A stretch of 64,000 nucleotides of DNA from an uncultured Clostridia bacterium (GTDB lineage: Bacteria > Bacillota > Clostridia > Oscillospirales > Acutalibacteraceae): assembly GCA_904399395.1 (NCBI GenBank), contig CAJFPJ010000003.1, positions 1-64,000 on the forward strand, in the 5' to 3' direction. The position numbers and the translations under genes were made by a program. The notes beneath the pieces are model-generated. The model was given only the letters and a program-made list of their open reading frames with translations, searched no databases and was not told the origin of the DNA. Position 1 is the stretch's first letter. Each line of letters opens with the position of its first letter. Positions 1-64,000 of this stretch are shown one piece after another.

Positions 1-199
1 GCTATACCCTTTTTGAGCCATCTGTTTTTTCACCATCACTCCATTTTAGGGATTGACTTCTAATAGTTAATCTTTCTGGTTGATTGTTGAAAACTTGAGA
101 TTCCTGCTGGGTAAGAGCTTAGAGAGTATTGTTCGAGAACAAGTATTGTTCTTTCCCAGCTGGTAAAGTATTTGGGGGGAGAGTGTGAGAAGGGGGAAA

Positions 200-240
200 A
201 GCAGAAAACCGCCCCGGCCTGCCAGCCGAAGCGGTTCTAA
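200..240 (-). terminator. possible intrinsic terminator
   Basis: On the minus strand an AACCGC...GCGGTT stem encloses an inner CGGC/GCCG stem, and it is followed by TTCTGCTTTTT. It would stop minus-strand transcription reading through from the tRNA genes. Confidence 0.4.
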
Positions 241-368
241 AAAAGGGCGCACTACCCCCTTGTATTTTGAGGGCTTGAAATTTGCCCGTTTGGGGTTTTC
301 GTCAATCTATCTATGAACCTGCCGGAAACTTCTACACTTCCGACAACGGGGAAAAAGGGTGTAAAACG

Positions 369-416
369 CAAAAAAGCGGGGCCCCCGACCTGAAAAATCA
401 GGTGAAAACTCCGCTT
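369..416 (-). terminator. possible intrinsic terminator
   Basis: On the minus strand AAGCGG (411-416) pairs with CCGCTT (374-379), enclosing an ACCTGA/TCAGGT hairpin, followed by a T run. It is the second of three stacked terminator-like structures after the tRNA pair. Confidence 0.4.
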
Positions 417-511
417 CGCTCTACAAATATCTCTTAAAACGGGGATGACAGTAATGGGATACCAATCCTTTTTTGAAACGAAAAAAAGCCCGCAAACCCG
501 CATGAATACTG

Positions 512-543
512 AAAAAATGTGCCCGACAGTAAAATCGGGCACA
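512..543 (-). terminator. intrinsic terminator after tRNA-Tyr
   Basis: A perfect 10-bp stem (ATGTGCCCGA with TCGGGCACAT, loop of 8) is followed on the minus strand by TTTTTTC. It begins 6 bases past the CCA of tRNA-Tyr, so it is the natural end of the tRNA transcript. Confidence 0.8.
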
Positions 544-548
544 TAATC

Positions 549-633
549 TGGTGGAGGAGGATGGATTCGGACCATCGAAGCGAAACGCAACAGATTTACA
601 GTCTGCCCCCTTTGGCCACTCGGGAACTCCTCC
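549..633 (-). tRNA. tRNA-Tyr (GTA)
   Basis: The cloverleaf reads on the minus strand with acceptor GGAGGAG/CTCCTCC, encoded ACCA 3' end, anticodon GTA in the loop CTGTAAA, and the long variable arm expected of bacterial tRNA-Tyr (85 bases including CCA). It lies 72 bases downstream of tRNA-Thr on the same strand, so the two are probably co-transcribed. Confidence 0.95.
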
Positions 634-705
634 AAATATATAAGGCTAAAAGCCTATTTATAGAACTTCCTCAGCAGATAAGCTGTGAAAGGAAGACTCA
701 CACTA

Positions 706-781
706 TGGAGCTGGTAGACGGACTCGAACCCCCGACCTGCTGATTACAAATCAGCTGCTCTACCAACTGAGCTACACCAGC
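706..781 (-). tRNA. tRNA-Thr (TGT)
   Basis: The minus-strand cloverleaf is 76 bases with encoded CCA. The acceptor is GCTGGTG/TACCAGC. The anticodon stem is GCTGA/TCAGC around the loop TTTGTAA, giving anticodon TGT. The T arm carries GTTCGAGTC. It is the first gene of a tRNA-Thr/tRNA-Tyr unit. Confidence 0.95.
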
Positions 782-822
782 ATACCTTCTCTGAGCTCCG
801 CATCACGGAGTCAACGGTAATC

Positions 823-851
823 ATTATACGGGAAAAAGAAATGTTTGTCAA
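823..851 (-). promoter_or_regulatory. consensus sigma-A promoter of the tRNA pair
   Basis: On the minus strand TTGACA (846-851) is separated by exactly 17 bases from TATAAT (823-828), ending about 40 bases before tRNA-Thr. Perfect consensus is typical for stable-RNA genes. Confidence 0.85.
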
Positions 852-972
852 CCTTTTTTTTAAATTTTCATCTCTACTTTTTCCAACACAAAAATCAAAA
901 ATAACCAGCGAACGCTGTCCTTTTGGACAGCGCCGCAAAAAAGTTGTTTGTCTCAATTGTGTAAGCGGAAGC

Positions 973-2154
973 TCAGGAGGACGGATTCTCCCATTTTTCC
1001 TTGGGGACATTCTTCTCCCGGAGACGTTTTTGAATAGCTTCCTTCATGAGCGCATGGAATACCGAACAGGCCGGAATAAAGAGCAACATACCAAAAATTC
1101 CCATGGCCGCTCCGCCCACTGTAACAGCAAAAAGCACCCAGAGAGGAGGCAAGCCAATAGAGGTTCCCATCACATGGGGATAGATAAAATTTCCTTCGAT
1201 CTGCTGCAGAACCTGAAACAGAATCACGAATATCACAGCCTGCATGGGATTCACCGTCAAAATCAGGAGGGCTCCCAGGACACAGGCGATAAAAGCACCC
1301 ACAATGGGAATCAACGCCAAGAACATAACCATTACACTGATCATCAGCGCATAGGGAAATTGGAATATGGAAAGCGTTACAAAGAACATAGAGCCCAAAA
1401 TAAACGCTTCCAGGCACTGGCCGGAAATAAATCTGGAAAACACGCGGTTGGAAAGAGTAAGAACGGACATAATGGTATCCGCTGCCTTTTCCGGAAGCCA
1501 AGCATAGAAGACCCGGCGCCCCTGGCCGCAGAGTTTTTCCTTTTGCAAAAGCATATACATAGCAAAAATAAATGAAAACACTGTGTTCATCATTCCGTTG
1601 GCCACGGAACCTGCGAACCCTATAGTGGAATTCACCACTCCGCCTGCACCGTTTTTTACAAATTCTACCCCCTGCTGAATGAGTGCCGACCAGTCGATTT
1701 TGATCTCGCTGATCTGCTTGACAATGTCTGGATACTTTTTCAGCATTTCTTCTGCCCATTTCTGGGTCTCCTGGAAAAATACCGGAATACTCTGCATAAG
1801 GTTTCCCAATGTCCGGCCCAGCTCAGGTCCTACGATAAAAATGGCAATAAGCAGGATGCCGATCACTACAAGGATGGCCAACAACAGGGAAACTGGACGC
1901 CGTATCATACGTATGATTTGATTGTCTCTCCCTTTTGGGCCCGGAAGCCTCACAAATAGCGCGTTTTCTATTGCCCGCATGGGAACATTTAGGATATACG
2001 CAATACAGATTCCAGCTAGAAGTGGCTGAATCATGCCGATGATCGTCCAAAAAATGGAAATTAAAATATCCAAATGCTGAAGCCCCACCAGCAATCCTAC
2101 TGTGAAGGTAATCAGCAGCATAATTTTTTTCATTGTCTGCCTGTTAAGTTCCAC
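973..2154 (-). CDS. AI-2E/PerM family membrane transporter
   Basis: This 393-residue polytopic membrane protein belongs by appearance to the AI-2E transporter (PerM/TqsA-like) family, which exports small molecules or ions; the substrate cannot be told from sequence. Hydrophobic segments occur near residues 10-30, 35-55, 65-90 and 150-170, with a C-terminal cluster of several helices between about 225 and 365, the usual family layout. I chose GTG at 2154 because AGGAGG lies 10 bases upstream of it; the upstream in-frame ATG at 2175 actually contains that ribosome site and has none of its own. It is a single gene downstream of degV on the same strand. Family assignment is firm, function is not. 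Confidence 0.85.
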   Translation of the reverse strand: MELNRQTMKKIMLLITFTVGLLVGLQHLDILISIFWTIIGMIQPLLAGICIAYILNVPMRAIENALFVRLPGPKGRDNQIIRMIRRPVSLLLAILVVIGILLIAIFIVGPELGRTLGNLMQSIPVFFQETQKWAEEMLKKYPDIVKQISEIKIDWSALIQQGVEFVKNGAGGVVNSTIGFAGSVANGMMNTVFSFIFAMYMLLQKEKLCGQGRRVFYAWLPEKAADTIMSVLTLSNRVFSRFISGQCLEAFILGSMFFVTLSIFQFPYALMISVMVMFLALIPIVGAFIACVLGALLILTVNPMQAVIFVILFQVLQQIEGNFIYPHVMGTSIGLPPLWVLFAVTVGGAAMGIFGMLLFIPACSVFHALMKEAIQKRLREKNVPKEKWENPSS

Positions 2155-2369
2155 TTGGTTTCCGCCTCCTTCCATCCGAAAAGGAAAATTTCACTTCCTG
2201 CGGATGCCTGCTGTTCCTATTTGGGCATATGTAATCCTCTCAATTAAAAAGAGACCGCCCATATATGCCTATTGTATGCTTTTTCGCTTCCGGTATCAAG
2301 TGCCCACAGGCAATGAAATTTCTCATCCGCAGCGATTTCTGCATCCTTTTTTCTGAAAGGAGCCATGGA

Positions 2370-3227
2370 TTATTTCGTCACAAACAGCACGCCTAGGGTT
2401 CCCGGCCCGCAGTGACAAGAAATCGTGCAGCTGGCCTGAGTGACAAAAATTTCCTTGAATGGCTGAAGCTTCGCCACCAGTCTCTTCACCAGCTGAATAT
2501 GGGCATCCGGGCAGCCGGAATGAGTGATAAAGACTCTGTCCAGGACAAGATCCTCACGCCCTTCAAGCTCATAGCGGACATATTCCTCCAGCACCTTTTC
2601 CATAGAACCCCTGTATTTTTTACCCACACACATTGCACCGTTTTTCGCATTTTGCACCAAAATAGAGGGTTTCAGATGAAGGAGATTGGCCCCAAAGGCC
2701 GCCACAGCCGAGCATCTTCCCCCCGCACGCATAAATTCCAGCGTATCCAGAACGAAGCTGGCACTTACCTTTTGAGAAAGTTTCTGGAGTTCTTTTTGAA
2801 TCGCAGGGGCCTCCACCCCCGCTTCAATCATTTCAGCGGCATGAATCACAAGCAACCCCGTTCCGGTGGAAAGGCTGCAGGAATCAACCGGGTACACATG
2901 CCCCAGCCTAGTTGCTGCGGCCACGCAATTTTGGTGGGCGCTGGATATGGCCGAACCCAGGTTCACATGGATCACATCGTATCCCTGTTCTACCCAGGGT
3001 CGGAAATATTCTTCATATTCCATCATCGTTATAGCCGAGGTTTTGGGAAGCTGGTGCTTTTCCCTCCAGGCTTTGTAGAGATCTTCGGGGCAGATGTCCT
3101 TCCCATCTATATACGAATTCTCTCCCAATAAAATATGAAATGGAAAGAAATGTACATGATACCGCTCCTTGAGGGTATCCCCCAGGTCACACGTGCTGTC
3201 CGCACTCAAAATGATTTTACGTTCCAT
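2370..3227 (-). CDS. DegV family fatty-acid-binding protein
   Basis: DegV proteins bind a fatty acid in a cleft between two domains. In Firmicutes, FakB-type members present it to the FakA kinase for incorporation into phospholipid. This 285-residue protein shows the family signatures: an N-terminal I-x-SADSTCDL, a TSAIT segment near residue 65 and the lipid-binding LGSAISSAHQN near 95. Length is normal. The ATG at 3227 follows a purine-rich site; upstream in-frame codons do not look like family sequence. plsC and a glycolipid glycosyltransferase are transcribed just upstream in the same direction, a fitting lipid context. No fakA homologue is in the window. Confidence 0.9.
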   Translation of the reverse strand: MERKIILSADSTCDLGDTLKERYHVHFFPFHILLGENSYIDGKDICPEDLYKAWREKHQLPKTSAITMMEYEEYFRPWVEQGYDVIHVNLGSAISSAHQNCVAAATRLGHVYPVDSCSLSTGTGLLVIHAAEMIEAGVEAPAIQKELQKLSQKVSASFVLDTLEFMRAGGRCSAVAAFGANLLHLKPSILVQNAKNGAMCVGKKYRGSMEKVLEEYVRYELEGREDLVLDRVFITHSGCPDAHIQLVKRLVAKLQPFKEIFVTQASCTISCHCGPGTLGVLFVTK

Positions 3228-3676
3228 TATAGCTTCCTTCCCTTTCCGCAGCCATAAACGTTTTCGTGCTTTATAAACAGGCCGTTTCCTCCCGTTCCGG
3301 ATACAGCATACCGTCTCCTTAAGCAAGCTCTATGCAAAATTCTCACCCGGATATACGCTTTTTCCTTTCTTTCACCGGCCATATTTTCTCTTCACTTTCC
3401 GGCTGCATATAATACACAATAGATTGTGGACGCCTGATCACAGGCAATTTTATGAAAATCAACACAAATGCTTTTTTGTGTACTTTAACCATACCACGGA
3501 TCGTACTATTTTTCCAGAAAAATTTGTAAATTTCCTTTCTTTTTCTATCTATTTTTTCTTTCAAAGTATTTATCACACAAGAAAAAGCGCAGGCTTTTTT
3601 ACAGCAACCTGCGCTTCCCTTCTCATCTAGGCATCTTCGTGAAATATCCTTCCTTCTGCCTTATTTGCAACCTAAC
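3228..3676. other. intergenic region between plsC and degV
   Basis: This AT-rich stretch holds the plsC terminator (3577-3616) and, nearer degV, two small dyads: CACAAT-AG-ATTGTG at 3415-3428 and GCCTG-ATCA-CAGGC at 3432-3445. They sit about 190-220 bases upstream of the degV start and could be operator sites. No protein gene is convincing here. Confidence 0.45.
3577..3616 (-). terminator. intrinsic terminator after plsC
   Basis: On the minus strand a 9-bp stem AAGCGCAGG/CCTGCGCTT with a 14-base loop is followed by TTTC and more T-rich sequence. It lies about 60 bases past the plsC stop. Confidence 0.65.
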
Positions 3677-4417
3677 TTATGTACCTATACTTTCTTCCAC
3701 ATTCTCCACCGGCAAAAACGCTTCTGCAGAAGTCTCCGGCTTTTGGGGGCCTCCCTTTTTCTGCATTTCTTCCATAATAGTACGAGTTCTTTGCGCCAAT
3801 TCTTTTGTTTTCTCCCTAATACTCCCATCGGCAATGGGATAAAGAGGGATTCCGATCTCCATAGTGAAGCACGGGCGCTTTTTGAAACGCCATATTCCTC
3901 TCTGGGGTCTTTCTGTCAGCACCAGAGGAACCACAGGCACGTCTGCACGCACAGCCACTGCAAAAGCTCCCTCGCGGAACTGCCTCAGATGATCACAGTA
4001 AGGCTCAATCATACCTTCAGGATATATACAGACAAGCCGACCACTTGCAGCTCCCTCACTGAGCTCAGAAAGAAACTTCCGCATACCGGAAAGCTCGGCC
4101 GGAACCGGCACGCTTCCCATCACACGGATCAGCGGCCCAACCACAGGAAGACGGAATAAATACGCCAGAGAGGTGAATACGGCTCGCCTGGGCAAAATGG
4201 AAAGCCCCACAAAGGTGCAGTCAAAATTGTGCACGTGGTTGCAGACGATCACAGCCCCATTACCTTTCAGTTCTTTTATATTCTTCGTTCCTTTTTTTCG
4301 AAAACCAAACCATACAAAATCAAACACCACCAAAAGAGGAACCGCTATGCAGTAGAAAAAAGCGTTGCTGAAAAAACGGAAGAGAGGATTTCTGGGAATA
4401 AGAGGCTTTTCCCTCAT
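3677..4417 (-). CDS. plsC: 1-acyl-sn-glycerol-3-phosphate acyltransferase (PlsC family)
   Basis: PlsC transfers an acyl group to lysophosphatidate at the membrane, giving phosphatidate. The 246-residue protein has the acyltransferase box NHVHNFD (H61, D66, the HxxxxD catalytic pair), an N-terminal hydrophobic anchor near residues 18-38, and the YPEGM motif near 135 that corresponds to the family EGT(R) block. The start ATG overlaps the stop of the upstream glycosyltransferase as ATGA, so the two are translationally coupled. Together they suggest glycerolipid and glycolipid production. Exact acceptor is inferred from family only. Confidence 0.87.
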   Translation of the reverse strand: MREKPLIPRNPLFRFFSNAFFYCIAVPLLVVFDFVWFGFRKKGTKNIKELKGNGAVIVCNHVHNFDCTFVGLSILPRRAVFTSLAYLFRLPVVGPLIRVMGSVPVPAELSGMRKFLSELSEGAASGRLVCIYPEGMIEPYCDHLRQFREGAFAVAVRADVPVVPLVLTERPQRGIWRFKKRPCFTMEIGIPLYPIADGSIREKTKELAQRTRTIMEEMQKKGGPQKPETSAEAFLPVENVEESIGT

Positions 4418-5547
4418 CCGTGATTCCTCCTTTTATAATCCCGTATCGTTTCCAAAAACATCCGTTCAGCTTCTTCCACAGAACGGGAAACACGATATTT
4501 TTCACCTTGTTGCGCATATTTTACAGACATCACGGCCTTACGCTCGGGATTTTCGATCCAATACTCTATCTTTCTGGCCAAATCATCCGGATCATCGGGC
4601 GCAAAAAGGCTCTCTTCACATAGGGCAAATTGTGTCGTGGCTGATTTGGGAGAATTGCAGATCACGGGCACCAACCCGCAGGCAAACGCCTCCATGCAAG
4701 AAATCGCCTCGATTTCAATATAGGAGGCATGAACATACAGATCGCAGGAACGAATCAGCCCGATCAGCTCCTCTTTGCTGTAAAAGCCGAATTCCGGCGG
4801 ATTCGGCAGTTTCTCTCCCTGCTTTACAAGAGCCTCCATGCAGGGACCCTTTCCCGCCAGATGCAACTGAATCTTATCGGCATATTTAGAACGCCGGACC
4901 GCTTCAATCAAAACTTTCTGGCGTTTTTCCGGCGACAGACGGCCTACCATCAGAATATGGATTTTTCCATCTTTTCTTTTCTGAGGCTTTTGGGCAGGGG
5001 TAAAATCATCATCCACTCCATTGCTAATCACATGCATCTTTGCCTTATAGCCATGCTTAATCAGCTGATTTGCAATAAATTTAGAGGGGCAGTGGATATG
5101 ATCGAAATACTTGTAAAAACTATACTTGAAATACGTGTAAATGCCGTTTGCCAGAGTCTCCCTGGGCATATGGCAAATATAAGTTATATTTTCCGGCTGG
5201 AGGTGAAAGGCCGCGCTCATGGGCACACCCATCTCCCGGCAGATCTTCATAGCTTTTTTCTCAAAAGGAAGCGGCAGAAGGAAATGAACCACATCTGCTC
5301 CTCGGAAGGCGCGGCGAAACAGCGCTTCATCGGGAACTGCAAAACCAAACCCCTGCTTGGCCGCCACTTTTGTAGCTATTGGATATTGCCCCGCCCGAGC
5401 CCGATATTCCGGCTCAGTCAGTTCCCCGCTGGCCAGCATATGAACATCGTGCCCTCTTTCACGGAGCATCTGATAAAACCGATGGGCGGTCATAGTTGTG
5501 CCGTTGTTCAGGCTTCCGTATTCATCGGTGACTAAAATAATTTTCAT
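4414..5547 (-). CDS. GT4-family glycosyltransferase, probably glycolipid synthase
   Basis: This 377-residue GT-B fold enzyme has an N-terminal MKIILVTDEYGS Rossmann start, a central VGRLSPEKR nucleotide-sugar donor segment near residue 215 and the E-x7-E-like EIEAISCMEAFACG retaining motif near 290. Similar Firmicute proteins make mono- or diglucosyl-diacylglycerol, and the coupling to plsC supports a membrane lipid acceptor. The ATG at 5547 has AAGGAAGG at good distance; the longer upstream frame has no site. A TATAAT at 5741-5746 (minus strand) with a weak -35 could drive the pair from a 200-base leader. The sugar and acceptor remain inference. Confidence 0.82.
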   Translation of the reverse strand: MKIILVTDEYGSLNNGTTMTAHRFYQMLRERGHDVHMLASGELTEPEYRARAGQYPIATKVAAKQGFGFAVPDEALFRRAFRGADVVHFLLPLPFEKKAMKICREMGVPMSAAFHLQPENITYICHMPRETLANGIYTYFKYSFYKYFDHIHCPSKFIANQLIKHGYKAKMHVISNGVDDDFTPAQKPQKRKDGKIHILMVGRLSPEKRQKVLIEAVRRSKYADKIQLHLAGKGPCMEALVKQGEKLPNPPEFGFYSKEELIGLIRSCDLYVHASYIEIEAISCMEAFACGLVPVICNSPKSATTQFALCEESLFAPDDPDDLARKIEYWIENPERKAVMSVKYAQQGEKYRVSRSVEEAERMFLETIRDYKRRNHG

Positions 5548-5882
5548 AAAACTGCCTTCCTTTTCGTATGTCCATAATCCTTCCTCAATCAAAATCATAT
5601 CTGCAGACAAGAGAGACAATCGGCAATAGTACAACTTTACAGAATCCTAATCCGTTTGTCAAATCCAAACCGATCAAAGCGCTCTCAGGCCTTTTCTTCA
5701 CCATTTCAGTAAAGTAAAATAGAAAACCGATTTCACACTCATTATACCTAGAGCCGTTTATTATTAATGTTTATAAAGAATAAATAATATAGGAAAATAT
5801 ACATAAAATTTATATTTTAAATTCTGCGATTTGTCCAGTGCGTAGATTCTACAATTTTTTCCCAAATTCCTTTGTGATTCTC
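5548..5882. other. AT-rich intergenic region
   Basis: No gene is seen. It contains the likely promoter region of the glycosyltransferase/plsC pair (minus strand TATAAT at 5741-5746) and AT-rich sequence (5755-5825) before the plus-strand sRNA promoter. Confidence 0.5.
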
Positions 5883-5911
5883 TTGACACTCTATGAACTG
5901 GGATTTATAAT
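5883..5911 (+). promoter_or_regulatory. perfect sigma-A promoter of candidate sRNA
   Basis: TTGACA (5883-5888) is 17 bases from TATAAT (5906-5911) on the plus strand. No plus-strand protein gene lies downstream; transcription would hit a strong terminator about 100 bases later. Confidence 0.85.
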
Positions 5912-5917
5912 ATAGCC

Positions 5918-6018
5918 ATGATACAGATTACAAGACTTGTGACAGGGATCTGTCACACCTTTTCAATACAACTCCTCCCCAAAAAGCAAAAGCCGGCGTA
6001 AGCCGGCTTTTGCTTTTT
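5918..6018 (+). ncRNA. candidate small regulatory RNA, about 100 nt
   Basis: The RNA is predicted from a perfect consensus promoter and a strong intrinsic terminator. From 5' to 3' it shows a small ACAAG/CTTGT dyad, a perfect 7-bp hairpin TGTGACA/TGTCACA (5938-5957), an unpaired pyrimidine-rich stretch containing ACTCCTCCCC (about 5971-5980) and the terminator. The C-rich stretch is complementary to Shine-Dalgarno sequences, a feature of several known Firmicute sRNAs. A leaderless 27-codon frame begins at the predicted first base (5918-6001) and could be an alternative product, although it has no ribosome site. The sRNA family is not recognised. Confidence 0.65.
5981..6018. terminator. strong bidirectional terminator
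   Basis: A 17-bp stem with inner AGCCGGC/GCCGGCT and loop GTAA is flanked by A run on the left and T run on the right. It ends the sRNA on the plus strand and hflX on the minus strand (stop at 6051). Confidence 0.9.
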
Positions 6019-6050
6019 ATATTACCTTCCGGCAGGCAAAAATGAGCGAG

Positions 6051-7301
6051 TCATAGCTCATATTCCCGCAGGCTACCCGCCAGCCTTTCTGCTACAGACA
6101 CCCGCATATGCAAGCCTTCCGGCAGATATTCTTCCTCTTCCACTCGTCCTTCCTTTCGAATACGGGCTGCCAGCCCACTTTGGGAAAAAGGAAGAAGAAT
6201 TTCCAGCTCCTTCATTTTTTCCGGTAAGCTCTCTTCAATAGCAGAAAGGAGATCATCTATTCCACGGCCGCTCAAAGCGCTGATCCGCACGGCTTTTCCG
6301 ATCATAGGCGCCTCCCAAAGTGCCGGGACCAAATCGCATTTGTTAAGCACAGAAATCACCGGCCTGTCACCACATCCCAGTTCCCCCAGAAGATTGCGGG
6401 TAACTTCCAGATGCACCTGCGCCTCTGGGCTGGAAGCATCACAAACGTTCAGGATCACATCCGCCAAAGCGGCCTGCTCCAAAGTGGAATGGAAGGCCTG
6501 CACCAAATGATGGGGCAATCTGCGCACCAACCCCACGGTATCGATCAGCATAACGCTTCTTCCACAAGGAAGCCGAAGAGCCCTGGCCGTGGGATCCAAC
6601 GTGGCGAAAAGCTTATTTTCTGCCAGAACGCCCGCCTGGGTGAGAAGATTCATCAAAGTGCTTTTTCCTGCATTGGTATATCCTACCAGGGCCACAGTGA
6701 TAACGCCGTCCTTTTTCCGGCGGGCGTTCTGCTGCTCCCTGTGCTTTTCCACAGTATTCAGCTTTTCTTTCAGAGCCTCTATTCTTCTGCGGATATGCCG
6801 CCTGTCCGTTTCCAGTTTCGTTTCGCCGGGGCCTCTTGTGCCAATGCCGCCTCCTAGGCGGGAAAGCTTCGTCCCCATGCCGGAAAGGCGCGGGAGAAGA
6901 TACCTAAGCTGGGCCAGCTCCACCTGCAGCCGTCCCTCCCGGCTTCTGGCCCGAGCAGCAAAAATATCCAGAATCAGCATGGTGCGGTCTATGGTGCGCA
7001 CATGGCTTGCAGCTTCGATATTGCGAATCTGGGTAGGCGTCAGTTCTCGGTCAAAAATCAGAAGATCCAGTTCATGGGCCTCACACATAGAGGCGATTTC
7101 CTCCATCATGCCGGATCCCACACAGGTGGCTGTATCCGGCGCCGGGCGCTTTTGGGTCACAGCTCCGAAGGGCACAGCCCCTGCACTGCGCACCAGTTCA
7201 TAAAGCTCTGCCAAAGAGGCCTCTGCGTCGTATTCTCCCGTATCCACCTCCACCAGCAGCGCCTTTTCCGGTTCCATTTTCATTTCTGTCAGTTCTGCCA
7301 T
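6051..7301 (-). CDS. hflX: GTPase HflX
   Basis: HflX is a ribosome-associated GTPase that binds the 50S subunit and can split stalled or hibernating ribosomes. The 416-residue protein has the N-terminal HflX domain with the conserved GGGIGTRGPGETKLE linker motif, a coiled segment, then the G domain with Walker A GYTNAGKST, G3 DTVGLVR (D-x2-G), and NKCD for guanine binding. I take ATG at 7301, preceded by AGGAGG at 5 bases, over an in-frame GTG 15 bases earlier that overlaps the site. A promoter is seen upstream. It is a single gene with its own terminator. Confidence 0.95.
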   Translation of the reverse strand: MAELTEMKMEPEKALLVEVDTGEYDAEASLAELYELVRSAGAVPFGAVTQKRPAPDTATCVGSGMMEEIASMCEAHELDLLIFDRELTPTQIRNIEAASHVRTIDRTMLILDIFAARARSREGRLQVELAQLRYLLPRLSGMGTKLSRLGGGIGTRGPGETKLETDRRHIRRRIEALKEKLNTVEKHREQQNARRKKDGVITVALVGYTNAGKSTLMNLLTQAGVLAENKLFATLDPTARALRLPCGRSVMLIDTVGLVRRLPHHLVQAFHSTLEQAALADVILNVCDASSPEAQVHLEVTRNLLGELGCGDRPVISVLNKCDLVPALWEAPMIGKAVRISALSGRGIDDLLSAIEESLPEKMKELEILLPFSQSGLAARIRKEGRVEEEEYLPEGLHMRVSVAERLAGSLREYEL

Positions 7302-7462
7302 AGATGCCTCCTGCACGCTTGTACATATTTATGCTATAAATGCAGTGTTTATGCGTATGCGAGGGATGTATCCCTTTTTACATATGCACGTTTTCCTACT
7401 CTCTGATTTTCGGTATGGTCACTTTTCGGCATACCGAACGGCCTTCTGTATCTTCTTTTTAC

Positions 7463-7491
7463 ATTATACCCGGCCAGAGCTTGGAATACAA
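7463..7491 (-). promoter_or_regulatory. sigma-A promoter of hflX
   Basis: On the minus strand TTGTAT (7486-7491), 17 bases, TATAAT (7463-7468). It lies about 160 bases upstream of the hflX start. Confidence 0.7.
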
Positions 7492-7504
7492 GCAAGTCTC
7501 CCTG

Positions 7505-7562
7505 CCACAAAAACTCCCCTGTTTCCCAACGTCCCTCCATGTGAGAGAGCGGAAACAGGGGA
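7505..7562 (-). terminator. terminator at the 3' end of the phage-like block
   Basis: A perfect 12-bp stem TCCCCTGTTTCC/GGAAACAGGGGA with a 24-base loop is followed on the minus strand by GTTTTTG. It lies about 90 bases after the last phage-type gene. Confidence 0.6.
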
Positions 7563-7649
7563 TACTACAATGCTGCTGCCTTTAAACCTCTTTTCGTTTA
7601 GCTGAAGATACTTATTTCTTTTTATAAGAGAAAATTTTTCCTCATGCCT

Positions 7650-8111
7650 TTACCGGAGAGCGGCCCAAAAGTACACGCTTCCCGCCTGATTAAGGCAGAT
7701 TTTCTGGCCGCCCGCCGGAGGTTCCGACTGGGACTGCGCAATAGACAGAGTCTGCCCGCTGAGGCTCACTCCCGCCGTCCCGTTGGAAGGTGCTGCCAGG
7801 CCTGCATGAATCTCTGTGACAGCCCCCGAAAGAGAAATCGGAGCCGCCGAACTTTGAGCTATAATCACAATCTTTGGAACAAAAGGCAGCAAAATCTGCT
7901 GCTCGGCCTCTCCGTCCCCTTCATAGGTTCCCGCTGCAGAGCCCGCAAGATATTTTCGCTCTTCGTTTGTAAGATGAAGGCTTTGATCAGAAAAATGGCC
8001 GGAAAGCAAGGTGTCCAGAAGGGTGTTATCTCCACAAAAGTCCTCTCGCGCCGGTTTATCCTGAGCCTTCCAATTGTTCAGCCCCAAGGACGTTTTCTCA
8101 CTGGATGGCAA
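7650..8111 (-). CDS. short phage tail-fibre/collar-like protein
   Basis: The 153-residue product starts with LGLNNWKAQDKPAREDF, close to the N terminus that attaches PBSX-type and Clostridium phage tail fibres to the baseplate, followed by a small beta-rich, Ser/Gly/Ala-rich C-terminal part. It is much shorter than a receptor-binding fibre and lacks collagen-like repeats. The start is TTG at 8111 with AGGAGG 7-8 bases upstream. It is the last gene of the block and follows the DUF2313 gene after a 96-base gap containing a hairpin. Confidence 0.6.
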   Translation of the reverse strand: MPSSEKTSLGLNNWKAQDKPAREDFCGDNTLLDTLLSGHFSDQSLHLTNEERKYLAGSAAGTYEGDGEAEQQILLPFVPKIVIIAQSSAAPISLSGAVTEIHAGLAAPSNGTAGVSLSGQTLSIAQSQSEPPAGGQKICLNQAGSVYFWAALR

Positions 8112-8186
8112 TCTTCTCCCTCCTTTTTAGAGTCAATCTCTCCGTATATTCTCAAATATACTCTCTATCCACGTTTATACACTTCG

Positions 8187-8214
8187 CCGGGCTTTACGCC
8201 CGGATTTTTATTTT
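8187..8214 (+). terminator. plus-strand terminator inside the phage block
   Basis: CCGGGC-TTTAC-GCCCGG followed by ATTTTTATTTTA reads as an intrinsic terminator on the plus strand, opposite to the genes. On the minus strand the same hairpin lacks a T run and would only punctuate the message between the DUF2313 and fibre genes. Confidence 0.5.
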
Positions 8215-8795
8215 ACTGGGATTTCCACAATCCCGCTTCCCAGAGAATGTATAGCCTGCCAGCTCATAGAGGCATTATCCATCTGTTGCCAGGAGTATCC
8301 TTTTTCCTCTATATCTTGCCAGCTCAGGGGCCTGCAATCCAGGTACATTCGCAGATGGGCCGGAACAAATCCTCCTATGGAGCGTTTAAACCGAGAAATT
8401 TCTTTCTCCTCCGGCGTTCCTTCTGTCATGCAGCAGATTCTTCCCGGCTCCTCCGCAATGGATATGGGAACTCCCATTGCTTCTGCCGCCCGCTGAAGGC
8501 CGCCCTTGCTTCCCGGAACAGCGGAAACACGCAGCAAAAGCCTTCTGCGCCGTTCCTCTTCTGCGAGCCCTTCCCCACAAACTCCCAGAAGGCTCTCCCA
8601 AAGGGAGAGAGCTTCTTCTCTCGCTGTCTCCGGAAAGGAATTCTCCAAAAATCCCTTTACCTGCTTATAGAACGGTTCCAACCCCGCGGCATAAGCCTCC
8701 AGTTCCCAATCCAAGGCTGTACCTGCTGTCTGCCCGCTGAAAGTATAAAGACCTGTTTCCGCCATTCGCAGGCGCATGGATTCCAAGGGCGTCAT
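8208..8795 (-). CDS. DUF2313 (YmfQ/XkdU-like) baseplate protein
   Basis: Proteins of this family are small tail proteins lying after baseplate J in PBSX and Mu-like phages, probably part of the baseplate wedge. The 195-residue product fits the usual length of about 190-200, has an LYTF N terminus, an acidic helical middle region with LLLRV, and a PAHLRMYLDCR segment near residue 150 like other members. A Trp-rich tail (SWQDI, SWQQM, SWQAI) is unusual and looks like three short repeats. Its ATG overlaps the baseplate J stop as ATGA. Confidence 0.75.
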   Translation of the reverse strand: MTPLESMRLRMAETGLYTFSGQTAGTALDWELEAYAAGLEPFYKQVKGFLENSFPETAREEALSLWESLLGVCGEGLAEEERRRRLLLRVSAVPGSKGGLQRAAEAMGVPISIAEEPGRICCMTEGTPEEKEISRFKRSIGGFVPAHLRMYLDCRPLSWQDIEEKGYSWQQMDNASMSWQAIHSLGSGIVEIPVK

Positions 8796-9859
8796 GCTTT
8801 TGCCTCCTCTAAAACAATCTCCCCGCAGGCAGCTGCCTGATCCCTGGAAATCTCCACATCTGTCGTCACTTTGCTGTCAAAGGTCACGTTCCACACAGCT
8901 CCCGTGCCGATCATTGCCGCTGCCAGAGCAGATGTGTGGAACTTTCTCCCCACCTCTATGGATTTGAAAAATTCCCCAATGGCTTTCCGGCAGACTTCCG
9001 AAGCTCTCTCCAGGCTCCAGCCCGGCTGAAGGGAAAGAACCGCCTTCACAGGAATCTTTATCCGTTCCGCAGAAGAGATTTCCAGCGTCACCCCAAGCTC
9101 TCGCTTTTCTTCCAGCTCCCTGCGAATCTCCTCTAGATCTGTCTCTTTCAAACCAACATCCCGGCCGTCTATATAGATTTCTAGAGCTCCGCTCCCGGAG
9201 GCAGCGGGAACTACCGAAACGGAACGGACAGACGGATGACTCATTACAAACTGTCTGTAATAAGAGATATTGCCGCCCTGAGGCGGATACTCGATCATCT
9301 GCAGCAGCCTCCGTCTGAGGCTTTCGTCCGTCTCCGTGTCCTCTCCCCCTGAAAAAGCAGAGGGATTCGTCACTCCCTCAATGCCCACGGGAACCGTCAC
9401 CAGCTCTGTAACACTCCCCGCCGCCGCATTTCCCTTTTCTCCGGAAAGTTCCGCTTCCGCCTCCGCATCCACGCTGGTGCTTCCCTGAGGAAGCACTACC
9501 TTCTGCAACGTGATATACCGGGCTCCGTTTTCCCCTTCTGCGGCGCAAACTGTTCCGGCGGGGATCTCTATATCATACCAGGAAGGGGAAAGAATCGAGA
9601 ATCTCAGCTTTCCCTTTGCTTTCAGGGCTTCCCTACGGAATACGCCCCTTTCCCTCGCCAGGGATTCCAACTCTGCGCCCACTGCCGTATAGGGATTTTT
9701 CTGCTTTTTCAGCCATTCCACTGCGGCCATGCAGGAATACAACTCCCCTGCCAGCACCCGGATGCGTATATCCGTATCCGAAGCATAACGGGGTGAAAAG
9801 CCTGCCAGCTCTTCATACCGTCTTTCCATGCGCTCTACAAGCGCCTCATAGCTTTCCAT
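8792..9859 (-). CDS. baseplate J/gp47 family protein
   Basis: Baseplate J forms the wedge of contractile-tail baseplates. The 355-residue product shows the family pattern: N-terminal helical segment with SDIDRI-like SDTDIRIRVLAG, an AEGENGARYITLQ beta region, a GVTNPSAFSGGEDTETDESLRRRLL segment near 190-215 (the conserved N-P-x-x-x-x-GG-x-D-x-E-x-D-E-x-x-R motif) and PPQGGNISYYRQ. Start at 9859 has AGGAGGTGAACC ahead of it. The frame is complete, which matters because sheath and tube genes are missing upstream. Confidence 0.9.
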   Translation of the reverse strand: MESYEALVERMERRYEELAGFSPRYASDTDIRIRVLAGELYSCMAAVEWLKKQKNPYTAVGAELESLARERGVFRREALKAKGKLRFSILSPSWYDIEIPAGTVCAAEGENGARYITLQKVVLPQGSTSVDAEAEAELSGEKGNAAAGSVTELVTVPVGIEGVTNPSAFSGGEDTETDESLRRRLLQMIEYPPQGGNISYYRQFVMSHPSVRSVSVVPAASGSGALEIYIDGRDVGLKETDLEEIRRELEEKRELGVTLEISSAERIKIPVKAVLSLQPGWSLERASEVCRKAIGEFFKSIEVGRKFHTSALAAAMIGTGAVWNVTFDSKVTTDVEISRDQAAACGEIVLEEAKA

Positions 9860-9864
9860 CTGGT

Positions 9865-10233
9865 TCACCTCCTGATTTTTACAGTGCGGCAGCCCCCCGG
9901 AAGCCGCAGCTCCACAAGACACAGATCGTCTTTCCATTCCGCATGAATCGGTTCCGCCTCCGGGATACGCTGAAGAGCCTCCCTGGCTGCCTCCAGAAGC
10001 TCCGCCGGGTCGCTCGTTTCCCGCAGCCGGCTTCCCAATCCGCTTTCATAGACAAAGCTTCCCATGGGGACGGAAAGGCATATTCCAGCTCTTTGCAAAA
10101 GCTCATCTTCCCCGGATATAGAAAAAGGCATTCCTCTGCCGTCCGTTTTCAGGCCTCCCATAAAATCAAGAGCCGTATCAAAAGGCTCACAAATTCCCGC
10201 CTCAGGCCCGTTTTCATCTCTCATGCAATGCAC
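9865..10233 (-). CDS. DUF2634 (XkdS-like) baseplate wedge protein
   Basis: DUF2634/gp25-like proteins form part of the baseplate wedge of PBSX-like phages. This 122-residue product carries the typical acidic FDTALDFMGG start, an ED-LLQRAGICL segment like the family LRTQRGE region and YESGLGSRL near residue 70. I chose GTG at 10233 because GGAGG lies 9 bases ahead; an ATG 9 bases later (10224) is the alternative. It begins 2 bases after the preceding stop and ends 5 bases before baseplate J. Confidence 0.72.
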   Translation of the reverse strand: MHCMRDENGPEAGICEPFDTALDFMGGLKTDGRGMPFSISGEDELLQRAGICLSVPMGSFVYESGLGSRLRETSDPAELLEAAREALQRIPEAEPIHAEWKDDLCLVELRLPGGCRTVKIRR

Positions 10234-10235
10234 AA

Positions 10236-10598
10236 TCAGCCGCCTCCCTCTTCTTCCGCTTGCAGAGGAGGGAATACCTGCCCGTTGATTTCCACCTGCC
10301 CATTGTTTTTCAGATGGATCCGGGCGCCCCCTTTTGAGAAAAGCAAAAGCTCCCCCGGTTCCACCATACCTTCTTCCGGCTTTTCCATCACAGTACCCAC
10401 GCATGCTATGCCCTGACGGGTCTCAACCGTGACTGCCTGCGCGTAGGAGGGCGGTGTATACGCGACCCCCCAAGGGCCGCAGTATACTACACGGGTCCTA
10501 TCGTTTCCGGCATCCTCTTCCCCGGGGGAGCGGATGCGGGACACATCCGCCGCGGGCCGTTTTTTCCCGGCTTCCACAATCTGTTTTGATATCCACAT
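10236..10598 (-). CDS. baseplate assembly protein V / DUF2577-like
   Basis: This 120-residue protein lies where XkdR (DUF2577) or a gpV/gp45-type spike protein is expected. It has a putative OB-like strand region (VVYCGPWGVAY; GIACVGTVMEKPEEGMVEPGEL) and a C-terminal GGARIHLKNNGQVEING segment characteristic of spike and baseplate V proteins. The ATG immediately follows the XkdQ-like stop codon and a ribosome site AGGTGG lies within that gene end. The choice between gpV and DUF2577 is uncertain. Confidence 0.6.
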   Translation of the reverse strand: MWISKQIVEAGKKRPAADVSRIRSPGEEDAGNDRTRVVYCGPWGVAYTPPSYAQAVTVETRQGIACVGTVMEKPEEGMVEPGELLLFSKGGARIHLKNNGQVEINGQVFPPLQAEEEGGG

Positions 10599-11594
10599 TT
10601 ATACATCCACCTCTTTTTTTCGCAACGTGTACCGACAACGTTCCCCCGAAGAAGAAAGGCTGTAGCGCAGGCCGGAAACATACAGCCCGGAAATCTCTTT
10701 CCCCCAGTTTGGTAGCGTAAGGCAGACAGCCGCCCCTACCCCCGCCTCAGGAAGGCCGGGAGACAAAACCTCAGCACAAAAAGCTCTTCTTGCAGCTTTT
10801 ACAAGCGCCTCCCTGGCCTGTTCCGTGCTTCCGCTTAAAAGTCTTCTGCGCCGGATTCCCAAACTCTTTGCTTCTCCGTCAAAAACAGAAAGGGCAAAAG
10901 TTTCCGTATTTTCCGGCTTCACCAGAATTTCGGAATATCGCTCGCACATTTTATCCTCTGCAGAGCACTCCAGTATAGGAATCTCTCTCCCAAACTGCAG
11001 AAGAGGAAATTCTTCCTTTCTTTCCTCGAGCGCCTCCAGTCTTTTTCCCCTGGCCCGTAAGGAAACCTTCAGATACCGGCTGCAGAAAAGGGAAAGGACC
11101 TCCCATTCGCTCATGCCCTTGGTTATTGTAAAAGGAACAGAAAATCCGCTGGGTTCTCCCTCCCATTCTGTAAACCCATAGGGCTTCCCGTGCCGTTCAA
11201 AGAGAAGGGGGAGGGATGGATACGCATACGTCTGTGGGATCGCTTCGTTATCCAGCAACAAAGCCGCCATGCTCCGGGCCACGATTTCCAGCATGCAGCC
11301 CTCCGAAGAAAATCTGCGCTGCAATTCGTCCACAGGGCCGAAGAAAACGACCTCCCCTCCTCCGCAAATTTCCAGAAAGACCGGTTCCAGCTCTTCATAA
11401 ATACTTTTCCAGGGGAATACGCCGGTGAAGGCGTCCGCCGGGGTATCCTCCTCTATGGAAAGCACAGCCTCAAGGGGGGCTCCCAAAGAGATACGCTTCC
11501 CCTGGGAATTGCACGCCGTATATGTATACCCGCCCGGCTGCAGATATCTCCCCCGAACTTTGCAACCAATACAGGCCCTCTCCATATTAGTCAC
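10599..11594 (-). CDS. XkdQ-like tail hub protein
   Basis: XkdQ/YqbQ proteins are the baseplate hub of PBSX-type tails, structurally like gpD/gp27, with a hub beta-barrel start and late OB-like domains. The 331-residue length agrees with the family (about 325-330). An LEIVARSMAALLLDNEA segment near residue 90 matches the family S-x-x-A-x-LLDNEA-like motif, and TLPNWGKEISGLYVSGLRYSLSS lies near the C terminus. The start GTG at 11594 overlaps the LysM gene stop (GTGA) with GGAGG 8 bases ahead; the later ATG (11585) is too far from that site. Confidence 0.75.
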   Translation of the reverse strand: MTNMERACIGCKVRGRYLQPGGYTYTACNSQGKRISLGAPLEAVLSIEEDTPADAFTGVFPWKSIYEELEPVFLEICGGGEVVFFGPVDELQRRFSSEGCMLEIVARSMAALLLDNEAIPQTYAYPSLPLLFERHGKPYGFTEWEGEPSGFSVPFTITKGMSEWEVLSLFCSRYLKVSLRARGKRLEALEERKEEFPLLQFGREIPILECSAEDKMCERYSEILVKPENTETFALSVFDGEAKSLGIRRRRLLSGSTEQAREALVKAARRAFCAEVLSPGLPEAGVGAAVCLTLPNWGKEISGLYVSGLRYSLSSSGERCRYTLRKKEVDV

Positions 11595-12112
11595 AGCGTC
11601 CGCCTCCCGGCTCTGAGAATTGTTCCCTCTTCCAGATCGTTGATCCAGGGATTCCGATTCTGCTCCAGCAGTATTTCCAGAGGGACGTTCATCGCCGCCG
11701 AGGCTCTCCATAGGGAGTCATGCTCCCTGCAGGCATACGCCGCTCTCTTTTCTTCCGCCGGCGGGACATCCTCCTCCACAAAGGAAAAGGTATAATGGGT
11801 CTCCCCCGGGCGCCCCAGCGCTTGCAGCTGCAAAGAGGAAAAGACGGCTCTGAGGGGCGGGAGGCCCGGCATGACAAGCAAGCCGGCTCCTCCCTCTTCA
11901 AACAGTCTCTGAAGTTCCCGAAACTGTAGGAGGGAATCCCTCCCCAGAAAACAGCCTTTGCCGGAAATCTGCCGCTTTTTCCGGCCCATCTCCTGCAAGA
12001 GGGAGCCCTTAAGAGGCAGCGGCTGTTCCTTCAGATTCCTGCTGCAGGTAATCGTAATCTCCGAAGGGTTCACATTCCACCGGAACCCCTTATACGCCAT
12101 CTGCAGACTCAT
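11591..12112 (-). CDS. LysM-domain tail protein (XkdP-like)
   Basis: XkdP-type proteins pair an N-terminal tail-tube initiator/hub-binding domain with a C-terminal LysM domain and normally follow the tape measure. The 173-residue product has the RWNVNPSEITI start typical of the family and an AYACREHDSLWRASAAMNVP LysM helix region near 128-150, ending in a short NDLEEGTILR strand. ATG overlaps the stop of the small 36-codon gene as ATGA. It is on the shorter side for the family. Its presence with no tape measure upstream is odd. Confidence 0.72.
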   Translation of the reverse strand: MSLQMAYKGFRWNVNPSEITITCSRNLKEQPLPLKGSLLQEMGRKKRQISGKGCFLGRDSLLQFRELQRLFEEGGAGLLVMPGLPPLRAVFSSLQLQALGRPGETHYTFSFVEEDVPPAEEKRAAYACREHDSLWRASAAMNVPLEILLEQNRNPWINDLEEGTILRAGRRTL

Positions 12113-12219
12113 GCTTCCTCCTCCAAATCCAGGCCGCGGGGAAAGCGCCGGGCCTCCCGCTCAATCTCCCGGGAGAGTCGTTCCGCTTCCGTGCCCTGTT
12201 TTTCCAGAATCTCCTCCAT
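12109..12219 (-). CDS. 36-residue protein at the head/baseplate junction
   Basis: This small gene lies where the sheath-to-tape-measure cassette should be. It encodes 36 residues, starts MEEILEKQ, is rich in Glu and Arg, is predicted helical and ends in LDLEEEA. Support for translation is an AGAGGAGGG site 7 bases before the ATG and the ATGA overlap with the LysM gene. The frame stays open upstream to about 12290, and a second ATG (12255) would give 48 residues. I do not recognise it. Acidic/basic helical peptides of this sort occur in tail regions, so it may be a small tail gene or a translational coupler. Confidence 0.6.
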   Translation of the reverse strand: MEEILEKQGTEAERLSREIEREARRFPRGLDLEEEA

Positions 12220-12310
12220 CTTGTTCCCTCCTCTGTTTCGTTTCCAATGTCCCATCTGCTCCAAGAAGCATTCATTTTCTTTTTTATTCCATCATAAAAG
12301 CCTCTGATTT

Positions 12311-12598
12311 TCAGCCTCCTGAGAAGGCTCCCTGCTCTTCTCGCAGCACTGCCCAGTCATAGAGCTTTTTTCCTCCCAAAAAAGCCCCATCCCCCCGAAG
12401 GACCACAAGGTGCTTTTCACCCCAGCAAACCTTCTCTCCAGGAGTCAGGCCGCTTCCTGCGGGGGCTGCACACCAGTATTCCTCACCATTTTCCTGAGTT
12501 TTCCGCAAAGGACGCAGAAGCGCCCGGGTCTTATTTTCTCCGATATTTACCGGGCTCCCGTATTTCCGAATGGCATATTCCACAGTAAGAGAGCTCAC
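12311..12598 (-). CDS. small head-completion-like protein
   Basis: The 95-residue product follows the connector gene, where head-closure (gp8/gp10/XkdH-like) proteins occur. It begins SSLTVEYAIRKYGSPV and has a beta-rich second half (CAAPAGSG, KHLVVLRGDGAFLGGKKLYDW). The start GTG (12598) overlaps the preceding stop (GTGA). The family is not recognised with certainty. An AGGAGG motif sits exactly at its stop codon but no proper gene follows within 90 bases, which suggests that the next gene has been removed. Confidence 0.55.
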   Translation of the reverse strand: MSSLTVEYAIRKYGSPVNIGENKTRALLRPLRKTQENGEEYWCAAPAGSGLTPGEKVCWGEKHLVVLRGDGAFLGGKKLYDWAVLREEQGAFSGG

Positions 12599-13008
12599 AC
12601 TGCACCCCTCCCGTTTCCTTTCCCCCAGCCGGACACAAACTGCTGCGGTATCCGCTGAAATACAAATTCTGTATCCCGAAAGCATTCTGCCGCCCCGTCT
12701 CGATATTCTTCCCAAATTTTTCTAGCCTGCTCCGTCATGGAGGCACCCTTTTTCACCTGTATATCCCCAGAAGAAAAGCTTTCCGGTGTGCGTGCCCCTT
12801 CCAGAAGGCTCCATCGGTAAAAGGCCAGCGCCGCGGCAGCCCCATACAGCAGGCTTTCTTCCCTCTCGGTGAGAGATTCCTTGGCCATGCCGTTCACTTG
12901 GGCCGCCGCATCCTGGCAAAGGCCGTGGTACCGCCGGGCCTCCTCTTCCGACAGGCCGGAGAAAGAGGAAAAGCGCTCCATAAGGGCCTCTATATTCCAC
13001 TTCATCAT
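12595..13008 (-). CDS. head-tail connector protein (gp6-like)
   Basis: Connector proteins bind below the portal and complete the DNA-packed head. The 137-residue product is helical with FSGLSEEEARRYHGLCQDA and EESLLYGAAAALAFYRWSL, the pattern of short connector proteins that follow the capsid gene. Its ATG overlaps the capsid stop. Identification rests on position, size and pattern rather than on a definite motif. Confidence 0.6.
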   Translation of the reverse strand: MMKWNIEALMERFSSFSGLSEEEARRYHGLCQDAAAQVNGMAKESLTEREESLLYGAAAALAFYRWSLLEGARTPESFSSGDIQVKKGASMTEQARKIWEEYRDGAAECFRDTEFVFQRIPQQFVSGWGKGNGRGAV

Positions 13009-14021
13009 GCGCTCTTATAGGTGAGGATCTTGCACGCGCCGTCAAAGATTCGCGAAAATCCTGTAATCGTGCTGATCACCGCCCGCTCCAGCTGCCTGTC
13101 GATGAGCTTATCCGATTCCGTGATAATGTCCCCGGTCTGAACCATCTCCAGGGCGCAGGTCTTATCCAGAGCAATAATTTTCTTCTCCTCCAGGCCCGGT
13201 ACATGGATCAGATTGGCACCCAGAGGTGTGATGAGCTTACCCGTTCCCTGGAAGGTGAGCCCTGCCTGGGAATCCTGGAACTGAGTGATTCCCAGAAGAT
13301 CTTTCATGGCGGCCGTGGAAGCCAAAGCCGTATTCATGGAATAGGGCGCCAGTGCCCCCCAAAGAGAGACCATATCCCCATAATCGGGGGTGTTGCCGGC
13401 GGTGGAAATAGAGCCGGCTGGGCTCTTTCCGTCATCCCCTTGCATCAGCACTTGGATGGCATCCTTCAGCTGCGCTCTGGCAATATATGCTCCGATCTGG
13501 CGCAGAGTCACAGTGAAGAGATCCAACTTTTGAAAGCGGATAGCCTCATAGGAAGAAACCAGCATCCTACCCCGTTTCTGCAGTTTCACCAGTGTGCTTT
13601 TCGTCTTCACCACCGTCTCAGGAATCGCCGCGCCCTCCGCCACCGGTTTCAGAGTCTTGTCATCTTCTGAAAGATCCGAAGTGATGGTGCGATAATCCAT
13701 GCCGTCGATTTTCGTCACCGTGGCTACGATAGAAGGGAGCACGTCCGCCTGCTCCATGCCCTGGCGCACAGCCCGGCTCACATATTCCGGGAAGAGAGCA
13801 GCCGAAGACGAAGTCTGAAAAAACTTTTCCACTGGGTCGGAGCCCACTCCTCCCACGCGGATATCAAAACGTTTCAGCTGGCGCTGATAGGCGTCCATCC
13901 CCTCCAAAGCCGTTCCCTTATAGTTTTCTGAAGGATCCATTTCCTCCAGCAGCCGGGAAAAGCTCTTGTGCGGCACGGTGTACATGCCTTTTTCCAATGC
14001 GATCGATTCAAATCCTGCCAT
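13005..14021 (-). CDS. HK97-fold major capsid protein
   Basis: The shell protein of the phage head. The 338-residue product has a helical N arm (residues 1-55), a FFQTSSSAALFPEYVSRAV segment near 68-86 that marks the start of the folded domain, E-loop region with VAEGAAIPETVV near 130, the spine helix around 155-190 and a C-terminal TGDIITESDKLIDRQLERAV segment typical of Clostridium/PBSX-like (XkdG-type) capsid proteins. GAGGAGG precedes the ATG. The length is normal and no disruption is visible. Confidence 0.88.
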   Translation of the reverse strand: MAGFESIALEKGMYTVPHKSFSRLLEEMDPSENYKGTALEGMDAYQRQLKRFDIRVGGVGSDPVEKFFQTSSSAALFPEYVSRAVRQGMEQADVLPSIVATVTKIDGMDYRTITSDLSEDDKTLKPVAEGAAIPETVVKTKSTLVKLQKRGRMLVSSYEAIRFQKLDLFTVTLRQIGAYIARAQLKDAIQVLMQGDDGKSPAGSISTAGNTPDYGDMVSLWGALAPYSMNTALASTAAMKDLLGITQFQDSQAGLTFQGTGKLITPLGANLIHVPGLEEKKIIALDKTCALEMVQTGDIITESDKLIDRQLERAVISTITGFSRIFDGACKILTYKSA

Positions 14022-14051
14022 TTCAATTCCTCCTCATCTTTTATATCCGCA

Positions 14052-14420
14052 TCATAAAATGATGCCGGCTGTCTGGGCGGTTGTATCCACAGCCGCCACC
14101 AAATGCTCTCTGCCCTTGGAAAATGCCTGCTCACTCTGCCCAATAGTAGCTGTTTTCACACCGCCGCTTCCGTCTGCACAAAGGAGCTGGTAACCCACCG
14201 CGGGGGCTGTCCCCGAATAAGAAATTTCTGCATAGCCCTCCAACTGGACGGCGGCAAAACCTCCCCTGCAGGAAAGAACCACACCCGCGAACTTATCTCC
14301 TGCACTGCAGGCGGAGACCTGCCCATTGCCAGAAACTTTTACTACGCTTCCGGCTTCTAAATCAGAGGCCGCTTCAAAAGTTGCCACACGTTCTTTCCAT
14401 CCCTTAAATGATACTGTCAT
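14052..14420 (-). CDS. DUF2190-type capsid decoration protein
   Basis: This 122-residue beta-rich protein lies between protease and capsid genes, the usual place for head decoration/stabilisation proteins such as DUF2190 or gpD. It starts MTVSFKGWKERVATF and contains LEAGSVVKVSGNGQV and DKFAGVVLSCRGGFAAVQLEGYAEI, the pattern of DUF2190 proteins. It is followed after 30 bases by the capsid gene. Confidence 0.68.
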   Translation of the reverse strand: MTVSFKGWKERVATFEAASDLEAGSVVKVSGNGQVSACSAGDKFAGVVLSCRGGFAAVQLEGYAEISYSGTAPAVGYQLLCADGSGGVKTATIGQSEQAFSKGREHLVAAVDTTAQTAGIIL

Positions 14421-14467
14421 GTGCTTTCTCCCTCTCTTGTTTTCTTTATTATGGTTTTCTCTTATGT

Positions 14468-15592
14468 TCAGATAGCATAGGGATTTTGGTTTTCCCTCCC
14501 TGCTTTCTCTTTTTCCATGGTCTTATCCCATTTTTCCGGGGCCAGTTGGGGCCGCAGAGGATAGCTTTTTTCCGCTGTACCCATAAACGCTTTCTCCACC
14601 GCCTTCAGGTCTTCCAGGGAAAGCCCTTCCGTCATCCGGCAAAGGGCTCCCTCCTCCAGATTGGGGAAAACCAGGCCGCCCAGCCTGCGGATATTTTCCC
14701 GCAGCTGCGTCTGATACGCCCTGCCTGCTGACGCATCCTTTTCCAAATTTTCTAGGTAGGCGGCCAGTTTTTCACACTCCTCACCGGAAAACCGGAGGCC
14801 ATCCTGAGCCTTCCGAAGTTCTTTTGCCAGCTCCGTATGTGCCGCTCCTTCCTTCCATACCATATTCAAGTCTCCTTTCCTTCTCTCCTCCCAGGAAAAA
14901 CGCTTGATAACGCCCGCTTCCCGTTGAGCGGGCACCGTCACAAAGGACCATTCATAGGCGTCTGTGGGTTCTTCCAATATATCCACACAGAGTCTCCCAT
15001 CATATACATGCCCCTTTCGATGAGAGCAGGGAGTGGTTTTCCTATCCGCTCCGCAGATGGAGCACACTTGCTTTTTTACCGCACAGCCGACGCTCACCTC
15101 CTTTTGAATGCCGCTTTCCAAAGCCAGGATCAATCGGTCATTTTCCCCTCCTCTGGGGAGGTACGCCCGGGCCACAAGGCGGGTGTAAGGCTCCCCAGCC
15201 TCTGTCTTCCTGCCGGAAACGGTCTCCACCCGGCAGTTGAAGATCCTGGCCGCCTGATTCCTGGCGTCGGGCGTATGGTTGAAGATCCCCGTTTTTCCCC
15301 GGAAAAGCTCTGCCAACTTTTGAAGAGCCGGTATACTGAAGCGTTCCAGATCCCTGTCCGTTTCATTGTCACAGAGCACCACCGTAAAAGCATAGAGCTC
15401 CTCCGGGCCGAATTTTCGGCGGGTGTATTCTCCGATCTGTTCCATTTCCTCCGGTGCGGGTACTCCGGTTTCCAAGGCATCCTTTCCGCTTTCTGGATTT
15501 TCCTCCCAAGAATCCGGCGCACTCTTTGCTTTTTCCGGATATGCTTTTTCCTGGAATATGAGATCCCCATTCCCAACATATTGTTTGATCAT
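14468..15592 (-). CDS. prohead protease with C-terminal scaffold-like region
   Basis: The 374-residue product appears to be the maturation protease joined to a scaffolding segment, as in XkdF-type proteins. The N-terminal half is the protease-like domain. Its second half (about residues 245-340) is charged and helical with ELAKELRKAQDGLRFSGEE, as expected for a scaffold removed during maturation. An unusual CSICGADRKTTPCSHRKGH cluster near residue 178-196 resembles a small zinc-binding insertion. The ATG overlaps the portal stop (ATGA). Confidence 0.68.
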   Translation of the reverse strand: MIKQYVGNGDLIFQEKAYPEKAKSAPDSWEENPESGKDALETGVPAPEEMEQIGEYTRRKFGPEELYAFTVVLCDNETDRDLERFSIPALQKLAELFRGKTGIFNHTPDARNQAARIFNCRVETVSGRKTEAGEPYTRLVARAYLPRGGENDRLILALESGIQKEVSVGCAVKKQVCSICGADRKTTPCSHRKGHVYDGRLCVDILEEPTDAYEWSFVTVPAQREAGVIKRFSWEERRKGDLNMVWKEGAAHTELAKELRKAQDGLRFSGEECEKLAAYLENLEKDASAGRAYQTQLRENIRRLGGLVFPNLEEGALCRMTEGLSLEDLKAVEKAFMGTAEKSYPLRPQLAPEKWDKTMEKEKAGRENQNPYAI

Positions 15593-16827
15593 GCTTTTTC
15601 ATCTCCTTTCAAAATAGATTTTTCCAACTGCATGGCCCTGGCATTGAGCCACCGGGCATTGGCATTCTCAGTCTCATCCTGCAGAGTGATCTCATCCCAC
15701 AGGATTTTAAACCGCCGGGAATTCCCCTCCAGCCGCAGCCACAAACCGCATATTTTCCGGATGGCAGGCTCCAGAAGCCTCCTGTAAAATTCCAGCTCGC
15801 TGGTAAGGATATCCGCCTGTTGGCTGGACATTCTCTCTGTGGAAGACCAGGAGAGCCCCAGCAGAAAGGGGGGAATTCCCAGCTTTGCCACGATTTGCTC
15901 CAGCATCTGGCGCACAGGTATCTCGCTTTCCAGAATAGTACCATCTGCCCCGATAGTTTGGATGGAAACGTCTCCCACTGCCACAAAATCTGAGGGGGCA
16001 TCGTTCTGCATGGCCTTCCGCCATTCCCTCGCTATCTGAGACGCCCTTTCCCGGGCAAAGGCTCTATCTCCGTCGTCTCCCGGCTTATAGGTTACGGCAA
16101 AACGAACATCTCCCACCCGCTCCCAATTTAGGCCCATGCTGCGATAAATTTTCAGCAGAATCTCCGAAACAAAAGGCAGGCTTCTCAGAAGGGAAGTGCC
16201 CCAGGGCTTACCTGGTTCCGGATGCATGGCCGTGGAGAACACCAGCTCCGGCCATCGGAGAGGCTTGACCGCCCCATTTTCCCGGGCATAGATTTTCAGT
16301 TGCAAAGGTGATTCCTGCCGCAGCTCCACATCCTCCAGAGCTGCATTATATAAAGCCCCGATGGAGCCTGTGGAATCAAGGACAATTTCCCCCACCGCCG
16401 TTCCATAAAGCAGAAGCTGCTCCAGATAGGAATCCAAAAAACTCTGAAGCCCCCGCTGGGCTCCATTTACAGGGACAGAGTGCAAAAATTCATCCAGTCG
16501 GCCCTGATCCGCCGGAGAATCGCATTCCACTTGAAATCCCCCTGCCAGGCGAATGATCTTCCCAATGGCAGCATCTATAATGGGGACATGATCCCTCAAA
16601 GCTTTGTAAAGATGCCATTCCCCAGGATCCGGCGCCGGAGCAAAGAATGCACTTTCCCCGCTCTGAAATCGAAAAAGTTCCCTGGCTCCCGTCTGTACAG
16701 CCTTTACAGGAATTTCCGGCAAACCTCCCTCCTCTGTATTTCCGGTCTTTGGCCTGCGGGAAAAGAGAATGCCCCGTTTCCACAATCCGGTTCCCGTCCA
16801 AAGTCCCTTAGTCTTCTCTTTCTGCAA
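15589..16827 (-). CDS. phage portal protein
   Basis: The portal dodecamer is the DNA gate of the head. The 412-residue product has DHVPIIDAAIGKIIRLAGG near the N terminus, the long helical stem region with FLDSYLEQLLLYGTAVGEIV, and a MLEQIVAKLGIPPFLLGLSWSS segment near 315 that is characteristic of SPP1/PBSX-type portals. The start is TTG at 16827 with GGAGG 5 bases upstream, and it overlaps the terminase gene by 20 bases. Confidence 0.88.
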   Translation of the reverse strand: MQKEKTKGLWTGTGLWKRGILFSRRPKTGNTEEGGLPEIPVKAVQTGARELFRFQSGESAFFAPAPDPGEWHLYKALRDHVPIIDAAIGKIIRLAGGFQVECDSPADQGRLDEFLHSVPVNGAQRGLQSFLDSYLEQLLLYGTAVGEIVLDSTGSIGALYNAALEDVELRQESPLQLKIYARENGAVKPLRWPELVFSTAMHPEPGKPWGTSLLRSLPFVSEILLKIYRSMGLNWERVGDVRFAVTYKPGDDGDRAFARERASQIAREWRKAMQNDAPSDFVAVGDVSIQTIGADGTILESEIPVRQMLEQIVAKLGIPPFLLGLSWSSTERMSSQQADILTSELEFYRRLLEPAIRKICGLWLRLEGNSRRFKILWDEITLQDETENANARWLNARAMQLEKSILKGDEKA

Positions 16828-18094
16828 AATATCCTCCCCTTTCTACCGTCAGCACCGGTGCGCCTGTATCCTCCTTTTCCAAAGGAAGCAGCGTGCTTAC
16901 AAAATACCGGATATCATCCATGGCGTGGTCGTTTTCCTTTACCGGCACATCTCCTGGTTTTCCCTCCGCCCAGCGATAGAGACCAAACTCCCGGATAGCG
17001 TCCCTGCATGTGCTGCAGATGCGAATCCGCCCCTCCTTCAGAGCCACACTCACCTGTCGGATCCCATCCAGCACCTGGTTTTTGGCCGGGATCACCCGAA
17101 ACTTTCCATGCCGCAACACCGTCTGTATAAAGCTAGCCGCGGATGGATCCACCGCCATGCACTCCATCTCATGAACGCCTTCCCGTTCCAATAGTTTCTC
17201 CAGCGCCCGGTAGTGCTCCTCATCCGTCCGGGATATACCCTCTTTTCTGGAATCGTAATAGTACTCGTTCAGCCTGTACCATACATGCTTCCATTCTCCC
17301 CAGAGGCCAAAAGAAGAGGGATTCACCGTGCCGTAGTCACAGGAGAGCCGAAATCGGCTGCAGCGAGAGGGTGGAGAGCAAAAAGCTCCTTCTCCCATAA
17401 AGGGATACACCAATCCATGGGTCTCCGCCCATTCTCCCAGAATAAACCGTCTGTAAAAGGGGCCTGAATATAGGCTCTGATAGCGCAGCCGCATTTCCCG
17501 GCTCAGGGATGGATTATCCTCCATGGTGAAATGGAGATACAGAGCGTTCTTTTCATCCGCTTTGCGGATCCATTCCTGATAAAACCAGTGCTGGGGATTT
17601 TCCGGGTTACAGTTGAACCAGAAGCGGCTCCCCTCTACGGAGCACCGGGCCAGAGCCTGCTCTATAAAGGAGCGGGGCATCAGGGCGGCTTCATCCAGAA
17701 ATACGCCGGAAAGGGTAATCCCCTGAATGAGCGCAGCGCTTCCCTCATCCCGTCCGCCGAAGAGATAAAACCAATTTTTTCGGCCCCCGTATGCTATAAG
17801 AAGCAAATTCTCTGTCTCTTTGTATGTGCAGGAAAAGCCCTCCTTCCGAAGGACGGGCAGAAGTGTTCCCATCAGATTTCGCTTCAGAGAACGGATCGTC
17901 TTTCCGCAGAAGGCAAAAACGGCCCCTTCAAACTGCCAAAAAGCCCAAAGGACGAAACCCAGTCCCATGCAGAGAGTCTTCCCACTGCGCACCGCGCCGT
18001 CGCAGATAATCGCTGTTTTCTCCGAAAAAGGGCATTCTGGCTCCCACCAATTCATAGCAAGAAGCTGCTTCTCTGAAAAAGCCTTAATCTCCAT
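16808..18094 (-). CDS. terminase large subunit
   Basis: This is the DNA-packaging motor. The 428-residue protein carries Walker A GAVRSGKT (residues 33-40), Walker B-like GVFLDEAAL near 130, and nuclease-domain acidic motifs: LSCDYGTVNP, MAVDPSAASF and a late NDHAMDDIRYF, as in PBSX XtmB-like terminases. I place the start at 18094 (AAGGAG 5 bases ahead); an upstream in-frame ATG at 18118 is possible. It overlaps both neighbours. ATPase and nuclease motifs look complete. Confidence 0.92.
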   Translation of the reverse strand: MEIKAFSEKQLLAMNWWEPECPFSEKTAIICDGAVRSGKTLCMGLGFVLWAFWQFEGAVFAFCGKTIRSLKRNLMGTLLPVLRKEGFSCTYKETENLLLIAYGGRKNWFYLFGGRDEGSAALIQGITLSGVFLDEAALMPRSFIEQALARCSVEGSRFWFNCNPENPQHWFYQEWIRKADEKNALYLHFTMEDNPSLSREMRLRYQSLYSGPFYRRFILGEWAETHGLVYPFMGEGAFCSPPSRCSRFRLSCDYGTVNPSSFGLWGEWKHVWYRLNEYYYDSRKEGISRTDEEHYRALEKLLEREGVHEMECMAVDPSAASFIQTVLRHGKFRVIPAKNQVLDGIRQVSVALKEGRIRICSTCRDAIREFGLYRWAEGKPGDVPVKENDHAMDDIRYFVSTLLPLEKEDTGAPVLTVERGGYFAERED

Positions 18095-18545
18095 TCTCTC
18101 CTTCCTCCATTCCTCCACTACATTGATCTTCTGTATTCGGCTTCTTTCCCGCTAGAAGGAGCGCACTTTCCCGCAGCGCTTCATATAAAGGCCGAATTTT
18201 TTCACCATCCCGGCCGTTTTCCGCCTCCATCAGGCATTGAAGGGCCTTCAGTCTATCATAGAATTTCACCTCTACCTGTCCATCTTTCCCTCGTTTCAGC
18301 TCCGAAACTGTGTATAAATCCAGATCCATTGTATCCAAAGCTTTTATATCTTCAGGAGTACTGTATAAAAGGCGAACGGCATCGCGGATATCCCCAAAGG
18401 CCAGGCGGCGCAAGCCATCCTCAGCCGTTTCCTTCGGCTTTTCTTTTCTCTCGCGTTTCCTCTCCGACTTCATTTCGATTCTTTCCGGCCGTTTTTTGGG
18501 CAGAATCTTCTTTCTCTCCCCCGCAGAATTCCGTTCTTCCCTCAA
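18084..18545 (-). CDS. terminase small subunit (probable)
   Basis: The first gene of the block encodes 153 residues with a strongly basic N terminus (runs of K/R/E), then GLRRLAFGDIRDAVRLLY and a helical VKFYDRLKALQCLMEAE segment. Position, size and the EVKFYDRLKAL segment, which resembles PBSX XtmA-type proteins, support a small terminase, which recognises the packaging site. The start TTG at 18545 has AGGAGG 9 bases ahead; a GTG at 18566 is the alternative but lies on top of the site. No promoter is obvious in the 95 bases before it. Confidence 0.65.
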   Translation of the reverse strand: MREERNSAGERKKILPKKRPERIEMKSERKRERKEKPKETAEDGLRRLAFGDIRDAVRLLYSTPEDIKALDTMDLDLYTVSELKRGKDGQVEVKFYDRLKALQCLMEAENGRDGEKIRPLYEALRESALLLAGKKPNTEDQCSGGMEEGENGD

Positions 18546-18640
18546 AACCGGATAACCTCCTTTCACCTATCCCCCAAACAGAGGGGAAACTTACCCTGCC
18601 GAAGGAAACATTTAAAAAAATATTTTCAATATGCGATAAA

Positions 18641-18688
18641 ATGCAAAAAGGGTATCCCGCCGTTTTACGGGATACCCTTTTCATTTTT
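18641..18688. terminator. bidirectional terminator separating DUF5317 operon and phage block
   Basis: A 14-bp stem AAAAGGGTATCCCG/CGGGATACCCTTTT with an 8-base loop has T runs on both sides. On the minus strand it insulates the phage block from upstream chromosomal transcription. Confidence 0.85.
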
Positions 18689-18769
18689 ACCAAGCAATAT
18701 CAATCGCAAAGATATAGAAAAACCTGCAGCGACACACGGCCGCTACAGGCTTTCAAAATTCTTTTTCCC

Positions 18770-19342
18770 TTATCTCTCTGTTTCTTCGTGATCATGTCTC
18801 TTAAGCCTCTTGGGCTTTCTTCTCTCTCTTTTACCCATTCCGGAAAGAAACAACCATATAATGCCGCCCCCGAGGAACAGATCCCCCAAGCTGGCATACC
18901 CCCGCAGCAAAGGAACTGGAATAAAGAGCACATCACCCAAAAAAGGAAGGCGCGTGTCATTTCCCAAAGGCGTATACCGGAGTTTCTGCATCTCTGTCAT
19001 TACAGATACCATCTCCTCCGGCACAGGCATATGCCACCCGTTCAGAGCAATCACAAGACCGTTCAGGAAAAGTCCCAGAGCCATCACCCACAAGCTGGGA
19101 ATCCTGTAATTTCCTATGAAAAAAATCGCAAGCATACTATAAGAAAGAACCAGAGGAAGCCACAGCCATCTATCCGGTTCTCCTGGTATCCATCGGGAAA
19201 AAGGAAGAACACTGGCTTGCAGAAGGAATGCCCCACAAGGCAGCCATAAAAAGCGGAAAGGAAACGAAAGAAAATTCCGAAGTTTTCCCCCTCGCATCCA
19301 CCCAAGAATACACCCTGCAAGCACACAGGCCAAAAGCAGCAT
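18770..19342 (-). CDS. DUF5317 family membrane protein
   Basis: This 190-residue protein has about five hydrophobic helices and the family signature ALNGWHMPVPEEM near residue 100-112 (the N-G-x-x-MPV pattern), followed by LPFLGDVLFIP and a basic C-terminal tail. Function is unknown. Its ATG starts one base after the stop of the HD-GYP gene, so the two are co-translated, and the unit ends at the bidirectional terminator at 18641. Confidence 0.8.
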   Translation of the reverse strand: MLLLACVLAGCILGWMRGGKLRNFLSFPFRFLWLPCGAFLLQASVLPFSRWIPGEPDRWLWLPLVLSYSMLAIFFIGNYRIPSLWVMALGLFLNGLVIALNGWHMPVPEEMVSVMTEMQKLRYTPLGNDTRLPFLGDVLFIPVPLLRGYASLGDLFLGGGIIWLFLSGMGKRERRKPKRLKRHDHEETER

Positions 19343-19343
19343 C

Positions 19344-20651
19344 TCATTCCGTCCTTTCCAGGCGAATCTCTCCCTTTTGCAGAAGGCGAATCATACCTTC
19401 CGCGGCCTTGGGATGGAACTGTTTACCCGATTCTTCCCGCAGGATCTGTTCCGCTTTTTCCAGAGACATTCCTTTTCTGTAGGGTCTGTCGCTGGTTATG
19501 GCGTCGAAGGCATCCGCCACTCCCAGCACATAGGCGGCAAGGGGAATCTGTTCCCCTCCCAACCCTTGCGGATAGCCCTTTCCGTCATAACGCTCATGAT
19601 GGCAGAGGACGATATCCCGCATTCCGGGATAATTATAGATATTTTCTAAAATATGTACGCCGATCTCCGGGTGCTTCTGAATGACCTTCCATTCTTCTTC
19701 TGTCAAACGCCCTTCTTTTTTCAGAATGGAATCCGGCACACCAATCTTTCCTACATCATGAAAAAGGGCGGCCAACTGCAGAATCTCAATTTGCTTATGG
19801 CTGAATTTCAGCTCTTTTGCCAGAAGCGTAGCATATTGCTCCACCCGGCGTGAATGGCCCTCCGTATAGGCGTCTTTGGCTTCCAGGGCCGCCGTTATGG
19901 TCTGCACAGTGCTATACTGCTGTTTTTTTCCATCCAAATAGAGTTTGAAAGAATACCGGGCCAGCCAGAGAGGCAACATGAAGATCAAGGCAAAATACTG
20001 CCCCGAGGGCAAAAGGAACAAAAGCGCAAAAAAATACCCTATGGGTGTGCTGCATATCAGATTGGGAACCATTTGCAGAAGACCCATAAATATGGCAGGG
20101 AAAAATTGGAATCCACCCTGCATTTTAAACAACGTAAAAAGAACTATAATATTTACGACAACCGATACCACCATAAAGAGGGCGGCATATAAAAAGGATT
20201 CCGGAACGGGCATTTCGCCAGGGACGCCCCCTAAAAGCTGATAGCATACCCCCGCTGCCAGAATGGAGATAACCAGATTCGAAATATTAAAAAGCGTTTT
20301 TTCCGGAGCCGTATTGAAAATATGCCGGTATGTTTTTTTCTTTCCATCTACGCTTACCACGACAAAAGGGGTTGTGAGAAACACAATAGCCGCCGCAGCA
20401 ATCGGTCCCTGAATGAGAACGGCGCTCAGAATGCTGATAAAGGACATATCCAGGGCGCATCCTTCCCGAACCGTCAGGGGTAGGCACCGGCAGACAATTG
20501 TAATCACCGCCAAAACTAGAAACTGCGTAAAGGCATGCCGGCTGGAAATAGGGATCTGCTCCACAAAAAAATACTGCCAGATGCTGTATAATCCCAGAGA
20601 TATCCCCACCAGAGACACAAGCCCTATATATACTTTGGCCCCCGTCCTCAC
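19344..20651 (-). CDS. membrane HD-GYP domain phosphodiesterase
   Basis: HD-GYP enzymes hydrolyse cyclic di-GMP or related dinucleotides. The 435-residue protein has a membrane sensor part with seven or so hydrophobic segments (residues 5-235) and a C-terminal HD-GYP domain: H298-D299 in HDVGKIGVPDSIL, HHERYDGKGYP at 351-361 and RPYRKG near 389. All core metal ligands appear present. The start GTG at 20651 is supported by AGAGGGGAAAAAA; the longer upstream frame has no site. The N-terminal part may sense a signal from outside, and the peptide gene just upstream on the same strand makes a ligand-receptor link possible but unproven. Confidence 0.88.
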   Translation of the reverse strand: MRTGAKVYIGLVSLVGISLGLYSIWQYFFVEQIPISSRHAFTQFLVLAVITIVCRCLPLTVREGCALDMSFISILSAVLIQGPIAAAAIVFLTTPFVVVSVDGKKKTYRHIFNTAPEKTLFNISNLVISILAAGVCYQLLGGVPGEMPVPESFLYAALFMVVSVVVNIIVLFTLFKMQGGFQFFPAIFMGLLQMVPNLICSTPIGYFFALLFLLPSGQYFALIFMLPLWLARYSFKLYLDGKKQQYSTVQTITAALEAKDAYTEGHSRRVEQYATLLAKELKFSHKQIEILQLAALFHDVGKIGVPDSILKKEGRLTEEEWKVIQKHPEIGVHILENIYNYPGMRDIVLCHHERYDGKGYPQGLGGEQIPLAAYVLGVADAFDAITSDRPYRKGMSLEKAEQILREESGKQFHPKAAEGMIRLLQKGEIRLERTE

Positions 20652-20784
20652 TTTTTTCCCCTCTTTTCTATAACCCCCGCAATCGTGTCTTGCCGCCAGG
20701 CAGGTCGACCGCCTACGAAGGCACATGCGCTTCTGAAAACAGCGGTCTATACATGTTTTTGAAATCGAAATATATACTGTAAAA

Positions 20785-21043
20785 CAGACCTGTTTCCCCA
20801 TGGAATCCGCTATATCGGGTATGAAGGAATCCTATCTCGCCGATTTTGAACCATGCCATATATCCTATGGATTTAGCCCATTAGAACCAAGTGAAATAGG
20901 CGCCGCAGGAAAGTACCAATGCAACCAATGCAGAAACAGCAGCAGCAATCTTAGCCTTCATGAAAACAGCCTCCCATCCTGAACGGGCTCTGTTTTTCGC
21001 TAGTCAACAGGCAGTTTCCGCTTCGCTTCGGGAAACAGGTCTG
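20785..21043. repeat. 14-bp inverted repeat enclosing the peptide gene
   Basis: CAGACCTGTTTCCC at 20785-20798 and its exact reverse complement at 21030-21043 flank the 26-codon gene. In a minus-strand transcript they could pair, enclosing the peptide message. The upstream copy can alternatively pair with a nearby GGAAAC (about 21014-21019), giving mutually exclusive structures. Confidence 0.6.
20881..20961 (-). CDS. 26-residue hydrophobic peptide with C-terminal Cys segment
   Basis: A tiny gene with GGGAGG 8 bases before ATG. The product has a short basic start (MKAKIAAA), a hydrophobic core (ALVALVLS) and then the octapeptide CGAYFTWF at the very C terminus. Two readings fit: a signal-type peptide with lipobox-like VLSC whose cleavage leaves a lipidated octapeptide, or an AgrD-like precursor in which Cys19 forms a thiolactone with a downstream residue. 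It lacks the acidic tail of classical AgrD, and no AgrB protease is in the window. Context is an HD-GYP membrane protein 230 bases downstream and a hypothetical protein upstream, all minus strand. Function is unknown. Confidence 0.6.
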   Translation of the reverse strand: MKAKIAAAVSALVALVLSCGAYFTWF

Positions 21044-21076
21044 CATACAACAAAGGAAGCAGACTATCGTCTTGTG

Positions 21077-21724
21077 TTACATAAAACTAATTTTTCTGTT
21101 TAACGCATCTAAGGTAGCCCGCACTACAGGAAGGCCATCCTCTTCCCACTGAAAGCAAGAACCCAGAAGCAATTCTTCTCTTCCTCGACTGATAAAGGAA
21201 ACCGCCACAATGACCGCTGCCTGTTCGGCTATTTCAATCGTCTTCACTTCGGCGATACGGGCATAAAAAGCTCCTTCTCCGTATTGATTCACCGCTGCGA
21301 CAGTTGCCTCTGCCGTAGCACGACGGCGAGCAGAACCTTTAGGGCCCGCCTGGATCTCTCCGCGGTACACGGTTTCACCATAGGTGAGTTCCACACAGAT
21401 CTCCGCATTGTCGCTGCGAATGGAAAGATCCATCCCGCTGCACACCAGCCGCTTCTCCACCGGAAGTCTATCCCTCACGGCATCCTCAGATATCTGTGCT
21501 ACGCTGATCAGCCTGTGATCTATCTGCACGCCAAATTTCGCCATCATTGCAGATTCGATATCCCGCACAATCTGTTTAGGCGTTCGTTTTTCCGTAGAAA
21601 GCACATGCAGCTCCCTTACGGAATCCTCTTCTCCAAATACAAATTCCGCGCTTACGATTCCCGGGAGCTTAAGGAGCAGCTCTTTCCAGATTTCAGCCTG
21701 TTCTATTCTCCCCTGAGATGTCAT
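21077..21724 (-). CDS. conserved hypothetical protein
   Basis: The 215-residue cytoplasmic protein has an N-terminal domain with IVSAEFVFGEEDSVRELHVLS and PKQIVRDIESAMMAKFGVQIDHR, and a C-terminal domain with PKGSARRRATAEATVAAVNQY. I recall this pattern (a GE-x-x-I-x-EIHVL then P-x-QIVRDI-x-S motif) from hypothetical proteins of many Clostridia, but no function is known to me. The ATG at 21724 has GGAGGATAT upstream. It heads the peptide/HD-GYP/DUF5317 group and shares its strand. Confidence 0.7.
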   Translation of the reverse strand: MTSQGRIEQAEIWKELLLKLPGIVSAEFVFGEEDSVRELHVLSTEKRTPKQIVRDIESAMMAKFGVQIDHRLISVAQISEDAVRDRLPVEKRLVCSGMDLSIRSDNAEICVELTYGETVYRGEIQAGPKGSARRRATAEATVAAVNQYGEGAFYARIAEVKTIEIAEQAAVIVAVSFISRGREELLLGSCFQWEEDGLPVVRATLDALNRKISFM

Positions 21725-22347
21725 ACTACGATATCCTCCAAACCGGCCGGAAAAATTTTCCTGCCAGACCCATGCCCTTCAACCTGGCAGCCTGTGTATG
21801 AATATACACAGGCTTCAGATACACCCACTGCGTTTTCATACACAATCTATATCTTTTAGCTTTCATCATGTGAAAAGCTTTCTTTCTGTCGGTCACATTT
21901 TTAACCATTTGACACTAAGATTCCGGATAAAAACAATTGCTTCTATATTATACAGCAAAATTTTCTGAAAATAAAGGGAAAATATTCGTAAAAAAGGGGT
22001 ATTTTATGGAAATTTATTCCAATTTATACATGTAGAATATTATTTTTATCTAATTAATATGGCAGTTAAGAAAGAAACAATTTTGTAAATATTATTCACA
22101 TGCTTTGTTCTGTATAAAAAACTTATTCCTGCCACAAACCGTATTTTTAATAATACATTCAAAAAAGGCTCCTGCAAAAGCAGAAGCCTTTTTACTCCCC
22201 CTTATACTAACATCCCAAGTTTGATGAATACAAACATACATCAAATTTGGGCGTTGAACACGGGCAACCCATCCATAATGATTCATGAAACGGTTAGGTT
22301 CTTCTATTTCTTCTCATTCCGTTCCAAAAAATCTCCTTTTTACCGTG
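21725..22347. other. 623-base intergenic region, AT rich in the middle
   Basis: No convincing gene. On the minus strand TATAAT at 21947-21952 with a poor -35 could start a leader of about 220 bases for the 21724 gene; that leader contains a perfect 10-bp hairpin (21790-21813, GCCTGTGTAT/ATACACAGGC). A terminator-like hairpin lies at 22161-22193 and a 13-bp near-perfect inverted repeat (one G-U pair) at 22214-22251. Confidence 0.5.
22161..22193. terminator. terminator after the glycerol operon
   Basis: AAAAAAGGCT...CCTGC-AAAA-GCAG...AGCCTTTTT forms a stem with one bulge and has A/T runs on both sides. On the minus strand it lies 155 bases after the DUF1667 stop. Confidence 0.6.
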
Positions 22348-22719
22348 TTACCGCGCTTCTTCCTTTTCTGCACAGGGAACATTTTTGGTAGCTATAAAAT
22401 CCACTCCCAACCCCAACAGGTCCTTTACCACAATGTCCCCAATAGAAACTGGTGCCTTCATGGTTACTCCATCCAGCAACGCCATAGCACGGAAGATATC
22501 CTTCTTCGGAATGTCGCTGCTGGTTTTCACGGAAACGCGCCGCAAAGCTCCCCCCTCCACTTTTACAGTGGAAGTAATCACTCTGGTGGGATTTACGAGC
22601 TCCTTTTTTCCATATTCCGCTCCCCTGGGGCAGGAATTTCCGGTGACAGCATAGCCGTTTTCCTCGTCCACTTTCAGGTGGCAGCCCTTGGGGCATACAA
22701 TGCAGATCAACTCTTTCAT
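22348..22719 (-). CDS. DUF1667 protein, glycerol operon
   Basis: The 123-residue protein has an N-terminal Cys motif CIVCPKGCHL and a second CPRG near residue 30, the DUF1667 pattern, suggesting a metal or Fe-S centre. Members nearly always follow the GlpA-like and FAD oxidoreductase genes of Clostridial and Lactobacillales glycerol operons and may relay electrons. Its ATG overlaps the preceding stop (ATGA), so it is coupled to its neighbour. Biochemical role is not established. Confidence 0.85.
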   Translation of the reverse strand: MKELICIVCPKGCHLKVDEENGYAVTGNSCPRGAEYGKKELVNPTRVITSTVKVEGGALRRVSVKTSSDIPKKDIFRAMALLDGVTMKAPVSIGDIVVKDLLGLGVDFIATKNVPCAEKEEAR

Positions 22720-23990
22720 TTCGCATCGGCCTCCTTCACCACAGATACCGTCACTTTCCCATCCCGGATCTTCGGGAACAACGCCTTCGGGAACACGATC
22801 TTTTCCATCTCACCCGGGGCCATATGCTCCCGTTTAAAGCTGCAAAGCACTTCTCCCCCGGAAGAAACCTCTATCACCACATTCGTATACACAAAATTCA
22901 CTCGGAAGAAAATCTCCACAAATTTCTCCACATTGGAAGGGCGGACCTTCTGAGGAACGGTGTAGTTCACACAGCTTCCATTTTCAAGTGTAAACACGTC
23001 TCCCTCTGCTTCGCCGTTCTGGGCAAAGAGAGCGGCAGCTCTTCCTGCCCTCTGGCTTTCCGCCGTAACGAAGTCCACCAGATCGTGCACATGCACCACA
23101 TTTCCGCTGGCAAATATGCCAGGGATAGAGGTCTCCATATTCTCATAGACCACCGGACCGTTGGTGCGCCGGTCAATCTCTATGCCAGACTGACGGGAAA
23201 GCTCGTTTTCTGGGATAAGTCCAACAGAAAGGAGCACCGTGTCGCAGTCGAAGACCATCTCCGTTCCCGGAATGGGCCGGCGGTTTTCATCCACCTTGGA
23301 AACCACTACCTGCTCCACACGTTTGTCGCCGCGGATATCGGTGATGGTGTGAGAGAGATAGAGCGGAATATCATAATCGTTCAGACACTGGACGATATTC
23401 CGATTCAAGCCGTTGGAATAGGGCATAAGCTCCACACACCCCAGCACCTTGGCTCCCTCCAGAGTCATGCGGCGGGCCATAATCAGACCGATATCCCCCG
23501 AACCCAGAATCAGAACACGCTTGCCCACCATATAGCCTTCCACGTTCATATAGAGCTGGGCAGCTCCTGCGGTGAAGATGCCTGCGGGCCTGTCCCCGGG
23601 GATGGCGATGGCGCCCCGGGTGCGCTCCCGGCAGCCCATGTTCAGCACAATGGATTTCCCCTTGAGCTGCATATACCCGTTTTTGCTATTCATGGCGTGA
23701 ACGGTCTTATCCGGTGAAACCTCCAGCACCATGGTATCCAGCATGACTTCTATGCCGGTACCCTTCAGCTGCTCAATAAACCGGCCGGCATATTCCGGGC
23801 CAGTGAGCTCTTCCTTAAAATAGTGCAGGCCGAAACCGTTATGGATGCACTGGTTCAGAATACCGCCCAGTTCCCGGTTCCTCTCCAGGATCAACACCTT
23901 GCGGGCTCCGTTTTTGCTGGCTTCCAGTGCCGCGGCAAGGCCTGCCGGGCCGCCGCCCACAACAATTACGTCATAGAGCGTTTCCATCAT
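22716..23990 (-). CDS. NAD(P)/FAD-dependent oxidoreductase of glycerol operon
   Basis: This 424-residue flavoprotein has the FAD motif VVGGGPAGLAAALEA at the N terminus, a second nucleotide-binding site LILGSGDIGLIMARR near 160 and an ATG-like LLSVGLIPENEL then GIFASGNVVHVHDLVD segment, like GlpB-type or thioredoxin-reductase-like proteins. It probably reoxidises the GlpA flavin or passes electrons on. Overlapping start/stop codons couple it to glpA upstream and DUF1667 downstream. The real electron acceptor is not visible. Confidence 0.85.
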   Translation of the reverse strand: MMETLYDVIVVGGGPAGLAAALEASKNGARKVLILERNRELGGILNQCIHNGFGLHYFKEELTGPEYAGRFIEQLKGTGIEVMLDTMVLEVSPDKTVHAMNSKNGYMQLKGKSIVLNMGCRERTRGAIAIPGDRPAGIFTAGAAQLYMNVEGYMVGKRVLILGSGDIGLIMARRMTLEGAKVLGCVELMPYSNGLNRNIVQCLNDYDIPLYLSHTITDIRGDKRVEQVVVSKVDENRRPIPGTEMVFDCDTVLLSVGLIPENELSRQSGIEIDRRTNGPVVYENMETSIPGIFASGNVVHVHDLVDFVTAESQRAGRAAALFAQNGEAEGDVFTLENGSCVNYTVPQKVRPSNVEKFVEIFFRVNFVYTNVVIEVSSGGEVLCSFKREHMAPGEMEKIVFPKALFPKIRDGKVTVSVVKEADAK

Positions 23991-25423
23991 GCGTTCCCTC
24001 CCATCTTGGTTTCTCCTGTGATGATATACATGCCTTCCCTATCCTGCATAACGGAGGTTTGAGGCACCTTCAGCTCCCGGGCAATGATCTCCTGCACTCT
24101 GGGCCCGCAGAAACCGCCCTGGCAGCGGCCCATGCCGGATCCACAGCGGCGCTTGACTCCATCTATGGAGCAGGGGGGCAGGGGCCTGTGAAGGGCATCC
24201 ACGATCTCACCCTCCGTAATGGTTTCGCAGCGGCATACAATCCTGCCATAGAGAGGATTCCTCTTGATGGCCTCTGCCCTTTCCTCATGAGAAAGATGCT
24301 TAAAGCGGAGAACCTTTCGGGTGCCGTCGAAATTCTTCTTTTCCGCAAGCGGAAGCCCCGCCTCTCCCAACATTTTCACCATATCCCTGGCGATAGCCGG
24401 AGCAGATGTGAGCCCTGGCGACTTTATGCCCGCAATGCGGAAAAAGCCGCTGACTTCCGTTTCGCCTATAATGAAATCGTCGATTTCCGTGTTGGCACGA
24501 AGGCCGCTGAAATTCCGGATGGAATCTCTGTAATTGATATTGGGAACAGAAATCGCCGCCATCTTCTTTACAAAATCCATACCCTCTGCAGTGGTTCCAA
24601 GATCGTCCCGCTCCGCGGGCTCCGCATTGGGGCCCACGATCAGATTTCCATGGACAGTGGGGGAAACGAGAACGCCCTTGCCCAGCTTGGAAGGACATTG
24701 GAAGATCACATGATGTACTACTTCTCCCTGGCTCTTATCCAGAAGATAATACTGGCCCTTGCCCGGAGATACAGTAAAAGTGTGGGGGCAAAGCATGTCG
24801 TTTACAAGATCACAGTTTACGCCGGCGGCATTTACCACGAAGCGAGCCTCCACTACGCCCTTGCTTGTCTCCACAGCAAAACCCTTGTCCGTTTTCCGGA
24901 TGCCGGTAACTTCTGTGTTCAGCCTGACCTGCGCCCCGTTTTTTACAGCTGTCTCCGCCTGAGCGATGGCCAGCTCCCAGGGGCTGATGACTCCAGCCGA
25001 TGGGGCATAGAGAGCGGATTTTACCTCTTGGCTCACATTGGGCTCCATAGCGAAGACCTCTTCCGCCGTCAGGATCCTAAGCCCCGGCACACCGTTTTCC
25101 GTTCCCCGGCGGAATAGCTCCTTCACAAGCTCTTCCTGCTCCTCATCAAAAGCCAAAACCAAAGAGCCGATTTGCTTATAGGGCACATCCAGCTTTTCGC
25201 AGAGCTCTTTGATGATGGCGTTTCCCTCCACATTATACCGGGCCATCTTCGTGCCGGGCTCCGGGTCATAGCCCGCGTGCACGATGGCGCTGTTGGCCTT
25301 TGTGGTTCCCACCGAAACATCGTTTTCTTTTTCCAGCAGAACAACATCCACATCATACCGGCTCAGCTCATATAAGAGGGAGCAGCCGCAGACGCCGCCG
25401 CCGATGATTGCTACATCGACCAT
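23987..25423 (-). CDS. glpA: glycerol-3-phosphate dehydrogenase, GlpA-like with BFD-type Fe-S domain
   Basis: The enzyme oxidises glycerol-3-phosphate to dihydroxyacetone phosphate. The 478-residue protein has IIGGGVCGCSLLYELSRY for FAD binding, KANSAIVHAGYDP near residue 48, GVISPWELAIA near 150, and a C-terminal BFD-like [2Fe-2S] domain with C-R-C near 410 and RCGSGMGRCQGGFCGP near 440. The start ATG at 25423 has AGGAGG; the longer upstream frame is not credible. It is the first gene of the operon after a leader containing a terminator, with glpP upstream. Confidence 0.9.
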   Translation of the reverse strand: MVDVAIIGGGVCGCSLLYELSRYDVDVVLLEKENDVSVGTTKANSAIVHAGYDPEPGTKMARYNVEGNAIIKELCEKLDVPYKQIGSLVLAFDEEQEELVKELFRRGTENGVPGLRILTAEEVFAMEPNVSQEVKSALYAPSAGVISPWELAIAQAETAVKNGAQVRLNTEVTGIRKTDKGFAVETSKGVVEARFVVNAAGVNCDLVNDMLCPHTFTVSPGKGQYYLLDKSQGEVVHHVIFQCPSKLGKGVLVSPTVHGNLIVGPNAEPAERDDLGTTAEGMDFVKKMAAISVPNINYRDSIRNFSGLRANTEIDDFIIGETEVSGFFRIAGIKSPGLTSAPAIARDMVKMLGEAGLPLAEKKNFDGTRKVLRFKHLSHEERAEAIKRNPLYGRIVCRCETITEGEIVDALHRPLPPCSIDGVKRRCGSGMGRCQGGFCGPRVQEIIARELKVPQTSVMQDREGMYIITGETKMGGNA

Positions 25424-25545
25424 TTCCAATCCTCCTGATCTTTCCGAGGGTTCACCCGCGGAAGTAATTGCCAGATCGGGCATCCCGAAATGCATACCTT
25501 CCGATAGCAAAATCCGGGTCGCCGCTTCTTAAGCTTCGAGAAAAC

Positions 25546-25602
25546 ATAAAAAAGCCAAGCAAAACCAAGCCTGCTTTCGCAGACTTCCTTTTTGCCTGGC
25601 TC
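25546..25602 (-). terminator. leader terminator before glpA (GlpP target)
   Basis: On the minus strand GCCAGGCAAAA pairs with TTTTGCTTGGC around an inner CTGC-GAAA-GCAG hairpin, followed by six T. It lies between a promoter and glpA, 125 bases before the start codon. GlpP-type proteins are known to relieve such terminators when glycerol-3-phosphate is present. The exact antiterminator fold was not derived. Confidence 0.7.
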
Positions 25603-25633
25603 ATTCTCTACAGCAAATATTAAGTTCCTGTTT

Positions 25634-25662
25634 ATCATAGCACAGCTTGAAAGGGAATGCAA
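25634..25662 (-). promoter_or_regulatory. promoter of the glpA operon
   Basis: TTGCAT (25657-25662), 17 bases, TATGAT (25634-25639) on the minus strand. The transcript start would lie about 25 bases before the leader terminator stem. Confidence 0.7.
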
Positions 25663-25733
25663 GAGGCACAACCCCCGCAGCCGCCATATAATTTTCAGAA
25701 CACCGGCATCCGGGGCAAAAACCGCCGTCGGCC

Positions 25734-26309
25734 TCACATAAACCACACCTGGGGATTAGTGGTGGAAATAGCACAGGCCCCCGCTCCCAGGGCCGCCATA
25801 ATATCTTCCTTGTCGCTGATGAGGCCGCCCGCGATCACCGGCGTTTGAATTTCAGCGCAAACCCTCCTGAAAATCTTCGGCATGGTTCCGGGCAGGATCT
25901 CAATAAAATCCGGCCTGGCAGCGTATTCTCTATGGCGCAGGACGCTTTCCAGCGCCATGGAATCGATGACAAAGAACCGCTGCACTGCCAGAAGCCCCAG
26001 CTCCTTGGCCCGGGTGATCAGGGGCTGCCGGGTGCTGATGATCCCATCCGCTCGTGTGTTTTCTTTGATAAAATCCACGGATATTTCACGGGAACTGAGG
26101 CCTGCCACCAGATCAATATGCACCACTGCCATACGTCCTGCCTCTTTTATCCGGTTTACAATATCCACAATGTTACATATATTTCCAAACAGGACGAAAA
26201 CCGCCTGAATATCGGAGCTAAGGCATTTTTCCAGCCCCTCCATATCCTTTACCGCCGCAATTACCGGGCAGTCTTCCACAATTTTGCGGAATATATCCCT
26301 TTCCTTCAT
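25734..26309 (-). CDS. glpP: glycerol uptake operon antiterminator GlpP
   Basis: GlpP binds leader RNA in the presence of glycerol-3-phosphate and prevents early termination. The 191-residue length is normal. Motifs include CPVIAAVKDMEGLEKCLSS near residue 15-30, FVLFGNICNI near 40, VHIDLVAGLSSREISVDF near 60-77, DGIISTRQPLI and IAGGLISDKEDIMAALGAGACAIST near the end. The start at 26309 has AAGGAG upstream. It lies directly upstream of the glpA leader terminator, so its own products are near its target. Confidence 0.92.
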   Translation of the reverse strand: MKERDIFRKIVEDCPVIAAVKDMEGLEKCLSSDIQAVFVLFGNICNIVDIVNRIKEAGRMAVVHIDLVAGLSSREISVDFIKENTRADGIISTRQPLITRAKELGLLAVQRFFVIDSMALESVLRHREYAARPDFIEILPGTMPKIFRRVCAEIQTPVIAGGLISDKEDIMAALGAGACAISTTNPQVWFM

Positions 26310-26402
26310 TGTGAAACGCTCCTTATCGCCATCGCCGCTTTCTGCTTCTTGCCTTCTGCCTTCGTAATCTCCGAAAGCTTTCAGCACTTCTATTTCTTTT
26401 TT

Positions 26403-26431
26403 AGTATACGTCATTTCAGTCCCGCAGGCAA
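26403..26431 (-). promoter_or_regulatory. promoter of glpP
   Basis: TTGCCT (26426-26431), 17 bases, TATACT (26403-26408) on the minus strand, about 95 bases before the glpP start. Confidence 0.6.
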
Positions 26432-26526
26432 GAATCGACATTCTGTATGTTCTGAAAATTTCTACCGGCTCCGATTCCTTCAAATCCGGATAACTGCCTG
26501 ACGCCTGAAATACTTCGCATTCCTGC

Positions 26527-26555
26527 TTGACTCAATTTTCCAGATGTGTTAGCAT
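26527..26555 (+). promoter_or_regulatory. promoter candidate of glpK
   Basis: TTGACT (26527-26532), 17 bases, TAGCAT (26550-26555) on the plus strand. The -10 is weak, suggesting need for activation. Confidence 0.45.
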
Positions 26556-26718
26556 GTTTTTAAGCGTTTTTAGGCATTTTGCACACAAACCTTCAGCATA
26601 CCGTTGGCCATCTGCAGAAATCGGTCTCTGTTCTCCCCAATATGCTCTTCTAGAACATTTCAACGGCTTCTGCCGGCCATTCATTGCTCATTACACTGCA
26701 TCAGAAGGAGGAACCGCC

Positions 26719-28257
26719 ATGACCGCATCCCTCACATCGGAACCCGCCCTCTCCCAGGAGCAGACAGAAAAGAAATACATACTGGCCCTGGATCAGGGAA
26801 CTACCAGTTCCCGCTGTATTCTGTTTGACCGAGAGCAGAACATCATGTCCCTGGCGCAGAAGGAATTTCCTCAGATCTATCCCAAGGCCGGGTGGGTAGA
26901 GCATAATCCCACCGATATTTACGTAACCCAGTATGGTGTTCTCATCGAGGCCCTGACCAAAATGAATGTAGCTCCCTCTGAAATTGCCGGCATCGGCGTC
27001 ACCAACCAGCGGGAAACCACCATTCTCTGGGATAAGGAAACCGGACTCCCCGTCTATAACGGCATCGTATGGCAGTGCCGCCGCACGGCGCAGCTCTGCG
27101 AAGAACTTATGAAGGATAGGGAACTTACAGAATACATCCGGCGTTCCACCGGGCTTCTGATCGACGCCTATTTTTCCGCTACCAAAATCCTGTGGATCCT
27201 GGAAAATGTGGAGGGTGCCCGAGAGAAGGCGGAAAAAGGGCAGCTGCTCTTCGGCACGGTGGATACATGGCTCATCTGGAAACTGACCGGCGGCAGGGCT
27301 CATGTGACGGATTACACCAATGCCTCCCGCACCATGCTCTTCAATATCCACACTCTTTCCTGGGATGAACGCATTCTGCAGGCTCTGGGAATCCCCGCCT
27401 CCATGCTTCCGGAGGTAAAAAGCTCTTCAGAAATCTACGGCTATACCAATATCGGCGGAGTTGATATCCCCATTTGCGGCATAGCGGGAGATCAGCAGGC
27501 TGCCCTCTTCGGCCAGACCTGCTTTCACAAAGGCGATGTAAAAAACACCTACGGCACCGGCAATTTTATCCTTATGAACACGGGGGACTCACCCATTGAA
27601 AGCAAAAACGGCCTTCTCACCACCATCGCCTATGGGTTAAATGGAAGTGTAACGTACGCCCTGGAGGGAAGCGTCTTCGTGGGCGGGGCTGTTCTCCAAT
27701 GGCTGCGGGATGAAATGCGCTTCTTTGCCTCCGCCCCGGACGCAGACTATTTTGGCGGCAAAGTAAAGGATACCGAGGGCGTCTATTTTGTTCCCGCCTT
27801 TACCGGGTTGGGAGCACCTCACTGGGATATGTACGCCCGGGGGAGTATTTTCGGCCTGACAAGGGGAACCAGCCGGAATCATATCATCCGCGCTGCGCTG
27901 GACGCTATCGCTTACCAGTCCAAGGATGTGATTGACGCCATGATGGCGGATACGGGCCTTTCCATCCGGGAAATCAAGGTGGATGGCGGCGCCAGCGTCA
28001 GCGACATCATCATGCAGTTCCAGGCAGATATCACACAAAAGCGCCTGCGCCGGCCCATCATCCGGGAAACTACCGCCCTGGGAGCCGCCTATCTGGCGGG
28101 CCTGGCTGTGGGCTTCTGGAAGGATACGGAGGAAATCGAAAGCCACTGGCGCATCGATAAGGTCTATGAGCCCCAAATGGAAGATGAACGGCGGGAAAAA
28201 CTGCTTCGGGGCTGGAAAAATGCCGTGGCCTGTGCCCGCATGTTTCGGGCGGAATAG
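26719..28257 (+). CDS. glpK: glycerol kinase
   Basis: GlpK phosphorylates glycerol with ATP to glycerol-3-phosphate, the substrate of the divergent glpA operon. The 512-residue protein shows [12 protein letters not shown] (ATP/phosphate loop 1), NQRETT, the GIVWQCRRT segment, a [13 protein letters not shown] phosphate-2 region near 255 and a late [11 protein letters not shown] adenosine motif near 420. ATG at 26719 follows AAGGAGG; the 64 upstream in-frame codons are not GlpK-like. An unusually long leader of about 16 residues precedes the usual start of the fold. Confidence 0.96.
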
Positions 28258-28290
28258 TCCTCAGGCTCTCAGAACGGAGGTTTCACCCCA

Positions 28291-29088
28291 ATGAAAGAAT
28301 CTAATGCCAGTCTCTCCCCGGCGGAGCCGGAGATCCCCCTATCGGGCGGCCGGGTCACCCAGGACGTAGTACGTGTGGGGAATACCGTCCGCAGACCGGT
28401 TAATCCACGCTCTTCTTTTATTCATTCCGTGCTTCTCCATCTGGAGAAAAAAGGCGTCGCATGTGTCCCCCGGTATCTGGGGCAGGACGAAAAAGACCGG
28501 GAAGTTATCACTTTTCTGTCGGGAATCTGCCCCCCGGATCTGGGGGTGTTCACAAATGAGCAGATAGGGGCAGCTATGGGTATTGTCCGTCAATGCCACG
28601 ATGCCCTTCTGGATTTTCCCGGCTGCGGAACAGATTCCTCCGGCGGCGTTCTTACTGTCTGCCACAACGACCTTTCCCCTTGCAATTTTCTTTTTACAGA
28701 GGGGAGCCCCACCGCTTTGATCGACTGGGACGCAGCCTGCATTGCTTCCCCGTTGGACGACCTGGCATACGCAGCCTGGCTGTGGCTGGATCTGGGAAAC
28801 GAAGATATAGACGCCCGGGAGGATGGCCGCCGGATAGATTCCATGCTGAGAGCCTATCTGCTGGCTGGAAACGAAAGCCCCTGGAATTCTTGCCGTCAAA
28901 CTTTCTGCACACTGGACTGCTGTGATTTTCTCAGCCGTATCCGGCGGCAGATGCAGCGGGTGGGAAAGGCCGTCTTCCCCTCAGAGGAACAGACAAACGC
29001 CACCCGGCGTTGGGCTGCTTCCTGTGAAAACTGGCTTATTTCTCACAGTGAAGAGCTAATCGCCGGTATGATGGAAAGCCGCGGATAA
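28291..29088 (+). CDS. APH-family small-molecule phosphotransferase
   Basis: The 265-residue kinase-like protein has a short N-lobe start with LSGGRVTQDVVRVGNTVRRP, a segment typical of this family, then the catalytic loop VCHNDLSPCNFLF (residues 128-140, H-N-D-x5-N) and the metal DxD-like ALIDWDAA near 148. Relatives are annotated as aminoglycoside phosphotransferases but most act on small metabolites, and no resistance role is shown here. It begins 33 bases after glpK with AACGGAGG, so it is probably co-transcribed, hinting at a metabolic substrate. The unit ends at the terminator at 29171. Confidence 0.78.
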   Translation: MKESNASLSPAEPEIPLSGGRVTQDVVRVGNTVRRPVNPRSSFIHSVLLHLEKKGVACVPRYLGQDEKDREVITFLSGICPPDLGVFTNEQIGAAMGIVRQCHDALLDFPGCGTDSSGGVLTVCHNDLSPCNFLFTEGSPTALIDWDAACIASPLDDLAYAAWLWLDLGNEDIDAREDGRRIDSMLRAYLLAGNESPWNSCRQTFCTLDCCDFLSRIRRQMQRVGKAVFPSEEQTNATRRWAASCENWLISHSEELIAGMMESRG

Positions 29089-29170
29089 TTTTTCTTCACC
29101 TTTTTCGCAGAAGCGCTCTGCTAGTTTATTCAGTCTCTGCGTGTATAAGCCTCTGAATTTCACATTGAAG

Positions 29171-29216
29171 CATACAAAACAGCCTTCCCGCTTTGGCAGG
29201 AAGGCTGTTTTGTATA
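29171..29216. terminator. strong bidirectional terminator
   Basis: A 17-bp stem ATACAAAACAGCCTTCC/GGAAGGCTGTTTTGTAT with a short loop lies between convergent genes and serves both the glpK unit and the minus-strand serine hydrolase unit. Confidence 0.85.
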
Positions 29217-29344
29217 TATGAAGTAAAATATAATAAAAAGTATTTTTACCATATTTGCTCCGGCAAAAACAAGGAGAAACGGCAGGTGTAAGGAATACAA
29301 TCATCCGGCGCACTATTTTCCAGAGAAAAATCGCACCAAAAACT

Positions 29345-31252
29345 TCAGAGGGTACCTGCGGAAGGCGATTCTTGCTTGCCTGGCAGGGGCTCAGGGCCGG
29401 GTGTTTCAGGAAGCGTTTCGCCCGTCGTATCCATCCCCTGCGAATCTTCCTGAGACTCCAGAATCTTCCCCTTCAGCTTGGGCTCAAATAAATGCCTCAC
29501 GCTTGTGCGGATACGCTCCCGCAGAGCCGCCTGATTTTCATCCTCTCCCGTGAAAAGATCCGATAGCATTTTTCCCGCCGCAGCTGCATCCGGCATTTCC
29601 CGAAAGCGCAGAAGAAGGCAGCCGTCCTCCCGTCTTTCCTCATCCTCATAAAAGATGCATTTGAGCTCTTCTGCACAGGGGGTTTCCAGAAAGCTCAGGC
29701 AGATTTTCAGAACCAGCCTGCTATCCTCATCCAGCGCAAGACGGGCTGAAGCCCCCACCCAGAAAGGCTCTCCGTTCAGCGTCAGAGAAAGAGTTCTGGG
29801 CGTTCCGTCCAACCCGGCGAAAATGCAGGCCTTTTCGCCGCCAGGACCTGTAAACATCACTTTGACTTCTTCACGAGTCAAATGGAATTCCGCTTCGGAA
29901 GGAGTGAAAGGAAAATTATTGGTGAGGCAGGAAATCAGCATAGGAAGCAACGACGCCTGTGCTCCGGAGGTTTTTTCCAGCCGGTAACGCTTCCCATCCA
30001 GACGGCGGATCCCGCCTTCCAGCGCCTGACTGCGGGAAGCAAAGAAAAGTTTTTCCCTGAGGGTGAGCTTTTCCTCTGCAGGGCTTCCATATTCCGGGAA
30101 GGCCTCCAAGGATTCCAGAACCTTCCGCAGGGAGCGGTGCGCTCCGGGCTTAGCCACAATGGGGCCGTCTCCATATTCCGGTGCACCTTCGCCAAAATAT
30201 GAGGCTGTAATTTTTGCAATACGGTCTGTGAAAATCTCCTGGCTGCCGGCCGTTATAGCGATCACCATATCCCTGCGGGGCAGCACCACCACTCTCTGGC
30301 CAAACATGCCGCTGAACTGATAGCCGGTTTTTTCAAAGCTCCAGAACTGATAACCGTAGCCATAGGCAATGCCGTCCTTCCCGGTGGGGATGTGCCCATC
30401 GGTTGCAGTTTCTATCCATTCCGCCGGAACAAGCTGCTTTTCCTTTCCATTTACTTTCCAGCGTCCCTTTTGAAGCATGAGTTGGCCTAGTTTGGCCATC
30501 TCCGGAGGAGTGAGGTAAAGGCCCCACCCGCCTTTTTCGATTCCCATGGGGCATGTCTCCCAATAGGGAGGCTTCATCCCCAGGGGCTCATAAAGCCGGG
30601 GAGTCAGATATTCCGTGAGAGATACACCGGTGACCTTGCGCAAAACGGCGCTGAGCATATAGGTATTCATACTGTTATAAGAAAATTTAGTTCCCGGCTC
30701 ATAGGCGCAGTCGCCCATAAGGAACCCCCGGATCCAGTCCTTTTCCGCCACGCTTCCCGCCTCTGCAAATACGGCGCCGCTGGTCATGGTCAGCAGATGG
30801 CGAAGCGTCACCTCCCCCATACGAGAGCTGCGAAAGGGCGCCGGTTTATAGGGATAATAGGAAGTAAGCAGGTCATCCTCAGAGAGTAGGCCTTCCTCTT
30901 TGGCAATCCCCACCGCCAGGCTCACCACGCTTTTAGAAAAAGAATACATGGCGTGGGGCAGCTGATACGTGTAAGGGGCCCAATCCCCTCTGGCAATCAA
31001 CTTTCCATGGCGGAGAATCATAACGCTGTGAGGGTGGCAATCCTTTTCCCCGTCCAGTTCTCTGAAATAGCTCTCGATCACAGAGGAAGGGATCCCCTCT
31101 TTTTCCGGCGCAGAGGCAGAAAAGCCTGTTTCCTCCACCGGAAATGCCGGAGGCTTCTGGGGAATAAACGGATAGGGGCACATATGGCTTACATCCTCAC
31201 GGAGAAATTTCCGAAACATATCCATGTTCTTCATTTGGCCGATCAAATCCAT
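29345..31252 (-). CDS. class C beta-lactamase-fold serine hydrolase with C-terminal extension
   Basis: The 635-residue cytoplasmic protein (no signal peptide) has a penicillin-binding-protein/beta-lactamase fold: S104-F-S-K107 catalytic motif, SYNSMNTY near 191-198 as the Tyr-x-Asn element, and FSGMFGQRVVV near 318 at the third motif position. Relatives are esterases and D-amino peptidases, not necessarily beta-lactamases. Residues beyond about 370 form an extra domain of about 260 residues with no recognised family, ending in a Pro/Glu-rich tail. AGGAGG precedes the ATG. It is the last gene of the desulfurase-to-sortase group. Confidence 0.82.
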   Translation of the reverse strand: MDLIGQMKNMDMFRKFLREDVSHMCPYPFIPQKPPAFPVEETGFSASAPEKEGIPSSVIESYFRELDGEKDCHPHSVMILRHGKLIARGDWAPYTYQLPHAMYSFSKSVVSLAVGIAKEEGLLSEDDLLTSYYPYKPAPFRSSRMGEVTLRHLLTMTSGAVFAEAGSVAEKDWIRGFLMGDCAYEPGTKFSYNSMNTYMLSAVLRKVTGVSLTEYLTPRLYEPLGMKPPYWETCPMGIEKGGWGLYLTPPEMAKLGQLMLQKGRWKVNGKEKQLVPAEWIETATDGHIPTGKDGIAYGYGYQFWSFEKTGYQFSGMFGQRVVVLPRRDMVIAITAGSQEIFTDRIAKITASYFGEGAPEYGDGPIVAKPGAHRSLRKVLESLEAFPEYGSPAEEKLTLREKLFFASRSQALEGGIRRLDGKRYRLEKTSGAQASLLPMLISCLTNNFPFTPSEAEFHLTREEVKVMFTGPGGEKACIFAGLDGTPRTLSLTLNGEPFWVGASARLALDEDSRLVLKICLSFLETPCAEELKCIFYEDEERREDGCLLLRFREMPDAAAAGKMLSDLFTGEDENQAALRERIRTSVRHLFEPKLKGKILESQEDSQGMDTTGETLPETPGPEPLPGKQESPSAGTL

Positions 31253-31352
31253 GCAAGATCCCTCCTGTTTCCTGTTTTATGCTATAATGCTCGCCATCTG
31301 ACTGCCGGCTTCTGGTTCCTTCCAGTTTTATTCTTCAATGGAGCGCCGGATA

Positions 31353-31970
31353 CTATACCGGAATCCGGGGAAAACCATCTCTTTGCGCAAAAAAGGATCT
31401 CAAGGTCTCCTCCTCCCGTTTCTGATCCAGAAAGGCGGGTTTCTCCTCTGCATAGGAAAGGGAAAATTTTTCTGAAAGACGGCGCCCTGCTTCTCTGAGC
31501 ATTCCCTCTGCCTCCCCATCATCATCGGGGAGAAGGCATATAACCTTTTCCCTGCTTTCCGGCAGGTATCCCCGCTTATGCTTCCCTGAAAGAGTGAAAA
31601 TCCCTTTCGGCTCTCCTTCGGGAGTCAGTTTCGCTCCCAAGGCCCGAAAAACCGGTTCTGCTGCTTCCGGCGCCACGCCGGGGACCCCGCTTACTACAAA
31701 GACACAGCGGGCCTTTTCCAGCATACCATTCAGCTGCCGGAGGAGCTCTCCCTCTTCCTGAACCGCAACGGCCTTCATAAGAAAACCACCCAGCTGCCCC
31801 AAGAGATGGAGAATCCTCTTTTCAAGGGGCGCTGTCTGCCCCGCATGGAAAAACAGCAGACCGGCGGGGAATCGGGCAGAATTTTCTGCAATCTCTCCCC
31901 GCCCCGCTTTCTTTTTTCCCGTATTTTCCGAAAGGGCCACGGAATCTTCATATTCCCTTTCCTGGCTCAT
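31353..31970 (-). CDS. hypothetical protein resembling a degenerate CinA/MoaB-type domain
   Basis: The 205-residue protein is cytoplasmic. Its middle part (CVFVVSGVPGVAPEAAEP then KGIFTLSGKHKRGYLPESREKVICLLPDD) can be lined up by eye with the molybdopterin-binding-like domain of CinA two genes upstream (LVVTTGGLGPTGDDLTKE; GTAPGCAFYSEGGSLVMMFPGPP), keeping the spacing but losing the key Gly/Asp residues. This is inference and weak. The ATG overlaps the sortase stop (ATGA), so expression is tied to it. A regulatory or structural role is possible; no activity can be named. Confidence 0.55.
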   Translation of the reverse strand: MSQEREYEDSVALSENTGKKKAGRGEIAENSARFPAGLLFFHAGQTAPLEKRILHLLGQLGGFLMKAVAVQEEGELLRQLNGMLEKARCVFVVSGVPGVAPEAAEPVFRALGAKLTPEGEPKGIFTLSGKHKRGYLPESREKVICLLPDDDGEAEGMLREAGRRLSEKFSLSYAEEKPAFLDQKREEETLRSFFAQRDGFPRIPV

Positions 31971-33100
31971 TCTGTCACCGCCCAGCTCAAAAGCCCCTGC
32001 TGCAGAGCCTCTTCATAAGTCTCCGGCCAGCCCGGATCTGCGAGACCTCTATCCTTCCGATAATTCTCCGGGAATACTGTCTTTGCACTATAAGTAGCTT
32101 TGGAAACATCCACAGACTCTGATTCCTCTTCCCGCACTTTGCGGGCAGCCACCACAAGCCGGTAGCCATCGTATTCATAAGAGCAGGTAGAAAGCAAAAG
32201 AAGCTGATCCTGCGGCCTGAAGTCTACAGGAATATCCAAAATGGAACGGATCCGGATCTGATAGACATAATTCATAAAATCGCTGTCATCCTGGAAGGAA
32301 ACCCTCATAAAATCAAAGGGCTCTCCCTGCTCTGGATCGGTATTCGTCAAAAAGACAGAAATGATCTTCCATTGATTTTCTTCTTGTACTGTGTCAAACG
32401 TGAAAACCGGAGCGCTCTTATAGAAATCCAGGCTTTTATAATCCAGCAGATCGGTAAACATAAGCCCGGAGTTCAAAGAGTGTCCAAATAGGATCATGGC
32501 CCTGCTGTCCAAATTGCAGCGGGAATCCATAAAGACGCTGCCTGCAAAGGAGTACTCTTTTTTATAATTCCGATATAAATAAAACTGAGAATCACTCTCA
32601 GGGGACTGCAAAACCGGCAGGTCTATCACTGTATTAGGCACAGTGATCCATCCCCGGATATCCGGGTTTATCTCCTGCAGCTTGGCAATCTTCACCAAGC
32701 GCCCCTCCTCATCCCGCTGGGGCTCTTTCTCCCCGCCGGAACCGGAAGCTGTATTCTCCTCCGATTCCACAGAATGGTAAATCGACGCCAGCTCATCATT
32801 ATCCTTTGTAACAGCCCCCGGTTTGAGCACATAATCGTTCAAAAGGATTCCCCCACAGACGAGGAATACAATAAGGCATATGAGAAAAAGGAGCTTCAGG
32901 ATCACATCTCTGGGCCTGTCCCCTTTCCAGGGGAGTACCGCTGCAAGAAAGCAGCGCTTTTTCTTACAGTTTGTACCTACGGCCTCATTTCCGGCATCAT
33001 GTATATGGGATTCCGTATTTTTTCGCATGTCGCTTCTCCTTCTTCTGTGCCTGGGGCCCCTGGTTTTTTCCGGGACCTTTCTGCTGTCTTTGCTATCCAT
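31967..33100 (-). CDS. srtB: class B sortase
   Basis: Sortases anchor surface proteins or build pili on the outside of the membrane. The 377-residue type II membrane protein has a basic 60-residue cytoplasmic N terminus, one membrane helix (about 66-88), then the sortase domain with H207 (ILFGHSLNSG), C306 (LLLSTCSYE) and R314 (YRLVV). The TxTC-like motif is STC, class B pattern. GGAGG precedes ATG. No protein with an NPQTN-like or LPxTG-like sorting signal occurs in this window, so its substrate is elsewhere. The last 45 residues after Arg are an extra tail. Confidence 0.9.
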   Translation of the reverse strand: MDSKDSRKVPEKTRGPRHRRRRSDMRKNTESHIHDAGNEAVGTNCKKKRCFLAAVLPWKGDRPRDVILKLLFLICLIVFLVCGGILLNDYVLKPGAVTKDNDELASIYHSVESEENTASGSGGEKEPQRDEEGRLVKIAKLQEINPDIRGWITVPNTVIDLPVLQSPESDSQFYLYRNYKKEYSFAGSVFMDSRCNLDSRAMILFGHSLNSGLMFTDLLDYKSLDFYKSAPVFTFDTVQEENQWKIISVFLTNTDPEQGEPFDFMRVSFQDDSDFMNYVYQIRIRSILDIPVDFRPQDQLLLLSTCSYEYDGYRLVVAARKVREEESESVDVSKATYSAKTVFPENYRKDRGLADPGWPETYEEALQQGLLSWAVTE

Positions 33101-33199
33101 CGGGATCCCTCCTCAGCCGCCTGCACGCCGCAGGCATCGTATCATTTTCAATACCGTATCCGTCCGCATTCTTCATCTAATTTCCTTTTCACCTGCCCA

Positions 33200-34609
33200 T
33201 CAGGGATGCAGGGAAGGAAGGTAGGTTACAGCTCCTTCCGGCCGGGCCGCTGGAAATACCTCTGCCGGTTCCTGGGGAAGCCCCTCCACCCGGCGGCGTA
33301 TCATATCCAGCGCCATGGACGAAGCCCGTATACGCAGGGACTGCCGGGATTTTACTCTCCCCGGCGGATCCATTCGTTTGACCCAGGTATGTTCTCCATC
33401 ACAGAGAGCAATGAACACCAGCCCTACGGGCTTTTCTGGCGTTCCGCCTCCGGGGCCCGCCACACCGGTGATGCCAACGCCCAAATCCGCTCCGGCAGCC
33501 AGACGGATCCCCTCCGCCATAGCTTTGGCCGTCTCGACGCTCACTGCTCCATAGGTGCAAAGCGTTTCCTCAGGAACGCCCAAAAAACGCGCCTTGGCCT
33601 CGTTGGCATACGTCACCATGCTCAGCCGCAGCACATCCGAAGCCCCGGGGATATCCGTCACACGCTTGGAGAGAAGCCCACCTGTGCAGGATTCCGCAGC
33701 ACCGAAGGTCCAGCCCTTTTTCTGCAACAGAGCTACTGCCGTTTCTTCCAAGCAACTGTCGGATGTGCCGTCTCCGTTGACAGCATAGACCACATCCCCC
33801 AGCCTGCGCTGTATTTCTTCCACCATGGGAGCGCAGAGGGCCTCCGCCTTCTCCGGGGAAGAGGCTCTGGCTGTCACCCGGATAAACATCTCGTTTTCCT
33901 TGGCGTAGGTGGCTGCCGTGGGATTTTCACTCTCCGCCAGATCAGCTATCCGCTCTGCAGCGGCCCCTTCTCCCATACCGAACACCCGCAGCATTCTTGA
34001 AAAGATCACGCCCTCTGAAAGCCGCCTCAAATAAGGAACGCCATACCGCTCCAGCATGGGGGTCAGTTCTGAAGGAGGGCCGGGGAACATCATCACCAGA
34101 GAACCGCCCTCGCTGTAAAAAGCGCAGCCGGGTGCTGTGCCGAAATCGTTGGGGAACACCTCGCAGCCCTCGGGCAGCATGGCCTGCCGGAATTGGCTCT
34201 CACCGCACTCCCGGCCCTTAAAATAGGCCTCGATCCGGCGTTTACTTTCCTCATGAAGAACGAGCTTTCTCCCGGCTGCTGCCGCCACCGTCTCCTTCGT
34301 AAGGTCGTCCCCCGTAGGGCCCAGCCCGCCGGTAGTCACTACCAGATCGCTTCGCAGAAGGGCCGAGCGCACCGCATCCTCAAGTCTGCGTGGGTTGTCC
34401 CCCACCACGGTGGAATACAAAACGCTGATCCCTAAGCTGTTCAGTTCCCTGGCCACCAGGGCGGCGTCCGTATTGACGGTGTGGCCCAGAAGAAGCTCTG
34501 TTCCCACAGCCAAAATTTCCGCTGTCTCCGGCTTCTTTCTCTTTTCCTGCCGGGGAGACTCTGCTTCCCCTTCCACTGTTTTTATTGTATCCATAGAATC
34601 CACATTCAA
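33200..34609 (-). CDS. cinA: CinA-type protein with nicotinamide-nucleotide amidase domain
   Basis: CinA joins an N-terminal MoCF-like pyrophosphatase domain with a C-terminal PncC domain that deamidates NMN in pyridine-nucleotide recycling. The 469-residue protein has AEILAVGTELLLGHTVNTD, TTGGLGPTGDDLTKE, FPGPPSEL in the first half and AESCTGGLLSKRVTDIPGAS near 305 with VGITGVAGPGGGTPEKPVG near 395 in the second half. The start TTG at 34609 has GGAG 9 bases ahead. The first 26 residues are an unusual charged extension. It lies in a run after thiI. Confidence 0.94.
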   Translation of the reverse strand: MNVDSMDTIKTVEGEAESPRQEKRKKPETAEILAVGTELLLGHTVNTDAALVARELNSLGISVLYSTVVGDNPRRLEDAVRSALLRSDLVVTTGGLGPTGDDLTKETVAAAAGRKLVLHEESKRRIEAYFKGRECGESQFRQAMLPEGCEVFPNDFGTAPGCAFYSEGGSLVMMFPGPPSELTPMLERYGVPYLRRLSEGVIFSRMLRVFGMGEGAAAERIADLAESENPTAATYAKENEMFIRVTARASSPEKAEALCAPMVEEIQRRLGDVVYAVNGDGTSDSCLEETAVALLQKKGWTFGAAESCTGGLLSKRVTDIPGASDVLRLSMVTYANEAKARFLGVPEETLCTYGAVSVETAKAMAEGIRLAAGADLGVGITGVAGPGGGTPEKPVGLVFIALCDGEHTWVKRMDPPGRVKSRQSLRIRASSMALDMIRRRVEGLPQEPAEVFPAARPEGAVTYLPSLHP

Positions 34610-34722
34610 AGGTAACAGCTCCTTTCAGGCCGCTTGTGTTTCAACATAAACGGCCACCTCCCGCTCTGGAAGAAATATCCGCAATTCTTCTCTGTCCACC
34701 GCCGCCTGGAACTACGCCGCTT

Positions 34723-35895
34723 TTACGGAGCAATTCGGGTAATGGAAACATTCTCCACACATTCCCGAATAAGGCTCTCCGCATCCAGAACAGCCTCTGC
34801 CTCCAAAACCATAGAAAGCTCCGGCCGGGTTCTTGGGTGGCGGGGTGTAAACACGGTGCAGCAGTCTTCAAAGGGTTGAATGGAAATATCAAAGGTGTCG
34901 ATATCCCGGGCGATTTTTACGATCTCGCTCTTATCCATGCCGATCAGAGGCCGGAAGACGGGCATGGAGGCTGCGGCATCCGTGCACGCAATAGCTTGCA
35001 GCGTCTGGCTGGCCACCTGGCCCAGGCTCTCTCCGGTGATGAGCGCGCCGCATTTCTCCCTGACGGCGATCCGCTCCGCCACCCGCATCATAAATCGGCG
35101 CATGATAATGGTAAAATATTCCTCCGGGCAATTCTGCAGAATGGCCTCCTGCACCTTCGCAAAGGGCACCGTAAACATGAACATGCGGCCTGCATAGGCG
35201 CTCACCTTCTGCAGCAGATCCTTCACCTTCTGCTCCGCCCTTTCACTGGTGTAAGGAGGGCTGGCAAAATGCACCGGGGTCAGCTCCAGCCCCCTTTTCG
35301 CCATGCACCAGGCGGCTACGGGGCTGTCGATGCCGCCGGAGATCAGTATAGCGGCCTTCCCCCCTGTTCCCACCGGGATTCCTCCTGCACCGGGGATGGG
35401 CTGGCCGTGAATATATGCGCCGAAATCTCGAATCTCCACCCGAACGATTATATCCGGTTCGTGGACGTTCACCCGCAAATGAGGAAATTCCTCCAGCAGC
35501 TTTGCCCCCACCTCCGCGGAAATTTCCGGCGAGGTGTAGGGAAACGCCTTATCGGAACGCTTGGCCTCCACCTTGAAGGTGTGGCAGCGGTTCAGCTGCT
35601 CCCGCAGATATTCACAGGCCCCGGGCAGAATGGCATCCATGGATTTTTCCGTAACGCCTGCCCTGGAAAAGGCCACGATTCCGAATATTTTACGAATCTT
35701 TTCCGCTGCAGCCTCCATATCGGCAGCATCGTCCTTCGGTTCTACATATACGGTGGATTGGGCTGTGCGCACCGAAAAATTCCCCACCGGCGCCAGCCTT
35801 CGCTTGATGTTCTTTAAAAGTACAGCCTCAAAGGTGTTTCGGTTCAATCCCTTTAAAACGATTTCGCCCAGTTTAATCAGAATAATTTCCTTCAT
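34723..35895 (-). CDS. thiI: tRNA 4-thiouridine synthase ThiI
   Basis: ThiI transfers sulfur to U8 of tRNA using ATP. The 390-residue protein begins MKEIILIKLGEIVLKGLNR, has the THUMP domain (around 60-165) and the PP-loop ISGGIDSPVAAW near 183. It lacks the C-terminal rhodanese domain of enterobacterial ThiI, as usual in Firmicutes, so the adjacent cysteine desulfurase gene is likely its sulfur donor. CC-x-x-F near the C terminus (EDCCTVFTPRHP) is typical of the family. It follows the desulfurase by 59 bases. Confidence 0.95.
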   Translation of the reverse strand: MKEIILIKLGEIVLKGLNRNTFEAVLLKNIKRRLAPVGNFSVRTAQSTVYVEPKDDAADMEAAAEKIRKIFGIVAFSRAGVTEKSMDAILPGACEYLREQLNRCHTFKVEAKRSDKAFPYTSPEISAEVGAKLLEEFPHLRVNVHEPDIIVRVEIRDFGAYIHGQPIPGAGGIPVGTGGKAAILISGGIDSPVAAWCMAKRGLELTPVHFASPPYTSERAEQKVKDLLQKVSAYAGRMFMFTVPFAKVQEAILQNCPEEYFTIIMRRFMMRVAERIAVREKCGALITGESLGQVASQTLQAIACTDAAASMPVFRPLIGMDKSEIVKIARDIDTFDISIQPFEDCCTVFTPRHPRTRPELSMVLEAEAVLDAESLIRECVENVSITRIAP

Positions 35896-35954
35896 ACGCC
35901 CATTCCTTTATACTATTAGTAGTAAATTATAAATTTATAACGCACTAATGTTGT

Positions 35955-37172
35955 TCAACTCAGTTTCCGCAGGCGGGAAACCCCTTTTCTCGCTAAAATA
36001 GAAAGGCCCTCCTCAAGAGCGGAGGTAAAAGCCTCCACGTCCTCCTCGGTATTCATACGGGAAAAGCTCACCCGCAGAGAGGAAGTAATCTCCTCCTTTG
36101 GCAGCCCCATAGCAGCCAGCACATGACTTTCCTTTCCTTTGGCGCAAGCGGAGCCCGTGGAGACAAACACGCCCTTTTCCGCCAGAAAATGCAGCATAGT
36201 CTCTGCCCGAACGGCGCCTGCCGAAAGGTTCACAATATATGGGAGCCCTTTTTCAAGGGAGTGGATCTTCACCTCCGGCATAGTGGCCAGCTTCTTCCTT
36301 AGAAGAACGTTCAGCCCGCGGATGCGTTCTTCCTCTTCCCTGAGGTTTGGAAGGGCCTTCACGGCCGCCCCAAAAGCGGCAATCAAAGGCATGGGCTCCG
36401 TTCCGGGCCGGATATTCTGCTCCTGCCCTCCGCCGAAAACACGAGGGGCTAGATGCACACCCTTGCGGATATAAAGCGCGCCGATTCCCTTGGGGCCGTG
36501 AATTTTGTGGCCGCTCACGGTCATCAGATCCACCCCCGCCTGGTTGGGACGCAGAGGCAGCTTTCCAAACGCCTGGACAGCGTCCACATGGAAGAGAGCC
36601 GGCGCCCCCTTTTCCCGGATCGCCCGGGCTGCCGCTTCCAGAGGCAAAATAGAACCCACCTCGTTATTCACAGCCATCATGCTCACCAGGATGGTATCCT
36701 CCCGCACCGCCTCATACACCTGCTCCGGTGTTATCCAGCCGAAGCGATTCGGCATGAGATAGGTTACGGAAAAGCCTTCCTTCTCCAGCTGCTTCATGGC
36801 GTTAAGCACAGCGGGGTGCTCGATCGCCGTGGTCACAATATGCTTTCCCCGGCGGATCCTGTTGTAGGCCGCTCCAAAAATTGCCAGATTATCTGCTTCC
36901 GTTCCCCCGGAGGTAAAGACAATCTCCTCCGGCCGGCAGGAAAGAGCTCCGGCCACTGCTTCACGGCTTTTTTTCAACTCCTGTTCCGCCAAAAAACCCA
37001 TGGTATGGAGCGAGGAGGGATTTCCCCAGTTTTCCTCCATAGATCGGGCGGCTGCTTCCACCGCCTCCCGGCAGGGCCGCGTAGTAGCTGAATTATCCAG
37101 ATACGCCCGGATCTCCGGTTCTCCCCGCTTTTGGGGAGAAAGCTCCCTTTTCTTATCAAAACCTTGCTGCAT
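35955..37172 (-). CDS. cysteine desulfurase (NifS/IscS family)
   Basis: This PLP enzyme takes sulfur from cysteine and passes it as persulfide. The 405-residue protein has YLDNSATTRPCREAV, FTSGGTEADNLAI near 95, IEHPAVLNAM, the PLP lysine in SGHKIHGPKGIGALY near 235, GGGQEQNIRPGTE near 265 and the active-site loop STGSACAKGKESHVL near 355. The loop Cys and the NifZ/IscS-type length suit donation to ThiI, whose gene follows directly. Start at 37172 has AAAGGAG; the first 20 residues are an unusual Gln/Lys-rich extension. Confidence 0.93.
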   Translation of the reverse strand: MQQGFDKKRELSPQKRGEPEIRAYLDNSATTRPCREAVEAAARSMEENWGNPSSLHTMGFLAEQELKKSREAVAGALSCRPEEIVFTSGGTEADNLAIFGAAYNRIRRGKHIVTTAIEHPAVLNAMKQLEKEGFSVTYLMPNRFGWITPEQVYEAVREDTILVSMMAVNNEVGSILPLEAAARAIREKGAPALFHVDAVQAFGKLPLRPNQAGVDLMTVSGHKIHGPKGIGALYIRKGVHLAPRVFGGGQEQNIRPGTEPMPLIAAFGAAVKALPNLREEEERIRGLNVLLRKKLATMPEVKIHSLEKGLPYIVNLSAGAVRAETMLHFLAEKGVFVSTGSACAKGKESHVLAAMGLPKEEITSSLRVSFSRMNTEEDVEAFTSALEEGLSILARKGVSRLRKLS

Positions 37173-37489
37173 ATCCTTCTCTTCTCCTTTACAGTTCCCT
37201 TCAGCGCGGAAATCCCGCCTGGGGGAACACACGCTTTCATGGCACATTATACAACAAACAGACCCGTTAAGCAAACCTCTTTCCCACCATGTTCTCCCCA
37301 CCACAGGCGAATTTTCCTCTGGGTTTCTACCTCTTGCCACAAAGAAGCTTCAATGATAGAATGAGGAAAAGAAACCCGGATTTTCATCTCATCCGGCGTA
37401 TGAACCCCTACCTTTCAGGGGTACATTACACTATAGAGGCACAATTACAGTACGCTGCGTGAGTGTATGCTGAGACTGGAGGTCTTTTT
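37173..37489. other. divergent control region
   Basis: It lies between the minus-strand desulfurase operon and the plus-strand aldehyde dehydrogenase. The only clear structure is the dyad at 37404-37422. No protein gene is seen. Confidence 0.5.
37404..37422 (+). promoter_or_regulatory. operator-like dyad before aldehyde dehydrogenase
   Basis: ACCCCT-ACCTTTC-AGGGGT lies about 70 bases before the aldehyde dehydrogenase start, with TACACT (37427-37432) just downstream as a possible -10. The size and position recall MerR-family operators inside long-spacer promoters, but no regulator gene is adjacent. Confidence 0.35.
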
Positions 37490-38857
37490 ATGGATATCCC
37501 CGCCCTGGTTTCCCGCCAGAGGGAATACTTCCTAGGCGGCGCCACTCTGGAACCATCGGAAAGAAAGGAATCGCTCCTGCGCCTGCAGAAAGCTATTCTT
37601 GCCCGGGAAAAGGAGATCGCAGAAGCTCTTCACGCCGATCTGCGCAAATCCCCCTTTGAAAGCTACATGAGTGAAACCGGCATGGTGCTGGATGAACTCC
37701 GCTATATTGCAAAGCATCTGGAAAAATGGGCAAAGCCCAAACGGGTGCCTACTCCTCTTTCCCAATTTCCCAGCCGAAGCTTTATCTGCAAGGAGCCCTA
37801 CGGCGTGACGCTGGTCATGTCCCCCTGGAACTATCCCTTTCTATTAAGCCTGGATCCTCTCATCGGATCCATTGCCGCGGGGAATTGCGTCATTCTGAAG
37901 TCCTCCGCCTATGCGCCCCATACCAGCCATCTGCTGGCAGATCTCATTTCCTCCGTTTTTTCCCCGGCTCATGTAGCTGTGGTGGAAGGCGGGCGGGAGG
38001 AAAACTCCAGCCTTTTGGAGCAGCGCTTCGATTTCATCTTTTTCACCGGCAGCGTCTCCGTAGGGAAGCTGGTGATGGAAAAGGCTGCCCAAAACCTGAC
38101 TCCCGTGGTTCTGGAGCTGGGGGGCAAAAGCCCCTGCATCATCGACGAAACGGCGAATCTGCCTATGGCGGCCCGGCGGCTGGTGTTCGGCAAGCTTCTG
38201 AACGCCGGCCAGACCTGCGTGGCCCCGGATTACGTGCTTGTAAAGCGGGAGCGAAAAGAGGACCTTATAAGCCTTCTGAAAAGCAATATACAGGATGCCC
38301 TGGGGCAGAATCCCGGGAAAAATCCCGAATTTCCGAAAATTATCAACCAAAAGCATTTTCAGAGGCTTTGCGCTATCCTGGAGGGGGAAACCATCCTTCT
38401 GGGCGGAGAAACCGATGAAGCGGCGCTGACCATAGCTCCTACCGTGACGGAGGCTTCGGCGGAAAGCCCCTCCATGCAGGAGGAGATCTTCGGGCCTATT
38501 CTTCCCATTCTTACCTATGACAAGCCCGATGACGCCATCCGCTTCATCCGGGAGCGGGAAAAGCCTCTGGCTCTCTATCTGTTTACCGAAAGCAAGGCCT
38601 TTGAGAAGCGTATCCTGCAAGAGGTTTCCTTCGGCGGGGGCTGCATCAACGATACCATCATCCATCTGGCCACCCATCATATGCCCTTCGGCGGCGTGGG
38701 GCACAGCGGTATGGGCTCCTATCACGGCAAAAAGAGCTTCGACGCCTTCACCCATGAAAAAAGCATCGTGAAAAAATCCTCCTCCGTGGATCTGCCCGTC
38801 CGCTACCATCCGTATACGGAAAAAAAGCTGAAAATGCTGAAAAAGTTCCTGAAGTGA
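37490..38857 (+). CDS. aldehyde dehydrogenase (class 3/fatty aldehyde type)
   Basis: The 455-residue enzyme oxidises an aldehyde with NAD(P). It lacks the longer N terminus of class 1/2 enzymes and resembles the short class 3 family (ALDH3/AldB-like). Motifs are MSPWNYPFLLSLDPLIGS near 110, FTGSVSVGKLVMEKA near 185 for cofactor, ELGGKSPCIID with Glu near 209 and NAGQTCVAPDY with catalytic Cys near 243. GGAGG precedes ATG at 37490. It is a single gene with its own terminator and a possible MerR-like site upstream, which suggests induction by reactive aldehydes. Confidence 0.9.
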   Translation: MDIPALVSRQREYFLGGATLEPSERKESLLRLQKAILAREKEIAEALHADLRKSPFESYMSETGMVLDELRYIAKHLEKWAKPKRVPTPLSQFPSRSFICKEPYGVTLVMSPWNYPFLLSLDPLIGSIAAGNCVILKSSAYAPHTSHLLADLISSVFSPAHVAVVEGGREENSSLLEQRFDFIFFTGSVSVGKLVMEKAAQNLTPVVLELGGKSPCIIDETANLPMAARRLVFGKLLNAGQTCVAPDYVLVKRERKEDLISLLKSNIQDALGQNPGKNPEFPKIINQKHFQRLCAILEGETILLGGETDEAALTIAPTVTEASAESPSMQEEIFGPILPILTYDKPDDAIRFIREREKPLALYLFTESKAFEKRILQEVSFGGGCINDTIIHLATHHMPFGGVGHSGMGSYHGKKSFDAFTHEKSIVKKSSSVDLPVRYHPYTEKKLKMLKKFLK

Positions 38858-38921
38858 TCAGAAGAGGAGAAAACCGGCGGAAAAGCCTTTCCACACCGGC
38901 AGAAAGATGATACAAAGGCAG

Positions 38922-38958
38922 GGAGCCGGACGCTCTTGAACAGCGTCCGGCTCCTTTT
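38922..38958 (+). terminator. terminator after aldehyde dehydrogenase
   Basis: GGAGCCGGACGCT/AGCGTCCGGCTCC, 13-bp perfect stem, 7-base loop, followed by TTTTGT on the plus strand. Confidence 0.85.
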
Positions 38959-38998
38959 GTGCTTTCTCTTTTTCGCTTATTTACGTTCCCCCGCCGCC

Positions 38999-40201
38999 TT
39001 ATGAAAAATGCAGGTCGGATTCGCTCACATAATAGAGGCGTTCCGGCCTTTCATCGGTGGAAGGATCCTCGTATCCCATCCGTATCCATACGTTGCCGCC
39101 CGTATCCCTGGATACATCTTTAATCTGATAGAGCTCGTCGTCCGCAGAGAAGGAGCCCTCCCGGATATCTCCGGTCTTCACATCCACAAGATAAAGGGTG
39201 TTGCCCTCGTCATACGAACGATACAGCAGCTTGGTTTCTGGCACCTGGGCCGTTTCATACGCCATCCTGGCCGAATCGTCTTCCAGAAGCCTTTCCACGC
39301 CCTTATCCGTGACTCGCCCCAGGAAAGAGGTAAAGCTGGCGTTCTGGTAATACAGAAATCCGCTGGAATATATGAAATTCATCGCAAATTGGTTCTGTCC
39401 CTCTTCATCGGTTACGCCGGAAATATACCTGGAACCCAGAAACTTCATATCCCTGTCGTAAACATCCACACGCAGGTGCGCGGGCTCCTTACTCCTTCCC
39501 ATGTCCGTTTCCAGCATCAAAAGAGAGATCGTATTCTCATCCGCCCACAGGCTTCTCAACATCTCCCTTTCATCGCTGGCAGCGTCCCAGGAAAGACGCA
39601 TAAGGGTCTTCATCTCTTTTTCGGAGATATTATATTCCTGTATACAGGCTCCGTTTTCTACGGGTTTTGCAAAGAACAGGCTCTCTCCCACACCGGCCAT
39701 GGATTGAAAGTAACTCCCGTCCACCTCGGAATATACCTCCGACATGGTGTGGTTCTCCAGATCCAAATCCAAAAGCTTCACGACGCTTTCCTCTTCCGTA
39801 TAGATCACCTCAAAAAAGAACAGATGGTTCTGAAGAAGGACGCCCTTCGACTGCATATAGTGATTCTGGACGGCGCCTATTTTTATATGTTCCCCGCTGG
39901 AAACCGTATACAGATAATACTCTATGTCGATTACGCCCCCCGAAATGTCAAGACCTATACGGTCGTCCACTCTCTTTGTATACACAAATCCGCCCTCCGT
40001 TGGGTAAACCGACCCAGACTGCTCCAGTTCCCCTATCTTTTCATTCTGAGCGTTATAGATGGGAACGGGAGCGTAGGGGTACTCTGCGGCAGCAGCCGCT
40101 CCTTCCCCGCCTGCCTGCGGGGAAGCTTCTTCCGGCCCCACGCAGGCCCCCAGGCCCAGAGCCACCGTCAAAACCAACAGGAAAGCCAATATTCTTTTCA
40201 T
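38999..40201 (-). CDS. paralogous surface lipoprotein, copy 3
   Basis: The 400-residue lipoprotein has the signal MKRILAFLLVLTVALGLGAC with lipobox LGAC. The mature part is beta-rich, with repeated hydrophobic/acidic strands that suggest a WD40- or beta-propeller-like fold (for example VFSEV/YSEVDGSYFQSM, KPVENGACIQEYN, VDVKTGDIREGSF). It shares IYNAQNEKIGELEQSG and the ending ERLYYVSESDLHFS with two neighbours. Ribosome site GGAGG. It is the third and last copy in a minus-strand series behind a secreted peptidase gene. Function is unknown; ligand binding or sensing at the cell surface is inference. Confidence 0.7.
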   Translation of the reverse strand: MKRILAFLLVLTVALGLGACVGPEEASPQAGGEGAAAAAEYPYAPVPIYNAQNEKIGELEQSGSVYPTEGGFVYTKRVDDRIGLDISGGVIDIEYYLYTVSSGEHIKIGAVQNHYMQSKGVLLQNHLFFFEVIYTEEESVVKLLDLDLENHTMSEVYSEVDGSYFQSMAGVGESLFFAKPVENGACIQEYNISEKEMKTLMRLSWDAASDEREMLRSLWADENTISLLMLETDMGRSKEPAHLRVDVYDRDMKFLGSRYISGVTDEEGQNQFAMNFIYSSGFLYYQNASFTSFLGRVTDKGVERLLEDDSARMAYETAQVPETKLLYRSYDEGNTLYLVDVKTGDIREGSFSADDELYQIKDVSRDTGGNVWIRMGYEDPSTDERPERLYYVSESDLHFS

Positions 40202-40363
40202 TTTCTCCCCTCCGATCTGTAAGCACGCCGGTATATCCGTGTAGGACGGCGCGCCGCAATATTTTTCCAAATCAACGCTCTGCAAAAACGCTCCGAGATA
40301 TTTGCTCTTATTTCCCGCTGCGCCGCCTATGCCATGTTTTCTTTTCCTCTCTCGGTGCAGCGA

Positions 40364-41569
40364 TCATTCTGAAAATTTCAAATCGGATTCACTCACATAA
40401 TAAAGGCGCTCCCGCTTCTCATCGGTGAGGGGATCCCTGCTCCCCATGCGTATCCATACGTTGCCGCCTGTGTCCCGGTATACGCCGTGGATCGTATAGC
40501 TTTCGTCATCCGCAGAGAAGGAGCCCTCCCGCATATCGCCTGTCTTCATATCCATACGATACAAGGCGTTGCCCTCATCCAGGCTGTATAACAGCTTGGT
40601 TCCCGGGACTGAAGCTGTTTCCCGGGCCATTCTGAGCGAATTATCGGGAAACATGAGCATAATCAGGCTTCTATCTCCAACCTTCCCAAAAAATTGAGTG
40701 GAGCTGTTGTTTTGATAATACAAAAGGCTGTCGGAATACAGAAAGCTGGTGACGGTTTTGAGCCGTTCATCATCTTCGTCGGAAACATCAGAAATATCCC
40801 TGGATTCCAGCAGCTTCATGTCCTTGTCGTAGACATCCACCCGCAGATGCGCGAAGGGCTCTATGATCGCCCCGTCCTCCTCGGTCTTTATTTCTTCCGC
40901 TTCCAGCATCAAAACAGAGAGCGTGTCCCCGTCTGCATAGAGGTACTTTACCATCTCGCCCACGTTCTTCGCACTGTCAAAGGAAAAGCTTTTGAGGGTC
41001 TTCATTTTCTTCGAGGAGGGATCATATTCCTGTATGCAGCTCCCATTTTCCATAGGTTTTGCAATTAAAATTCTGTCTCCCATGGCAACCATGGGGTTAT
41101 AGTAATCCCCGCCTTCCTCTGCATACACATCCGACATGGTGTGATTTTCCAAATCCAGATCCATCAGCCGCAGAACGTTCCCGTCGTCCGTGGCAGTCAC
41201 TACAAAAAAGAAGAGATGGTTCTGAAGAAGAACGCTCTGATCGGATTGTATAAACCAATCCTGAACAGAACCTATTTTTACACTTTCCCCGGTGGAGGCC
41301 GTATACTGGTAATATTCCATCGCTTCCCGGTCTCCGGCCCTTTTTGTATACACAAGCCCGCCTTCCGTTGGGAAAATCTTCCCAGACTGCTCCAGCTCCC
41401 CGATTTTCTCATTCTGTGCGTTATAGATGGGGACAGCCGCATAGGGGTATACAGGGGAGAAGACCTCTCCTCCCTTGTTTGCCTGCGAAGAAATCTCTTC
41501 CGGCCCGGCGCAGGCCCCCAGGCTAAGGACAATTGCCAAAACCAGTAGAAGAGCCGGTATCTTTTTCAT
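40364..41569 (-). CDS. paralogous surface lipoprotein, copy 2
   Basis: This 401-residue lipoprotein has the signal MKKIPALLLVLAIVLSLGAC and mature start CAGPEE, almost the same as copy 3 (CVGPEE). It is closest to copy 3, for example both have ISSQAN/ASPQAG then YPYAxVPIYNAQNEKIGELEQSG and RERLYYVSESDL endings, which suggests recent duplication. Strand-like blocks throughout imply a repeated beta fold. GGAGG precedes ATG; the 162-base gaps between copies have no terminator, so the series may be one transcript. Confidence 0.7.
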   Translation of the reverse strand: MKKIPALLLVLAIVLSLGACAGPEEISSQANKGGEVFSPVYPYAAVPIYNAQNEKIGELEQSGKIFPTEGGLVYTKRAGDREAMEYYQYTASTGESVKIGSVQDWFIQSDQSVLLQNHLFFFVVTATDDGNVLRLMDLDLENHTMSDVYAEEGGDYYNPMVAMGDRILIAKPMENGSCIQEYDPSSKKMKTLKSFSFDSAKNVGEMVKYLYADGDTLSVLMLEAEEIKTEEDGAIIEPFAHLRVDVYDKDMKLLESRDISDVSDEDDERLKTVTSFLYSDSLLYYQNNSSTQFFGKVGDRSLIMLMFPDNSLRMARETASVPGTKLLYSLDEGNALYRMDMKTGDMREGSFSADDESYTIHGVYRDTGGNVWIRMGSRDPLTDEKRERLYYVSESDLKFSE

Positions 41570-41733
41570 CTTTTTTCCCTCCGATCTATAGGGCGCCTGT
41601 ACCTGCGCTTTATGCCGGGCCCAGGCGTACAGCCCCCCTGCAGTATGGAACCGGGCCGGCTGCCTGCAAAAATCTGAAGGCTTTAAGCCCCGGTACGCCG
41701 CGCTTTCCGTTTTCTCTCCGGCGCGAAACGGCT

Positions 41734-42927
41734 TTATGAAAAATGCAGGTCGGATTCGCTCACATAGTAGAGGCGGGGTTCCAGCTCTGCGCCAGTATCC
41801 GGATGCCGGTATCCCATAAGCATTATCACATTGCCGGTTGCGTCCCTGTACATATTATAAAACTGGTAACGTTTATCGTCGGCAAAGAAGGAACCCTTTC
41901 GAATATCCCCGGTCTTCATATCCACAAGATACAGAGCGTTGCTCTCGTCATACAAGCGGCACAACAGCTTAGTTTCCGGAACCTGAGCCGTCTCATATGC
42001 CATTACGCACAGACTGTCTACATCCATACATTTTTCCAAACCTGTATCCGCGACTCTTCCTAAAAACCTCGTCATGCTGAAGTTTTCATAATACAGAAGG
42101 CCGTCGGAAAAGACAAAATTGGATACACCCTGGCGCAGCTCGTTAGGATCCGTTGAAATATCAGAAATATCTGCGGAATTCAAAAGATTCATAGCGGTAT
42201 CATAAACATTCACCTGAAGCCGTACGGAATTCTCATCCTTTATAACAGGCATCAAAAGGGAGATCGTATCCTTGTCTGCACAGATGTGCCTAACCGCTTC
42301 GCCTACGCCTCTTGCATCATCAAACGGAATTCTTTTGAGATCCTTCATTTCATTTGTCAGGACATTATATTCCTGTATGCAAGTCTCGTTGGTCAGCGCC
42401 CTTGCTATCAGCAGTTTATCCCCTGAACCAATCATTGTATTATAAGGGAATCCCCCCTCTTCGGAAAACACCTCAGAAAGAATATGATTTTCCAAATCCA
42501 GATCCAACAGCTTCAAAATCTGTGTTTCCCCGCCCCCGGTCATTACAAAGATGAACAAATGATTGTGAAGGAAAACAGCTTCGTTCGGCTGCATAGCCCA
42601 ATTCTCAACAGAACCCAGTTTCACGCTTTCCTGATTAGAGACTGTATACTGGTAATACTCCATCGCGCTTCCGCTGTGAACCGTATACACAAAACCGCCG
42701 TTTGTCGGCATGACCGTTCCAAAAAGATTGATTTCCCCGATCTTTTCATTTTGGGCGTTATAGATGGGAAGAAGCTCGTTGAGTTCCTCTCCGTCCGCCG
42801 TCCCAATGCCTGCGGCTCCAGTGGCGGTTCTGTCCGTCTGTGAATATAAGGGTTCCCGAGCGTCCCCGCAGGCTGTAAGGCATATTGTTATGAGGAAAAT
42901 CAGCAGGAATGCCAGTGCTTTTTTCAT
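41734..42927 (-). CDS. paralogous surface lipoprotein, copy 1
   Basis: The 397-residue lipoprotein has the signal MKKALAFLLIFLITICLTAC and is the most diverged of three copies, though it shares IYNAQNEKIGEINLFG, LLDLDLENHILSEVFSEEGG, LVDMKTGDIRKGSF and RLYYVSESDLHFS with them. The pattern of short beta blocks suggests a propeller-like extracellular domain. It starts 47 bases after the stop of the secreted C39-type peptidase gene, which supports a shared job at the cell surface. No enzyme motif was seen. Confidence 0.7.
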   Translation of the reverse strand: MKKALAFLLIFLITICLTACGDAREPLYSQTDRTATGAAGIGTADGEELNELLPIYNAQNEKIGEINLFGTVMPTNGGFVYTVHSGSAMEYYQYTVSNQESVKLGSVENWAMQPNEAVFLHNHLFIFVMTGGGETQILKLLDLDLENHILSEVFSEEGGFPYNTMIGSGDKLLIARALTNETCIQEYNVLTNEMKDLKRIPFDDARGVGEAVRHICADKDTISLLMPVIKDENSVRLQVNVYDTAMNLLNSADISDISTDPNELRQGVSNFVFSDGLLYYENFSMTRFLGRVADTGLEKCMDVDSLCVMAYETAQVPETKLLCRLYDESNALYLVDMKTGDIRKGSFFADDKRYQFYNMYRDATGNVIMLMGYRHPDTGAELEPRLYYVSESDLHFS

Positions 42928-42974
42928 TTTTTCCCTCCAAATCCTAAAGCACCTATTTAAAAACAGGTATCAAA

Positions 42975-43706
42975 CTACCAAACCAAGTTTTCACAGACAG
43001 TGGACAAAAAGCTCGTATCTTTAATATAGTAATATGGCCACCCTTGCTGCGTTCCGCCCAGAGGATCCGCGAATTGGACCTTCGATTTATCGCTGTAAAT
43101 TGCATTGATAATCAGGCAATGACCTTTTGTCCCATAATGCCATTTTTCACCTAAAGGATTAATAATACACATAAACGCGGGCACCTTATTTGTTACAACA
43201 GCATTATAAGTATAGAGCTCTATAGAAGACTTCGTAGGCTTGTCTTTGCGTACATACCAATATTCGTTCTGCATCGCATCCATATAAGGAGCAATTTTAG
43301 AACTTTCTGTGCCTACAGCCATTATAGTTCCCATATCTTCAGCGATTTTACTTTGCTCATACGTAGCCCCCGTGATATATTTGAGCGCACTTTTTACACA
43401 GGCAGGTACGCAATACCAGTCATTTTCCTGCTGATAGATTGTAAAAGTCCCAGGAAGCGATATTTTGGTTACCACCCTTGGTTCAGGAGCGTTTTTTAGT
43501 TTTTCAACAGCTTCCAGCTTTTCCTCAAGCTTTAAAAGCTCTTCCTCCGTAAACTCCTGGGATCTGTCGGTATCAAAGATAACGCCCGTGTATATTTTCC
43601 CGTTCTCCTCATCCGCTTCCGTTTCAGATTCCGTGTCGGCATAGGCATTGACCCCAAAAGACATCAGCATTGCAATGGATAAAACCGCAGAAATCCATTT
43701 TTTCAT
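42975..43706 (-). CDS. secreted C39-family-like cysteine peptidase
   Basis: The 243-residue protein has a signal peptide (cleavage near AYA-D at residue 23), an acidic linker and a papain-like C39 domain (from about residue 83) with Cys99 in NDWYCVPACV, His196 in KGHCLIINAI and Asp214 in FADPLGG; Gln93 in YQQEN suits the oxyanion position. Unlike bacteriocin-exporter C39 domains it is not fused to an ABC transporter, so it is a free secreted enzyme of the peptidase C39-like family. The start at 43706 has GGGAG 10 bases ahead. Three lipoproteins follow on the same strand. Confidence 0.82.
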   Translation of the reverse strand: MKKWISAVLSIAMLMSFGVNAYADTESETEADEENGKIYTGVIFDTDRSQEFTEEELLKLEEKLEAVEKLKNAPEPRVVTKISLPGTFTIYQQENDWYCVPACVKSALKYITGATYEQSKIAEDMGTIMAVGTESSKIAPYMDAMQNEYWYVRKDKPTKSSIELYTYNAVVTNKVPAFMCIINPLGEKWHYGTKGHCLIINAIYSDKSKVQFADPLGGTQQGWPYYYIKDTSFLSTVCENLVW

Positions 43707-43925
43707 ATCGATCGCTCCCGCCTTTCTCTGCATCAAGATGCAGTTCCATTTGTCTTTCAGATTAAACTCCTAAAACTCCTTTTCTATCGTTTCTGTCCTC
43801 CGTCTCCCTCCTTCCGTCAAAACGCTTTCCGGCCGGTGGCCGGTATGCCGGGTTTTCTCCCTTTTTGTACCTCCTTTCAGCTTTTGTATTTGCAAGCCCG
43901 CCGTTTTCCACAATCCCCGCCTGGA

Positions 43926-44441
43926 TCAGCGGGAAACCGGCTTTTCCATTATGTAATCGTCCATAAAAAAACCTCCCCCGATATCCGCCTTCTGTTCCCT
44001 TACGATTGTAAGCCCCATAGCTTTATAGGCCGCGATGGTGTTGTCATTATGGCGGTTTACCGTCAGCCATATTTTAGAAAGCCCTCTCTGTCTGCAGAGA
44101 TCCTCCAGAAAATTCATGGCCTGCCGGGCATATCCCTTCCCACGATTTTCCTTCTGCAGATAAAGCTTGCTGAGAAAAAGCTCCCCGTTTTCCGCGTGAA
44201 TTCCTGTGTAGCCCACGGCTCTTCCCTCCAAAAGGAGCAGGAAATACTCATACCCCTGGCGGAGCTGTTCCGTCACCGCAGGCACGGACTGGAATTTTTC
44301 CACCATATACTCCACTTGCGCCCCGCCGATAATGGGCGTGAAATGCTCATGCCAGATGCCTTCCGCAAGAGTGCACAGTTCTTCTATATTACCATCTGTT
44401 TTTACAGGATAAAATTCAACTATATGGATTCTGTCTTTCAT
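43926..44441 (-). CDS. GNAT family N-acetyltransferase
   Basis: The 171-residue protein transfers an acetyl group from acetyl-CoA to an amine, substrate unknown. It has a GYTGIHAENGELFLSKLYL beta 4 region near 77-95 and the acetyl-CoA loop QKENRGKGYARQAM near 98-110 (R-G-x-G-x-A). NRHNDNTIAAYKAMGL near 130 is the usual C-terminal motif. AAGGAAT precedes ATG. It sits behind a highly structured leader of about 260 bases. Confidence 0.85.
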   Translation of the reverse strand: MKDRIHIVEFYPVKTDGNIEELCTLAEGIWHEHFTPIIGGAQVEYMVEKFQSVPAVTEQLRQGYEYFLLLLEGRAVGYTGIHAENGELFLSKLYLQKENRGKGYARQAMNFLEDLCRQRGLSKIWLTVNRHNDNTIAAYKAMGLTIVREQKADIGGGFFMDDYIMEKPVSR

Positions 44442-44495
44442 AGTAGCAATATTCCTTTCTGCTTTCTACATCATATGTTGGTAGTTTTCGATCCC

Positions 44496-44703
44496 TCTCA
44501 TGCTTCTGTAGATAGGCCGCCCATAGCATAAGAGAGAATCTCCCCTATGAGAGACGGTGCATACCGCCTCCCAACCTGAAATTGGTCCTCATCCCTTTGC
44601 AATTCTCCATGCCGGAAAATCATACCGGCACTCTCTGCGCGTAGGCGTTTCACGCCGTTAGGGAGGATTTCTCTTATAAACAGCGAATTTCACGTTGTTT
44701 ATA
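44496..44703 (-). ncRNA. structured leader or non-coding RNA, about 200 nt
   Basis: Downstream of a minus-strand extended -10 promoter the RNA folds by eye into a 5' hairpin (44675-44703, 11-bp stem TATAAACAACG/CGCTGTTTATA), then a long imperfect closing stem (AGAGAAATCCTCCCTAA near 44658-44674 with TAGGGGAGATTCTCT near 44533-44547) that encloses four hairpins: GGCG/CGCC (44644-44656), TGCCGG/CCGGCA (about 44610-44630), CCAA/TTGG (about 44571-44585) and GAGGCGGT/ACCGTCTC (about 44550-44570). A further 10-bp stem lies at 44496-44535. It is too elaborate for a plain leader. It recalls Firmicute raiA-type RNAs or an unknown riboswitch, but identity is not proven. Confidence 0.6.
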
Positions 44704-44705
44704 TC

Positions 44706-44714
44706 AGTATACCA
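44706..44714 (-). promoter_or_regulatory. extended -10 promoter of the structured RNA
   Basis: TGGTATACT on the minus strand is an extended -10 element (TGn TATACT). No good -35 is seen. The predicted start falls at the 5' hairpin of the structured RNA. Confidence 0.55.
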
Positions 44715-44802
44715 CATATTTTCCTTCACGGATTATAATTTTAAAAATTTTATAAATATTTTTCTTATATTCTGAAATTTTTCTTCTCTTTTTACAAGAG
44801 CG

Positions 44803-44831
44803 TTGCAAGAAAAGCAAAGGCGGTTTATAAT
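44803..44831 (+). promoter_or_regulatory. promoter of MTA/SAH nucleosidase
   Basis: TTGCAA (44803-44808), 17 bases, TATAAT (44826-44831), plus strand, about 48 bases before the start codon. Confidence 0.75.
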
Positions 44832-44885
44832 ATCCTTGCAAAGACCGGCGGGGAACCGCCGCTGAAACAGTTAAGGGGGAATAGT

Positions 44886-45635
44886 ATGACCATGCCGCAG
44901 TATGCACCTGCCGGAAATAAAAAGAACGCCGGGAAACGTATTGGCATTATCGGCGCTATGGATATTGAAATCGAAAAAATCGTCTCCACTATGGAGAACC
45001 ACCGGGAGGAACATGCCGGAGGGCTTGTTTTTCATCTGGGGATCATCCGGGAGCGGGAATGCGTGGCCTCCGTCTGCGGTGAGGGAAAGGTAAATTCCGC
45101 CGTCTGCGCCCAAACCATGCTTTTGCGGTACAACCCCTGCTGTGTCATCAACGTAGGCGTGGCGGGAGGAATCGGGAAAGGCATCGCCATCGGCGATCTG
45201 GTGGCAGCTTCTTCCGTTGTGCAGCATGATTTTGATGTAACAGCCTTGGGCTATAAGCTGGGGGAGATCCCTTCCCTGAAAGAAGTATACCTTCCCACAG
45301 ATACGACTCTTACCGACCTGGCCCTGGAGTGCGCCGCCAAAGTGTATCCCGGCGGGCTTCACAAGGGCGTGATCGCTTCCGGAGATCAGTTTATTGCCGG
45401 GCCCGAAACCTTCAAGCGCATTCGGGAACAGTTCGACGCCCTGGCTTGTGAAATGGAGGGGGCCAGCATCGGGCAGGTTTGCGTTATGAACCAAGTTCCT
45501 TTCACTGTGCTGCGGGCCATTTCCGACAATGGAGACAGCACCGCCCACGTGGACTATCCTCAATTTGCCCGGGAGGCCGCAGAAAAGTCTCAAAAACTCA
45601 TGGTTGAGCTTATAGGCCGCCTTCCTGAGGCCTGA
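44886..45635 (+). CDS. mtnN: 5'-methylthioadenosine/S-adenosylhomocysteine nucleosidase
   Basis: The enzyme cleaves MTA and SAH to adenine and a thioribose, recycling SAM by-products. The 249-residue protein has RIGIIGAMDIEIEKI at the N terminus, a CGEGKVNSAVCAQ segment near 65, INVGVAGGIG near 88, ASGDQFI near 163 and CEMEGASIGQVC near 183 with the catalytic Glu/Asp pair (later AISDNGD). An N-terminal extension of 18 residues precedes the usual start, so the true start could be later, but GGGGG lies before ATG 44886. It is followed by a cyclase gene. Confidence 0.92.
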   Translation: MTMPQYAPAGNKKNAGKRIGIIGAMDIEIEKIVSTMENHREEHAGGLVFHLGIIRERECVASVCGEGKVNSAVCAQTMLLRYNPCCVINVGVAGGIGKGIAIGDLVAASSVVQHDFDVTALGYKLGEIPSLKEVYLPTDTTLTDLALECAAKVYPGGLHKGVIASGDQFIAGPETFKRIREQFDALACEMEGASIGQVCVMNQVPFTVLRAISDNGDSTAHVDYPQFAREAAEKSQKLMVELIGRLPEA

Positions 45636-45706
45636 GCTGGAATCACTGAAGCTATTACCGTCTTTCTGAAAAGCAGAAAGCCATATAACTTTGCAAGGAG
45701 GATTGT

Positions 45707-46294
45707 ATGACTATGAAAATCATAGATATTTCCAGAGAGCTGATTTCCGCATCCGTATATCCGGGGGACCCTGCTCCTCATCGGGAGATACTCCGCCGGA
45801 TGGAACAGGGCGACATGTGCAATCTTTCGGCCTTTTACTCCGGCTGCCATTCCGCCACCCATCTGGACGCTCCCCTTCATTTTGTAGAGGGCGGCGAAAC
45901 CATCGACCAGATTCCTTTGGAACGCTTTTACGGCCCCTGCACCGTGGTGGACGCTGTTGGCCTTATCACCGGGGCGGACATAGACCGCATCATAGGTTCC
46001 TGCCAGAAAAAAATCCTCTTCCGCGGGAACGGGGAGGCCTTTTTGACCCAGAGCGCCGCCTTCGCCCTTTCGGAGGCCGGAGTGGAGCTGGTGGGTACCG
46101 ACGCCCAGAGTGTGGCTGCCGCCGGGGATGAAACCGCACCTCATGTGGGCCTTTTGGGGGCCGGTATCATCGCCCTGGAAGGGCTCGACCTCACAAATGC
46201 TGAACCGGGGGAGTATATTCTTTGCGCCTTCCCCGTTTATCTCGCAGGCGCGGAGGCTTCTCTCACCAGAGCCGTGCTGCTGAAAGAGGAATAA
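45707..46294 (+). CDS. cyclase/kynurenine-formamidase family hydrolase
   Basis: This 195-residue metal-dependent amidase family protein has IDISRELISASVYPGDP, the metal motif HSATHLDAPLHF (residues 46-57, a variant of H-x-GTHxDAP in which GT is AT) and GIDxxS-like LVGTDAQSVAA near 125. Some members hydrolyse N-formylkynurenine or act on cyclic amides; the substrate here is not known. AAGGAGG precedes ATG, and it lies 71 bases after the nucleosidase gene on the same strand, ending before a terminator. Confidence 0.8.
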   Translation: MTMKIIDISRELISASVYPGDPAPHREILRRMEQGDMCNLSAFYSGCHSATHLDAPLHFVEGGETIDQIPLERFYGPCTVVDAVGLITGADIDRIIGSCQKKILFRGNGEAFLTQSAAFALSEAGVELVGTDAQSVAAAGDETAPHVGLLGAGIIALEGLDLTNAEPGEYILCAFPVYLAGAEASLTRAVLLKEE

Positions 46295-46334
46295 AGAGAA
46301 AAGCTTCTTTTGCTTTTGCATATACTGCGAAAAC

Positions 46335-46371
46335 AAGCTGCCCGAAAGGTGTTTGACCTTCCGGGCAGCTT
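46335..46371. terminator. bidirectional terminator
   Basis: AAGCTGCCCGAAAGGT/ACCTTCCGGGCAGCTT is a 16-bp stem with one mismatch and loop GTTTG, between convergent cyclase and malY genes. T-rich sequence follows on both strands. Confidence 0.75.
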
Positions 46372-46381
46372 ATTTCTTATC

Positions 46382-47560
46382 TTATTCCTTTACCTGTATA
46401 TCTCCCAGGGCATCCGCCAGCCGTCTCAACGCTTCACCCAGAATCTGCTCGGGGCAGGCGATGTTGATGCGTTCGAAGCCCTCCCCTTCCTTGCCGAAGA
46501 TATAACCCTCGTCCAGATACAGGCCATGGGAGACCATTCTTTCTTCCAGCTCTTCTTTGGAAAGGCCGGAGCGGGTAAAATCCACCCATTTCAGATAGGT
46601 TCCCTCCAGGGGAGAGGCCACGGCCCAGGGCAGGCGCTCCTTCAAGAAGCCGTCCACCAGATCGGAATTCTTCTTGATAACCTGCAGGCATTCATCCAGC
46701 CAAGGCTCCGCCCCGGTATAGGCCGCTTCACAGGCCCTGAATCCCAGAAAACTCGGTCCGCCATGAAGCTCCTTGCGAAATGCCTCCCGCATATCGGGAT
46801 CCGCTATGATGATATTGGAAGTCTGCATGCCCGCGATATTAAAGGTCTTGCTGGGGGCCGTGCACACGACGGTGCGCTTTTGAAGCTCCGGCACAACCTT
46901 CGTAAACACCGTGTGGGTGCAGCCCGGCATGATCAGGTCAAAATGGATCTCATCAGAAACCACCAGCAGATCATGCTTCAGGCAGATATCCCCCAGCTTT
47001 CTGAGTTCATCCTCACTCCAGACACGGCCCACCGGATTGTGAGGGCTGCAGAGGAGAAAAATTTTATTCTCGGGCGCCGCTGCGGCTTTTTCAAAGGCTT
47101 CAAAATCGATCTCGTAGCGGCCGCCATTGTTGATTAGGGGGCATTCCACCGTATGGCTGCCCTTTTCCCGGGAAGCTCCGAAGAAAGGCGGGTAAATGGG
47201 AGGCATAATGATAACGCCGCAGTTCTCCCCGCCAAAGGCCCTTACCGCCGCTCCCAAAGCGGGCACAACACCGTTGGAAGGGCAGATCCACTCCTTTTCG
47301 ATCTTCCATCCATGGCGGCGTTCCATCCAGGAACACACAGCCGCCTTATAGGCCTCGTTCATGCAGGTGTAGCCCATCACCTCTGTATCCAGGACTTTTT
47401 TCAGCCCATCCCGGATTTCCGGCGCCAAAGCAAATTCCATATCCGCCACTGAAAGAGGAACAATTCCCTCCGGGAAGGTGCCATCCTTTCGGCGAATCAT
47501 CTCCCATTTTTCTGCTCCGGCTTCCCGCCGGTCCACCACTGTCTCAAAATCATACTGCAT
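46382..47560 (-). CDS. MalY/PatB-type C-S lyase (cystathionine beta-lyase)
   Basis: This PLP enzyme of aminotransferase class I/II fold cleaves C-S bonds of cystathionine or cysteine conjugates. The 392-residue protein starts MQYDFETVVDRREAGAEKWE, has VPLSVADMEFALAPEI near 40 (the typical VPMWVADMDF of MalY), LCSPHNPVGRVW near 165, VSDEIHFDLIMPG near 195 and the PLP lysine in TAPSKTFNIAGMQ near 235. Start at 47560 has GGAGG. It is a single gene; nearby MTA/SAH nucleosidase gives a sulfur amino-acid setting. Confidence 0.9.
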   Translation of the reverse strand: MQYDFETVVDRREAGAEKWEMIRRKDGTFPEGIVPLSVADMEFALAPEIRDGLKKVLDTEVMGYTCMNEAYKAAVCSWMERRHGWKIEKEWICPSNGVVPALGAAVRAFGGENCGVIIMPPIYPPFFGASREKGSHTVECPLINNGGRYEIDFEAFEKAAAAPENKIFLLCSPHNPVGRVWSEDELRKLGDICLKHDLLVVSDEIHFDLIMPGCTHTVFTKVVPELQKRTVVCTAPSKTFNIAGMQTSNIIIADPDMREAFRKELHGGPSFLGFRACEAAYTGAEPWLDECLQVIKKNSDLVDGFLKERLPWAVASPLEGTYLKWVDFTRSGLSKEELEERMVSHGLYLDEGYIFGKEGEGFERINIACPEQILGEALRRLADALGDIQVKE

Positions 47561-47740
47561 GATTCTTTCCTCCATTTCCTTCATTTCCATATTTGTTAAT
47601 TTGCTTCCGATTCTTCAGCACCGCAAAGCGTATGTATTCCAGTTTTGGGCAAATATCTTTTCTCCCTACTCCGAATTCACAATATTCTGAAACGCAAAAG
47701 GTTTCTCTCATAAAATCCGGGGCATTTAAACAATCCTAAT

Positions 47741-49996
47741 TTATCGGGATATTTGCTCAATCTCCACGCAGAAGGCAGGCCAGTCACCCCGAAGATTAGG
47801 GATCCGCAGGCCGGCCCCCATCAGAAGCCTGCCGCTGTATATTCCTTCCATAGCCGCGGCGGCCTGTTCGGCTCCGCCCCTTCCCTCCGCCTTGCAGGAG
47901 AGCTTGTATTCCAGCGCCGGGTCAAGGCCTTTCAGGCGGATAACCGGCATAGCCACATTGCAGCGCACATGGGTGATGACCCCAAACAGAAGGGCTTTCT
48001 TTTTATCCGGGGAAACATACTCCCAGGCGCAGAATTCCCGGTTTTTCGTCGGATCCGTCAGACGGTAATACTCGCCCCGGTTGATGGTGTCATAATTTTT
48101 CTTATAAAAGGCCACCTGCTCCCGGACCATATCCCGTTCCTCATCCGTCAGGGTATTGAGATCCAATTCGTACCCGAAGGTGCCTGCCATGGCCACCACG
48201 CCTCTGGTGTAGAAGGGGGTGGTCCGGCCCGTCTGATGGTTGGGAGAGGCGGAAACATGGGCCCCCACGGAACTCATGGGGTAGCCGAAGGAGGTGCCGT
48301 ATTGGATCTCCAGCCGCTCAATGGCGTCGGTATTATCGCTGCACCAGCTCTGGGGCATGTAATACAGCATTCCTGCATCAAACCGCCCGCCGCCGCTGGA
48401 GCATCCCTCAAAGAGCACATGGGGGAATTCTCCTGTAAGCCGCTCCATGAGCTCATAGACTCCCAGCATATACCGATGGCAGACCTCCCCCTGTCTCTCC
48501 GGCGATAAGCCCGCGCTCCACACCTCTGTAAGATGACGGTTCATATCCCATTTTACATATTCGATATTGGCCGAAGAAAGCACCGCCGCCATCTGGTCGT
48601 GGATATTCTCCCGCACTTCTTTCCGGGAAAAATCCAGCACCAATTGATACCTGCTGCGGCTATAACCCCTTCCCGGTACATGGAGGAACCAATCCGGGTG
48701 GGCTCGGAAGAGATCGCTGTCCTCGCTGACCATCTCCGGCTCAAACCACACGCCCAGTTTCATGCCCAGAGCGTTCACTTTCTCGCAAAGGGCCTTCATG
48801 CCGCCGGGGAGCTTCTTCTCGTTTACCTTCCAATCCCCCAGGCCGGACCAATCGTCATCCCGCTTGCCGAACCAGCCATCGTCCATCACCAGGAGCTCCA
48901 CCCCCAGCTTGCTGGCTGTCTCTGCGATCTTCACAAGCTTTTCCGTGTCAAAATGGAAATAGGTGGCTTCCCAGTTATTGATGAGCACCGGTCTGCGGCG
49001 GTCCTTCCAATAGCCGCGGCAGAGATTTTCCCGGTAAAGCCGGTGATATTTCTGAGAAAGGGCGGTGAGTCCCGCCGGGCTGTAGCAGAACACCGCCTCC
49101 GGCGCCTGGAAGCTCTCCCCATCCAAAAGTCTCCACCGGAAGTTTTCCGGGTTCAATCCCATGGTGAGCCGTGTCAGACTCAGTTGGTTTTTCTCCGCCA
49201 CGGCGGCAAAATTCCCGCTGTAGACGAAAGAAAGACCCCAGCAGCGGCCAAAGTCCTCCGTGGCGTTGTGATCGCAGAGAATCACGAAAGGATTCTGCTG
49301 GGCGCTGGAGGTTCCCCGGATACTGTCAATAACCGTTTTCCCGTGGGCCACCGGCCGGCGCTCCACATTCCGCTCCATGCAGTGGCGGCCCCAGAAGCTG
49401 ATGAGATCCAGCTCCTCGTCGTCGTTTATATCCATGCAGGCGGAAAGCACCGCATTCAAGAACACCGTCTTCCCCGTCCGGTTTTCCACCCGGCAGGAGC
49501 GGGCGATAGCGTCCTCCTTCTCAAACACGGAATACAGCAGATAGACGCAAAGATCCTCCGCGCTGTCCTTCAGGCAGATTTCCAGCGTCTCCGCCCCATT
49601 CTCCTTTGTTTCATAGAGGGCCGGAAGCCCCTGAAGCCCCGGCTTTTTTTCCAGCATTCTGTGGGAAGCGTAACGCAAATCCAGAGTTTTTCCGCCGTTT
49701 TCAAATTCCGCTCCGATGCAGGGTGTGCGAAAATCTCCCGCCCCCGCCGCGGGGTATTCCTGAGGCTGGCAGTCCAAGGAATAGGTCCTGTCCCTCCCTA
49801 AATCGTTGGGGCAGGCGCATAAACCCCTGTCTTCCCTATGGAGCAAGTAGCCAGTATCCTCCTGGCCGATGCGGTCCCCATAATACAGATGCAATAGGTA
49901 TCCGTATGTATCTGCCTTCATCTGATAGGTGGATGTCTTTGTTTCTAATGTAAAAAGAGTTTCGCCTTGGGCGTTTTTTTCCACATATACCGCCAT
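47741..49996 (-). CDS. alpha-galactosidase, glycoside hydrolase family 36
   Basis: The enzyme releases terminal alpha-galactose, for example from raffinose-type sugars. The 751-residue length is typical of GH36. It has an N-terminal beta-supersandwich (to about 330), the barrel with MDDGWFGKRDDD near 371-381, the nucleophile D484 in YVKWDMNR, the acid/base D554 in CSDNTDAIE and a C-terminal beta domain. No signal peptide, so it works inside the cell on imported oligosaccharides. No transporter is adjacent in the window. It ends before the convergent-free gap to malY. Confidence 0.93.
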   Translation of the reverse strand: MAVYVEKNAQGETLFTLETKTSTYQMKADTYGYLLHLYYGDRIGQEDTGYLLHREDRGLCACPNDLGRDRTYSLDCQPQEYPAAGAGDFRTPCIGAEFENGGKTLDLRYASHRMLEKKPGLQGLPALYETKENGAETLEICLKDSAEDLCVYLLYSVFEKEDAIARSCRVENRTGKTVFLNAVLSACMDINDDEELDLISFWGRHCMERNVERRPVAHGKTVIDSIRGTSSAQQNPFVILCDHNATEDFGRCWGLSFVYSGNFAAVAEKNQLSLTRLTMGLNPENFRWRLLDGESFQAPEAVFCYSPAGLTALSQKYHRLYRENLCRGYWKDRRRPVLINNWEATYFHFDTEKLVKIAETASKLGVELLVMDDGWFGKRDDDWSGLGDWKVNEKKLPGGMKALCEKVNALGMKLGVWFEPEMVSEDSDLFRAHPDWFLHVPGRGYSRSRYQLVLDFSRKEVRENIHDQMAAVLSSANIEYVKWDMNRHLTEVWSAGLSPERQGEVCHRYMLGVYELMERLTGEFPHVLFEGCSSGGGRFDAGMLYYMPQSWCSDNTDAIERLEIQYGTSFGYPMSSVGAHVSASPNHQTGRTTPFYTRGVVAMAGTFGYELDLNTLTDEERDMVREQVAFYKKNYDTINRGEYYRLTDPTKNREFCAWEYVSPDKKKALLFGVITHVRCNVAMPVIRLKGLDPALEYKLSCKAEGRGGAEQAAAAMEGIYSGRLLMGAGLRIPNLRGDWPAFCVEIEQISR

Positions 49997-50123
49997 AGAA
50001 ATCTCTCCTTCTCAGCCTTTAGCCGCTTTAATACCGGCCTCTGTTTTCTTTTACCTTTCCATTATATCTGCGGCACACATGCATTTCAACCGATATGGTT
50101 ATATTAGAGGCCATATGTATATC

Positions 50124-50157
50124 AAAAAGCGGACGCACTGCTGTGTGTCCGCTTTCT
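50124..50157 (-). terminator. terminator of the V-ATPase operon
   Basis: AAAGCGGACACAC/GTGCGTCCGCTTT-like 13-bp stem with one wobble pair and a 4-base loop is followed on the minus strand by TTTTTGAT. It lies 50 bases after the subunit D stop. Confidence 0.75.
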
Positions 50158-50207
50158 AGAGTCAATGGAAACAAAGCCCACGCTCTTTATCATATTCTTC
50201 ATAACGT

Positions 50208-50888
50208 TCAGCCCAAAATCGGTGTCTTCTTCTGTTTCTGGCTGTAATGGTGGGTCTGCTCCAGCATCATGTCCTTGACCTTCATCAGGCGGATCTGTGT
50301 GCTGCGCTCGTTTTCATCCAGCTTCATAGTGATATAGCGAATATTTTCCTGCAGCTCCGGGATCATCACATGTTCCAGAGCATTTACCCTCCGGCGGGTC
50401 TTTTCGATCTCCGCCGCCATAAGCTGACAGGATTTTTCCACCTCTGCCAGCCGCAGCATTTGGGGGAGCACCTCAGAAAGAGACTTCACGGCTGCATCCA
50501 GATCCCCGGAGGTAAACGCAAAGCCATAGGAATAGATATCGTTGGGATCCGCTGTGCGAGGTTTCGCCTTCAGAACAGGAAGTTCCACGCTCATCACGTT
50601 CCTTACCCCCGCTTCCAAAGTGATCTCCTGCTTTGGTGCCAGCAGAGCCGTGTCCAAAACAGCTCCAGGCGTAAAGGCCCTGGCCAACAGAAAATTTTTA
50701 TTGGCAGCCTCAATTCCCTTTTCCACTTTCTCCCGGAGGGCTTTGTTTTCCCTGACCATTTCCAGGAACTGGCGCATAAGCTCATCCCGCTTATCCTTCA
50801 GAAGTTTATGTCCCCTCATGGCGGTAACCAATTTCTTTTTCAATCTGGTCAGTTCCATCCTGGTGGGATTCACATGTGCAAAAGCCAT
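50208..50888 (-). CDS. ntpD: V-type ATP synthase subunit D
   Basis: Subunit D is the central stalk coiled coil turned by the A3B3 ring. The 226-residue protein starts MAFAHVNPTRMELTRLKKKL, the standard N terminus, and is mostly long charged helices with RRVNALEHVMIPELQENIRYI near 170-190. GGGAGGAGG precedes ATG. It is the last gene of the nine-gene operon; a terminator follows. Confidence 0.95.
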   Translation of the reverse strand: MAFAHVNPTRMELTRLKKKLVTAMRGHKLLKDKRDELMRQFLEMVRENKALREKVEKGIEAANKNFLLARAFTPGAVLDTALLAPKQEITLEAGVRNVMSVELPVLKAKPRTADPNDIYSYGFAFTSGDLDAAVKSLSEVLPQMLRLAEVEKSCQLMAAEIEKTRRRVNALEHVMIPELQENIRYITMKLDENERSTQIRLMKVKDMMLEQTHHYSQKQKKTPILG

Positions 50889-50936
50889 ATGCAGCCTCCT
50901 CCCTTAAGAGATAACCGTCCGGCGTCCAATTCCAGC

Positions 50937-52337
50937 TCATAGTTTCCGGGTTGCCCGCGCCCTGCGCGCTGCATCATAATACCGATCCAAAAATTCATCT
51001 TTGACACGTTTTAGCTCTGAGCGGGGCAAAATGGATAAAAGTTCCCACCCCAGCTGGAGGGTTTCTTCAATATCCCGGTTGGCGGTATACCCCTGGGAAA
51101 CGTATTCTCTCTCAAAGGCATCCGCGAATTCCGCATAGAGCTTATCCATATCCGTCAGGGCCGCCTCTCCCAGAACCACCATCAATTCCTTTGCATCCTT
51201 GCCTCTGGCATAGGCGCTGAAAAGTTGATTCATGGTGTTGGCGTGGTCCGCCCTTGTTTTTCCTTCGCCGATACCCTTATCCTTCAGACGTGAAAGAGAG
51301 GGAAGCACATCGATGGGCGGCGTAACGCCTTTGCGATACAGTTCCCGGCTCAGGATGATCTGCCCCTCTGTGATGTAGCCCGTCAGATCGGGGATGGGGT
51401 GTGTCTTATCGTCTTCGGGCATCGTCAAAATGGGGATCATGGTGATGCTGCCCGTTTTCCCCTTCTGCCGCCCTGCCCTCTCATAAAGGGAGGCCAAGTC
51501 CGTATACATATAGCCCGGGTAGCCCCTCCTTCCCGGGACTTCCTTTCTGGCGGCGGAAACCTCCCGCAGGGCATCGGCGTAGTTGGTGATATCCGTCAGG
51601 ATCACCAACACATGCATGTTCTTTTCAAAGGCCAGATATTCGGCGGCCGTCAGCGCCATGCGGGGGGTGGCGATCCTCTCCACAGCCGGATCATTGGCCA
51701 GATTTATAAACAACACTGCTCTGTCGATGGCCCCTGTCTCCCGGAAGCTCTCAATAAAAAAGTTCGATTCCTCAAAGGTGATGCCCATAGCTGCGAATAC
51801 CACCGCAAAGGGTTCATCCGTGCCCCGGACCTTGGCCTGCCGGGCGATCTGAGCCGCCAGATTGGCGTGAGGAAGGCCGCTGGCCGAGAAAATCGGCAGC
51901 TTCTGGCCTCTTACCAGGGTGTTGAGGCCGTCTATGGCTGAAATGCCCGTCTGGATGAACTCCTGGGGATAATTCCGGGCCGCAGGGTTAATGGGAAGGC
52001 CGTTGATGTCCATCCGCCTTTCCGGCAGAATCTCAGGACCTCCATCTATGGGACGGCCCAGCCCATCGAACACCCGGCTGAGCATATCTTCTGAAACGCC
52101 CAGTTCCATGCTCCGGCCCAAAAACCGCACCTTGCTGTTGCTCAGATTGATGCCGGTGGAGCTCTCAAAAAGCTGCACCAAAGCGTCTGTACCATTGATT
52201 TCCAGCACTTTGCAGCGGCGTTTTTCACCACTAAAGAGTTCTATTTCCCCCAGTTCGTTATACGTCACGCCTTCCACACCGCGCACCAGCATCAGAGGGC
52301 CCGCTACCTCCTCAATAGTTCTGTATTCCTTGGGCAT
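50937..52337 (-). CDS. ntpB: V-type ATP synthase subunit B
   Basis: The non-catalytic B subunit alternates with A in the hexamer. The 466-residue protein has [48 protein letters not shown] near 125-155 where the P-loop Gly-Lys is replaced (as normal for B), and [15 protein letters not shown] near 265. The ATG shares one base with the stop of the A gene (TGATG), so the two are made in equal amounts. Confidence 0.96.
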
Positions 52338-54106
52338 CAGTATTCCTCCTTCTCAAGGAGCGCGCCGATCTCAGAGCTCAGCTCCCGGCGGATCCCCTGG
52401 GCGGTTTTTACCGCTTCTTCCGCATCCACATATTTAAAGCGGCCGATCTGCTCCCTCACAGGAAGCGCAGCCAAATCTTCCACAGAAGCGCCCTTTTCCA
52501 GAGCCTTCACACATTCGTCGTAATATTCCATCACCAGCTCCATCATGGCGAACTGCTTTTCCAAAGGCGTATAGGTGTCTACCTCGTGGAAAGCATCCTG
52601 ATGGAGAAAATCTTCCCGGATAGACCGGGCCGCCTCCAGTTTCAGCCTATCGGGGGCCGAAAGGGCGTCCATACCCACCAGCTTCACGATCTCCTCCAGT
52701 TCCGCCTCCTCCTGCAGAAGGCCCATAAGCCGCTGGCGCATCTCCATCCATTGGGGGTTCACCCGGCTGTTAAACCACTTTTCCATAGTGTCCACATAGA
52801 GAGAATAACTGGTGAGCCAGTTCACCGCCGGAAAATGCCGCTTATACGCTAAAGAGGAATCCAGGCTCCAGAAGACCTTCACGATCCGCAGAGTTGCCTG
52901 AGAAACAGGCTCCGATATGTCACCGCCCGGCGGGGATACAGCCCCGATCACCGAAAGAGCGCCTTCCCTGAATCCAGCCCCCAGAGTCTCCACCCGGCCT
53001 GCCCGCTCATAGAATTGGGCGAGTCGGCTCCCCAGATAGGCGGGGTATCCCTCCTCGCCGGGCATTTCCTCCAGCCTGCCGGACATCTCCCTCAGCGCCT
53101 CCGCCCACCGGGAGGTGGAATCCGCCATGAGAGCCACCGAATAGCCCATATCCCGGAAATATTCCGCTATGGTGATTCCAGTATAGATGGAGGCCTCCCG
53201 AGCCGCCACAGGCATATCGGAAGTATTGGCGATTAATACTGTCCTTTCCATAAGCGACTGCCCCGTTTTCGGATCTTTCAGCTCCGGAAACTCATTGAGC
53301 ACATCCGTCATCTCGTTGCCTCGCTCCCCACAGCCGATATAGACCACTATGTCCGCCTCGGCCCATTTGGCCAACTGATGCTGCACCACAGTCTTTCCGC
53401 TGCCGAAGGGGCCCGGCACAGCTGCTACACCTCCCTTTGCGATAGGGAACAGAGTATCGATCACTCGCTGGCCCGTTATAAGAGGCATATCCGGAGAAAG
53501 CTTCTTTTTATAAGGCCTTCCCTGGCGGACAGGCCATTTCTGCAGCAACGTCAAGGGGAGTTCCTCCCCGTTATCCCCCCGCAGAAGGGCCACCGGTTCC
53601 TCCAGTGTGTATTCTCCTTCCTTAATGCGTAACAGCTCTCCCCGCAGGCCGGGGGGAACCAGAATTTTGTGGGCCACCACAGAAGTTTCCTGCACCGTTC
53701 CCAGAACGTCTCCGCCCGTTACCCGCTCCCCGGACGACACGGCAGGAACGAACCTCCATTTTCGTTCCCTATCCAAAGAAGGAACTTCCACGCCCCGCTT
53801 CAGGTTGTTTCCGGAAACCTTCAGAATCTCCTCCAAAGGCCTCTGAATCCCGTCGAATATACTGCCGATCAGACCGGGTCCCAGTTCCACAGAAAGCGGC
53901 GCTCCCGTGCTCTCCACCGGTTCTCCCGGTCCAAGTCCGCTGGTCTCCTCATATACCTGTATGGAGGCCTCGTCCCCGTGGATCTCAATGACCTCCCCAA
54001 TCAGCCTCTGCCCACTGACGCGCACCACGTCGAACATGCTGGCGTCCCGCATGCCTTCGGCGATCACCAGAGGGCCGGCTACCTTTTTGATGGTTCCTCT
54101 GCTCAT
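52337..54106 (-). CDS. ntpA: V-type ATP synthase catalytic subunit A
   Basis: The A subunit hydrolyses or makes ATP. The 589-residue protein has [22 protein letters not shown] (P-loop GxxxxGKT) near 235, the non-homologous insert between about 115 and 185, GERGNEM and [32 protein letters not shown] near 330-365, the P-loop-proximal arginine-containing region following. Start taken at ATG 54106; the ribosome site (AAAGG) is weak and coupling to the upstream gap is unclear because 207 bases without a gene separate it from subunit F. Confidence 0.96.
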
Positions 54107-54313
54107 ATCTAGCCCATACCTTTCTGCCGTCCCAAAGGAGGCCAATATCAGTCTTCGGGCGATCTGCCCACCAGTTTACTTAATCTACAACTCTAAAGCC
54201 ATACTTTTTGTTTCCGGCTTGGAATCTTTTTCATTGCATGGGCTGGCATATGCAATTCCAGCCTCTGCTCATCCGCTCCCGCCCAAGCGGAGCCTTTTCG
54301 TTTTCTCTAACTT

Positions 54314-54649
54314 TTATTTCTTATCACCAAAAATAATATCAGATCCCACTGCCTGCTCTACGCTCTTTTTTACGGCCAGCATGCCGGCTCCCGTATTTCC
54401 CGAAATGCCCGGAATTGGGATCACCGCCGGAAATCTGCGGCCGCGGCATTTTTCGATTTCCTCGGAAAGTTCCGCCGCCAGGGCCTCGGTGATATAGATC
54501 ACCGCATACCGGTCTTCCCCCTCCTGTTCAGAGAGACGGCGGAACATCCGCGCTCCCTGGGCCCCGTCTTCCGCAGGGAATACGGAAAGCCCCAGGGCCG
54601 CAAATCCGTATATGCTGTCCCTGTCGCCTAAAACCGCGATTTTATACAT
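54314..54649 (-). CDS. ntpG: V-type ATP synthase subunit F
   Basis: Subunit F joins D in the rotor shaft. The 111-residue protein has the typical start MYKIAVLGDRDSIYGFAALG, then YAVIYITEALAAEL and RRFPAVIPIPGISGNTGAGM, the family pattern (in Enterococcus naming, NtpG). The start overlaps the end of subunit C by 8 bases. Confidence 0.92.
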   Translation of the reverse strand: MYKIAVLGDRDSIYGFAALGLSVFPAEDGAQGARMFRRLSEQEGEDRYAVIYITEALAAELSEEIEKCRGRRFPAVIPIPGISGNTGAGMLAVKKSVEQAVGSDIIFGDKK

Positions 54650-55643
54650 ACATCTCCCGCACCCTTTCCCGGATGGAATCTTCTGGTAAGCTGTTGCGCT
54701 TGCCGGAAAGGATCATCCGAACCATCCGGATCTCATTCTCCCTGGCCAGCACATAGGCCGCCAGGGGCGAAACCGTAAACGGATTATACTTCTGGGGCCG
54801 GATCTTCTCCATCAGCCGATCGTCGCACCATTTCTCAAAAGCCGAAAAGGATTTGGAAAGCGCCTCGGCCGCTCCGGCCCACGAAGTGCTGGAAAGATAT
54901 GCAAGAAGCTCTCCCTCTCCCCTTGCTGCCGAAGCCGCCAGATTCTCCCAGTCCAAAGAGGAACAGGGAGCTAGCGCCTCCCGAATAAACTCCAGGGGCT
55001 TCCTCGTTTTGGCGCATCGGGCCGCTATGCGGATATCCGCCGCCGCGACCTTTTCCTCCCCATACTCCCGCAGGAGTCCGCTCTCCGCTCTTGCTGCGGC
55101 CTCTCCTATGGCGATAAGAGCCGCCTTATCCAGTATCACGTCGCAGAGCTGGCCGTCCCGGGTGTGCAGAAGGGCGGAAAACGCCCTCTTTGCCGGCTCC
55201 CGCATCCCCTCGGGGAGCTCCTCCCACTTCTGCTCCGACACGGCTTTCCATATTTCCGCCGGGGGCGCGGAGCCTCCCTCCAGCATCAGCTTATCCGGCT
55301 TTGCCCCCATAACGGAGGCCTTTACAGCCGCCTTCAGGTTATGATAATCCGTCTCATAGAGGAGCACCTGGAACACACCCATATCCTCCACAAGCTCCCG
55401 CATTAGGGCCCAGGTCTTTTCCCGTTCCGCCGCCAGAACATCTTCCGCGCCCCCTTCGGCCCCTTCCCTTCCTTCCTGAGAAGAAGGCCCTGTAGACCAT
55501 CCTTTTTCCGCCAGAAGGCGCAGGCATTCGCTCTCGTCCTTCGCGGCCAGAAGCTGCTCTATAAACGCCCCCGTGAGAAGCCCCAGCTCCTTGGAACGGA
55601 TCCGGGCCACTGCATAGGCGTATTGCTTTTCCGCCATACTCAT
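54642..55643 (-). CDS. ntpC: V-type ATP synthase subunit C
   Basis: Subunit C caps the membrane ring and links it to the shaft. The 333-residue protein of the V-ATPase C/d family is all-helical, with YAVARIRSKELGLLTG at the start, LLYETDYHNLKAAVKASV near 115 and PLAAYVLARENEIRMVRMILSGKRN near the end, the usual closing motif. The start at 55643 has GGGAGG 7 bases ahead. Confidence 0.9.
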   Translation of the reverse strand: MSMAEKQYAYAVARIRSKELGLLTGAFIEQLLAAKDESECLRLLAEKGWSTGPSSQEGREGAEGGAEDVLAAEREKTWALMRELVEDMGVFQVLLYETDYHNLKAAVKASVMGAKPDKLMLEGGSAPPAEIWKAVSEQKWEELPEGMREPAKRAFSALLHTRDGQLCDVILDKAALIAIGEAAARAESGLLREYGEEKVAAADIRIAARCAKTRKPLEFIREALAPCSSLDWENLAASAARGEGELLAYLSSTSWAGAAEALSKSFSAFEKWCDDRLMEKIRPQKYNPFTVSPLAAYVLARENEIRMVRMILSGKRNSLPEDSIRERVREMYV

Positions 55644-55645
55644 GG

Positions 55646-56242
55646 TCAATCCTCCCGAAACAGGATGGAGCGAGCCAGATCGGTCATCTCATCCTTCCCT
55701 GCGCTGAAAAGAGCCTCAATAGAGCAGTTTTCCTCCACTCCGTCGTAGAGAAGGACGCATCCGCCGCGGATATCCCTGGTTTCAGAGGAAACCTTCAGGC
55801 TCCCGCCCTCGGGCAAAAGACCGGCAAGCTCCTTCTCAAACCCATCGGGAAGCCTCTCCCTGTCCTCTGGGGAAAGCAAAAGCTCCCCCGGCCGGGGCAG
55901 GGCGTTTTTCGCCACAATGCGCCGGATAAGGGCGAAGTATTCGTGGTTTTCCATCTGATAAATACTCTCCTGTGCTTTTCGGAGAAGCTCCGCCAAAAGC
56001 TCCTGCTTAGCTTCCAGAATCATCCGGCGGGAAAGAAGCTCCGCACCGGATGCCCCCCGTTCCAGAATCCCGCGGCTCTCTCTCCCTCCCTGGGCACGTA
56101 TCTCCTCACATCGGGCCTGCGCCTTTTCGAGAATCTCTTTCCGGAGATTCTCGATCTTTTCCCCGGCCTCCTGGGTGATCCGGTCTGCCGCAGCGCGGCC
56201 CTCCTCTTCTATTTCCTGCAAAATTTTATCAATACCGCTCAT
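55646..56242 (-). CDS. ntpE: V-type ATP synthase subunit E
   Basis: Subunit E is part of the peripheral stalk with G/H. The 198-residue protein has a long helical coiled N-terminal half (residues 1-90, alternating Glu/Lys/Arg/Ala) and a C-terminal globular domain with ALPRPGELLLSPEDRERLP and VSSETRDIRGGCVLLYDG and NCSIEALF, family features. Starts 105 bases after subunit K with a weak ribosome site. Confidence 0.88.
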   Translation of the reverse strand: MSGIDKILQEIEEEGRAAADRITQEAGEKIENLRKEILEKAQARCEEIRAQGGRESRGILERGASGAELLSRRMILEAKQELLAELLRKAQESIYQMENHEYFALIRRIVAKNALPRPGELLLSPEDRERLPDGFEKELAGLLPEGGSLKVSSETRDIRGGCVLLYDGVEENCSIEALFSAGKDEMTDLARSILFRED

Positions 56243-56347
56243 ATTCCGAACTCGCTCCCCAGGGGGAAGCCATCCCCTTTCTACAGAGTTTAAAGGGGCG
56301 GTTTAACCCGCCGTTTCCACAGATGCCCCCAAAACACCCACACATTC

Positions 56348-58865
<2,518 letters not shown>

Positions 58866-58918
58866 AATTCTTCCCCCTTTCCCAGAGTCACCTCAAAACA
58901 ACCAGATTTTTCTAGATT

Positions 58919-59230
58919 TTACCCGCCAAGGAACCTTATCATCGCTCGGATGGCTTCTTCCTCCCACGCGGCAGCCTTTTCACGCAAGTGAAGAATCTCT
59001 TTTTCGGCGGAAAGCTGCTTTTCCTGCCGGAAAGTCTCGGCCTTTCGGTGTGCTTCCGTTCTCTCCTGTTCCGCCAGTGCTTTCGCTTCTGCAATACGAG
59101 CTCCGGCCTCGCGCTCCGCTTCCTCCTCGGCCCTTTTGAGTCTCTCTTCCGCTTCCTTCAAGGCAGACTTTTCCAAAGCGTCCGCCCGGCTTTCCGCCTC
59201 CCGGATCCGTTCTATGGTTTCTTTTGCCAT
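58919..59230 (-). CDS. ntpF: V-type ATP synthase peripheral stalk subunit G/H
   Basis: The first gene of the operon encodes a 103-residue almost wholly helical, Glu/Ala/Lys/Arg-rich coiled coil (ETIERIREAESRADAL to AAAWEEEAIRAM), the pattern of the G/H (NtpF) peripheral stalk subunit that pairs with E. It follows the operon promoter by about 100 bases. Gene order G/H, I, K, E, C, F, A, B, D is that of the Enterococcus hirae ntp operon. Confidence 0.88.
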   Translation of the reverse strand: MAKETIERIREAESRADALEKSALKEAEERLKRAEEEAEREAGARIAEAKALAEQERTEAHRKAETFRQEKQLSAEKEILHLREKAAAWEEEAIRAMIRFLGG

Positions 59231-59340
59231 AACCTCACCTGATTTCTATGTCAATTGGGATATATACTTGTTCAGTTCCAAAACAAACCTTCCTCTAAGC
59301 GGCAAATTCAAAATTCCATTCTTTGCATTGCATTTGTTTT

Positions 59341-59369
59341 ATCATACAATAAACCTACGCTGATTTCAA
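59341..59369 (-). promoter_or_regulatory. promoter of the V-ATPase operon
   Basis: TTGAAA (59364-59369), 17 bases, TATGAT (59341-59346) on the minus strand, about 110 bases before the first gene. Confidence 0.7.
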
Positions 59370-59551
59370 TAAATGCCCTATTTATTTTTAACAATTATAA
59401 ATATTTTATGTAAAGTATGTATTTTGTTGCTTTTAACCTCTTTCACAGAGAATTTGCAGAAAAATATACCGTAAACGATGAACCGAGTCTTATGAAAATT
59501 TTACAAAAATAGCCGAAAATGGCTTTTTCTGTCCCTTCCTGAGAAAAACTG

Positions 59552-59560
59552 TGCTATACT
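59552..59560 (+). promoter_or_regulatory. extended -10 promoter candidate of pyrBI
   Basis: TGCTATACT (TGn plus TATACT) on the plus strand, no clear -35, about 230 bases before the pyrB start. Confidence 0.45.
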
Positions 59561-59788
59561 ATAGAAAATATCTAAAATCAGGAAGCGGACAGGCGGAGCA
59601 TTCTCCATGCGGGGCACAGGCAGTGTTCCGCATATTTTCTGCCCGGGTCTTTTATCGGCCGGGTTGCAGGGGGCAAAAGGGCTCGTTCCCTATATATCCG
59701 CCCATCGATCCACCAGCGCAACGCTCCGCCTCCAAAGATTCTCTTGCAAAACACAGAACCGAATCAAAGAAAGGATGGATTGCGTTTT

Positions 59789-60742
59789 ATGGAGCACACA
59801 AAACTGCGGCATCTGATTGATCCGCTGGATTTTTCGGCGGAGGAAATTATTCGTCTTCTGGATCTGGCGGATGATATCGCATCTTCCCCAAAATCCTATT
59901 ACGGCGTCTGCGAGGGCATGAAACTGGCCACCCTCTTTTACGAGCCCAGCACGCGGACGCGCCTGAGCTTTGAGGCCGCCATGCTGAACCTTGGTGGCAA
60001 AACCCTTGGCTTTGCCACGGCAGATTCCAGCTCCGCCTCCAAGGGAGAAAGCGTTGCGGATACTATCCGTGTCATCTCCGGTTATGCGGATATCTGCGCT
60101 ATGCGTCACCCCAAAGAGGGCGCTCCCCTGCGCGCCTCCCATTATTCCCGCATTCCCGTAATCAACGCCGGAGACGGCGGCCACCAGCACCCCACCCAGA
60201 CGCTGACCGACTTGATGACCATCCGCCGCCGGAAAGGCTCTCTTTCCGGGCTTACCATCGGCCTTTGCGGAGATCTGAAATTTGGCCGCACGGTCCATTC
60301 CCTTATCCGTTCCCTGGCTCGGTATGAGGGGCTTCGCTTCGTCCTCATCTCGCCGGATGAGCTGAAAACGCCCCGCTATGTGCTGGAGGAATCCCTCATC
60401 CCCAAGGGTATCCCCTTCTGTGAGGTCTCTTCTCTAGAGGATTCCATGCCCGAACTCGATATTCTCTACATGACCCGTGTGCAGCGAGAGCGGTTTTTTA
60501 ATGAAGAGGATTATGTGCGTCTGAAGGATAGTTACATCCTAACAGCTGAAAAAATGAAGCTTGCAAAGCCGGATATGGCCGTGCTCCACCCGCTGCCCCG
60601 GGTAAACGAGATCGCCCTGGATGTGGACGACGACCCCAGGGCTGCCTATTTTGAGCAGGCGCAAAACGGCGTATATGTGCGCATGGCCCTGATTATGACT
60701 CTTCTGGGCCTGGATGAAGGGAGAGTGTTCCAACATGCTTAA
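59789..60742 (+). CDS. pyrB: aspartate carbamoyltransferase catalytic chain
   Basis: PyrB joins carbamoyl phosphate and aspartate in pyrimidine synthesis. The 317-residue protein has [13 protein letters not shown] near 55 (carbamoyl phosphate site), the [15 protein letters not shown] near 140, and HPLPRVNEI near 270. ATG at 59789 has AAAGGA at long spacing. It overlaps pyrI by 8 bases, so the catalytic and regulatory chains are co-translated. Confidence 0.95.
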
Positions 60743-61160
60743 TATCGACAGCCTGCAGAACGGCATCGTTATCGACCACATCACCGCTGGAACGGCTATG
60801 GTGATCTATGATCTGTTGGAGTTAGGCCGGCTGGATTGCTGTGTGGCTATTATCAAAAACGCCAGAAGCGAAAAATACGGCCGGAAGGATATCATCAAAA
60901 TAGACGGTGAATCCAATGTCAACGTGGACATTCTGGGCTTTCTGGATCCGAATATCACCGTGGGGATCATCCGGGAGGGGATCCTGGTGGAAAAGCGCAA
61001 ACCCCAGATGCCCAAAACCCTGAAAAACGTCATTCGTTGCCGCAATCCCCGCTGTATCACCAGCACGGAAGAGGAAATCGACCAGATTTTCCTGCTCTCC
61101 GAAAACAATAAATACCGGTGCGCTTACTGTGAGCAGGAGTATCAGCCTAAAAGAAAATAA
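60735..61160 (+). CDS. pyrI: aspartate carbamoyltransferase regulatory chain
   Basis: PyrI binds nucleotides and makes the holoenzyme allosteric. The 141-residue protein has an N-terminal nucleotide-binding domain ([20 protein letters not shown]) and a C-terminal zinc domain with CRNPRC near 108 and C-x2-C (YRCAYCEQ) near the end. The length is a little shorter than enterobacterial PyrI. Its ATG lies inside the pyrB end, so regulation of the two is shared. Confidence 0.95.
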
Positions 61161-61220
61161 ATTCTGCGCTTTCGGCAGAAAGGTAAAAGATAGGCCATAT
61201 TCCCATAGAGGCCAAGTTCG

Positions 61221-61250
61221 TTGACAATTCCCCCTAGACGCCGTTATACT
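61221..61250 (+). promoter_or_regulatory. promoter of HAD hydrolase gene
   Basis: TTGACA (61221-61226), 18 bases, TATACT (61245-61250), plus strand, giving a leader of about 125 bases. Confidence 0.7.
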
Positions 61251-61382
61251 GATAACAGACTGTAAAACGTATCCAAAAATATGGGGCGGAGAAGCGCTCG
61301 GGATACGGAAAAGGAAATCTATCCCGGTGGGGAGGCGCCTTCTTGCGGCAAAGGGCCGAAATTGGCGCGGAAAGGAAAATTC

Positions 61383-62174
61383 ATGATACCTATTGAACAG
61401 CTTACAAAAGAACAGGCCGCCGGTATCCGGTATATTCTGACGGATATCGACGACACCATCACAACAGAGGGCAAGCTGCCCGCCTGTGCGTATACTGCCA
61501 TGTGGCGCCTGCACGATGCAGGGTATAAGGTGATTCCCGTTACAGGCCGTTCCTGCGGATGGTGCGATCTGATCGCCCGGGAATGGCCCGCAGCCGCCGT
61601 GGTGGGCGAAAACGGCGCCGTCGTCTATTATATGGAAAACGGGCACCTGAAGGTATTCACGCATCCCAGCGTGGCGGGGGATGAGGTCCACAAAAAGCTG
61701 GAAGACGTAAAAGAAGCCTGCCTGAAGGGCGTTCCCGGCACCAGAGTGGCGAAGGATCAGTTTTCCCGCGTATACGACCTGGCCATTGATTTTGCAGAGG
61801 AACCGCCCTACCTGGGGCTGGATGCCGCCGAAAAAATCAAGGATATCTGTGTTTCCATGGGAGCCCAGGCCAAGGTCAGTTCCATCCATGTGAACGCCTG
61901 GTTCGGCGATTACAACAAACTTTCCATGACAAAGCTCTTTATGGAAACCGTCTGGGGCGAAACGGAAATCCGGGATAAGATTCTGTGGTTTGGGGATTCC
62001 CCCAATGATGAGCCCATGTTTGCATACTTCCCCAACAGCTGCGGCGTGGCCAATATCAAGCCTTTCGTGGATCGGATCCAGCATTTGCCCACCTTCGTGG
62101 CTCCCTATGAGGGCGGTGAAGGCTTTGCGGCCGCTATTGACCATCTGCTGAAGCTGCAGCCCCATGTAAAATAA
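61383..62174 (+). CDS. HAD-IIB family phosphatase
   Basis: The 263-residue protein has motif I LTDIDDTIT (DxDDT) near 20, motif II TGRSCGWCD near 54 and a late WFGDSPNDEPMFAY near 203 with the acidic metal pair, and a Cof-like cap (ENGAVVYYMENGH). HAD-IIB enzymes release phosphate from sugar phosphates; the substrate is not known, although the arrangement recalls mannosyl-3-phosphoglycerate phosphatase-like proteins. The start ATG at 61383 is preceded by AAAGGAAA. Confidence 0.85.
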   Translation: MIPIEQLTKEQAAGIRYILTDIDDTITTEGKLPACAYTAMWRLHDAGYKVIPVTGRSCGWCDLIAREWPAAAVVGENGAVVYYMENGHLKVFTHPSVAGDEVHKKLEDVKEACLKGVPGTRVAKDQFSRVYDLAIDFAEEPPYLGLDAAEKIKDICVSMGAQAKVSSIHVNAWFGDYNKLSMTKLFMETVWGETEIRDKILWFGDSPNDEPMFAYFPNSCGVANIKPFVDRIQHLPTFVAPYEGGEGFAAAIDHLLKLQPHVK

Positions 62175-62349
62175 CCACTGAATTTCTCAAATGAGACTCA
62201 TGGTTGGAAGCGTTTGAAAGGATTTGCCGGTCTGTCCCTTCACGGTTCATAATTCATGGCAATCCAATGCTGCAGCCCGCAATATAGATGCATTTGGAAT
62301 TGGCTCCCTACAAAGATGCAGAGCCCGGCCTGGGAACGGAGGAAATACA

Positions 62350-62865
62350 ATGTCCGGTTTTATATATTTTGAAACCCAGAATCTTTTGGTACGTCCGTAT
62401 ACTCTGCAGGATGTAGATGGGTTAGCCGCCGTTATGGAAAATCCACAGGTACATACATATACAAAGGATAGGAATAATCCCTGGGATAGACGCAGAACCG
62501 AGGAATACATCCAATTCTTTATACAGAAAAACTTTCAGACGTTGGATTGTTTCCACGGCGCTGTGATCGAAAAGGAAGCCGGCAAAATAATCGGATTAAC
62601 CGGCCTGAACCCGTATAAAGAAAATGAACCTGAGATCGAATGGAAGCTGGGCGTCGCATATTGGAATAAAGGATATGCCACAGAGATAGGGAGAGAACTG
62701 CTCTCTGCAGCTTTCAGAACCACAGATATCGCCGGTGTGTATGGAATGGCCGAACCGGAGAACGCCGCTTCCAGGAGGGTGCTCCAAAAGATTGGCATGC
62801 AATTTCTAGGCATACAGCCTTTCAGAGATCACAAGGATGCGTTTTATTATATTGCCAGGCCTTAA
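62350..62865 (+). CDS. GNAT family N-acetyltransferase (RimJ/RimL type)
   Basis: The 171-residue enzyme starts ETQNLLVRPYTLQDVDGL, typical of RimJ/RimL-like proteins that acetylate ribosomal or other N termini, and has IIGLTGLNPY, EIEWKLGVAYWNKGYATEIGREL (Q/W-x-x-GYA acetyl-CoA loop) near 98-118 and PENAASRRVLQKIGM near 140. Substrate unknown. Start at 62350 has GGAGG upstream. Confidence 0.85.
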   Translation: MSGFIYFETQNLLVRPYTLQDVDGLAAVMENPQVHTYTKDRNNPWDRRRTEEYIQFFIQKNFQTLDCFHGAVIEKEAGKIIGLTGLNPYKENEPEIEWKLGVAYWNKGYATEIGRELLSAAFRTTDIAGVYGMAEPENAASRRVLQKIGMQFLGIQPFRDHKDAFYYIARP

Positions 62866-63036
62866 AAAGGAATCCCTCGGGCCGTATCCTCATATCTTCC
62901 TGCCCGACGGTTTGTTTTGCCGGGGAAGTCATCCGGGCGAATCTGAATAAAAACTGCGGGGCGCTTCCTTCCCAATGGAAGCGCCTTCGATTTATCCGAT
63001 GTGCATCTATATCCATGCTGAGAAAGGAGACTAAAC

Positions 63037-63681
63037 ATGGGTGAACAGATACGCGGCTTTATCGTTGAGGGCCTCTCCTGCTCGGGAAAAACCTCCCTTA
63101 TAGAAGCTGTCCGAAGGCTTCACCCCCAACAGAAGGATGCGGAAAGGAACACGATCTTTCTGGGAGAACACTATTCTCAGAGTCTGAATTTCGTCCATGG
63201 GGAACTGCGCCTGCTCCCTGAAGAGGAGAATCTGCGGATTCTCCGGGAACGGCTATCCATGCTGGAAGACCTAAGCGGATACGCCGATTCCATGGGAGAT
63301 CATTCCCGGCGTTCCCGGGGGCTCTTTTTTGTATTCGAGCGCTTCCACCTGAACTGTGCTTATGCTCGCCCCGGCAAAAACGAAAATTGCCTTCTTACAG
63401 CGGATTACAGGGAGCTGGAGAACCGCCTTATTTCCCTTAACGCCCACCTTGTTCTTTGCACCATAAGCTTTGAAAATGTGGAAAAGCGCCTTTCTCACCG
63501 GGCGCGGTATACCGGGGAAAAAATCACAGAAGCCGTCGTTGAAAACTACCTTCAAAATCAGAAGCGCATGATCCGTCTGGCGAAATCTTCCCGGCTTCCC
63601 TGCACAATCCTGGACACCAGCGGTATGAAGTGGGATTCCTATGCGGGGGAACTCTTCTCCCGGCTGGAAGAAACGGCCTGA
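63037..63681 (+). CDS. P-loop kinase of thymidylate-kinase type
   Basis: The 214-residue protein begins with GFIVEGLSCSGKTSLIEAVRRL (Walker A GLSCSGKTS), has an FVFERFHLNCA segment near 95-105 that corresponds to the DR-y/f motif of nucleoside kinases, and a RARYTGEKITE lid-like basic segment near 155. It is shaped like thymidylate or deoxynucleoside kinases but no specificity motif is clear. AGAAAGGAG precedes ATG. A strong terminator follows. Confidence 0.75.
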   Translation: MGEQIRGFIVEGLSCSGKTSLIEAVRRLHPQQKDAERNTIFLGEHYSQSLNFVHGELRLLPEEENLRILRERLSMLEDLSGYADSMGDHSRRSRGLFFVFERFHLNCAYARPGKNENCLLTADYRELENRLISLNAHLVLCTISFENVEKRLSHRARYTGEKITEAVVENYLQNQKRMIRLAKSSRLPCTILDTSGMKWDSYAGELFSRLEETA

Positions 63682-63720
63682 TATCCTGAAATTCCCCCAT
63701 TGCCTGGTCTGTTCACAAAA

Positions 63721-63764
63721 ATACCCGGGAAAAGAAGCCGCAGCTTCTTTTCCCGGGTATTTTT
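63721..63764. terminator. strong bidirectional terminator
   Basis: An 18-bp perfect stem from 63721-63738 and 63743-63760 with loop CGCA has T runs at both ends. It serves the kinase gene and the partial minus-strand gene. Confidence 0.9.
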
Positions 63765-64000
63765 CATGCCCTTGCCGTTAGAATCTCGCAGAGGGCTTTA
63801 TACAGATTATTTTCCAGATCAAGAGCCTGCAGCCTACCCAAAAGGACAGGGATACTCTTTTCTTCTTCCACCAGGCGGTACGCCTTCTCTTTTGTGTCAA
63901 AGGGAAGTTCCGCCTGATTCAGAAAATCAAAAATACGTTCCGTGATACTGTTATTTGAAAGAGAACAGGCAATCTCCACACGCAGTTCATCCGCCGGGCT
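63764..64000 (-). CDS. 3' end of an unidentified gene (cut by the window edge)
   Basis: The last 78 codons of a minus-strand gene that continues past the window. The visible C terminus is helical and charged (FDFLNQAELPFDTKEKAYRL; SIPVLLGRLQALD; YKALCEILTARA). It is followed immediately by the terminator. No family is recognised; the open frame runs to the window edge, so it is probably a longer protein. Confidence 0.55.
   Translation of the reverse strand, partial: SPADELRVEIACSLSNNSITERIFDFLNQAELPFDTKEKAYRLVEEEKSIPVLLGRLQALDLENNLYKALCEILTARA

Follow-up and report, generated by a model that had tools for sequence, protein, structure and literature searches.

The locus examined here raises the question of what a phage-derived gene block does when its head and baseplate genes are intact and the tail shaft between them is missing, and whether such a block results from a deletion or encodes a particle that the host has kept. 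The block lies within a window of 64,000 nucleotides (the whole stretch of DNA that was analysed) and consists of 16 minus-strand open reading frames (ORFs) running from 18566 (terS) to 7650 (end of the fibre gene). As the first-pass annotation had described, all 16 frames are open, the junctions are tight (11 of 15 overlapping or ≤5 nt apart, the remaining four spaced by 30-96 nt) and terminator-like structures stand on both sides. With a G+C content of 0.54, the block differs little from the window as a whole (0.52). The block is flanked by hflX on one side and by a DUF5317 gene and an HD-domain gene on the opposite side; flanking genes with a profile match are host genes.

Head and neck genes are followed directly by a contractile-type baseplate on the same strand (Table 1). 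The large terminase was assigned to the PBSX family (TIGR01547, 175.4 bits against a cut-off of 105.05). Integrase, replication and regulator families were searched for in 15 of the 16 block ORFs (all but a 36-aa micro-ORF) with Pfam and PHROGs, and in 10 of these also with NCBIfam; none was found. No lysis gene was found among the same 15 ORFs, in line with the initial statement that lysis, integration and regulation genes are absent, and no LexA-type box was present within 434 bp upstream of the block. Two gene assignments were revised. The ORF at 14468-15592, initially called a protease, gave no Pfam, NCBIfam or PDB match and matched phrog_16951 only. The baseplate families first listed (LysM, XkdQ, J and DUF2313) were all matched; the list was incomplete, since a spike-like protein (R) and a gp25-like protein (S) are also kept. 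PF10934 was matched in 9 of 19 homologues of S and was without a match in the window copy. The DNA_circ_N/LysM protein matched the phiCD508 tube initiator gp61 weakly (E 0.39).

Table 1. Positions of the block genes and adjoining features in the window, with the supporting matches
Feature	Position	Strand	Evidence
terS, small terminase	18084..18566	-	PF03592 4.9e-7
terL, PBSX-family large terminase	16808..18094	-	TIGR01547 2.3e-51, above cut-off; phrog_2 4.9e-46
Portal	15589..16827	-	phrog_30703 3.8e-128
Conserved head gene, protease/scaffold position	14468..15592	-	phrog_16951 4.6e-93 (PHROG of no known function)
Small head protein, decoration/scaffold-like	14052..14420	-	phrog_4588 1.5e-27; phrog_673 1.6e-5
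Major capsid protein	13005..14021	-	PF25209 9.9e-18; phrog_3922 4.9e-97; found in relatives
con1, head-tail connector (adaptor position)	12595..13008	-	Positional conservation, custom HMM; no PDB match
con2, head-tail stopper	12311..12598	-	
36-aa micro-ORF, likely C-terminal remnant of the tape-measure-slot protein	12109..12219	-	One-sided and motif HMMs
DNA_circ_N + LysM protein, tube-initiator/hub adaptor, XkdP-like	11591..12112	-	PF07157 1e-6; family profile matches LysM
Q, baseplate hub, Mu gp44/XkdQ-like	10599..11594	-	Family profile: PDB 3d37 1.9e-9, 1wru 9e-8; phrog_177
R, central spike-like protein	10236..10598	-	Family profile against Mu gp45 puncturing device 7.2e-4
S, sheath-initiator/gp25-like wedge protein	9865..10233	-	Family profile against PDB sheath initiator 3.8e-4
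Baseplate J wedge protein	8792..9859	-	PF04865 1.5e-41
DUF2313/Mu Gp48-like baseplate protein	8208..8795	-	PF10076 3.4e-5, under its cut-off; phrog_521 3.8e-10
g153, fibre-tip-like protein	7650..8111	-	N-terminal helix, C-terminal beta sandwich
Terminator-like stem-loop, just upstream of block	18644..18683	-	
Hairpin then T run, downstream of block	7509..7561	-	Read in sequence; loop exceeds the length allowed by the stem-loop scan
hflX, host gene directly downstream	6051..7316	-	Pfam; neighbour common to several genera

Sheath and tube were searched for across the whole genome that carries the window (G000) with family profiles (A5 and A4, respectively). Neither gave a match anywhere in the genome, with positive controls, and the description of a head-plus-baseplate block without sheath or tube stands. 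The general sheath model PF04984 also gave no match in G000; the same model misses the divergent sheath of genome G036. The A5 and A4 profiles were likewise without a match in 7 of 7 tubeless genomes, controls again being positive.

The tape measure was also initially taken to be missing, and here the result differed. Seven sheath-bearing loci of group f14 were examined and have an ORF of 159-229 aa before the LysM gene, ending in a motif such as RDARRYDG. From its place, this longer protein is inferred to be the tape measure. At sheathless loci the same end motif is carried by short ORFs, and in the window the corresponding position is occupied by the micro-ORF, which is joined to the LysM gene by an ATGA overlap. 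An HMM of the motif matched 74 of 114 loci at an i-E of 0.1 (0 of 1296 control ORFs), a count that includes its 43 training loci. Because of this overlap two one-sided HMMs were built, one from sheathless loci only and one from f14 loci only. The sheathless-only HMM recovered the slot ORF in 6 of 7 f14 loci, as the six best matches among 1596 ORFs. Among 23,556 ORFs, all matches of the f14-only HMM fell in the slot, at 47 of the 103 sheathless loci, and the window micro-ORF was matched with an i-E of 1.3e-4. The motif was not seen in the three sheath-bearing f26 loci (L224, L226 and L227) and is barely recognisable in the tubeless clade L059/L240. The 36-aa ORF is thus likely to be a C-terminal stub of the tape measure. 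The tail cassette had been described as wholly absent, which holds for sheath and tube; since the micro-ORF matches the C-terminal end of the slot protein, the tape measure is probably not wholly gone.

Related loci were compared at the same junction. The head-to-baseplate order repeats in 100 of 117 loci, more than expected by chance. Sheath, tube and baseplate are all present in 11 loci, tube and baseplate without sheath in 65, a stopper-tube fusion in 8, a baseplate with no tube detected by HMM in 16 (8 of these without an unassigned ORF of ≥90 aa in the slot) and a terminator-fibre fusion without baseplate in 3. Loci with sheath, tube and a short tape-measure-slot protein occur mainly outside the host family. 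The tubeless state was found in the window genus and in at least two other clades. The loss is centred on the tail shaft; the head stays, and so does the baseplate in all but 17 of the 117 loci. From the gene content of these loci, the shaft appears to have been lost stepwise at a single junction, and the premise that a tail cassette always lies between head and baseplate is wrong in this lineage, the sheath being missing from 106 of 117 loci. The series shows what a tape measure may keep once the tail is gone.

The capsid gene was found in 71 of 394 genomes of the order, taken to be Oscillospirales. Within the host family, probably Acutalibacteraceae, 35 of the 43 genomes sampled have it; outside the family it is patchy, with 36 of 351 (8 and 315 genomes, respectively, lack a match). 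It is a single match without internal stops in 69 of the 71; the exceptions are G335, with two copies, and G417, with only two fragments of 58 residues. Among near relatives it was present in 26 of 60 genomes (25 of 37 in the host family), and the one TGA within a match, in G002 (1 of the 26), is by its coordinates the gene's own stop. Named genomes gave at least 557 capsid relatives, of which the best 80 are titled mostly Clostridia and include Caproiciproducens, Caproicibacter, Anaeromassilibacillus, Clostridium sporosphaeroides and rumen 'Ruminococcus' assemblies. In phage records 5 capsid matches were found among 50,697, all unannotated faecal 'Bacteriophage sp.' entries. A further 397 relatives came from viral contigs, the majority of the 80 retained being short. 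Virus collections therefore file relatives of the locus as phages, although in one such record (L217) a non-phage gene comes next, and virome studies may be misled by them.

A tree of terL, portal and capsid was compared with an rpoB tree for 29 genomes. The trees have 16 of 26 splits in common, against 0.2 on average and at most 2 in 500 label permutations. The Mantel correlation was 0.68 for the 29 genomes (0 of 5000 permutations as high) and 0.79 for the 18 host-family genomes. Conflict at support above 0.9 involves three splits of the rpoB tree and two of the block tree, so some exchange is possible. The gene hflX lies directly downstream on the same strand at 19 of 147 related loci from several genera (18 once a duplicate is removed, with L053 counted at only 50% identity); this linkage is a minority, most other loci lying elsewhere.

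Values of dN/dS against the congener G001 were 0.03-0.22 for every block gene and 0.08 for the micro-ORF, figures that are rough with synonymous sites near saturation. Against the more distant G002 higher values, 0.3-0.5, were obtained for the micro-ORF and for the LysM and DUF2313 genes; dS is saturated in this comparison, so selection is poorly measured there. The first-pass annotation had offered a clean recent deletion or a domesticated particle kept by selection, and had proposed that the former be recognised by relatives with tail genes exactly at the junction, a gap confined to this genome and relaxed selection. Relatives do carry tail genes exactly at the junction. The gap, however, is at the same place in G000, G001 and G002 despite their near-saturated synonymous divergence and recurs in other genera and at least three clades, and relaxed selection was not found. 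A clean recent deletion does not fit these results, whereas a domesticated particle is supported by the mostly single copy, the open frames, the rpoB congruence and the hflX-side site shared by several genera.

With fair confidence, the block is read as a vertically inherited phage-structural locus whose tail was apparently lost stepwise, which is likely similar to a gene transfer agent (GTA) and is predicted to form a DNA-filled head with a baseplate directly on the neck. Vertical inheritance with intact genes in the host clade was found, as was a structural cluster without integration, replication or regulation genes among 15 of 16 ORFs, both as expected of a GTA. The sequence itself shows a terminase of PBSX type, head, neck and baseplate genes that are all intact, no detectable sheath or tube in the whole genome, an ORF matching the slot protein, conservation in the family, congruence with rpoB and graded tail states. 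These point to a long-kept, tail-reduced phage particle locus rather than a deletion, most likely GTA-like and a strong candidate for that class.

In the window TerS the Terminase_2 match begins at profile position 49 of 141, leaving unmatched an N-terminal part that we take to be the DNA-binding part. Ten TerS relatives were scanned: five keep the N-terminal part, four are unmatched there and one gave no match, so loss of recognition is not general. The truncated match would fit unspecific packaging. In the proposed particle, a TerS without its DNA-recognition part would leave the terminase free to package host DNA. The LysM/hub complex would serve as the docking site of the stopper ring, with the micro-protein where the baseplate end of the tape measure would otherwise lie. 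Attachment to a related cell would fall to the spike and fibre. With neither sheath nor tube the predicted particle could not contract, and delivery would be non-contractile, as in podoviruses and other short-tailed phages. Release and regulation would rely on genes outside the block. Such a tailless particle may deliver fragments of its host's DNA to other cells.

A tailocin-like device for killing or adhesion is considered unlikely. In such a device head and baseplate would bind and damage relatives and any packaged DNA would be a side effect, a view also discussed for PBSX. The terminase of PBSX type would suit it, as would the hub, spike-like and fibre-like genes of the baseplate. The sheath that powers R-type tailocins was, however, undetected in the genome, terminase, portal and capsid are conserved more than hub and wedge genes between congeners, and some related loci keep the head with the baseplate gone (at the locus only). 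We also regard as improbable a particle for storage or salvage, filled with DNA that it does not inject, for example as repair material freed on lysis. Loci L241, L253 and L217 have head and neck alone, followed directly by non-phage genes, as such a particle would predict; against it, the fibre-tip-like domain present in the window is fused to the tail terminator in L028, L029, L032 and L035, pointing to cell binding.

A decaying prophage remnant, from which a deletion removed the tail cassette and in which the rest is drifting, would account for a block without integration, lysis, replication and regulation genes, for tail genes that vary repeatedly among relatives and for the capsid-less genomes of the host family. 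It is very unlikely given capsid frames open across the order, the agreement with rpoB, the gap common to all three congeners and a loss centred on the shaft. A phage satellite or capsid-forming island using a helper's tail, suggested by the block's own head, packaging and neck genes without a shaft, is regarded as highly improbable, since integrase, replication and regulatory families were not found among 15 block ORFs, the block retains its own baseplate, its site beside hflX is common to several genera and its tree tracks the host.

The GTA-like reading may extend further. More tentatively, the loci could represent an Oscillospirales-wide GTA family that predates the host families in which it occurs and that lost first the sheath, then the tape measure down to its C-terminal end, then the tube and sometimes the baseplate, giving a new architecture in which a contractile-type baseplate, or a receptor-binding terminator alone, sits on the neck of a capsid. 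Few GTA gene clusters have been described so far, and the locus is a testable candidate, defined by its sequence, that occurs in many anaerobes, cultured as well as uncultured. Among the cultured carriers, Caproiciproducens galactitolivorans (L047) and Clostridium sporosphaeroides DSM 1294 (L056) have tube-bearing forms, and Anaeromassilibacillus sp. An250 (L051) has the tubeless one. The graded tail states also suggest how a contractile phage could turn into a particle without a tail. An order-wide family could explain GTA packaging in the gut for which a gene cluster is lacking, for example in Onthomonas.

Among known systems, PBSX has the gene order head, neck, LysM, XkdQ-like, baseplate J and DUF2313-like, with a sheath, a tube and a long tape measure. 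The block has the same order and a PBSX-family terminase, but of the PBSX shaft genes it keeps just the likely 36-aa remnant. Of the features of a PBSX-like defective prophage the terminase is present and the contractile shaft is not (0 sheath, 0 tube). R-type tailocins and extracellular contractile injection systems have no head but retain both sheath and tube. They resemble the block in their baseplate of hub, spike-like, sheath-initiator-like and J wedge proteins, whereas the block shows the reverse arrangement, with a head and no shaft, and no sheath was found in the genome. The integrase and replication/regulation module of capsid-forming satellites was not found among 15 ORFs, and the flanking matches are host genes. 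The RcGTA of Rhodobacter capsulatus is a host-maintained structural cluster.

Faecalibacterium presumably belongs to the same order as the window host (GTDB). FpGTA of Faecalibacterium prausnitzii is described as particles of ∼40 nm with no visible tail and ∼9 kb of DNA; operon I was present in all 12 Faecalibacterium genomes examined there, replication genes were absent, and baseplate, fibre and lysis genes form a second operon (PMC12946183). The same 2026 gut survey reports GTA-like packaging also in Onthomonas, Gemmiger, CAG-115, Ruminococcus callidus and Christensenellaceae. Its authors searched four genome assemblies, from Onthomonas, Gemmiger formicilis and two F. prausnitzii, and obtained a strong operon candidate from one of them, an F. 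prausnitzii; they also give 13.4 kb host fragments as the DNA packaged by PBSX (PMC12946183).

Genus g151 was taken for Faecalibacterium because MAM protein homologues occur in 3 of its 4 sampled genomes. The block capsid profile and the PBSX terminase model each matched 0 of these 4 genomes. Terminase loci are present in 4 of 4, with a gene content that resembles the published description of FpGTA I, from which their identity is inferred. The block HMMs gave no capsid or portal match and only weak TerL matches against the five terminase loci of these genomes. These searches gave no sign of homology to FpGTA I, capsid and portal being unmatched at the loci putatively assigned to it and in the genus putatively taken for Faecalibacterium. 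From these searches FpGTA and the present lineage appear to be separate captures. The two are alike in having head genes and no replication genes, tailless particles having been seen there and the block being known here from its genes; they differ in that head and baseplate genes form two operons in FpGTA and one operon here. The best reading of the block is thus a GTA-like element of PBSX descent, apparently unrelated to FpGTA.

A single sheath was found in one set of 106 related loci (L024, in sampled genome G036), and this gene was not detected by the search with the Pfam sheath model PF04984. A sheath-initiator-like protein is retained in the window, the genome of which has no detectable sheath. 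In three sheath-bearing loci of family f14 (L256, L232 and L231), a pair of overlapping ORFs lies between the tube gene and the tape-measure slot that precedes the LysM gene; these pairs look like tail-assembly chaperones produced via programmed frameshift.

Tail terminator and fibre-tip domain were fused in four loci, and baseplate genes were absent after the fusion at each. In L029 and L035 the fusion was followed by a gene of metabolic or transport type.

Tail-related features of the window and related loci
Feature	Locus	Coordinates
Sheath	L024	7398-8504
Sheath-initiator-like protein	window	9865-10233
Overlapping ORF pair	L256	13331-13974
Terminator-fibre fusion	L028	2315-3154
Terminator-fibre fusion	L029	8254-9180
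Terminator-fibre fusion	L032	9519-10331
Terminator-fibre fusion	L035	8653-9465

A divergent capsid class with different short neck genes was present in L219-L222 (family f26; genera g78, g168 and g153); L219 has a hub-like gene, after which come cobU and a gene for a secretion ATPase. Genome G335 carried two capsid copies (L234 and L235); the second lacked the remaining block genes and is perhaps a true prophage. The capsid of G417 consisted only of two 58-residue fragments, on contigs C15 and C29; either the assembly may be broken here or the copy may have decayed.

Relatives of the block are listed as phages in virus collections, among them IMG/VR entries (L126-L205) and phage records MT835508.1 (L217), MT835952.1 (L218) and MT836604.1. 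The next gene in MT835508.1 is a non-phage gene of the MCRA family.
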